Shown here piece by piece: positions 1 to 30,698 of a DNA stretch of 30,698 bases (position 1 is its first letter; each line of letters starts with the position of its first letter). The stretch comes from a virus. Below the pieces are notes generated by a model that ran no database searches, was not told where the DNA came from, and worked only from the letters and a program-made list of their open reading frames with translations. The DNA lies in IMG/VR virus record IMGVR_UViG_3300044700_000206, positions 1 to 30,698 of that record; one strand, written 5' to 3'. A program made the translations under genes and the position numbers.

Positions 1-934
1 CGAAGTCAAGATTCTGGAAGCTTTCCAGAATCCTGCTTTCATCGGCGATAAGCTCATGCCTGCTGAAGCTACCAAGCTCAACGGTCAGAAGGTTATCGGC
101 ATCAACCCCATTGGTGATGTGTCGCAGCGTAGGGCTCCGGGTGAACCTCATCCTAGGACCCAGTTCGGTGAGCGTTGGATTCAAACTCCAGAGACCCGTG
201 AAAACGCTCTGGCGATTGACATCCTCAAAGAAGCAGTCTTCTTTGACCTCACTGGTGACATTCTTCGGAATGCTGCTGCTTTGGGTGAGCAACTTGCTTA
301 TCGCAAGGAACTCGAAATCCTTGACACCATCATTGGTGTAAACAATCCTTTCAACTGGAAGGGAACTGCTTACAACACCTACGCCAACAACCTTGGCTAT
401 GACAACGCCCTGACCGGCAACGATCTCCAAGACTGGACCAACATCCAAGCAGCTTGGTTGAAGTTCAGTCGCTTTACTGATCCTGATACCACCAAGCGTA
501 TCTTGATCAACCCCAATGTGGTTTTGGTTTCTCCGGGTAAGCTGGCTACCGCCAACCTGATCCTGAATGCAACCATGACTCAGCGTCGTACTGGTGCAGG
601 AGCTACCACTCCTCAGACGACCAGTAATCCGCTGAATGTGTCTGACACCAACAGCAACCCCTACTCGGGAATGTTTGATGTCCTCACCAGTCCGTTGCTT
701 GAGCAACAACTCTACGCACAGCTGACTAACTACGACACTGCCACCTCCACTTGGTTCATGATGGAGAAGGGTAAGAGCTTCAAGTATATGCAGAACTATC
801 CTCTGCAAGTGCAGCAAGCTTCTGCTCAATCCTACAATATGCTGGATCGTGGGATTGTCAGCACCTACTTTGCTCATGAGAGGGGTATCGCTTCTGTGTG
901 GTCACCATGGCACACGATGAAGTGTTCGGCCTAA
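1..934 (+). CDS. Major capsid protein, 5' end outside window
   Basis: The open frame runs from base 2 at the left edge to the stop at 934 (about 310 residues visible), so the start lies upstream; the ATG at 56 is internal. The product would be the main shell protein of the procapsid. Visible features are a run on NPAFIGDKLMP, long amphipathic stretches (ILKEAVFFDLTGDILR, ALGEQLAYRKELEILDTIIG) like the spine helix of HK97-fold capsid proteins, and a C-terminal half rich in Asn, Gln and Tyr. Position is the strongest argument: it stands directly before a strong terminator and then small head, neck, tail tube and tape measure genes, the usual phage order. The family call is inference from character and synteny. 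Another abundant head protein is possible but less likely. Confidence 0.75.
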   Translation, partial: EVKILEAFQNPAFIGDKLMPAEATKLNGQKVIGINPIGDVSQRRAPGEPHPRTQFGERWIQTPETRENALAIDILKEAVFFDLTGDILRNAAALGEQLAYRKELEILDTIIGVNNPFNWKGTAYNTYANNLGYDNALTGNDLQDWTNIQAAWLKFSRFTDPDTTKRILINPNVVLVSPGKLATANLILNATMTQRRTGAGATTPQTTSNPLNVSDTNSNPYSGMFDVLTSPLLEQQLYAQLTNYDTATSTWFMMEKGKSFKYMQNYPLQVQQASAQSYNMLDRGIVSTYFAHERGIASVWSPWHTMKCSA

Positions 935-957
935 TCCTAGCAGACTAGGTTTCAATT

Positions 958-993
958 AGCCCCATCCATCAAACAGGTGGGTGGGGCTTTTTT
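958..993 (+). terminator. Rho-independent terminator after the capsid gene
   Basis: A 13-bp stem (958-970 with 976-988, two G-U pairs) closes a 5-nt loop (AAACA) and is followed by six T (988-993). It lies 24 nt after the capsid stop codon. It should end or reduce the capsid transcript, so that capsid protein is made in excess over the downstream neck and tail proteins. Confidence 0.93.
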
Positions 994-1008
994 CATAAGG
1001 AGAGAATG

Positions 1009-1230
1009 ATGGCTAAGTACAAACAAAGTTATGAAACCAAAGAATGGAAAGATTATGATAGTCAAAAATTGTACATGATTCAATTGAAAGAGCTACCTAG
1101 AAGGCAGTATAATGCGTACAGTCCTAGGGAAGCTGTAGAACGATATAAGTCAGACTTGAATTTGTCTATGACTAGGGATTCTTCCGAGTTTACTATCTTG
1201 GAGGTTCAGCATTATGGCAAGTCAAGCTGA
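1009..1230 (+). CDS. Small hypothetical protein, 73 aa
   Basis: A short, highly charged protein (Lys, Glu, Tyr rich) of unknown function. Two ATG codons stand in tandem at 1006 and 1009. AAGGAG at 997-1002 is 6 nt from the second but only 3 nt from the first, so 1009 is chosen. The text YNAYSPREAVERYKSDL looks like an alpha/beta domain in which an A-R/EAVERY helix follows a strand, as in many small phage proteins. No signal peptide, membrane segment or Cys motif is seen. It is the first gene after the capsid terminator and overlaps the next gene by 17 nt, so the two are probably translated together. A head or connector accessory role is possible from position alone. Confidence 0.7.
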   Translation: MAKYKQSYETKEWKDYDSQKLYMIQLKELPRRQYNAYSPREAVERYKSDLNLSMTRDSSEFTILEVQHYGKSS

Positions 1231-1435
1231 TTTGATAGATGGATCAATGACTACTCTTGCCGCAAAGATTGCGGAGATTAGTGCTAATCCAAAACCAAAT
1301 TATGAAGTAGACGGTCAACGAGTAGATCATGCGGACTACTTGTTAAATTTGACTCGTACTATGACTGAACTTATTGCGCTGCGTCAAAAACTACAGGGTC
1401 CTTTTCAACGAATCACTAGGGTAGGGAGCCTCTAA
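1214..1435 (+). CDS. Small hypothetical protein, 73 aa, predicted helical
   Basis: Starts at ATG 1214 with GAGG at 1201-1204, inside the 3' end of the preceding gene, and ends in TAATG so that its stop overlaps the next start by 1 nt. The sequence is mainly helical (DYLLNLTRTMTELIALRQKLQ) with a middle Pro/Asn-rich turn. No family is recognised. In many tailed phages a short helical protein in this place is a virion accessory or head protein, but nothing in the sequence proves this. Confidence 0.7.
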   Translation: MASQADLIDGSMTTLAAKIAEISANPKPNYEVDGQRVDHADYLLNLTRTMTELIALRQKLQGPFQRITRVGSL

Positions 1436-1764
1436 TGTCTGTAAAGTATGCAGTAATCAATGCAAGTGCTTCTGGCGATAACACAGTAGTAGCTGCTGTA
1501 GCTGGAAAGAAGATTCGTGTTGTAGGGTATAGCACAGCTGCTGCTGGTACGGTTACTGTTACTTGGAAGTCTGGAGCTTCGACTTCAATCAGCGGTCCTA
1601 TGCCGATGGTTGTTGCTGGATCTGGACAGGGTGTAATGGGAGCCGGTACTTACATGGCAGAACATGGAGTAATGGAAACTGGTGTAGGTCAAGCACTGGT
1701 TTTGAATCTTGGAGCAGCGGTAGCGGTTGGTGGTCATCTGGTTTACCGAGAGGTACAAGTTTAG
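1435..1764 (+). CDS. Beta-sandwich head decoration-like protein, 109 aa
   Basis: The protein is Gly, Ala and Val rich with alternating hydrophobic residues through its whole length, and the motif pattern VINASASGDNTVV, KKIRVVGY, GTVTVTWKSG, ALVLNL, VAVGGHLVYREV. This pattern is familiar from small all-beta virion proteins coded just after the capsid gene in many environmental phages, where a decoration or head-fibre role is assumed. It has no Cys or Trp-rich cluster and no signal peptide. It starts in TAATG overlap with the previous gene and its stop TAG overlaps the GTG start of the next, so it is translationally coupled on both sides. The structural class is a fair inference; the exact place on the virion is unknown. 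Confidence 0.65.
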   Translation: MSVKYAVINASASGDNTVVAAVAGKKIRVVGYSTAAAGTVTVTWKSGASTSISGPMPMVVAGSGQGVMGAGTYMAEHGVMETGVGQALVLNLGAAVAVGGHLVYREVQV

Positions 1765-2219
1765 TGTCTATAGGTAGCAGTGCTGCTGTATTCCTCAGTA
1801 GTTTGGTAGGAGGTACTTCTCCTACCGAACCTGTTAATCTACGCCCTATACTTACCCAGCTAGGTAGAGAAGCCTCTGTACACCTTAGGGCTCAGTTAAG
1901 CAGACCCTGTAATGGGAAAAAGAAAAACCACTCGCTTCCGGGAGAGTATCCTAAATCCGAAACAGGGAATCTCCGAAGTAGCGTAGGGTTTAAAGTATCT
2001 GGTAAAGATAAAGTCTTTATTGGGTACAAGCATCAGGGCAACCGCTCTATGGGCTTGAAAAAAGGGAAGAAGGCTCGCTCTACTTCCTATGCAGATAAGC
2101 TTCAAGAGAAAGGTCGTCTGGGACCTATTGATGCCCTTAACGACATCAAATCAACGGTTGAACAGAAGTTCAACATACGCTTAAGGTTTACTCCTAGTAT
2201 CAAATGGGTGCCTAACTAA
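1764..2219 (+). CDS. HK97 gp10-like tail completion/neck protein
   Basis: The open frame extends back to 1563 but there overlaps the preceding gene in full. GTG 1764, in TAGTG overlap with that gene's stop and 10 nt after GAGAGG, is the likely start and gives 151 residues. An N-terminal helix (LTQLGREASVHLRAQL) is followed by a loop with SLPGEYPKSETGNLRSSVGF, which closely follows the P-G-x-P...TGNLRxSI signature of HK97 gp10-like proteins. A basic stretch (MGLKKGKKARS) and a C-terminal helix-strand part come after. Members sit at the head-tail joint or stabilise the tail end. Position between the head and tail tube genes agrees. An unusual feature is the GTG start. Confidence 0.75.
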   Translation: MSIGSSAAVFLSSLVGGTSPTEPVNLRPILTQLGREASVHLRAQLSRPCNGKKKNHSLPGEYPKSETGNLRSSVGFKVSGKDKVFIGYKHQGNRSMGLKKGKKARSTSYADKLQEKGRLGPIDALNDIKSTVEQKFNIRLRFTPSIKWVPN

Positions 2220-2221
2220 TA

Positions 2222-2572
2222 ATGTTAGATCTTACAGAAGACAGTATTCTGTTTGATAACCTGTCCACAGTGACTTACACGGACCCTAATGGAACTGTGT
2301 ACACTGTGGATAATGTCAAAGTCTATCCTGCTGCCAATGTTTCAGCGGAAATATCTGATACTAATGTACGCTCTGTATCTACCAAGTTTTGTATGTGGTC
2401 CAACTCCATAAGTGTTCCTCCTCAAGTAAATGGAAGACTTGTGATTGTATCTGGACCAATGAATCTGGGCGATATATTTAACCGTAGTTTTCGCATACTA
2501 GCTATTGAAGAGGCTACTTTTCAATCCCGCTGGATTATTACTGCAATCATAGATGCTGGAGGAACGCTATAA
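2222..2572 (+). CDS. Probable head-tail connector (neck) protein, 116 aa
   Basis: A small, mostly beta protein (TVTYTDPNGTVYTVDNVKVYP, RSFRILAIEEATFQSRWIITAIID) starting 2 nt after the preceding stop. Its stop overlaps the start of the tail terminator-like gene (TAATG). The C-terminal half, in which a G-D-I-F motif leads to strands ending in a small Ala/Gly tail, resembles head-closure or stopper proteins in style, but no family signature is certain. The call rests on synteny: neck genes normally come in this order before the tail terminator and tail tube. Confidence 0.55.
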   Translation: MLDLTEDSILFDNLSTVTYTDPNGTVYTVDNVKVYPAANVSAEISDTNVRSVSTKFCMWSNSISVPPQVNGRLVIVSGPMNLGDIFNRSFRILAIEEATFQSRWIITAIIDAGGTL

Positions 2573-3027
2573 TGGCTGGCATCTACGACGCAATACTCAC
2601 AGGGGTAAAAGCTCGCATAGATGGCGTAGGTACTTTACCCTCTACTGTTATTCGTAAGCAATTAGCGTTTCTTGAAGGGGATGATCTTCCTTCCATTATT
2701 ATTGCTCCAATGGAACCTGAAGCAATTGCTATGGAATACTTCGGAAGAATATGTTATTCTTACAGTGTAGGGGTTGCTTTAGTAGAAACAGGCAACCGGC
2801 AGTACACCACAGGACTTACTACCTCTCTGGATCTTAGAGAGACTTTAAGGAACACGCTGGTTCAGTTGTTTTTACCAAATGTTCCAGAAGTGTGGGATGT
2901 GGATGTTACTCCGGGATTACCTATCTACTTTCCTTCAGATGGACCTGCGACTAACTACCAGACCAGTACATTCAATGTCCGTTACAAGACTGATGAAGCC
3001 CGACCGGGTTACCCTACTCTACCTTAA
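2572..3027 (+). CDS. Tail terminator-like protein, 151 aa
   Basis: Starts at ATG 2572 after GGAGG, in 1-nt overlap with the gene before. The N-terminal helix (IYDAILTGVKARIDGVG) leads to strands with LPSIIIAP, followed by YSYSVGVALVET, a helix LDLRETLRNTLVQLFL and a last strand STFNVRYKT. This helix-strand-strand-helix-strand order is that of lambda gpU-type and DUF3168-type tail terminators, which cap the tail tube and bind the head. The next gene is a tail tube protein, the usual neighbour. It could also be another small neck protein, since no diagnostic residue is visible. Confidence 0.6.
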   Translation: MAGIYDAILTGVKARIDGVGTLPSTVIRKQLAFLEGDDLPSIIIAPMEPEAIAMEYFGRICYSYSVGVALVETGNRQYTTGLTTSLDLRETLRNTLVQLFLPNVPEVWDVDVTPGLPIYFPSDGPATNYQTSTFNVRYKTDEARPGYPTLP

Positions 3028-3039
3028 GGAGTTTGCACA

Positions 3040-3465
3040 ATGGCAGTAGTCACAGGAAAATACGGGTATGCTGCAATACAGTTTCCCGGCGCAGCAGAAC
3101 CTACTTCATTTGATATTACGGATTGGACAGCCACTCCCACTATGGATTCCGTAGATACTACGAATACCAATGCAATGACTCCATTAGGTACTTGGGAAGA
3201 TACTGTACCTAGCATCTACAAGTCCGACTTTACCTTTAGTGGACCTGTAACTTACAATATGCTTGATAGTGGGTTTGGACCTAATTTTTCTGGTATCTAT
3301 TGTAGAGTAGAATTAGGTTACATTGTGTATGTAGCAGGGGCTCCTGTTTATCGTGTAGTACATAATGATCAAGTATTGATTACCAGTATGAAACAAACTG
3401 TAAATGTCAAAGGTTTTTGGCAGTATGAAATGACTGGTACTAGCAGTGCTTACACCAACCTCTAA
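3040..3465 (+). CDS. Tail tube protein, short paralogue, 141 aa
   Basis: A strong AAGGAG lies 8 nt before ATG 3040. The protein begins GKYGYAAIQF and has FDITDWTATPTMDSVDTTNTNAM, an N-terminal pattern typical of tail tube subunits (strand, loop and T-x-x-x-D-x-T-N), and closes with ITSMKQTVNVKGFWQYEMTGT. Tube subunits stack into the hollow tail through which DNA passes. The next gene encodes a longer protein with the same N- and C-terminal motifs, so the two are tandem paralogues. This shorter one lacks the C-terminal proline-rich extension. The family call is an inference from pattern and position, with good support from the duplication and from the chaperone and tape measure downstream. Confidence 0.72.
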   Translation: MAVVTGKYGYAAIQFPGAAEPTSFDITDWTATPTMDSVDTTNTNAMTPLGTWEDTVPSIYKSDFTFSGPVTYNMLDSGFGPNFSGIYCRVELGYIVYVAGAPVYRVVHNDQVLITSMKQTVNVKGFWQYEMTGTSSAYTNL

Positions 3466-3478
3466 GGAGATATAACCC

Positions 3479-4183
3479 ATGTCCTATTCAGTATCTTTTT
3501 CAGGAAGACAGGGTGCCATTACTTATGTAATTGGTGCAACTACTATTGATCTTCCTATGACAGAATGGACCGCTACTAGAAGTACTGATGCCATTGATGG
3601 TACTAACTTTACTTCTAGGTATCCTAATGAAGGGGGACCTTTCAATCAATTTGGTAATGGAGAATTGTTTGAAACAGGTACAGCTGGAAGTGTAGCTTCT
3701 CAAGAAGTAGCACCCGGTTACAATAAAATTAGTATTGAAGCTAGGGGTTATCCTTCTTGCGAAACAGGAGTACCGGGAGGTTCCTCTGTAGTACCGCTTC
3801 CTGTTATTGGTCAACGAGTAGAATTTAGATTGTATCCTGTTGTAGGAAACGATGATATAGGTACTGTTGAAGAACAATACTATTGTCGTATCAACAGCGT
3901 TAATTACAGTCTGAATGTTCGTGGCGTATTGGAATACACGATTACAGCTGCTACCGCTGGACCTCCCCCATCGTTTGCTGCTGCTTCACAACAAGCTATT
4001 GGTGCAGAACCTTTGACTTACTTGGAGCGAATGAAAAAGCGTAAACAAGAAGTCGTTAAAGAATGGAAGCCTGAACCTTCCCGAGTGGATAGGTTTGCTC
4101 CTCCTAAAACTCCAAAACCTGATCCAGTTCCCCCTGCTCCAGTACCTCCTACACCACCTGAACCTGAACCAGAGGCTCCCTAA
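3479..4183 (+). CDS. Tail tube protein, long paralogue with Pro-rich tail, 234 aa
   Basis: AAGGAG lies 9 nt before ATG 3479. Residues 1-165 repeat the plan of the preceding gene product: GRQGAITYVIGATTIDLPMTEWTATRSTDAIDGTN near the start and INSVNYSLNVRGVLEYTITAAT at about 138-160, with a longer middle part (about 60-105). After it come a charged stretch (YLERMKKRKQEVVKEW) and a tail almost wholly of Pro, Glu and Val (about 205-234). The proline-rich end would be unstructured and could project from the tube. The stop overlaps the next start (TAATG). The two tube proteins may form mixed or successive rings, or one may cap the tube. Confidence 0.72.
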   Translation: MSYSVSFSGRQGAITYVIGATTIDLPMTEWTATRSTDAIDGTNFTSRYPNEGGPFNQFGNGELFETGTAGSVASQEVAPGYNKISIEARGYPSCETGVPGGSSVVPLPVIGQRVEFRLYPVVGNDDIGTVEEQYYCRINSVNYSLNVRGVLEYTITAATAGPPPSFAAASQQAIGAEPLTYLERMKKRKQEVVKEWKPEPSRVDRFAPPKTPKPDPVPPAPVPPTPPEPEPEAP

Positions 4184-4665
4184 TGTCTCTTTCTAAAGCT
4201 AGTGTACAATCCCAGATTAGCTGGACTCAGCAATCTTCAACCTCAGGCTTTGTCAAGACTCAACAGGGTCCTGACAAAGTTCTGAAGTCTACCCCAGTAT
4301 CCATAGCATCTCTTAATGAGATCTATGTATACAAAGGAACGCTAGCAATTTCTGGTACATTGACTATTGACCTACGAGCAGTAACCAACCTGCTCAATGA
4401 ATCAGTAGTGTTTACTGGTGTACAGAAACTGTTCTTGTCTACTTCAGCGGCTAACATTACAATGACTCCCGGAGCTTCCAACGGTCTGGTGTGGTTCTAT
4501 ACTGGAACTGCACCTGTACTGACTGTTAAAGCTGGTGGAGGCATTACATTGGATGATGGTGGGTTGACTGTGGTAGATGCTACTCACAAGACTCTTACCA
4601 TTACCAACTTGTCTTCTACGCTGACCACTTACATTGAGCTTGCAATTATAGGAACAAGTCTCTAA
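4183..4665 (+). CDS. Beta-rich virion protein between tail tube and chaperone genes, 160 aa
   Basis: The protein is rich in Ser, Thr, Leu and Ile with repeated short strands (GTLTIDLRAVTNLLNESVVF, VQKLFLSTSAANITMTPG, KTLTITN, TTYIELAIIG). It resembles a widespread but unnamed small beta protein of environmental phages in which a central T-L-x-L-x-A-V-T-N-L-x-x-E-S-V motif precedes a segment on LFLS...NITMTPG. It is translationally coupled to both neighbours by TAATG overlaps. A structural role on the tail is inferred from its place; no enzymatic motif is present. Confidence 0.6.
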   Translation: MSLSKASVQSQISWTQQSSTSGFVKTQQGPDKVLKSTPVSIASLNEIYVYKGTLAISGTLTIDLRAVTNLLNESVVFTGVQKLFLSTSAANITMTPGASNGLVWFYTGTAPVLTVKAGGGITLDDGGLTVVDATHKTLTITNLSSTLTTYIELAIIGTSL

Positions 4666-5282
4666 TGGCTGGAGCGTTAGCTACAGGTAATCGTTGTCGT
4701 CTGAGTTTGACTCAGCGACCTATTCCTCCATATCCCGGAGATGAGGTTAGTCTTGACCCACCTCCTGTATATGGAGGTGAGGCTGGTGGTCAAACTTACT
4801 TTGAATGGAGTATTAAAGTAAGTGGACAACCTATTGATCGTAGTAATGTATTCAGTACAGCTTCTCAATCCGCTTTAGGTATGGTGGATGGTACAGTAAC
4901 TCTTAATGGGTATGTACCCCTAGAATTTTTAACAGGTATAAGAGTTAACGGTTACTATAACTTATTGATTGAACAACAATGGGTTAAAACTACAACAAGC
5001 GATATTGGTACAAAATGGTACTCGTTTCCATTTCTTGTTACTGATTTGGACATAGGTGCTAATGTCAGAAACGCTTGGCAAATGACTATCACAGGAAAAA
5101 TTCAATACTCTTCAATGACTCCTGATCCCTTTGATGATGAGATGTATATTGAAAAAGATCCTGTTGGTTTAGGATATACACCTTTAACTGCGGATGCTGC
5201 GGAGTTCCCGTATAATATAGATGGTGGAATGGAAATTTCTGAAGAACTTCCTGAAGAACCGGATCCACCAGAAGAATTTTAA
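4665..5282 (+). CDS. Tail protein with acidic C-terminus, 205 aa; possible third tube-like fold
   Basis: The N-terminal part is Pro/Gly rich, the middle has strand-like stretches (GMVDGTVTLNGYVPLEFL, IRVNGYYNLLIEQQWV), and the motif NVRNAWQMTITGKIQYS at about 145-160 is reminiscent of the C-terminal motif of the two tail tube proteins upstream (NVxGxxxYxxT). The last 35 residues are very acidic (EELPEEPDPPEEF), much as the long tube paralogue ends with a Pro/Glu tail. It lies just before the assembly chaperones. It could be a further tube-derived or tail-tip protein. Homology to the tube proteins is only suggestive. Confidence 0.5.
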   Translation: MAGALATGNRCRLSLTQRPIPPYPGDEVSLDPPPVYGGEAGGQTYFEWSIKVSGQPIDRSNVFSTASQSALGMVDGTVTLNGYVPLEFLTGIRVNGYYNLLIEQQWVKTTTSDIGTKWYSFPFLVTDLDIGANVRNAWQMTITGKIQYSSMTPDPFDDEMYIEKDPVGLGYTPLTADAAEFPYNIDGGMEISEELPEEPDPPEEF

Positions 5283-5295
5283 TCATAGGTGAATC

Positions 5296-5748
5296 ATGGC
5301 ATCTCCAAATGTGGGACCCAATCTTGGGAATGCAGGTAGTCCTATTGAAGCTGAGATTGGCGGACAGAAGGTAAAGCTTCGCTATATTGATCAGCGTGTT
5401 AAAGCAGCGTTGGAACAAGCTCTTGCTACAAAAGCAAGAAACCTGCTTAAAGAAGACAAATCGGAAATGTCTGATGAAGAGTACGCTGTTGCATACGGAG
5501 CGTATTCTGATCGCATTGTGGCAGGTCACTATGCGTTTAGTAATCGTATGTGTCAGAACTGGCTTCCGACTGTTGAAGGCTTATCTCATATCCTTCACAT
5601 CTGTGGGAATATCCCACTTCAGAAAGCCGAAAGTATGATCATGGAATACCCCCTAGAAGTGGGTACTCTGATTAGGTTGGTTATGGAGAGTAGCTTCCCA
5701 AACCTGAACAGGGTGGAGACGGAGACCACCCAAAAGGAATCCGAGTAG
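5296..5748 (+). CDS. Tail assembly chaperone, short form (gpG-like), 150 aa
   Basis: Starts at ATG 5296 after AGGTG. The protein is largely helical (VKAALEQALATKARNLLKE, DEEYAVAYGAYSDRIVAGHYAF), as expected for the gpG-type chaperone that wraps the tape measure during tail assembly and is not part of the mature tail. A slippery heptamer C CCA AAC at 5697-5703, 45 nt before the stop, is placed in the zero frame, and the -1 frame is open from 5694 to 6053. The short form ends at TAG 5746-5748 after a charged tail. It sits directly upstream of the tape measure gene, as in lambda. Confidence 0.78.
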   Translation: MASPNVGPNLGNAGSPIEAEIGGQKVKLRYIDQRVKAALEQALATKARNLLKEDKSEMSDEEYAVAYGAYSDRIVAGHYAFSNRMCQNWLPTVEGLSHILHICGNIPLQKAESMIMEYPLEVGTLIRLVMESSFPNLNRVETETTQKESE

Positions 5749-6053
5749 CTGCTGATCCAGCGGAAATGCCTAATCCCGCTGCTGTATATGCGGTCCTGAC
5801 GGATGAGCCACTTAATCTACGATTCCATGAAATTGCGGAACTTACTGATTATCAAATCTATAGTATCTATTTAAGGGAACGAGACAGTAAGGGTAACCCA
5901 AAACCTATACCTGCACCTGCTCCTATTTATAGAACTGTAAGAAATAAGATCAGAGAAAGAAACCAATTCATTGCTTCGTGTATTCAATCAGGGCAAACTC
6001 CTCAACAGGCTCTTAAACAGTGGGAAATAATTAACCATGTCAAGCGGAACTAA
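5296..6053 (+). CDS. Tail assembly chaperone, frameshifted long form (gpGT-like)
   Basis: The predicted product joins 5296-5703 to 5703-6053 and has about 252 residues: 136 from the short chaperone and 116 from the -1 frame. The second part begins with an acidic, Gly-rich linker (KPEQGGDGDHPKG) and contains LTDEPLNLRFHEIAELTDYQIYSIYLRER and a C-terminal helical region. An internal ATG at 5766 has no good ribosome binding site, which fits expression only by frameshift. In lambda-like phages the T domain recruits the tail tube protein to the chaperone-coated tape measure. Its 3' end overlaps the tape measure start by 17 nt. If no frameshift occurs, 5766-6053 (95 aa) would be a separate weakly translated gene. 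Confidence 0.72.
5697..5703 (+). promoter_or_regulatory. Programmed -1 frameshift site (C CCA AAC)
   Basis: In the reading frame of the chaperone the codons are TTC CCA AAC CTG, giving the canonical X XXY YYZ heptamer C CCA AAC. After a -1 slip both tRNAs re-pair on CCC and AAA. The -1 frame has stops at 5673 and 5691 and is then open to 6053, so the site lies at the first position where a shift would be productive. No clear downstream pseudoknot was established. Confidence 0.75.
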
Positions 6054-8481
6054 TGTTGAAGTTAATGCCACTAGCATGACACCAAGCGCACCTGTAGGAG
6101 GAGCCGACGCTCTTGCTCCTCTTACAGCTGCATTGGATAAACTTCATACAGCTTTATCCTCTGTAGAAACAACTATTAAAGCTTTAGACATTGGTAAAGC
6201 GTTTACGGTAACGCTGAGTAATGAACTAAGTGCATTTGTCAGTCGTTTTGATACTATCCTCACCCAGTTTACAAATAAGTTTAATGATAAGCTAGATAAG
6301 TTATTATCCAACATTACGGTTACGGCTAAAGGAGGAAAAGGAAAAGGAGGGTTGGTACAAGACGACGATGAAGAAGAAAATCCTATTATTCGTGCAGCCA
6401 AAAAAAGGCGTAAAAATCTTCAGTTTGAAAGGGATGTTCGTGCGGAGCTAGAAACAAGAGCGCATTCTAAGGGTACTTTACACGAACCATGGAAGCCATT
6501 TAATCGTTCTTCTATACCAAATAAACTATACAGTAATATTCCTAAAGTTCCGATGTCTATGCGGTCGGAAGATGAGCAATTTAAAGCATACATAGCTACT
6601 CAACAAAAAAGAGGAAGGTTTAAAGATAGAGCGGTTGCTGAAGGATTCATGCCCGGTCCATTGTCTAAAATGGATAAGCAAGTTAAGACTGTAGAAGAAG
6701 AAGTAAAAGATCTTTTAGATAGAGCTACTCGGCGCAAAGAAGTAGAGAGCATATACAATAAACAAGCTGAAAGTATGGGATTACCTACAAAAGGAGGTAA
6801 ATCCGACATACAAATAGAACGAGAAACAAACTTAAAAGAAGCTGCTAAAGAAAAAATAGTCAGAGAAAAACAAGAAAAAGAAGCACAGGAGCGTAAACGA
6901 ACTAGCCTTATTGTTCGACAAACAGACTATGGTGTAAAAGCAGATAAAGTAGCAGGATCGTTTTTAGATAATTTTAAAAAATCTATGGAAGCCTCTAAAA
7001 AGGCTATGACAATACCGTCTCCTTATAATAGAAACTATCTTAAAAACTTAAGCAGTGAAAAAGATTATAGAAATTTTGTAACGCCTACAGGTTCCTATTC
7101 AGGTACTTTTGCAGGTGAGCCTAAAAAGTTTACCGCAGTACCTTCTCCTTACAGTACATTTTTCCGTAGAGGAATGTCTAGTGACAAGGAATGGAAAAAC
7201 TTTGTAACACCTACAGGGTCGTTTGGAGGACTACCTCCTTCTACTCCTAAAGTTACTAATGGAACTGGTGGGTTTGACTGGAAGAAGTTGCTTGGAGCAG
7301 CTGGATTAGGTTTTGCATTCACAGGTGGAGCAGGTGTTGCTGCTGCTGCGATTGTCAAGTTATTGCCAAAGGTTGTTAAAGCGTTTGAACCTGTCATTGA
7401 CTTGGGTAATGCGTTGGTTGATTCATTGGATCCGTTAGCAGAGACAATAAATTCTGCTCTTACACCATTCAGAGACTTGGCAAACCAGCTAAAACGATTC
7501 TCTGTCCTTGGAGGATTTGGTGCATCCTTCAACATGAATCGCATCAATGCCCAGTTTGAATCGAATCTGAATGATCTGATGGGTAGTATGCTAGAGACGG
7601 TCAGTAGTATATTCTCCAACCCATTAGCTGGCATTATGAATGCTGCAAGTATGATTGGTAAGTTTGTTGACATGGTTGATCCAGCGGCCATGGCATTGTT
7701 TCAACAGACCATGAGAGATACTTTTGCTGTAATCGGTACTGCACTCAGACCTGCTATGTTTGAATTATCCAAGATGTTGCGATCCTTTGCAGATCATTTG
7801 CACCCTGTATTGCAAGGAGCAATGCCTAGGATTATGTCTGGGCTTGAGTCTCTTGCAACGGCATTTGAAAAGAACTTACCTCTCATTACTTTGATGATTG
7901 AAAAGTTTGTTGGTGACTTTACTAAACAAATTGACAAAAGCGGATCGTTGTTTGAAAACGCTTTAGATCCTAAAAAACTAATGAAAGATTTTGAAAACTA
8001 TCAAAAAGGTATTAAAGTAAAAGAAGAAACAGGTGGGTTTGAAAAAGCATTTGAAAGATTTGTTTATAGAACTGATAGAGAATTTGAATTAAAAAAAGGC
8101 TTTCAAAGTACTGCTAATCTAATATTAAAATTAGCCGGTAAAGAAGGTGGCATTGAAAAGAACAAAGATTTTCTTACCAGCTTTTTAAAGACTATTATTG
8201 ATAAAACCAAACCAGCTAGCACTGTAGGGTTAGCTAGAGTTACGGATGCTTCTTATGGTGGAGTCGCTGAAGTAGGTAGAGAAGCTGTTCGTAGAGCATT
8301 TGAAGGTAGTAGGCTTCAAGATCTTACCCGAAAAAATAATAGGGAAGATATCGAGACAGCGACTTATAATGCTTTTATAAAAGCACTGGAACAATGGAGT
8401 TCTGGAAGTAAAATATATGCAGGCCCAGAACCTGAAGGAATCCATTCAGGTACTCAATTTTATCCTAAACCTGTACGCTAA
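6037..8481 (+). CDS. Tail tape measure protein, 814 aa
   Basis: By far the longest plus-strand gene, directly after the chaperone pair, which is the defining position of the tape measure that sets tail length and is ejected with the DNA. The first 80 residues are Ala/Thr/Leu helices without Pro. Then come a Gly/Lys loop (GGKGKGG), a long highly charged helical region (about 110-310), a repeat region with two 42-residue units (326-367 and 368-409), and a strongly hydrophobic stretch of LGAAGLGFAFTGGAGVAAAAIV type at about 417-440 that may insert into a membrane. The rest is amphipathic helices. The start at 6037 overlaps the preceding gene by 17 nt. No muralytic or peptidase motif was seen. 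It ends 4 nt inside the convergent minus-strand gene. Confidence 0.88.
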   Translation: MSSGTNVEVNATSMTPSAPVGGADALAPLTAALDKLHTALSSVETTIKALDIGKAFTVTLSNELSAFVSRFDTILTQFTNKFNDKLDKLLSNITVTAKGGKGKGGLVQDDDEEENPIIRAAKKRRKNLQFERDVRAELETRAHSKGTLHEPWKPFNRSSIPNKLYSNIPKVPMSMRSEDEQFKAYIATQQKRGRFKDRAVAEGFMPGPLSKMDKQVKTVEEEVKDLLDRATRRKEVESIYNKQAESMGLPTKGGKSDIQIERETNLKEAAKEKIVREKQEKEAQERKRTSLIVRQTDYGVKADKVAGSFLDNFKKSMEASKKAMTIPSPYNRNYLKNLSSEKDYRNFVTPTGSYSGTFAGEPKKFTAVPSPYSTFFRRGMSSDKEWKNFVTPTGSFGGLPPSTPKVTNGTGGFDWKKLLGAAGLGFAFTGGAGVAAAAIVKLLPKVVKAFEPVIDLGNALVDSLDPLAETINSALTPFRDLANQLKRFSVLGGFGASFNMNRINAQFESNLNDLMGSMLETVSSIFSNPLAGIMNAASMIGKFVDMVDPAAMALFQQTMRDTFAVIGTALRPAMFELSKMLRSFADHLHPVLQGAMPRIMSGLESLATAFEKNLPLITLMIEKFVGDFTKQIDKSGSLFENALDPKKLMKDFENYQKGIKVKEETGGFEKAFERFVYRTDREFELKKGFQSTANLILKLAGKEGGIEKNKDFLTSFLKTIIDKTKPASTVGLARVTDASYGGVAEVGREAVRRAFEGSRLQDLTRKNNREDIETATYNAFIKALEQWSSGSKIYAGPEPEGIHSGTQFYPKPVR
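7012..7263 (+). repeat. Two tandem 42-codon repeats inside the tape measure gene
   Basis: Unit 1 (7012-7137) and unit 2 (7138-7263) encode segments that both begin (I/V)PSPY and both contain S-S-(E/D)-K-(D/E)-(Y/W)-(R/K)-NFVTPTGS at the same distance. The period is exactly 126 nt. The DNA has diverged at many third positions while the protein motif is kept, so this is an old duplication held by selection. A weaker third copy of the short motif (MRSEDEQFKAYI) lies at about 6559-6594, out of register. Confidence 0.85.
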
Positions 8482-9701
8482 AGATCTGGAGCAGTCTCGA
8501 ATACCCATTGGGGATTACAGAACAGTAACTCCATTGGGAAAGACGGATAAAGCATTGGCTGTATATCCTCTGGAAGTTCATCTCCTTTTGTTGCTCCCCT
8601 AATGATACCAGCGTACCAAGTGTTTCCTTGCAAGTAAGGAAGCAGGTTATGTCCTGCATAAATTTCATTACCACCTTCCGATGGATCAGGATAAATCTCA
8701 TCTGTCTTGGGATTCCTATGTATAAACACAAACTCAATGTCACACAATAACTCAGCGGTATACCCTTTATATGTAATTGGAGGTATTCCTCCCGGAATAT
8801 CTTTTAACTCAGGAAAAGGTTTAGGATATATTTTTGTTACATTGACAGCTTCAAGTAACAATGAACCAGCAGGATACCCTGTATCCCATTCACCACCAAA
8901 TATAGGGAGCTGATTGACACTTCCTATCGCTAAATCAAACACAGTTTTATTTTCAGGACTGTTGAGTCCTGTGACATAGCTATAAGGTACTTGAAACCAT
9001 TTTGCTACTACTACTTTAGAAGGAATTAGTATTTTAACTTGCCCTGCATTAGTCATTTGGTAAACATCAAGAGGAGGATCTTTTTCTGCCATAGACGGAA
9101 TGTAGTAAGCATATTGTCCAAGATTACCTGACAAGTATTCTGCTCTTGGAGCAGAGGTCACATAACAAAATCGTTCCCATTCTGGCCATATGTCTGTAAA
9201 TTCAATTGCAGTATTATTTGGCTTGGGAGGATAATAAGTGAGACTTATTTTATTATATTCCATGTATTCGTCAGGAAGAATTTTATAAGGTCTAGGCTCA
9301 AACCCTACGCTAATTTTGTACTCACTGTAGTCTGCAAATACAGGATAGGCAGGTGCTAACAATCGTGCATTAGGATCTTCTGTTACTTCATAAATGTAGT
9401 CAACCGTCTTCTTATACTTATGCCCTTTGTAGGATTCAATCGCTGTAGCAAAGAACCATGGGAATTGAGGATGAGCCAGCGGAAGTTTACGCTGTAGTCC
9501 TGCTCTAGCTAATCCTGCTACTAAAGGAAGTTCAGAACAGTTCCCAATCAGTTGCTCTAATACTCTCCAAGCCTGCTCTGAACCCACCATGAATTCCATG
9601 GAGGCTTTACCCCCATCCATACTGAATCCAGTATTGGATGGAGATGTACTGCCAATCGTTTCAGGGAAACGAATCCATTCTTCTCTGGTAAAGTCAGGCA
9701 T
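8478..9701 (-). CDS. Probable virion structural protein, 407 aa
   Basis: The last gene of the minus block, meeting the tape measure gene tail-to-tail with a 4-nt overlap. The start is ATG 9701, preceded only by a weak AAAG-type site. The protein is rich in Pro, Tyr, Phe and Trp with many beta-like stretches, and opens with FTREEWIRFPETIGSTSPSNTGFSMDGGKAS, which looks like a beta domain. There is no membrane segment or signal peptide. Composition is like that of the 380-residue protein at 19554-20696 (WxxP, YxxP and many aromatic residues), suggesting the same class of virion proteins. No family is recognised. A tail tip or other tail component is the likely guess because no other tail tip gene follows the tape measure. 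Confidence 0.6.
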   Translation of the reverse strand: MPDFTREEWIRFPETIGSTSPSNTGFSMDGGKASMEFMVGSEQAWRVLEQLIGNCSELPLVAGLARAGLQRKLPLAHPQFPWFFATAIESYKGHKYKKTVDYIYEVTEDPNARLLAPAYPVFADYSEYKISVGFEPRPYKILPDEYMEYNKISLTYYPPKPNNTAIEFTDIWPEWERFCYVTSAPRAEYLSGNLGQYAYYIPSMAEKDPPLDVYQMTNAGQVKILIPSKVVVAKWFQVPYSYVTGLNSPENKTVFDLAIGSVNQLPIFGGEWDTGYPAGSLLLEAVNVTKIYPKPFPELKDIPGGIPPITYKGYTAELLCDIEFVFIHRNPKTDEIYPDPSEGGNEIYAGHNLLPYLQGNTWYAGIIRGATKGDELPEDIQPMLYPSFPMELLFCNPQWVFETAPDL

Positions 9702-9751
9702 ATTATTTCTTTCTATGATCTCGTTTAATAGGTCTACGCTTTGCTTTCCTA

Positions 9752-9784
9752 CCGTAAGCTCCTACGAGCTTCAGAGTCTTACGG
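9752..9784 (-). other. Hairpin after the small membrane protein gene
   Basis: A 7-bp inverted repeat (CCGTAAG at 9752-9758 and CTTACGG at 9778-9784) encloses a second perfect one (AAGCTC and GAGCTT at 9756-9761 and 9766-9771, loop CTAC). The two are alternatives because they share bases. The position straddles the stop codon of the upstream minus-strand gene (9779-9781) and precedes the last gene of the block. No T-tract follows, so a simple terminator is not supported. RNA processing or stability control is possible. Confidence 0.5.
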
Positions 9785-10111
9785 GTTGAGGGCTGGCGCA
9801 TCTATAGGCTTTCTGACCCTACTGGGCCGGGAATCCATCTCATCCAGCTTATGAAGAATTGCATCTTGTGACTCAGCTAATCGTTCCTGAGTCTCAACAA
9901 CCTTAGTCATAGTCTTATCAAAGTTATTTAAAGAAGCACTAAGATCATCAACAAACTTTAAATGCTTTGCGATTACAGGTACACCTACATGGGTAGCAAA
10001 CCATTTAATTGCTTCCCTACCAAACCAGATTAGGGCCACTATCAGTGCTATAAACAAACCAAAATCTTTGGCAAGTGAAGTAAACACTGAAGGTGACCCC
10101 ATATCTGTCAT
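9779..10111 (-). CDS. Small membrane protein with coiled coil, holin candidate, 110 aa
   Basis: Starts at ATG 10111 with CGGAG 7 nt upstream. The N-terminal region contains one strong membrane helix (about 14-32: FGLFIALIVALIWFG). After it lie a basic turn, a predicted coiled coil (about 50-90, with NNFDKTMTKVVETQERLAESQDAIL) and a Pro-rich end. One N-terminal anchor plus a cytoplasmic or periplasmic coiled coil is common in phage lysis proteins of holin or accessory type. It lies two genes after the papain-like peptidase, next to another membrane protein. The lysis role is inferred; a membrane accessory protein with another job is possible. Confidence 0.6.
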   Translation of the reverse strand: MTDMGSPSVFTSLAKDFGLFIALIVALIWFGREAIKWFATHVGVPVIAKHLKFVDDLSASLNNFDKTMTKVVETQERLAESQDAILHKLDEMDSRPSRVRKPIDAPALNP

Positions 10112-10128
10112 GGCGTAACTCCGTTAGC

Positions 10129-10452
10129 TTATCCAATATACTCGGAAAGCAGACGAATTGCTAGCTTAATTACTACAGAAAGTGCCAGTGCAGGAAGAAT
10201 ACCTGCACCTGCTACACTGTTAGGCATAGCTTCTTCTTTGGAGTACTGGATCAGGCTTTCCAGAGCAACTTCCTCAGAAAGGTCTCCAGCTTCCCCTATA
10301 ACGCTAGGTAATGGCAAAGCCAACCCTAGGCCGTACCCAGAGATGTTCCAAGCTCCTTGGACCACTTCTGCCATGCTAACAGGGTTACCACGAACCTTGT
10401 CCAACATAACCATCAAAGCATCAACAGGCATTGTCTTAGGATACTCAATCAT
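10129..10452 (-). CDS. Small membrane protein, possible holin, 107 aa
   Basis: Starts at ATG 10452 with AAGGAG 6 nt upstream. The first 75 residues are amphipathic (MLDKVRGNPVSMAEVVQGAWNISGYGLGLALPLP, then an acidic stretch), and the C-terminus (about 80-107, GAGILPALALSVVIKLAIRLL) is a membrane helix near the end of the chain. It sits between the papain-like peptidase gene and another single-span membrane protein, so the three look like a lysis cassette. No known holin signature is seen; a virion protein with a membrane tail is an alternative. Confidence 0.55.
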   Translation of the reverse strand: MIEYPKTMPVDALMVMLDKVRGNPVSMAEVVQGAWNISGYGLGLALPLPSVIGEAGDLSEEVALESLIQYSKEEAMPNSVAGAGILPALALSVVIKLAIRLLSEYIG

Positions 10453-10462
10453 GGTCGTCTCC

Positions 10463-11377
10463 TTAAATTACCCAGTCTAAACGAAGAGGGAAACCTTCCA
10501 CAGTGGAAAATGCCCAGCTATCGCCATATTGTAACATCTTGTGAATGATCTTGGACTGAGCCCAGAATCCTTCAGGACCGGGTTCACCCCAACCTACAGG
10601 ACCGCTGAAGTAGTTAGGACCCCAGCTGTTGTCAATTCTACCATACTCTGTGCCATCATCCAGCGTAATGTAGCCAGCAAGACACATACAGTGAGCCCAG
10701 CTACCCTGAGGAGCAGCTACACCATTCTGGTTACGGACCTTACTGAATCCCTGATTGGAACAAACAGAGATACCATAGCCTTGGGCAAGAGCTTTCTTTG
10801 CTTCTTCCCAAGTGCTAATCTTGGTAATCGTTTTTACAGGATGGGTTTTCGCAACATTCTCCAACTCTGTAGGCACACCATTGTCGCCGAAGCTACGGCA
10901 AGTACTCTCAGAATATACAGAGAGGTCATACTTTCCGTACTTACCTCTTGCAACAACTCCATATTGTCGAACGAACTCTGCTGCCCAAGCTCCCACAGAG
11001 CCGTCACCACGAATACGCTTTCGACCAATCTCAACCCGAGACCCACCATAAGTTACTTCCTCTGCAATAGCTGCATACTTTTCAGGACTACCTGAAGCAA
11101 TCTCGCATAGCAACGAATACAGAATAGCCCTATTCGTTCCATGAGCAACGCAGCTACCAATAGAACCCTGATTCCTCCAAGGCAGCAATGTACCCAGCAC
11201 CTTTTTAGCAGCGTTCCACAGAAAGGCTTGTTTTGGTAGGGTGGATATTTCATTCGCTGGAGTATTCCCAAAGCTAGGAAAAGGTTGGAGAGCAGCTACA
11301 GATTGGACAGCTTCCGGATCGTTATGCCATCCACACAGTTCTGCCATATCAAATTCAACATCGTGAATAGCACTCAT
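10463..11377 (-). CDS. Papain-like (C1) cysteine peptidase, 304 aa; candidate lysis enzyme
   Basis: The papain catalytic set is complete and in order: Gln70 and Cys76 in the NQGSIGSC motif (the same 6-residue spacing as papain Gln19/Cys25), His229 in WAHCMCLAGY and Asn250 in DNSWG. Length and motif spacing are those of a mature C1 domain with a short N-terminal extension. There is no signal peptide. The start is ATG 11377 after AAAGGTG, in ATGA overlap with the preceding gene. Two small membrane proteins follow, and no lysozyme, amidase or lytic transglycosylase is visible in this window. It may therefore be the endolysin. Alternatives are a maturation protease or a virion-borne enzyme. Catalytic class is firm; the substrate is unknown. 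Confidence 0.9.
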   Translation of the reverse strand: MSAIHDVEFDMAELCGWHNDPEAVQSVAALQPFPSFGNTPANEISTLPKQAFLWNAAKKVLGTLLPWRNQGSIGSCVAHGTNRAILYSLLCEIASGSPEKYAAIAEEVTYGGSRVEIGRKRIRGDGSVGAWAAEFVRQYGVVARGKYGKYDLSVYSESTCRSFGDNGVPTELENVAKTHPVKTITKISTWEEAKKALAQGYGISVCSNQGFSKVRNQNGVAAPQGSWAHCMCLAGYITLDDGTEYGRIDNSWGPNYFSGPVGWGEPGPEGFWAQSKIIHKMLQYGDSWAFSTVEGFPLRLDWVI

Positions 11378-11901
11378 TTTACACCTTTCAAATTAACAAG
11401 TACAGATTGAATTGCAGCTTTAAGTTGTGACTGTAATTCAGGAGTCATAGGAACATCATCAGATACAATCTTGACAAAATCTTTGCTGATCTCTTTCCTC
11501 AAGTCAATCAGGGTATTACCTAGTGGCTTACCCATAGTCTTGAGATTGTCATGGAATGCACCTGTAGTTTTAGCTTCAGGGAGATCCTTCAATGCAGTTT
11601 CCCAAATCTGACTCAGACTGGTTAGTGCCAGTTTCTTCTGAACCAACGGAGTCTTATCCGCATCGTAGAATTTCTGAAAAGGAGATACTACTTCTGGAAC
11701 CACATTAGGTGGTACAACAGGCACAATCTCTGCGTTTTCATCAGCGGGAAGACTAAGGTCAATGGTAGGACCATTGAGTTTGATGGATCCATCAGCGAGT
11801 AGAACAATGGTTACTCCATTATGGATAACCACAGTCTGAGCTTTCTCTACCTTAATGGAAGGAGGTGCAGACAATGCCAAAAACAAAAGGGAACTAAGCA
11901 T
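11374..11901 (-). CDS. Hypothetical protein with a hydrophobic N-terminus, coupled to the peptidase, 175 aa
   Basis: Starts at ATG 11901 with AGGAG 5 nt upstream and ends in ATGA overlap with the peptidase start. The N-terminus MLSSLLFLALSAPP looks like a signal peptide or anchor, though it lacks the usual Lys/Arg before the hydrophobic core. A beta segment with VIHNGVTIVLLADGSIKLNG follows, then a Pro-rich linker (about 65-80) and a helical C-terminal half (about 85-175). No Cys is present. Translational coupling with the peptidase suggests a functional pair, for example export partner, inhibitor or cofactor, but none of these is shown by the sequence. Confidence 0.6.
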   Translation of the reverse strand: MLSSLLFLALSAPPSIKVEKAQTVVIHNGVTIVLLADGSIKLNGPTIDLSLPADENAEIVPVVPPNVVPEVVSPFQKFYDADKTPLVQKKLALTSLSQIWETALKDLPEAKTTGAFHDNLKTMGKPLGNTLIDLRKEISKDFVKIVSDDVPMTPELQSQLKAAIQSVLVNLKGVK

Positions 11902-11909
11902 TCTTACTC

Positions 11910-12200
11910 CTAGAATTGAGAGATCTTGACAAAAAACTGAGACTCCTCAGCTGCATATACTGTACCACTACCTGTCCACTTGTAGTAGTGTATACCACCC
12001 TGTGTCAGTAGATGGTCTACATAGTATTTACCAACAGCGTCTTTGATGACAGCAGCATCTACTAAATAGGTATATGTGATTACAGTACTATCTGGAAGTC
12101 TAAGTTCCAGAACAACTGTAGAAGGATCCACAGTTGTACCTGTAAGATTCTTAAAAGTGACGGAGCATCGTACTACATCACCTGTGTCATATTGAGCCAT
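11910..12200 (-). CDS. Small beta-sandwich protein, 96 aa
   Basis: ATG 12200 is chosen because GGAG lies 7 nt upstream and its TAATG overlaps the stop of the preceding gene; an in-frame TTG at 12206 lacks support. The short protein reads as strands only (DVVRCSVTFKNLTG, STVVLELRLPD, VITYTYLVD, GKYYVDHLL, GIHYYKWTGSG, ESQFFVKI), with the layout of an Ig-like or bacterial/phage beta-sandwich domain. Such small domains are common in phage virion accessory genes. The function is unknown. Confidence 0.6.
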   Translation of the reverse strand: MAQYDTGDVVRCSVTFKNLTGTTVDPSTVVLELRLPDSTVITYTYLVDAAVIKDAVGKYYVDHLLTQGGIHYYKWTGSGTVYAAEESQFFVKISQF

Positions 12201-12388
12201 TAGCAAACTCCGCTGGTTGATTCACAGGGGCATACAGAACTGGATGCAGTGCATAAATAAACTAACGATACTCCAACTTTACAGGAGTATAGTAACTGTA
12301 AGTCTACATGGATACACGCTGCAACAAGTAGCTGAGAGCCACCCATTGCAGCGTATGGTGTACTAGCGTAAGGAACGCTACCGTACAT
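12200..12388 (-). CDS. Small Cys-containing protein, 62 aa
   Basis: Starts at ATG 12388 with a weak, distant GGGAG site and ends in TAATG overlap with the next gene, which supports it as real. The N-terminal YGSVPYASTPYAAMG resembles the short (Y/F)G-S-x-P-Y-A motif seen at the start of several small phage virion proteins. A hydrophobic middle part and five Cys (three in the last 15 residues) follow. The function is unknown. Because it is short and its ribosome binding site is weak, the call is moderate. Confidence 0.5.
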   Translation of the reverse strand: MYGSVPYASTPYAAMGGSQLLVAACIHVDLQLLYSCKVGVSLVYLCTASSSVCPCESTSGVC

Positions 12389-12391
12389 TTC

Positions 12392-12739
12392 TTACAGCAC
12401 TCCCTGACGGGTTGCGATCTTAGCCAGCACGGCCAGAAACTGGGGCATGATGGCTACGATATCAGGATTAGCATCTAGGAAGTCTTGACCCAATTGTTCA
12501 GCCAGACTTTCAATGCTGGTGACATTGCGAATCACATTGTTGGTAGTGATGCTTGATAGTTCCGTAGCGTTTCCCTTTACCCAAAAACTCTCCAGATCAA
12601 ATGTGGAATCAGCTTGGGAGGAGATGGTAGTGCCGCTAAGGAACCATTGATCGTAGGTGGCTCCTGCGACAGGAGGCACAACCGTAGGATCTGTTGCTGG
12701 AATCTCAGGAAACACGGGCTCAGGAATCGTATCAGCCAT
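12392..12739 (-). CDS. Hypothetical protein downstream of the fibre gene, 115 aa
   Basis: Starts at ATG 12739 with AAGGAG 6 nt upstream, 14 nt after the fibre gene stop. An acidic, Pro-rich N-terminal part (about 1-25) leads to a segment with DQWFLSGTTISS and then to a helical C-terminus (about 75-115, ESLAEQLGQDFLDANPDIVAIMPQFLAVL). There is no Cys, signal peptide or membrane helix. It could be a fibre-associated or assembly factor, judged only by its place directly after the fibre gene. Confidence 0.6.
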   Translation of the reverse strand: MADTIPEPVFPEIPATDPTVVPPVAGATYDQWFLSGTTISSQADSTFDLESFWVKGNATELSSITTNNVIRNVTSIESLAEQLGQDFLDANPDIVAIMPQFLAVLAKIATRQGVL

Positions 12740-12753
12740 TGAAAACTCCTTAA

Positions 12754-15700
12754 TTAGTGAACAGAAGAAACACGCCAGCCAGCACCACCTCTGCCGTTGT
12801 CTGTGCTGTCATAAATTAGTTCCACATATTGGTGCGTTGAAAGAACAATGTCCGCACCAGTAGAGTTCCAAAATCTATTCGCTGCTGTAGATGATGCGCT
12901 GTTGTGAGCCAGCGTTAGGTTGGCTGTGCCGACATTGTAAACTCTAACCATTCGGCCATCGACATGGGTTCCACCAGATGGAGGAGCGATGCCTGTCAGA
13001 CTAGCTGCTGATGTGCAGTTGATGCGCTGGAAGGCTGAAGCAGTAAGGGCGAGATCATTTGTGTTGGCAGAAAAAGCGGTGGTGGTAGACGGGAAAGAAA
13101 GTGAACCGCCGGCAATAGAAGTACCACCATCACGGATCGTGATCACGCCGGTAGTGTACGAGCAAATACCCGCAGAGCCTGAAGTTGTCTGAGCATTATT
13201 TCCGTTTACAAAAATCAACCTAGATTGGGTGTTTGCCGAGTTAGTTAAAAGCGCAGTAGTCCCATTATTGGTCTCAATCATAAAGTGATTTGCTGTTTGA
13301 CTTTTTACTCCAATATATCCTGTTCCATTGACAGAGCTAGATACAAGCCCGGTCCCCAATGTCCCATTATTTTGTGTATCCCAACCAAATCCATACCCTT
13401 GTGTACTATTATTCCATGCCCCCATACGAGTATTTGCACCAGTAACATCGTAGAATTTGACCCAACCATTTCCCCCACTACTTCCCTGCGCTCCCGGTTG
13501 AAGGATAATACTTCCGCCAGCACCTACACCAGAGCCATTTCCAGCTGTGATGGTTACGCTGTTACCAGCAGATTGAATCGTAGCTGTACCAGCCTGAGTA
13601 GCAGCAGCCGTACCTACTGTTGCGTTTGTGATTGTGAACTGCGTAGCAGACGCTGTAGTAATGGTTTGGTTGGACAGATTGAGGCTTGATCCGGTTGTGG
13701 TGGTCAACCCTGTAATAGACACGACTTGGCCAACGCTGAATGTATTGGCAGCCGTGTAGGTTACTGTGGTTCCGTTGCCTGTTGCTGCTGTGACTGTTGC
13801 AGTAGTAGGGAGAGGAATTGCTGTGACTGCGTTTGATCCCAAACCTGTAGATAAAACATTGGCAGTATTGATCCCACCAACATTAAATTGAATTGTGCCA
13901 ACAGTTCCATTGGCGGTAGATCCTGTCCCGGCTACTCCAGTTGCAATTATAATTGATCCAGAAGAACCGCCATTATTTGTGGTTCCTCCAGAAGCATTAC
14001 CACCAGAACTGGTTGAAATAGTAATTGTACCAGAACTACCAGCATTCCTTGTTGTTCCGACTACTGTAGCATTGCCACCTGTGCCTGTTGAAATGGAGAT
14101 TGTTCCACTACTACCAGTTCTAATCGTAGGCTGTGTAGAAAGAGTACTTATTGTTCCACCATTGCCGGTAGCAATAGAAACATTACCAGTAGGGTTTGCA
14201 AGAGATGTAGCTGCACTTCCCATTAAAGCATTGGAGTCTGGTGATTTAACAACAACAGATCCAGTACCTGAAGTAGTACTAACATTTCCGGGAGATCCTT
14301 GCGCTCCACCAAGGATGTTTACTGTACCTCCAGCAGGAGCCCCACCAGTTGAGGATGTACCTCCTTGAATAGTTACAGATCCGCCTACACTAGCACCTCC
14401 AGTAGCACCCGCTGTAATTGTTATGTTTCCCGGAGGCTGCACATTATCTGCAACATTTACTCCTGCTGCGATAGTTACACTTCCACCCCCACCGCCATTA
14501 CCTGATCCACCATTACCAGCCGTTATGTTTATCGAACCACCTTTTGCTCCTGTTACCGTTCCGTTTCCTGCTACAAGAGACAAAGCTGGTACAGTACCAG
14601 TCGTTCCCAAACTCGGTGTGGCTAGCGTTAATGCTCTTGCAGAACCAGCTCCTGCATTTTCAGGACTAATCGTGCAGATGTTACTTGCCCATGTAATACC
14701 TAATCGTTCATAGTTAGTCGAATTTGTAAATGTGTTGTATACACGAAAATTCTGTGGTGCAGTACTATTTCGTACAGCAACCGAGCTATTGCTAAAACTG
14801 GAATTTGTTACTGTTCCAAGAACCATTTCCGAATTGTTTAATCCAAAATAATCTCCCGAATACCATCCAATACTTAATGAACCACTTCCAAACCTTAAAC
14901 TTGATCCTACATTATTAGTTGTAGTTAATACTAAAGCTCCAGCAGAAATGGTTCCAGCAGAATCTACTAATGCCAAAGCTGTTCCGCTACTATTCTGCCA
15001 CTCCTGCAAATTACTTGTCTGCCCAGCAACCTGCTTAACCACAACCTTTCCATCGCCACCTGTCGTAGCCTGTCTACCAGCCTGAAGAATCAACGACCCA
15101 CCGGCACCACTCGTCACACCTGATCCAGCGGTAAAGGTAAGGTTGTTACCCGCACCAGAAACTACAGGGACAGCATTGATTGCATTCGTTTGTGGCGTGA
15201 CAAGTGTAGGCGTTGTAGACAATACCACAGAGCCAGAGCCCGTAGCCGTTGTCACCCCTGTACCACCATTAGCAACAGGAAGTGTACCATTGACCCCAGC
15301 AGTCAGGGATACTGTATTTTTCTCCCACAATTGATTGCTTGAATTGTAAACAATTGTTTGACCATTGCTTGGTGATTGAGCGGAAACATTATGCAGTTCG
15401 TCTAGTTCGTAACCGTTTTGGACCCTAACAAATATCTTGCCATTGCTTGGATTTTTGTATTCAACAATTCCCACATACACTAGATGAGAAGGAGACAGGG
15501 GCTTTACATTTGTAAATGTTCCAGCTACTGAATCGCTGAGGTAAAGCTGATCTCCATCCTCATAGGCTTGTGTATTGATCCCTGTAATCAAACCAATGAT
15601 CGTCACGAATCCATTTGAATTATTAGCCAGATCTGCTGACATCATCCCAAGAGTTTGAGCAGATGTATTGTCAGATGTAGCAAGAGCTTTGGCGACAGTA

Positions 15701-16344
15701 GGAAGCTGCCCAATTGCGTTATTGATGTAAACAACAGTCCCTTTAGTCAGCGTCGCCCCTGTATCGTTTCTGACCTGTACGACGACATTAGTAGCAGCTG
15801 CTGCAACCGCAACAGATAGATCTACAGCTTGACCTGTTTGACTGACTATAACCGAGCCATCCGCTGAAGCAACACTGCCTACGACTGTATGATATTCCAA
15901 TGCTGTACCAGCAGAGTTTACAGACAATGCCTGATTAGCAGTACCTAAAGTGGTTAGTCCTGTTCCACCTTTAGATGTGGATATTGTCGAACCATTCCAA
16001 GTGGCATTAGAAATTGCACCTGTTACAGGATTATAGTCTACTAAAGAATCAGCCGTAGGCCCCATGAAAACATCTTTAGTGCCAGCAGAAAACACTACAG
16101 CAGCGTTAGCATTAGTGGATGCTTGTATAGTGGTTCTAGTCAGCGTGTTGACCGCTGAGTAAGTACCAATGCCTGTTTCCCATTCAGAGGCATTGGAATT
16201 GACGATTACATAGGCACAAGTGTCGCCGATAGACAGTTGGGAAGCAAATGACCTATAACCAGATGCAGCCCCTGCAAGGGTAGCAGGCCCTGTTCCAGTT
16301 ACAGTAGTTGTTTCTTTTACTCTGTCAGCGACAATGTATGCCAT
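12754..16344 (-). CDS. Large tail fibre protein, 1196 aa
   Basis: Starts at ATG 16344 with GAGGGAA 5 nt upstream. The N-terminus (ADRVKETTTVTGTG, TLAGAASGYRSF, GIGTYSAVNTLTRTTIQAS, AGTKDVFMGP) is the attachment-type domain common to many phage fibres. Then come SKGGTGLTTLG and GGTGVTT linkers, a central region (about 570-880) of GGSVTI-, GTISIST- and GGSIIIATG-type repeats compatible with a beta-helix or trimeric fibre, a module with TVTYTAANTFSVGQVVSITGL (about 900), and a C-terminal domain (GRMVRVYNVGTANLTLAHNS...QYVELIYDS) known from many fibre tips. It probably contacts the host surface. Composition is dominated by Gly, Thr, Ser, Ala and Asn, which also makes long open frames on the opposite strand. 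Confidence 0.85.
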   Translation of the reverse strand: MAYIVADRVKETTTVTGTGPATLAGAASGYRSFASQLSIGDTCAYVIVNSNASEWETGIGTYSAVNTLTRTTIQASTNANAAVVFSAGTKDVFMGPTADSLVDYNPVTGAISNATWNGSTISTSKGGTGLTTLGTANQALSVNSAGTALEYHTVVGSVASADGSVIVSQTGQAVDLSVAVAAAATNVVVQVRNDTGATLTKGTVVYINNAIGQLPTVAKALATSDNTSAQTLGMMSADLANNSNGFVTIIGLITGINTQAYEDGDQLYLSDSVAGTFTNVKPLSPSHLVYVGIVEYKNPSNGKIFVRVQNGYELDELHNVSAQSPSNGQTIVYNSSNQLWEKNTVSLTAGVNGTLPVANGGTGVTTATGSGSVVLSTTPTLVTPQTNAINAVPVVSGAGNNLTFTAGSGVTSGAGGSLILQAGRQATTGGDGKVVVKQVAGQTSNLQEWQNSSGTALALVDSAGTISAGALVLTTTNNVGSSLRFGSGSLSIGWYSGDYFGLNNSEMVLGTVTNSSFSNSSVAVRNSTAPQNFRVYNTFTNSTNYERLGITWASNICTISPENAGAGSARALTLATPSLGTTGTVPALSLVAGNGTVTGAKGGSINITAGNGGSGNGGGGGSVTIAAGVNVADNVQPPGNITITAGATGGASVGGSVTIQGGTSSTGGAPAGGTVNILGGAQGSPGNVSTTSGTGSVVVKSPDSNALMGSAATSLANPTGNVSIATGNGGTISTLSTQPTIRTGSSGTISISTGTGGNATVVGTTRNAGSSGTITISTSSGGNASGGTTNNGGSSGSIIIATGVAGTGSTANGTVGTIQFNVGGINTANVLSTGLGSNAVTAIPLPTTATVTAATGNGTTVTYTAANTFSVGQVVSITGLTTTTGSSLNLSNQTITTASATQFTITNATVGTAAATQAGTATIQSAGNSVTITAGNGSGVGAGGSIILQPGAQGSSGGNGWVKFYDVTGANTRMGAWNNSTQGYGFGWDTQNNGTLGTGLVSSSVNGTGYIGVKSQTANHFMIETNNGTTALLTNSANTQSRLIFVNGNNAQTTSGSAGICSYTTGVITIRDGGTSIAGGSLSFPSTTTAFSANTNDLALTASAFQRINCTSAASLTGIAPPSGGTHVDGRMVRVYNVGTANLTLAHNSASSTAANRFWNSTGADIVLSTHQYVELIYDSTDNGRGGAGWRVSSVH

Positions 16345-16398
16345 TTCTGTTCCCTCTGCGTAGGTTTTATTATACTACTACTGATTTATATTACAACA

Positions 16399-16824
16399 CT
16401 ACACTGCAATGTAGCCTGTAAGTTGCATACCATCCGCTGGCACAGATCCCGGAGCAACTGGATTAACTGAAAAGTTTAATGTACAAGTAGTAAATGGTAG
16501 ACTTACAGCCACAGATCCAGAGCTAGTAAGATAGGTAGTTCCATTTACTTGAACTGTAGGCTGAAAACTATAAGTTCCTGTTACATAAAGAGTTAAGTAT
16601 AGTTTTAAACCTGCTATACCGGGAGAAAATGTACCACTGTACTGCGCTCCCTGAAAAGAACCTAAAACATCATTACCAATATAGAATCCATTATAACATG
16701 GAGAAGCCAACTTTGGTCCACCCTGCTCAGTAAAATTGTAATGCATCCGTGTAAGTGTCGTAGGAGTATAGAACTGCCCATAACACAAAGAGTTTGCATG
16801 GGGTATCCACAATCCAATGTTCAT
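16399..16824 (-). CDS. Fibre-associated beta protein, 141 aa
   Basis: Starts at ATG 16824 after GGAG (10 nt) and in ATGA overlap with the preceding fibre gene. The sequence reads as a compact beta domain with several aromatic residues (GLKLYLTLYVTGTYSFQPTV, NGTTYLTSSGSVAVSLPF, CTLNFSVNPV). It lacks Lys-rich or helical parts. Its place between two fibre genes suggests a fibre tip, a fibre-attached receptor-binding domain or a fibre chaperone, with the first preferred because of the beta-rich composition. No family is recognised. Confidence 0.6.
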   Translation of the reverse strand: MNIGLWIPHANSLCYGQFYTPTTLTRMHYNFTEQGGPKLASPCYNGFYIGNDVLGSFQGAQYSGTFSPGIAGLKLYLTLYVTGTYSFQPTVQVNGTTYLTSSGSVAVSLPFTTCTLNFSVNPVAPGSVPADGMQLTGYIAV

Positions 16825-17639
16825 GTTGTTATATCTCCAACCATTATCCAGCTATTTGCTGCAATCTGAATAAGACTACATCCAGCAGCTAATGTCCTAA
16901 TCTTGTATCCAATAGCACTATTAAGGGTAACTCCTGAACCCCCTACTACAGTTACTTGTCCAGTATTAGCTTGAATCAAATCAATACCTGTACCTACAGG
17001 AAAATTGACAGAACTATTGGGTGGAATGGTTACTGTAATTCCTGAGGTATTACTAAGTGTTACCCTATTGTTGGCATCAGTCAGCGCAAGGGTATAGGTA
17101 GTCCCAGTCTGAGCATTGACTGTAGGAGCAGATCCACCACCTGATCCATTACTTGCTGCTGTAATGCGTCCTTGAGCATCTACAGTCAAGTTAGTATTGG
17201 TGTAGGATCCGGGAGTAACTGCTGTATTCGCCAGCGATACAGTACCAGAAGTAGTAATAGGTCCACCTGTAAGACCTGTTCCTGTAGCTACACTGGTAAC
17301 CGTTCCACTGCCTCCACCAGAAGCAGCAATCGTAATGTTAGAGCCTGAAGGCGTGACCGTGATGTTTGAGCCAGCGACAATGTTGAGTCCACCTGTAAGT
17401 GAATTCAAACTGGTAACACCACTATTGCTGACAGTAATGGTTCCAGAAGACCCAGACACACCTATGCCTGTACCTGCGCTGATAGTAACAGCACCAGTGT
17501 AACCATTAACGCTAGTAACTCCACCAGCAATAGACGCTACAGTACACTTGTAAGTAGGTCCACCTGTAGGGGTAAACATTAACCAATCTGTAGGTGAAGC
17601 TGTACCTGAAGTAAGTTCATCTGGTCTTCTAGAGGGCAT
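16821..17639 (-). CDS. Tail fibre protein, 272 aa
   Basis: AAGGAG lies 7 nt before ATG 17639; the in-frame TTG at 17642 is not needed. The N-terminus SGTASPTDWLMFTPTGG...CTVASI follows the short attachment motif common in fibre proteins. After that come NGYTGAVTISAGTGI and repeated T-V-T-S-V, S-N-I-T-V and G-S-N-I-T-I stretches (about 45-160), then a more compact C-terminal domain (about 180-272: TYTLALTDANNRVTLSN, VTIPPNSSVNFPVGTGIDLIQ). The SV-NG-x-TG-x-V pattern is frequent in phage fibres. It overlaps the gene before by 11 nt and the one after by 4 nt. Confidence 0.75.
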   Translation of the reverse strand: MPSRRPDELTSGTASPTDWLMFTPTGGPTYKCTVASIAGGVTSVNGYTGAVTISAGTGIGVSGSSGTITVSNSGVTSLNSLTGGLNIVAGSNITVTPSGSNITIAASGGGSGTVTSVATGTGLTGGPITTSGTVSLANTAVTPGSYTNTNLTVDAQGRITAASNGSGGGSAPTVNAQTGTTYTLALTDANNRVTLSNTSGITVTIPPNSSVNFPVGTGIDLIQANTGQVTVVGGSGVTLNSAIGYKIRTLAAGCSLIQIAANSWIMVGDITT

Positions 17640-19554
17640 CAATCATCTCCTTATAATCGTCACAATTACTGCATACTTGTTCACCATTACGAGATTTGCC
17701 AAATCGTCTACATTCAGTATACTTTCCGCAATGGTAAAGATTGGAAGAACCACAACATCCAGTATTAGGTTTTTCTGCACCTAAATAAATGCAACGCTTT
17801 TCAAAGCGTCTTTGTACTTCAGCCATCTTGGCTTTAGTTTCAGGTGAAACAGCTCGGGTAGGAACAGGAAACGAAGGAGTCTGTACAGGTGGAGGAGACA
17901 TAATGGCTTGCACTGTGTCATCCCAAAGTACATACGAAAACCTATCATTGTTAAATCTAATCAATGATTTGCTTGGACCTGAATCTGTTACATTACCTGC
18001 ACCGGGAGGAGGAGGCCATACATCAGGAAGTGGATCCAGATCATGGATACACCCATTGATTACAGGATTAGGAAATCGGAGAGCATACAAGTTAATTTCA
18101 GGTTGACCTGTAAGAGAGGGTACTGTAATTCGTGCATACCAATGACTGTCTGTGGTAGTCACATCAAAGGTAGAAGTACCTGTTCCAGCAATTACCCATG
18201 GTCTACCGGGAATATCCCGTAGTCTGACTGCTACACAGATGTCTCCTTTATTCACTGTCTTTACAAGAACATCATAGCCCCCTCTGGCATTAAACTGGTA
18301 ATTCTGATACGCTCCGTTTATTTCTCCCGGACACCCTACTGCTAACAAATTGGTAGTAGGATCAGAAGTTGTAGGGTTAATTACGCTGGGTAATTCTCCA
18401 GTGCCACACGCACAGGGTCCTGTTGTAACACCACAACCTGCTTCCAGAATGCCTAATTGCCCCCACCATGGCCCCTGAAATCTGGGATCATAGTTACCAA
18501 TGTCTAATGGTCTGGAAGATATGGTAAAACAAGAGTGTGTGTAATTACCTACAGGTACGCCACAACCTTCTCCACTTAAACCGACTTGATGATAACTACA
18601 AGCAAATCTCCATGGAAACAATTGCACAGAAATGGACATAGACTTGACATCAGATGCACATGGAGAAGACATTTCAAATGGAACTAAATCTCCTGTAAAG
18701 GTCCAATTGATTGTTCTGTCGTTGATATCATCACCGGGATTCAATTGTCGAAATACAACTCCACTTCCACTTTGACAGTTTACCCATTGGTTTTCTTCTG
18801 TAGGAGGATCCATTTCTTCAGCGGGTACTAATCGCTGCATGGATACTTCACAGAACAAAGAATTGGCATCTACTACAGTCATGCTGACTTGAAATCGCAA
18901 AGTCAATCCATGACCGGGAATAGAGTATGTACCATCGTCACATCTGGGAGCCCCTACATCTGTAATGTAGTAACCAATCCAGTAACCATCTTCAGGGTTA
19001 TCTCCTTTAACACAACCTAATCCAATAGGAATGATTCTATTTTTAAACCACATTGAAATAGGAGAGTCATAAGATCCACAGGATTCTGAATGAAAATTTA
19101 AATACATTACCCCACCTTTCATGGGGTATCCAATAGGAGTACACGCTAATGAACACTCCAGCGTAACAGGACCAGAGTAAGTATCCAATGGCTTACATAT
19201 GTCATACGCTGGTACAACTACTTGTGTTTCACACTTAATAGGTTCTTCTGTTTCCGGATCAATACACGCTGTAGCAGCTTGTCCCTTAGTGTTGTAAGGT
19301 CCTAAGTAAGTGGTGTAGCATACATTCTCAGGAGGAAGATTGTAAAACTGTGTTACGCTCTTACCCTGTGTTACAACCCTACCACAAAGACACCACCAAC
19401 CTTGGGGGCATTCTATTCCATAACAATTCAGAATAGCTTCTTCTTCAGTGGTGTAAGGTCCAGACCAATAGATAGCTTCTTCAGGTGTAGGATCGTCTTC
19501 CCTTTCCTGAACTTCTCCTGTACCTCCTGCACTACATACACAGTACCAAGCCAT
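17629..19554 (-). CDS. Cys-rich virion-type protein with N-terminal repeats and zinc-ribbon-like C-terminus, 641 aa
   Basis: Starts at ATG 19554 after GGGGG, in TAATG overlap with the preceding gene. About 34 Cys are counted, very many for a phage protein. Two N-terminal repeats (about 3-49 and 53-108) both read W-(Y/W)-C-(V/L)-C ... Y-x-GPY-x-T-x-x-x-A ... C. A large central beta-like part follows, with a Pro-rich linker (about 505-545). The last 55 residues hold Cys 588, 600, 601, 609, 615, 628 and 631 in a spacing compatible with metal binding and ending CSNCDDY. From memory this end resembles a Cys domain attached to other proteins in Planctomycetes-related genomes. It is next to fibre genes; function is unknown. 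Confidence 0.65.
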   Translation of the reverse strand: MAWYCVCSAGGTGEVQEREDDPTPEEAIYWSGPYTTEEEAILNCYGIECPQGWWCLCGRVVTQGKSVTQFYNLPPENVCYTTYLGPYNTKGQAATACIDPETEEPIKCETQVVVPAYDICKPLDTYSGPVTLECSLACTPIGYPMKGGVMYLNFHSESCGSYDSPISMWFKNRIIPIGLGCVKGDNPEDGYWIGYYITDVGAPRCDDGTYSIPGHGLTLRFQVSMTVVDANSLFCEVSMQRLVPAEEMDPPTEENQWVNCQSGSGVVFRQLNPGDDINDRTINWTFTGDLVPFEMSSPCASDVKSMSISVQLFPWRFACSYHQVGLSGEGCGVPVGNYTHSCFTISSRPLDIGNYDPRFQGPWWGQLGILEAGCGVTTGPCACGTGELPSVINPTTSDPTTNLLAVGCPGEINGAYQNYQFNARGGYDVLVKTVNKGDICVAVRLRDIPGRPWVIAGTGTSTFDVTTTDSHWYARITVPSLTGQPEINLYALRFPNPVINGCIHDLDPLPDVWPPPPGAGNVTDSGPSKSLIRFNNDRFSYVLWDDTVQAIMSPPPVQTPSFPVPTRAVSPETKAKMAEVQRRFEKRCIYLGAEKPNTGCCGSSNLYHCGKYTECRRFGKSRNGEQVCSNCDDYKEMIDAL

Positions 19555-20696
19555 TATGCCCCCAATCGTAATCCAAAGTTTGATAAAGATAGTCTTGTGT
19601 TGTATTCAGTCAAGTTATCTGGGTTAGTAGCACCTTCTCTAAGTGTAAACAAGAAAGGTAATAACCACTTTGCTCCTACAGGAGTGTTGCCACATTGAAG
19701 AAACATATAAGGTTCAAACGGAACATTGGGTGTAGGATCTCCTGTACCATTAGGTTGAGTAAAGAACCACCATCTTGCTCTGGCAATTCTTGGAGATTTG
19801 ATTTGATCCTTACCTTCTTCTGTTTGCATTCCTGCGTAAATCCATAGTTCTACATTCAAGTATTGTACCGTAGAGCGTAGTCTAAAAGGGTATGGATGTG
19901 TTTCAGGATCCCATGGTCTGGAAGGATCAATAGGTCTTCCACAAAATGGTTCTTTACATATGCCTGTAGAAAAGAAAGGTATGAACGCAAGTCCTTTAAG
20001 TTTACCCCAGAGTTCATCTTGTTTGTTGTAAATAGATAAGGGGTTACAAAAAGGTAATTGCCACATATGGACATCATTGTCATCCCAGTTCAATTCTCTA
20101 CCACTATCTTCGTAATACCCTGTAGCAAGAAAAGGTGTAGGCATATTTTCAGGAGCGTATATCCAGCCTCCCGGCCATGCCACACCCAACCAGTCTACTC
20201 CAGCGTTATAAGGATCTGTTAGATTATCCATCCAATCTATATTTAAAAACTGATCCAGCATTGTCTTGCGTTCAGGCTCAGTAGTAGGTAATTCTACATT
20301 AGCTAATGGAATATAAGCAGATGGGTTTAGCCAGCGTGGACCTTCATATGTAATAGTATAAGGTAAACTTGGAGGTACACCAAAAGGTAATACAGTTTTA
20401 GGATCCCATTCTTTTACTTCTTCCAAATCAAACTTATAATTTGTATTCATTATAATGTTTTTTGAAGTTGTACCATAAGCATAATCTGTAGCATATACAT
20501 ATGCACTTTTACTTATACCCGGTCCCCATCTAAATATAATTGTGTCATCACAGTAACCAGATTGTTCCGTTATAGGTGCAGCCAGTTGTGTAGTACATAC
20601 GACAACACTAGCTGCCATTGTAGGAAATGGAGTACCAGCTAATTCATTACCTGTGTAGCATAAACCATTAAGGGCTTCTGCTTTAAAACCTCTCAT
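19554..20696 (-). CDS. Probable virion structural protein, 380 aa
   Basis: Starts at ATG 20696 in ATGA overlap with the previous gene after AGGTG, and its stop overlaps the next start by 1 nt. It is rich in Pro, Trp, Tyr and Phe with little predicted helix. The C-terminal third (FRLRSTVQYLNVELWIYAG, ARARWWFFTQPNGTG, YMFLQCGNTPVGAKWLLPFLF) looks like an all-beta domain, and a few Cys are spread over the chain. Composition is like that of the last gene of the block at 8478-9701. A tail or fibre-base protein is the likely role. It has no recognised family. Confidence 0.6.
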   Translation of the reverse strand: MRGFKAEALNGLCYTGNELAGTPFPTMAASVVVCTTQLAAPITEQSGYCDDTIIFRWGPGISKSAYVYATDYAYGTTSKNIIMNTNYKFDLEEVKEWDPKTVLPFGVPPSLPYTITYEGPRWLNPSAYIPLANVELPTTEPERKTMLDQFLNIDWMDNLTDPYNAGVDWLGVAWPGGWIYAPENMPTPFLATGYYEDSGRELNWDDNDVHMWQLPFCNPLSIYNKQDELWGKLKGLAFIPFFSTGICKEPFCGRPIDPSRPWDPETHPYPFRLRSTVQYLNVELWIYAGMQTEEGKDQIKSPRIARARWWFFTQPNGTGDPTPNVPFEPYMFLQCGNTPVGAKWLLPFLFTLREGATNPDNLTEYNTRLSLSNFGLRLGA

Positions 20697-21124
20697 GAAG
20701 CACCTGTTACATTTACGGATATAGTTAAACCTGCTCCGTAATAAATTGTAGTAGAACCTGTAAAAGTTGAATTGTCACAATTACTGGATGAACCTGAAGC
20801 AGACGGTCCAAAACCTAATTGACCTGTTCTAGAACCATCTTCATATTCTGTCATACACAATTGGTACAACACATAAAAAGGATAATTTGGACTAGAATAA
20901 GTTGCAATACCATCACAGTTAGCATTTTTGTTCAGAGTGAATGGAGCAGAAGTTGTGCTTAATCCAGCGGCTGCACAAGCTCCGGGAGGTCCACTACAGC
21001 TATAAGTTCCTGAAATGCTACCGGGAAGATTGAGGTGTCCACACGCTGGGTAAGCCGTAAGCAATGCTTCCAGCGGGCTATTAGGATCCCCATAGCAAGT
21101 AAAAACTTGTACTACTTCTGGCAT
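20693..21124 (-). CDS. Small Cys-containing virion-type protein, 143 aa
   Basis: Starts at ATG 21124 after AGGTG, in TAATG overlap with the upstream gene. It is Ser, Gly and Thr rich with about eight Cys (CYGDPNSP, CSGPPGACAAAG, NANCDGIATYSS, QLCMTEY, SNCDNSTF) and strand-like segments (STTIYYGAGLTISVNV). The style (paired Cys in Gly/Ser loops) matches the 641-residue Cys-rich protein two genes on, so these may be parts of one surface structure. No family is recognised. Confidence 0.6.
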   Translation of the reverse strand: MPEVVQVFTCYGDPNSPLEALLTAYPACGHLNLPGSISGTYSCSGPPGACAAAGLSTTSAPFTLNKNANCDGIATYSSPNYPFYVLYQLCMTEYEDGSRTGQLGFGPSASGSSSNCDNSTFTGSTTIYYGAGLTISVNVTGAS

Positions 21125-21630
21125 TACGGCACCTGATAGGTTACATACAATTGGTTACCTACACATTGTACCGATGAGATTGCACTTCCACTGAACTTGG
21201 AAATGATCTCAAACAATTGAGTTTCGACTTCTGTGGTTTCTTCTGCAAATAAAGGAAACCTGTACGAAATTCTTCCCCATCCTCTGTATCGCATAAATAC
21301 AAAGTCGTCCAAAGAAACTTGTCCACTTCCTGTAACAATCGCTGGGTTGACCAGAATGTTATCAGGGGCAATTACTTTGCCTTCGGACTTATCATCAAAC
21401 TCTGCGTAACCTGTCATGCTGTTTGTGGGTACAGTCAGTGCCCATCCATACGCATACATTTCTACAGGTACTGCATCTTCAGGATTCAGTCTAAAGAAAG
21501 AAGGATCATCTACCATGATCTTTTCTTTAGTTAAGATTTTAGCTACAAAGAAATCCTTATCAGGAAGTTGAAGTTGAGTACCAGTAAAACTAGAAGTAAC
21601 TCCAAGTCCTGCATTGACTGCGTTAATCAC
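21124..21630 (-). CDS. Hypothetical protein, 168 aa, first of the minus-strand virion genes
   Basis: GTG 21630 is the start, with GGAGG 8 nt upstream and inside the 3' end of the helix-turn-helix gene (8-nt overlap). The protein mixes strands and helices, with a middle part YGWALTVPTNSMTGYAEFDDKSEGKVIAPDNILVNPA and an amphipathic helix VETQLFEIISKFS. It has one Cys. Nothing shows its function. As the first gene after the regulator-like protein it may be the first virion gene of this part of the operon. Confidence 0.6.
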   Translation of the reverse strand: MINAVNAGLGVTSSFTGTQLQLPDKDFFVAKILTKEKIMVDDPSFFRLNPEDAVPVEMYAYGWALTVPTNSMTGYAEFDDKSEGKVIAPDNILVNPAIVTGSGQVSLDDFVFMRYRGWGRISYRFPLFAEETTEVETQLFEIISKFSGSAISSVQCVGNQLYVTYQVP

Positions 21631-22216
21631 GATAAGATCCTCCCGGAATAAAATCAGACATACTGTCTGGTATTTCCAGTGATGTAAATTTTAGTGTAGG
21701 TTTCTTTTCGGCCTTAGTATAAATATATCCAAAGTCTTCTGCAAAGTATTCTGCTATAGCTGCTAAAGTTTTTCTTATTAAAAAGTATGTGTATACTTTA
21801 GTAACACGGAGTTTGTCTGCTATTTCCTGTGTGTAGTAACCTCCCTGTACATATAAGGTTATAGCTTTCTTTTGCTTTTTAGATATGCGTTGTGTTTTAG
21901 TGAGTAGATCAATAGCTTCCCAAAAATCATCTTTAAGAGGAGAATGTCCCCTGACAGGAATTTTGTCTAAGACTTTATTGGGAACACTATCTGCAAGTAA
22001 AGTCTGGTCTTTGTAGTGTAAAGGAGCTTGTTTAATCTCAGCGGAAGGTAACTCAATCTTTACTAAGTTTGTAACCAGCTTGCGTTTACGATGACTGGCA
22101 TTGGGTGAAAAGAACTTGTGCCATGCCCACCAGTCTTTACGGGACCATGGCTCACCCGGTTTGGAGTGCCGGATATATTTGCCATTGCTATCTAATATAC
22201 CCGGTGGAAGTGCCAT
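21623..22216 (-). CDS. Helix-turn-helix protein, sigma region 4-like, candidate transcription regulator, 197 aa
   Basis: The start ATG 22216 overlaps the polymerase stop (TAATG). The C-terminal half has a sigma-70 region 4-like helix-turn-helix at about 112-158, with the pattern QKKAITLYVQGGYYTQEIADKLRVTKVYTYFLIRKTLAAIAEYF: a helix, a turn and a recognition helix in the order of region 4. The N-terminal 90 residues are basic and Trp-rich (EPWSRKDWWAWHKFF, SHRKRKLVTNLVKI) and do not match sigma region 2. It lies between replication and virion genes, the position expected for a middle or late gene activator. A terminase small subunit also uses such a motif, so it is an alternative. Confidence 0.65.
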   Translation of the reverse strand: MALPPGILDSNGKYIRHSKPGEPWSRKDWWAWHKFFSPNASHRKRKLVTNLVKIELPSAEIKQAPLHYKDQTLLADSVPNKVLDKIPVRGHSPLKDDFWEAIDLLTKTQRISKKQKKAITLYVQGGYYTQEIADKLRVTKVYTYFLIRKTLAAIAEYFAEDFGYIYTKAEKKPTLKFTSLEIPDSMSDFIPGGSYRD

Positions 22217-24021
22217 TACTTATTTTTGCCCCAGCTGTTACCCCAGCTACTTTCTACCTCACATTGTACCGGATCAAGAAGTGGCTGCATAGCCTCCTTC
22301 ATGATGTTCTCCAGCCACACAGCCACCTCTGTAGCGTTCTGTTTGGGGCATTGGACTACGAACTCATCATGCACAACCATCAACAATTCTACGGGCATCT
22401 GGTGCTTGCGCTGAATCATAAGGGCAACAGCTGCCTTCATACCATCAGCTGAAGTGCTTTGAATGGGAGTGTTTACTTTCTTAGGAAACGCACTGGTAGC
22501 ACCATCGACCAGACCCAACCTACGACGACCCCAAGGAGTGCGATAGTAAGTAGATGTATCTCGCTGTTTCTGTTCATGGAACTTCTTGATTCCTTTGTAG
22601 GTATTGAAAAACTTTTTGTGCATCTCTTCCGTCTTCTCAAGAGGAAGGATCATGCCCCAGTTAGCAGCCAGCTGCAACCGTAACTTGTCTGCACCACAAC
22701 CGTAGAGTAGACCAAAGTTTAGGGCTTTACTCAGCGTTCGGTCTTCACCTGTAGGATCAGACTTACCCAGAACATTCTTTGCTGTTTCAGTATGGGGATC
22801 CAAACCTTCTGCAAAAGCTTTCTTCAGGTTCTTGTCATCAGCCACCTTAGCCATCATGCGAAGCTCAATGCCAGAGTAGTCTGCTTTGACAATGACTTTA
22901 CCGGGATCAGCCAAGAAACAATGACGATGCTTGCCTCTAGGGATCTGCTGTAGGTTAGGTTTGTTACAAGAGAATCGACCTGTCTCAGGCTGGCATTGCA
23001 TGAATCCAGCGTGTACCTTACCATCAGTCTTACTAATAAATCCTAACCACTTGGGACCAAAGGTTTTAACAATCTGATCACACTTACGCCATTCCAAGAT
23101 CAATCGTATAAACACATCATCCACTAGAGCCAGTTGAGCTTTGCCAGTTTGAATCTTACCTGTCTTGGGATTCACAGGAAGCTGGATGTTTAACCGTATG
23201 CAAGCTGCTTTGATGTCTGCAACCTTACGCCAGTTCCATGGACCACCAAAGGTTCTGGGCTTAACCATCTCCTTTAGTTCCCGATCCAGATCTATCTTGC
23301 GTTCCTTAGACTGCCTGTAGATCTCCAGCCACAACGCTGGATCAACCCGTACACCATTGCGCTGCATCTCCAACACACCATGGAGAACCTTATGCTCCAA
23401 TGCTGCGGTCTTCTTTAACCCTGCCCTACAGATCCTCAACCACAATACATGGTAGAGTTCCACAAGATAAGAAGTATCAGAAGCAGCATATAGTAATTGC
23501 TCATGACTCAGCGTTCCTGACCAGTCAGACTTCTGGAAAGACTTGTCCATTCCAATCTTCAAATACTTCTGCATGACATAACCAAGACTGTTTTTCTTCT
23601 TGGTGCCACAGTGCAAAAGGAAGCTCAGAAGGAAAGTATCCCTCAGCTTTGCTTTACTAGGATTGAACCCATACTGACACAGGAACTGTGCATCATACGC
23701 CCAGTTGTGGGCAATGAGCTTGCGACCATGTAGAGCCCTGACAACCATGCTAGGATCAATTGCAAAGCAATCAATGACCCAAGTACCATCGTCAGTAGAT
23801 ACGGAAAGTATCCTACACTTGGTCCCGTAAGGAATCCCAAGAAGGGTAGTAGTACCAACTATGGAACATCCTGTAGTCTCTGTGTCAATTGCTACGATTT
23901 GGCTACGACGAATCGCTCTACGACAATCTCTTAACGCTGATTCATTGCCTGCGGAAACATAAGTAAACTTTACATCAGGTACTGTAAGATCAATCGCATT
24001 GATCGCTGGCTGAAAAGTCAT
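22216..24021 (-). CDS. Family A DNA polymerase with 3'-5' exonuclease, 601 aa
   Basis: The replicative polymerase of the phage. The exonuclease domain has AIDTETTG (Asp46, Glu48), HNWAYD (about 105-110) and YAASD (Asp182). Polymerase motif A is VKADYSGIELR (Asp381), the O-helix is R428-TLS-K432-ALN-F436-GLL-Y440-G, and motif C is VVHDEFVV (Asp552). All catalytic residues are present. The position matching E. coli Pol I Phe762 is Phe436. There is no N-terminal 5'-3' exonuclease domain, and the length is close to that of T7-type phage enzymes. The start at 24021 (ATG, GGAG 11 nt before) overlaps the upstream gene by 32 nt, and the stop overlaps the helix-turn-helix gene. Confidence 0.95.
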   Translation of the reverse strand: MTFQPAINAIDLTVPDVKFTYVSAGNESALRDCRRAIRRSQIVAIDTETTGCSIVGTTTLLGIPYGTKCRILSVSTDDGTWVIDCFAIDPSMVVRALHGRKLIAHNWAYDAQFLCQYGFNPSKAKLRDTFLLSFLLHCGTKKKNSLGYVMQKYLKIGMDKSFQKSDWSGTLSHEQLLYAASDTSYLVELYHVLWLRICRAGLKKTAALEHKVLHGVLEMQRNGVRVDPALWLEIYRQSKERKIDLDRELKEMVKPRTFGGPWNWRKVADIKAACIRLNIQLPVNPKTGKIQTGKAQLALVDDVFIRLILEWRKCDQIVKTFGPKWLGFISKTDGKVHAGFMQCQPETGRFSCNKPNLQQIPRGKHRHCFLADPGKVIVKADYSGIELRMMAKVADDKNLKKAFAEGLDPHTETAKNVLGKSDPTGEDRTLSKALNFGLLYGCGADKLRLQLAANWGMILPLEKTEEMHKKFFNTYKGIKKFHEQKQRDTSTYYRTPWGRRRLGLVDGATSAFPKKVNTPIQSTSADGMKAAVALMIQRKHQMPVELLMVVHDEFVVQCPKQNATEVAVWLENIMKEAMQPLLDPVQCEVESSWGNSWGKNK

Positions 24022-24238
24022 CGTTCACTAAGCTCCATAGGTCCTTGTGAGCCTCATCGTTGAGGAATATATTGTACCGTCTACCGGCTGCAACCATTTT
24101 CTTATGGTTACGGATAGCTCTTTCTAATTGATTAACTCGTCCAGTTAATCTGTATATTTCCCACTTGCATCGTTCGCAAATAGTTTTACCTGAGTCATCA
24201 TGCTCATGGTCGTTTTGAGATAAACTAGACAGGCTCAT
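23990..24238 (-). CDS. Small CxxC protein before the polymerase, 82 aa
   Basis: The open frame extends back to 24277 but ATG 24238, with AGGAG 10 nt before, is the better start; it then overlaps the upstream gene by 14 nt and the polymerase by 32 nt. The protein has one CERC motif (about residue 20), followed by a charged helix (KWEIYRLTGRVNQLERAIRNHKKM) and an acidic C-terminus. A single CxxC could form half of a metal site shared in a dimer. Function unknown. Confidence 0.55.
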   Translation of the reverse strand: MSLSSLSQNDHEHDDSGKTICERCKWEIYRLTGRVNQLERAIRNHKKMVAAGRRYNIFLNDEAHKDLWSLVNDDFSASDQCD

Positions 24239-24476
24239 ACTGATCACACTCCTGACATAAATGAACTGTAGTATCACTTACAGTCGCTGACCGAATGCAC
24301 AGCTCTTTCTTCAGCGTACAGATATGTACCCAACAATGTTCACATCTAGGATCCAGTCTGTTTACAACTGGTCCCAGATTAAAACATTTCTCTGGGAATA
24401 AATTGGGTACTCTATTTAGGGATTCCTCCTCTAAACTCTCGCCATAATTTCGAAGCTCTTGGTAATGTTTGTCCAT
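24225..24476 (-). CDS. Small zinc-ribbon-like protein, 83 aa
   Basis: ATG 24476 is chosen because AAAGG lies 8 nt upstream; the open frame runs further back but inside the dCTP deaminase gene, which this start still overlaps by 65 nt. The C-terminal half has Cys pairs CEHC (about 50-53) and CQEC (about 75-78) with single Cys at about 58 and 65, a spacing suited to a zinc ribbon. The N-terminal part is charged and helical. A nucleic-acid-binding or regulatory role is possible from the zinc motif and its place in the replication block. The unusually long overlap may indicate that a non-standard start is used. Confidence 0.5.
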   Translation of the reverse strand: MDKHYQELRNYGESLEEESLNRVPNLFPEKCFNLGPVVNRLDPRCEHCWVHICTLKKELCIRSATVSDTTVHLCQECDQYEPV

Positions 24477-24948
24477 TGTACTTACCTTTGTACTTTGTGG
24501 ATGGATATCCATGAACCGCTTGAAACCTAACTTGAGCAATTTGAACATTAGGATACACCATAACAGGTTGAACTACACTTAGTTCCAAAGTAAAAGTTCC
24601 TTTGAATCCTAAGTCTCCGTATCCAGCAGTAGCATGAACATTGATACCAAGTCTACCTACGCTGGATCGTCCATCAATAATGGGTACATACTGATTGGAA
24701 CCAATGGTTTCTACTGTGGCTCCAAGATACAAGATTCCCGGTTTAAGTAGAAAACCTTTTTCGTTCATCTTGATGCTAAAAGTTTTCATCTTCTTTTTCA
24801 TATCCAACTCACCCGGACAATAGCATACAAGTTCAGGACTAAGCCTGACATTGTAAGAATTGGGATTGAGTTGTTTGACATTGAAAGGATCAATGTCAAT
24901 GTCACCATGTTCAATTGCCCATTCGATTTTATAACCTGTCAGAATCAT
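24412..24948 (-). CDS. dcd: dCTP deaminase/dUTPase-family enzyme, 178 aa
   Basis: Converts dCTP to dUTP (or also dUTP to dUMP in bifunctional forms), feeding dTMP synthesis. Family motifs are NPNSYNVRLSPEL (about 29-40), IDGRSSVGRLGINVHATAGYGDLGFKG (about 91-117), TLEL with Glu122 at the place of the catalytic Glu of E. coli Dcd (Glu138), and the C-terminal YNGQTLPRAS (about 157-166). Length is normal. ATG 24948 is preferred to GTG 24954, because AGGAG (24954-24958) would be adjacent to the latter. The leader is directly preceded by a T7 tract and a long structured RNA (see 24959-25196), so its expression may be attenuated or start from a processed RNA. Confidence 0.85.
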   Translation of the reverse strand: MILTGYKIEWAIEHGDIDIDPFNVKQLNPNSYNVRLSPELVCYCPGELDMKKKMKTFSIKMNEKGFLLKPGILYLGATVETIGSNQYVPIIDGRSSVGRLGINVHATAGYGDLGFKGTFTLELSVVQPVMVYPNVQIAQVRFQAVHGYPSTKYKGKYNGQTLPRASKLWREFRGGIPK

Positions 24949-24958
24949 TTTCACTCCT

Positions 24959-24977
24959 AAAAAAATTTACGCTGGGG
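24959..24977 (-). terminator. Possible terminator/attenuator: 3' strand of an 11-bp helix plus T7
   Basis: On the minus strand CCCCAGCGTAA (24977-24967) is followed by A and seven T (24965-24959). Its partner TTACGCTGGGG is at 25063-25053, so the helix encloses a long structured domain instead of a small loop. The T tract is 1 nt before the dcd ribosome binding site. This would suit either the end of a non-coding RNA or an attenuator for dcd. As a simple hairpin terminator it is atypical. Confidence 0.5.
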
Positions 24978-25063
24978 AACCCCTGCTTGACGCACTTCGC
25001 CTTCAACAGAGGTATATGGAGTGACAGGAAAGTGCTAAAACATCCCCTCCTACCCCAGCGTAA
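24967..25063 (-). ncRNA. Structured RNA domain closed by a perfect 11-bp helix (third domain)
   Basis: Closing helix 25063-25053 with 24977-24967 (TTACGCTGGGG and CCCCAGCGTAA), an inner 6-bp helix GCACTT/AAGTGC (25035-25030 with 24997-24992), and a 32-nt apical region containing CACTCC. GGAG at 25050-25047, between the two helices, can pair with CTCC in the apical region (25021-25018), and CCTG (25028-25025) with CAGG (24986-24983), both forming pseudoknots. It lies 5 nt after the second domain and directly before a T7 tract and the dcd start. No known riboswitch consensus was recognised. Confidence 0.7.
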
Positions 25064-25068
25064 TAAGA

Positions 25069-25124
25069 TACCTACTCAGTAGTTCACGCTTGTTGATCCT
25101 AAAGGATTTAAGCCTGAGTAGGTA
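25069..25124 (-). ncRNA. Stacked hairpin RNA domain (second domain)
   Basis: Perfect 11-bp helix (TACCTACTCAG at 25069-25079 on the plus text, CTGAGTAGGTA at 25114-25124), continued by a 4-bp helix (25088-25091 with 25110-25113) and a 4-bp ATCC/GGAT hairpin (25096-25099 with 25104-25107, loop TAAA, plus a G-U pair). The asymmetric internal loop has 8 nt on one side. It is 2 nt from the tRNA-like domain and 5 nt from the next domain. No T tract follows, so it is not a terminator. Confidence 0.7.
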
Positions 25125-25126
25125 AA

Positions 25127-25196
25127 TGGAGCAAAGAGGGTGCCATCCTCTATTTCCCCTATGCGCAGGGGTGTCCTAGTGTTAGACGATTGCTCC
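25127..25196 (-). ncRNA. tRNA-like cloverleaf with altered elbow (first domain)
   Basis: On the minus strand: 7-bp acceptor (GGAGCAA 25196-25190 with TTGCTCC 25134-25128), TC linker, 4-bp D-stem GTCT/GGAC with a 7-nt loop, A, an anticodon-type stem CCCCT/AGGGG with a 6-nt loop (GCGCAT), a 4-nt variable region, and a 5-bp/7-nt T-arm (AGAGG, ATGGCAC, CCTCT) directly abutting the acceptor. Discriminator A at 25127; CCA is not encoded. The D-arm text ATCGTCTAAcacTAGGACA matches bacterial tRNA-Glu/Gln except for the loop. GG at 18-19 is AC, and T-loop 55-56 is TG, so both elbow pairs can still form. The anticodon loop is 1 nt short, so amino acid identity cannot be given and translation use is doubtful. 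Confidence 0.7.
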
Positions 25197-25204
25197 AACA
25201 AATT

Positions 25205-25210
25205 ATTATA
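25205..25210 (-). promoter_or_regulatory. TATAAT -10 box before the structured RNA
   Basis: TATAAT on the minus strand, 1 nt after the stop codon of the upstream gene. With the usual 6-8 nt to the start, transcription would begin at or next to G25196, the first base of the cloverleaf. No good TTGACA-like -35 box or extended -10 (TGn) lies at the proper distance, so the promoter could be weak, activator-dependent or coincidental. Confidence 0.5.
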
Positions 25211-25211
25211 C

Positions 25212-25730
25212 CTAGTAAAGATCCTCACCATCTCCCGGAGTAGGAACAGTATCCCGCTTGGGACGACTAGGCGTAGGAGCAGCCTGACGGCTAGGAGCCT
25301 GAGTCTGTTTCCTCTCACGGAAGCTACCTACTACCCATCCTTTCTTCTCGTCCTTTGTAATGAACGATACCTTCTTAAGGTCACGGAGTCTGTCCATGGC
25401 TTCTTTCTGGAGTTCAAAGTTGTTGATCTCTTTTGAGATAACACTAAGATACACCTCTCCATCATTTTCAGTAATGAGTTCAAGGATCTTCTCCATGGTA
25501 GGTTCAATGTCTTCTTTGTTTACCTTCTTGCTTAGACGCTTTGGTCCAGCAGCATAGTATTCTTCGACATGAATCTTGTCACCCATCTTGAGTTCACGAA
25601 TGAATCCAAAGGCTTCTTTGTATTCAATCTCAAGATCATCTACCAACAGCTTGGCCAATCCAATACCGGATACAGCTTTGCTGTCACGAAGGGCTTGCAT
25701 AACAATCTTCTCGGCTTGCTTCAGACTCAC
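25212..25730 (-). CDS. Tandem winged-helix-like protein with SSB-like acidic tail, 172 aa
   Basis: GTG 25730 is the start (GGAGG 7 nt before; GTGA overlap with the primase-helicase stop). Two similar helical segments (about 3-60 and 72-140) each end in strands (DKIHVEEYYAA, KKVSFITKDEKKGWVV), the pattern of winged-helix domains. A Pro/Arg/Lys/Gln-rich linker (about 145-165) follows, and the chain ends in GDGEDLY. An acidic tail ending in a hydrophobic or aromatic residue is typical of single-stranded DNA-binding proteins that recruit partners (bacterial SSB, T7 gp2.5). No OB-fold is evident. It is likely a DNA-binding accessory of the primase-helicase next to it. Confidence 0.55.
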   Translation of the reverse strand: MSLKQAEKIVMQALRDSKAVSGIGLAKLLVDDLEIEYKEAFGFIRELKMGDKIHVEEYYAAGPKRLSKKVNKEDIEPTMEKILELITENDGEVYLSVISKEINNFELQKEAMDRLRDLKKVSFITKDEKKGWVVGSFRERKQTQAPSRQAAPTPSRPKRDTVPTPGDGEDLY

Positions 25731-27688
25731 AGTATATCCTCCAGTTTAGGTTTCTTGTTTCGTACCAATGCTATGTGCCAACCATCAATCTCTTTGATCA
25801 TCTTGACTTGATTCGTTTCCCTAAGGGACGCTACAGCCAAGTTGAATTGAGTCAGCGGTAAACGCTCACCCACAATATCAGTCTTTAGTTCTTCCAGTGC
25901 TAAACCTCCTCCTTCCTGTTCAAGATACTCTTTAACAATCTGTTGAGCATTCTCAATGGATTGCTTCCGGTCCTTGTCAGACATAGGTTCAAACCAACCA
26001 TCAATGGAGATCCTACAGAATGATTCTAACACCCTGTCACGCTTTCCAATAACGGTTACACCTGAAGCTTCTACTACTCGCTCTGCTTCATCCTGTTCCA
26101 GATCTTTAATCCGGAATACAAGATTGTCCCTGCGAGCTTTGAAGTTGCTCTTGGTGATCTTCATTTCAGATGCACCATTCGCTGCGGTAATCATCAGCGT
26201 AGATCGGGACAGGTTAGGTAAACCTACTGACCCAAGCACACCTTTGACAGACCCATCATTAGCTTTATTGGTATGGGCAATACCAACAAAAGCGGTTGAC
26301 AACTGTAACTCATTACAGGCTTGAAGGATAGGTTCTAGTGTTGCTCTAGATCCTTTATTGGAATTCTCATCTCCACTAAGGTAAGAGGTGAGAGGATCCA
26401 AGATAACCAGCAACGGCTTACGACTACCCAGCAGCAATCGGATACCCTCTGGATCATCCAGATCAATGTTCCCTTCACGCAGAACAAAGATCCTTTCCAG
26501 TGCTGCACCTTCAGCTACCAGTCTAGGAAGGAGTTCTGTTTCAACACCTTCTTCTCTGGTAACCCAGATGACATTCCCTTTGGGAATCCTGTTTTTGTAA
26601 TCCTTTACAGGATCCAAACCAAACGCTGGTCTACCCTGAGACACAGCAGCAGCCAGATGTCCACACAGTGAAGACTTACCTGAGCCACCTGTACCAGCCA
26701 TGATACATAGACTGGAGGACAGGATGACTCCCGGTACTAAATACTCCCTACCCCTGAGAACAATATCAGGGTGGGCAAGTGATTCAAAGCTGGCACCATT
26801 AGGGAGCTTGAACCCAGTAGTCTTGGGATCCATCTCAAATGGTTTAGCCTTATCACATAGTGACTGTAATGTAGATGCCTTATTCAGGTCAAGCCAGTCT
26901 ACAATGTCTTCACCATTAGATCGTTTAGGAAACAGATCCAAGACTTTGATACTTGCAGCACCACAAGTTTCAAGATCGAGTGCTACATCTGTAGCGTGTT
27001 TCCTTCCCGGATCATCAGCGTCAGGTAGAATAACCACATGACGATTGTTGAAGTGTTCTTTAAACCTGATACTAATCTTTGCCCAGCGACCAGCACCACC
27101 CGGATTGGTAGTAGCTGTGTAGCCTGCTTTGATCAGTGCCTCAGCAGCTTTCTCCCCCTCTACTACAAAGATAGTAGAGGTGGTGTTCTTAAGGATACCC
27201 TGAAGGTTATAGGGTGGAATGTCTGTGCCCGGAAGCACACGCATTACCCAGCGTCCTGTGTCATCCTTTGTTGATTGGAAGAATCCTTTACGCTCTCCGT
27301 CAAAGGAATCTCTACGCTGGACTCGAAGGAGTTCTGTTCCTTGTTCGTCTGTGTAGGAGTAGGTTGCTGTAACCGGCCAAGAGAATACATCATGATCTCT
27401 AAGTTCAACCGGTCTACGGTCCTCTGAAGACAGCTCTGGAATATCTCTGCGATGAACAATGCCACCATCAGAGTCAAAGCCACAGCCAATGTTACGGACC
27501 ATGGAACGGGCAGAACATCCATGACTGAAACAATGCAGTAACAATTTCCCACTATCAGACACTGTGATGCAAAGACTAGGTACAGTATCTCCATGAACGG
27601 GACAACACGCCAGATAGTTATTGTCATCCTTTCTTGTCCAGTGCTTGAGTCTAGATGAGAGTAGATCAATCTGTTGTGTGGCATTCAC
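25727..27688 (-). CDS. Primase-helicase, CHC2-like zinc finger, TOPRIM and RepA-like ATPase, 653 aa
   Basis: Unwinds the fork and lays down RNA primers. N-terminal zinc motif CCPVHGD...HCFSHGC (Cys29, His32, Cys53, Cys58); TOPRIM part with VVEGEKAA (Glu178) and LPDADDPGR (Asp223, Asp225); then a hexameric RepA/DnaB-type ATPase with Walker A GTGGSGKSS (about 332-340), TREE (about 377-380) and Walker B LLVILDP (Asp431). The order and length fit T7 gp4-like or phage bifunctional proteins. The start is GTG 27688, in GTGA overlap with the gene before, with GAGGTGA just upstream. The last about 90 residues look like a winged-helix extension (LALEELKTDIVGERLPLTQFNLAVASLRE). Confidence 0.92.
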   Translation of the reverse strand: MNATQQIDLLSSRLKHWTRKDDNNYLACCPVHGDTVPSLCITVSDSGKLLLHCFSHGCSARSMVRNIGCGFDSDGGIVHRRDIPELSSEDRRPVELRDHDVFSWPVTATYSYTDEQGTELLRVQRRDSFDGERKGFFQSTKDDTGRWVMRVLPGTDIPPYNLQGILKNTTSTIFVVEGEKAAEALIKAGYTATTNPGGAGRWAKISIRFKEHFNNRHVVILPDADDPGRKHATDVALDLETCGAASIKVLDLFPKRSNGEDIVDWLDLNKASTLQSLCDKAKPFEMDPKTTGFKLPNGASFESLAHPDIVLRGREYLVPGVILSSSLCIMAGTGGSGKSSLCGHLAAAVSQGRPAFGLDPVKDYKNRIPKGNVIWVTREEGVETELLPRLVAEGAALERIFVLREGNIDLDDPEGIRLLLGSRKPLLVILDPLTSYLSGDENSNKGSRATLEPILQACNELQLSTAFVGIAHTNKANDGSVKGVLGSVGLPNLSRSTLMITAANGASEMKITKSNFKARRDNLVFRIKDLEQDEAERVVEASGVTVIGKRDRVLESFCRISIDGWFEPMSDKDRKQSIENAQQIVKEYLEQEGGGLALEELKTDIVGERLPLTQFNLAVASLRETNQVKMIKEIDGWHIALVRNKKPKLEDIL

Positions 27689-27927
27689 TCATTCACCTCT
27701 GTCTCATTAGGTACTTGTTTCAAATCTAATACCGGTTCCCATACAGCAATCAAATCCTCCTCATATAGTGAAAGAGCATCCCACTCGTAATCTGAAACTT
27801 CACACTTAAATTTAAGTTGACCATCCACCATGCGCATAAATACAGACGCATCATTGATTGTATTGGGAACATGACGAACATATGTACCACCTAGTAGCAG
27901 TCCTGTAATACATTCATTAAAATACAT
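27685..27927 (-). CDS. Hypothetical acidic protein, 80 aa
   Basis: Starts at ATG 27927 with GGAGG 9 nt upstream and ends in GTGA overlap with the primase-helicase. Mixed alpha/beta with an acidic second half (DYEWDALSLYEEDLIAVWEPV). No motif or family is recognised. It is in one transcript with the RecA-like ATPase and the primase-helicase, so a replication-linked role is possible. Confidence 0.6.
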   Translation of the reverse strand: MYFNECITGLLLGGTYVRHVPNTINDASVFMRMVDGQLKFKCEVSDYEWDALSLYEEDLIAVWEPVLDLKQVPNETEVNE

Positions 27928-27929
27928 TC

Positions 27930-28877
27930 TTAGTTTCCTCCCATTTTATCTTTAACCTTCTTTATCACTTCCTTAAGAGCAACTTGAGTCAGGTCCTCAA
28001 TCTTCTCTTTGTTATGAGCAGCAGCAATCTTAGGGAACCATTCAGTAATATCCCTGCCAGTGGCTTGAGCTAAATCTTCCAGCTGAGACAACAGCTGTTG
28101 CTTGGGATGAATCTTATCAGCAGCTTCTTCCTGCTCCTCAGGTTCAACCGCCGGTTCAGGTTCAATAGGACTGACGATACCACCACTAAGGTATTCCTTA
28201 ATCTGCTTGCCAAGCTTCTCATCAGGCTTGTCAAAGATCTTATCAGTCAAACCAATGAGGCGGGTCTTATCAACAATCGCCCTATGGTCTGTAGTCATCT
28301 TGAGCATATGATCCATTTCAAAATCAATGCTATCACCCTTCCAGATAGGAGCCAGTCCCAGCTTCTGTACTGAGACCTTACCCTTATCGTTACGGCTAAT
28401 CTCATAGGTAGTCTTGGACCTAAGGGTAACAATCACATGGATCGGCATGGCCTTAAGCTTCTCCAAGAAACGATTCACCTTAGGGGTAACATAGGCCCAA
28501 GCCTTCATACCGTTACCACCATTGCGTACAGACTCATCCTCTACCTGCTGAAGGATACCACCTTCACCCGCATAGAAGTGAGACAGACTATCAATGACTA
28601 CGACTTGGTAGCCAGCTTCAATAGCTTCATCCAAAGTATCTTCCAGCTTGTCCAGTTCAAAGGGAGATTGGAACTGAGCAATGTCATAACCATTCTCAAT
28701 GGTATCGGCATAGGCATTAGCCTTTGCACCTTCGGTATCAATCAGCGCAATCTTACCAGTAGGTCCAACCAATCCCCTAGCGATCCTCAATGCACTAAGA
28801 GTCTTCCCTGCACCTGCTGGTCCAGAGATACCCATGGTCAACTTGACTTCCTTCTTCGTCGCCTTCTTAAAACTCAT
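27930..28877 (-). CDS. RecA-like ATPase (phage AAA_24/Sak4 type), 315 aa
   Basis: Walker A GPAGAGKT (about 19-26), a TEG segment after the second strand (about 48-50), and Walker B VVVIDSLSH (Asp96). The order and the GISGPAGAGKT context are those of phage single-strand annealing/recombinase ATPases related to RecA (Sak4-like). After the core (about 1-225) comes a Glu/Pro-rich linker (about 230-255) and a helical C-terminus. The start ATG 28877 overlaps the upstream gene's stop (TAATG). Neighbours are the PD-(D/E)XK nuclease and RusA, forming a recombination set. It may load on single-stranded DNA and drive strand annealing or exchange. Confidence 0.85.
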   Translation of the reverse strand: MSFKKATKKEVKLTMGISGPAGAGKTLSALRIARGLVGPTGKIALIDTEGAKANAYADTIENGYDIAQFQSPFELDKLEDTLDEAIEAGYQVVVIDSLSHFYAGEGGILQQVEDESVRNGGNGMKAWAYVTPKVNRFLEKLKAMPIHVIVTLRSKTTYEISRNDKGKVSVQKLGLAPIWKGDSIDFEMDHMLKMTTDHRAIVDKTRLIGLTDKIFDKPDEKLGKQIKEYLSGGIVSPIEPEPAVEPEEQEEAADKIHPKQQLLSQLEDLAQATGRDITEWFPKIAAAHNKEKIEDLTQVALKEVIKKVKDKMGGN

Positions 28878-29689
28878 TAGTCCATCCCCTTTAATAGGTT
28901 GAGATTCTTAAACACAGACCCATGAATGATTACTACATCTTCCATGTACGGGACATCAACTCTGTCGCACTTGGCTTTATCATACCGGATCTTGTCCGGA
29001 GTAATTTGTGCAACATTGACCCAGCGAATTTCAGACTGGGCTTCCACTACCAAGATAGGATCCACCCCACCTTTGTAATGCTGCACCAAGCCTTCAAACT
29101 TCTTACGGGTAAGTATCAAACCTTCTCGTTCAAAGAAGGTCCAGTCATATGCTCTTCGTTTAATCTCGAAGATCATTTCAGGTTTATGATCGTATACATC
29201 TAGCCTAGGTAAGTAACCATCCCAACGGGATAGCTTACCCATCTGGTATACAGTCCTACCTATTTGTTTACTCAACGCATTGAGTACAACTACTTCACCC
29301 TCCCGGTCTGCACTGGTTTCATGTATGGTATATCCCATAGACTTACCCTCTAATAACAATGGCCATAACTTGGCTGGAGTATAGGAAGCTATGATTAAAC
29401 CATCTCTCCTATGTAATCTCCAGTCCAGTATAACAGCTGGTGTTATATGATTGAGGATAGGTAACCAGTCATCCCCATAGTCATACCCTAAATAGAATCC
29501 TTCCTCTAATAATGCGTCAGCAAAGTCTTGCTTGACTTCATGGGTTTCATATGCAAACCGTAACAGCACTTCCCATATACCATGGAAGTGTGCTGAAGAC
29601 ATTACATAGAATCGTTTATGGGTTACAGTAGGTTGAGTGTCTTCGCTGACAAATTGCTCAACCCATTGTTTAATCCCTGAAGTCGTCAT
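28877..29689 (-). CDS. PD-(D/E)XK nuclease candidate, 270 aa
   Basis: ATG 29689 is preferred to the GTG 29698 because AGGTGA, a full anti-SD match, lies 5 nt before it. The motif RLDVYDHKPEMIFEIKRRAYD (Asp164, Glu175-x-Lys177) has the order of the PD-(D/E)XK fold, with a preceding helix RTVYQMGKLSRWDGYL and a helical stretch after it. The N-terminal 130 residues have no recognised domain. It overlaps the upstream gene by 20 nt and the RecA-like gene by 1 nt. Linked with RecA-like ATPase and RusA, a role as recombination exonuclease or DNA-processing nuclease is plausible. The fold call rests on few residues. Confidence 0.6.
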   Translation of the reverse strand: MTTSGIKQWVEQFVSEDTQPTVTHKRFYVMSSAHFHGIWEVLLRFAYETHEVKQDFADALLEEGFYLGYDYGDDWLPILNHITPAVILDWRLHRRDGLIIASYTPAKLWPLLLEGKSMGYTIHETSADREGEVVVLNALSKQIGRTVYQMGKLSRWDGYLPRLDVYDHKPEMIFEIKRRAYDWTFFEREGLILTRKKFEGLVQHYKGGVDPILVVEAQSEIRWVNVAQITPDKIRYDKAKCDRVDVPYMEDVVIIHGSVFKNLNLLKGMD

Positions 29690-29972
29690 AGTTATCACCT
29701 ACAGTATTACTGGGAGGTGCAACAGGTTCCCAATCATTTACTGCAAGATGAGCAGCTTTCTTCAGCGACTCCTCTCGGATGATTGGGATCGACTTGTGGG
29801 CTACGACTTTCAGTAGAGCCCTAGTCCTTCCAGTTTCCAGTAGCTCTACACAGATGTAGTGACCATTGGGTAATAGGATAAACAACCTATCATCTAGTTC
29901 CCTAACTACCTGTAAGCTACCGTAGCTGTCAGGATGATTAGGTGGTGGTGTAAAGTTAATCTTGGGTTTCAC
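29670..29972 (-). CDS. Hypothetical protein, 100 aa
   Basis: GTG 29972 is the start with AAGGA 7 nt upstream, inside the RusA 3' end (17-nt overlap), and the stop is inside the nuclease gene. Pro-rich N-terminus (NFTPPPNHPDSYG), then beta segments (GSLQVVRELDDRLFILLPNGHYICVELLE) and a helical C-terminus ending in acidic residues (NYDDFRD). The middle part has the feel of a small beta-barrel, but no family is recognised. It is translationally linked to two recombination genes. Confidence 0.55.
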   Translation of the reverse strand: MKPKINFTPPPNHPDSYGSLQVVRELDDRLFILLPNGHYICVELLETGRTRALLKVVAHKSIPIIREESLKKAAHLAVNDWEPVAPPSNTVGDNYDDFRD

Positions 29973-30351
29973 TTGGATGTCCTTCTACTTTTACCATTAG
30001 GTATGCCAAATCTTTCTTATCCGATGGTTCACAATACTCAGCCGTAATATAAGTTACGACTTTTGTACAGTCATCCACAATAACTTTGGACTTAACCAAT
30101 AAGTCTAGTACGCCTTTAAAGATGTTATCCAGATCACGATTCATTCTCCATCCTTTACCTCCCCAGACTTGAATGTCCACACGAACATTACCGCCTAGGA
30201 TAGTATCAACCTCAATTCGTTTAGTGTTCTGGTCCAGCCACGAACGATACTTCGGAGCCATGTACGAACCATGTTTCCCCCTGAGCCAGACTTTGTTTAC
30301 TGAGGGTGGAATAGTCAGTTGGAAGTACTGATATTGTGGCGGTCGAGTCAC
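29956..30351 (-). CDS. rusA: RusA-type Holliday junction resolvase, 131 aa
   Basis: Resolves four-way DNA junctions. The catalytic pattern RDLDN...K...D...VDD is present: Asp73 and Asp75, Lys79, Asp83 and Asp93/94, matching E. coli RusA Asp70, Asp72, Lys76 and Asp91. The N-terminus has the family signature IPPSVNKVW, and length is typical. The start is GTG 30351 with GGAG 7 nt upstream. The first 131 nt overlap the 3' part of the DUF3310 gene in another frame, which is unusual (see findings). Neighbours are recombination enzymes. Confidence 0.88.
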   Translation of the reverse strand: MTRPPQYQYFQLTIPPSVNKVWLRGKHGSYMAPKYRSWLDQNTKRIEVDTILGGNVRVDIQVWGGKGWRMNRDLDNIFKGVLDLLVKSKVIVDDCTKVVTYITAEYCEPSDKKDLAYLMVKVEGHPSETQD

Positions 30352-30574
30352 TGTCTTTCTCCATGGTATCTAATACCATTGTAATGCAGTGCTGGGCTTT
30401 CCGCAAATCTTCCTGCCCATTCTTATCCTTCCACCTCCAGATGTATTTAATAGCACAGCCGATCATGTAGGCTTGGTAACCTTCTTTACTCAGCGTAGCT
30501 TGCTGGGCATGGTGACAATGGATACCGCTATCATCTTTGGGATGGTAGTGTGTAGGTTTAATTGGATTACTCAT
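30221..30574 (-). CDS. DUF3310 protein (T7 gp1.7-like family), 117 aa
   Basis: Starts at ATG 30574 with AAGGAG 8 nt upstream. Residues about 6-70 carry the DUF3310 pattern PTHYH...HC...AYMIGCAIKYIWRWKDKNGQEDLRKAQ. The family includes T7 gp1.7, a phage nucleotide kinase, so a part in dNTP supply is possible. The C-terminal about 44 residues lie wholly over the RusA gene and are Ser/Thr/Gly rich without family similarity. It is linked by ATGA to the partial gene upstream. Confidence 0.8.
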   Translation of the reverse strand: MSNPIKPTHYHPKDDSGIHCHHAQQATLSKEGYQAYMIGCAIKYIWRWKDKNGQEDLRKAQHCITMVLDTMEKDSDSTATISVLPTDYSTLSKQSLAQGETWFVHGSEVSFVAGPEH

Positions 30575-30698
30575 TGGGTTCGCTCCTTTTCATATTTTCC
30601 ATCATGTTTAGCATCTTTGCACTGGTTGCAATTGATCCTAATTGTTTTAAACAACCTGTCAGTATGTACAATGTAACACTGACCCAAACAAACATTGG
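30571..30698 (-). CDS. Partial small zinc-ribbon-like protein, start beyond the right edge
   Basis: The open frame enters from the right edge and ends at TGA 30571-30573, in ATGA overlap with the DUF3310 gene, which favours this frame. Forty-one residues are visible. They contain CLGQC and, 18 residues on, CNQC, followed by a charged Lys-rich tail (KDAKHDGKYEKERTQ). Two Cys pairs suggest a zinc ribbon, like the small Cys proteins near the polymerase. A different open frame starting at an ATG near 30696 has no such coupling and was not chosen. Confidence 0.5.
   Translation of the reverse strand, partial: NVCLGQCYIVHTDRLFKTIRINCNQCKDAKHDGKYEKERTQ

Follow-up and report, generated by a model that had tools for sequence, protein, structure and literature searches.

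A three-domain structured RNA in a phage replication operon and its 3′ junction, which resembles the cyanobacterial RNA CyVA-1

The locus and its fold

In the window, i.e., the whole stretch of 30,698 bases of an IMG/VR virus record analyzed here, a gap on the minus strand separates the end of a small-protein gene (25212) from the start of a dCTP deaminase gene (24948). What does this gap, located in a replication operon, encode? It is taken up by three helix-closed domains; the TATAAT box, the 8-nt gap, the three domains and the T7 tract described in a first-pass annotation are all present in the sequence. The features of the locus are as follows.

25727–27688, minus strand: upstream primase/helicase gene, which served as an unbiased probe in the search for relatives
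25212–25730, minus strand: upstream gene for an unnamed small protein, with 22–25% amino acid identity at the same place in relatives
25205–25210, minus strand: TATAAT, a possible −10 box without a recognizable −35 (sequence; promoter scan silent)
25128–25196, minus strand: domain 1, a cloverleaf derived from a tRNA (sequence, fold, the tRNA-Glu of L005, helices of the relatives)
25069–25124, minus strand: domain 2, an 11-bp stem with an apical hairpin and an inner helix of 3–4 bp (fold z −3.9; alignment)
24968–25062, minus strand: domain 3, a three-way junction of type A (P1, H1, P2 and a predicted L1–L2 pseudoknot; covariance model, covariation, Rfam CyVA-1)
25030–25035, minus strand: putative pseudoknot 5′ strand GCACUU in loop L1, which pairs with AAGUGC
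24992–24997, minus strand: putative pseudoknot 3′ strand AAGUGC within GAAGGCGAAGUGCGUCA in loop L2 (covariation)
24959–24965, minus strand: T7 tract downstream of the domain 3 P1 helix, a possible intrinsic termination point (sequence; T-tract enrichment)
24412–24948, minus strand: downstream gene for dCTP deaminase, ATG at 24948 (Pfam PF22769, E 1e-32; PHROG 1663)

The arrangement is compact, with 8 nt between TATAAT and domain 1, 3 nt between domains 1 and 2, and about 5–6 nt between domains 2 and 3. The proposed promoter-like and terminator-like signals stand only in part: TATAAT (25210–25205) is absent from the promoter-scan output, and the T7 tract begins 2 nt past the domain 3 stem, lies directly against the AGGAG of the following gene and overlaps its ribosome-binding region. 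Folding of the minus strand from 25196 to 24968 gave a minimum free energy of −98.3 kcal/mol, compared with −76.0 ± 4.9 kcal/mol for shuffled sequences (z −4.53), and none of 200 shuffles was as good. In the window, neither Rfam at curated thresholds nor ARAGORN at default settings reported a match; at a permissive Rfam threshold, CyVA-1 on domain 3 was the sole match. Since the helices recur in relatives with compensatory changes, they exceed what chance would produce, and the three-part structured RNA recognized on inspection is genuine.

Conservation of the RNA block and exchange of its domains

A DNA pattern built from shared bases retrieved five IMG/VR phages with identical spacing, and a search with the primase alignment added the relatives L009, L010 and L013. 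Scans of IMG/VR with single proteins (deaminase, upstream protein, polymerase) found no relatives. When the RNA or domain 3 was compared by BLASTN with the phages of INPHARED and the plasmids of PLSDB, only chance matches came back. A homologue of the small upstream gene precedes the RNA in all relatives whose contigs reach far enough. The RNA block of L004 is 91% identical to that of the window over 231 nt, and the 5′ boundary of the shared block lies no more than a base from domain 1, its 3′ boundary at domain 3. This bears out the earlier proposal of a single noncoding RNA unit, with a length of about 230 nt found here. The identity of the RNA block is 88–96%, versus about 50% at the amino acid level for the neighbouring proteins (compared with the window, identity is 54–58% for the primases of the relatives and about 50% for their polymerases); in the most distant relative, L013, it is 80% over 244 nt. 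At the right end of the window (30589–30698, minus strand), the DNA of a small ORF (MFVWVSVTLYILTGCLKQLG...) is 96% identical to positions 774–883 (oriented) of L005; with neighbouring proteins 45–60% identical, this match points to recent exchange between these phages. As the identity to L005 reaches 96% in this second, protein-coding segment too, part of the 91–96% identity of the block could also be due to recent exchange.

The genes that follow the RNA bear on an alternative raised in the first-pass annotation, a leader controlling the dCTP deaminase gene. A cis-acting control element of the next gene, such as a riboswitch or an attenuator, would draw on the position of the T7 tract against the AGGAG, where termination or folding would affect the deaminase gene, and riboswitches include compact junctions with kissing loops. 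However, in L003, L004, L005, L009, L010 and L013 the dCTP deaminase gene lies elsewhere and other genes follow the RNA; in other phages the genes after domain 3 are mutually unrelated, and in L117 the next gene is on the opposite strand. With no fixed downstream gene, a switch for dCTP deaminase is unlikely, and a cis-acting leader in general appears improbable.

Domain 1 displays a 7-bp acceptor helix followed by D-like, anticodon-like and T-like arms. At the same site and with the same flanks, L005 carries a tRNA-Glu(UUC) gene (ARAGORN; Rfam 40.3 bits) that can be aligned with domain 1, and L003 and L009 carry an odd tRNA without a readable anticodon. In contrast to tRNA (RF00005), domain 1 of the window shows no D-loop GG, no T-loop UUCRA (UUCRANY) motif, no readable anticodon and no 7-nt anticodon loop with U33, and ARAGORN reports it only under the relaxed setting -ps80. 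Judged from sequence, domain 1 is a tRNA derivative that probably lost tRNA function and kept the cloverleaf. The missing hallmarks, together with the tRNA-Glu of L005 and the odd tRNA of L003 and L009 at the same place, would also fit a decaying tRNA island kept by hitch-hiking, in which domains 1 and 2 are functionless. We consider such decay very improbable: the window, L004, L006 and L013 have the same D loop, AACACUA, and the same T loop, AUGGCAC, and the helices are retained across the relatives with compensatory changes. As the altered loops are identical even though the proteins differ by about half, domain 1 is a conserved derivative rather than a product of random decay. The length of the RNA island is variable, with extra tRNA-like or hairpin units ahead of domain 1 in L009 (about 6300–6380) and L013 (about 8340–8440).

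Domain 2 is a stem that has not been described previously, with a conserved bulge of 7–8 nt, GUGAACU(A), on its 3′ side. Across seven phages, 98 of 98 helix cells are paired and several of the 14 pairs are doubly changed, with pairs that differ in L003 and L009. MAFFT misregistered this stem and the P1 helix of the type B elements described below, so the counts were taken from hand-set registers.

The domains also occur in other combinations. L005 joins its tRNA-Glu to domains 2 and 3 of the window type, L003 has a domain 2 of a different kind, and L006 and L008 contain a further 110-nt domain between domains 2 and 3 that has a T arm of the tRNA type and a fold z-score of −4.2.

L006 about 6780–6890 and L008 about 4180–4290, minus strand: extra cloverleaf-like domain, whose start is also present in L009 (6500–6552, contig end)

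These arrangements indicate that domains swap individually between phages. The extra domain of L006 and L008 contains AGUUCAC, complementary to the domain 2 bulge GUGAACU.

Architecture, distribution and kinship of domain 3

Domain 3 is closed by a helix of 11 bp by eye and 10–12 bp by fold. A second and a third pattern, after removal of chance matches, located it in 20 more IMG/VR records from a variety of phages (21 with the window), ranging from fragments of about 9 kb to 205 kb, with one copy per record, IMG/VR records often being fragments. Candidates L002 and L007, most of L089–L148 and all of L157–L174 were rejected as coding or chance matches with no pseudoknot or no model match. The 18 distinct sequences fall into two subtypes, 12 of type A and six of type B. 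The type A sequences align without gaps over 95 columns. Their H1 loop reads AUGUUUU, four variable bases and UU, next to a conserved UGUCA bulge, and their 17-nt P2 loop reads GAAGGCGAA, four bases and GUCA; in the predicted pseudoknot, the four variable bases and UU of L1 pair with AA and four variable bases of L2.

Four of the six pseudoknot pairs are doubly changed across the 12 type A sequences. Overall, 93.9% of type A cells are paired and 20 of 33 pairs, pseudoknot included, show double changes; the covariation score is 0.492, compared with 0.148 for shuffled and at most 0.111 for slid alignments. The inner H1 helix is invariant, and covariation gives no test there. Type B sequences are missing the outer H1 helix and have a P1 of 10–14 bp and a 9-bp P2 of different sequence, in which 52 of 54 cells are paired, versus a mean of 34 and a maximum of 40 with strands exchanged; all six pseudoknot pairs can form in every type B sequence. 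The helices of domain 3 and its predicted pseudoknot are thus supported by covariation, and the covarying pairs that the first-pass annotation had expected in homologous phages are found in domain 2 as well as in domain 3. Read on the minus strand, G–U pairs outnumber A–C (14 versus 6 in helices; 8 versus 1 in type B P2), as expected for an RNA of that strand.

The genomic surroundings of domain 3 vary widely. It is followed by a head-tail connector gene in L097 and L111, among capsid and connector genes, and by a nucleotidyltransferase-like gene (Pfam match below cut-off), on either strand, in L088 and L117. HNH endonuclease genes (Pfam PF01844) lie directly upstream in L093 and L109. Another PF01844 gene is found about 0.6–1 kb upstream of domain 3 in L114. 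This proximity in three phages may reflect chance or a link with mobility. In L091 (ORF 1443–3982) and L119 (RNA 918–1005, minus strand), a helicase-like ORF reads through the element in frame, giving the peptide GDVFPVSCHE. An additional coding segment has been inserted directly behind domain 3 in L119. Occurring beside such unrelated genes, domain 3 has no fixed neighbour.

Some of these observations could suggest that the element acts as DNA, as a single-stranded hairpin that serves in replication, packaging or recombination: it sits at gene boundaries, near HNH endonuclease genes in three phages and at a gene-rearrangement junction in L091 and L119, with a single copy per record. However, the excess of G–U over A–C pairs on the minus strand, an orientation that matches transcription in most loci and the kinship to CyVA-1, which was detected as RNA (PMC7002113), argue against it, and we regard a DNA site as the least probable of the readings.

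The Rfam CyVA-1 model (RF02965) scores domain 3 of the window at 22.3 bits (E 0.012; cut-off 41.4) and the phage elements at 22–32 bits (best 32.5), all below 41.4. Under the phage type A model, domain 3 of the window, itself part of the training set, scores 108.6 bits. Model R1, built solely from phage type A sequences, finds type B at 48–56 bits and six of eight cyanobacterial CyVA-1 loci at the exact place (E 4e-5 to 0.02), with one other weak match in 832 kb (E 0.92). Domain 3 and CyVA-1 share a P1-closed three-way junction with two hairpins, a first loop that bears GUUUU and a 17-nt second loop, GAAGG.GA....GUCA. In contrast to CyVA-1, the phage elements have an invariant AUGUUUU...UUUCCUGUCA segment, are phage-borne with one copy per record and, in type A, include the outer H1 helix with the UGUCA bulge; the 6-bp loop–loop pseudoknot is general in the phages, whereas it can form in only some CyVA-1 sequences (good in L154 and L156). 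We read this likeness as distant common descent or strong convergence; scores under the curated threshold place the phage RNA outside the CyVA-1 family. The earlier statement that no described RNA family has this arrangement has to be revised for domain 1, a tRNA derivative, and domain 3, a putative distant relative of CyVA-1.

CyVA-1 was detected as an expressed RNA in halite cyanobacteria (PMC7002113), and it is present in 12 of the 146 cyanobacterial genomes sampled here, some of which carry two close copies. The close pairs L175/L186, L181/L189, L183/L190 and L191/L192 are roughly 100 to 730 nt apart. In L149, L150 and L153, a conserved terminator-like hairpin, GUGGAG-UUUUUGUCGCUUC-CUCCAC-UUU, lies just 3′ of CyVA-1. 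Many such motifs reportedly stem from Weinberg et al. 2017. L092 weakly matched the CPEB3 ribozyme, but this match was discarded because of its wrong topology and its absence from the other elements. Other structured noncoding phage RNAs include GOLLD and ROOL, which are large, of unknown function and often near tRNAs (PMC12286853). The RNA of the window is also a structured noncoding phage RNA, but at about 230 nt, versus several hundred, and with different helices; the Rfam covariance models of GOLLD and ROOL gave no match.

A trans-acting RNA or a 3′-end module

The 3′ flank of domain 3 bears on the two leading explanations. TTTTT occurs within 14 nt after P1 in seven of 18 elements, compared with a background of 1.5%; the nominal p of 4e-9 is too small, as the copies are related. 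The T tract at P1 suggests that the 3′ side of domain 3 marks an RNA 3′ end. Many copies start within about 20 nt past the upstream stop codon, a position equally suited to a separate sRNA and to an element of a 3′-UTR or a terminator. Domain 3 might therefore be mainly a 3′-end module, i.e., a structured intrinsic terminator and exonuclease barrier for the upstream phage transcript, without a target in trans. In addition to the T tracts, such a role would be in line with the placement of the element right after the upstream stop codon in L093, L109, L114, L121 and L088 and with a P1 of 10–14 bp that is often G+C-rich. However, the T tract is missing in 11 of 18 copies, a separate strong hairpin terminator lies 3′ of domain 3 in the relatives L003–L008 (the window has T7 only), and in L097 and L111 domain 3 comes after a terminator; moreover, a terminator needs neither an invariant 17-nt loop nor a covarying pseudoknot. 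We judge the 3′-end role unlikely, and it is the main rival of the trans-acting RNA that we favour.

Our preferred explanation, to which we give somewhat better than even credence, is a modular phage noncoding-RNA cassette that would act as RNA, in trans, through the loops of domain 3; the in-frame position within a helicase-like ORF in L091 and L119 speaks against it. The RNA would be made from the minus strand as a separate transcript from about 25196 to 24960. It would consist of a 5′ unit that is a former tRNA cloverleaf, a middle unit that is a bulged stem and a 3′ unit that is a three-way junction locked by the pseudoknot, the last representing a putative phage branch akin to CyVA-1, the sRNA of cyanobacteria. 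Domain 3 would set the 3′ end, and its invariant AUGUUUU, UGUCA, GAAGG.GAA and G.CA may bind a protein or RNA that the hosts of many phages have in common. More tentatively, and at present doubtful, domain 3 might represent a class of regulatory RNAs spread across phages, one that imitates or takes the place of a host sRNA of the CyVA-1 type and addresses one host factor in very different bacteria; in the small phages of this clade, it would be part of an exchangeable cassette with a repurposed tRNA as its leader unit.

Starting from one odd intergenic gap, the analysis delimits an RNA class whose three-dimensional core can be put to the test; the class comprises 21 records in two subtypes and is marked by invariant bases in its loops and by a predicted pseudoknot with covarying pairs. 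Since the RNA is missing from the phage and plasmid collections searched, work on cultivated phages would miss this class. The kinship would bring phages into the CyVA-1 family, in this analysis otherwise just a bacterial sRNA of unknown function, and provide this family with the first signs of a loop–loop contact. The locus also shows the conversion of a tRNA gene into a conserved unit that is no longer a tRNA, and the exchange of RNA domains as cassettes among phages.
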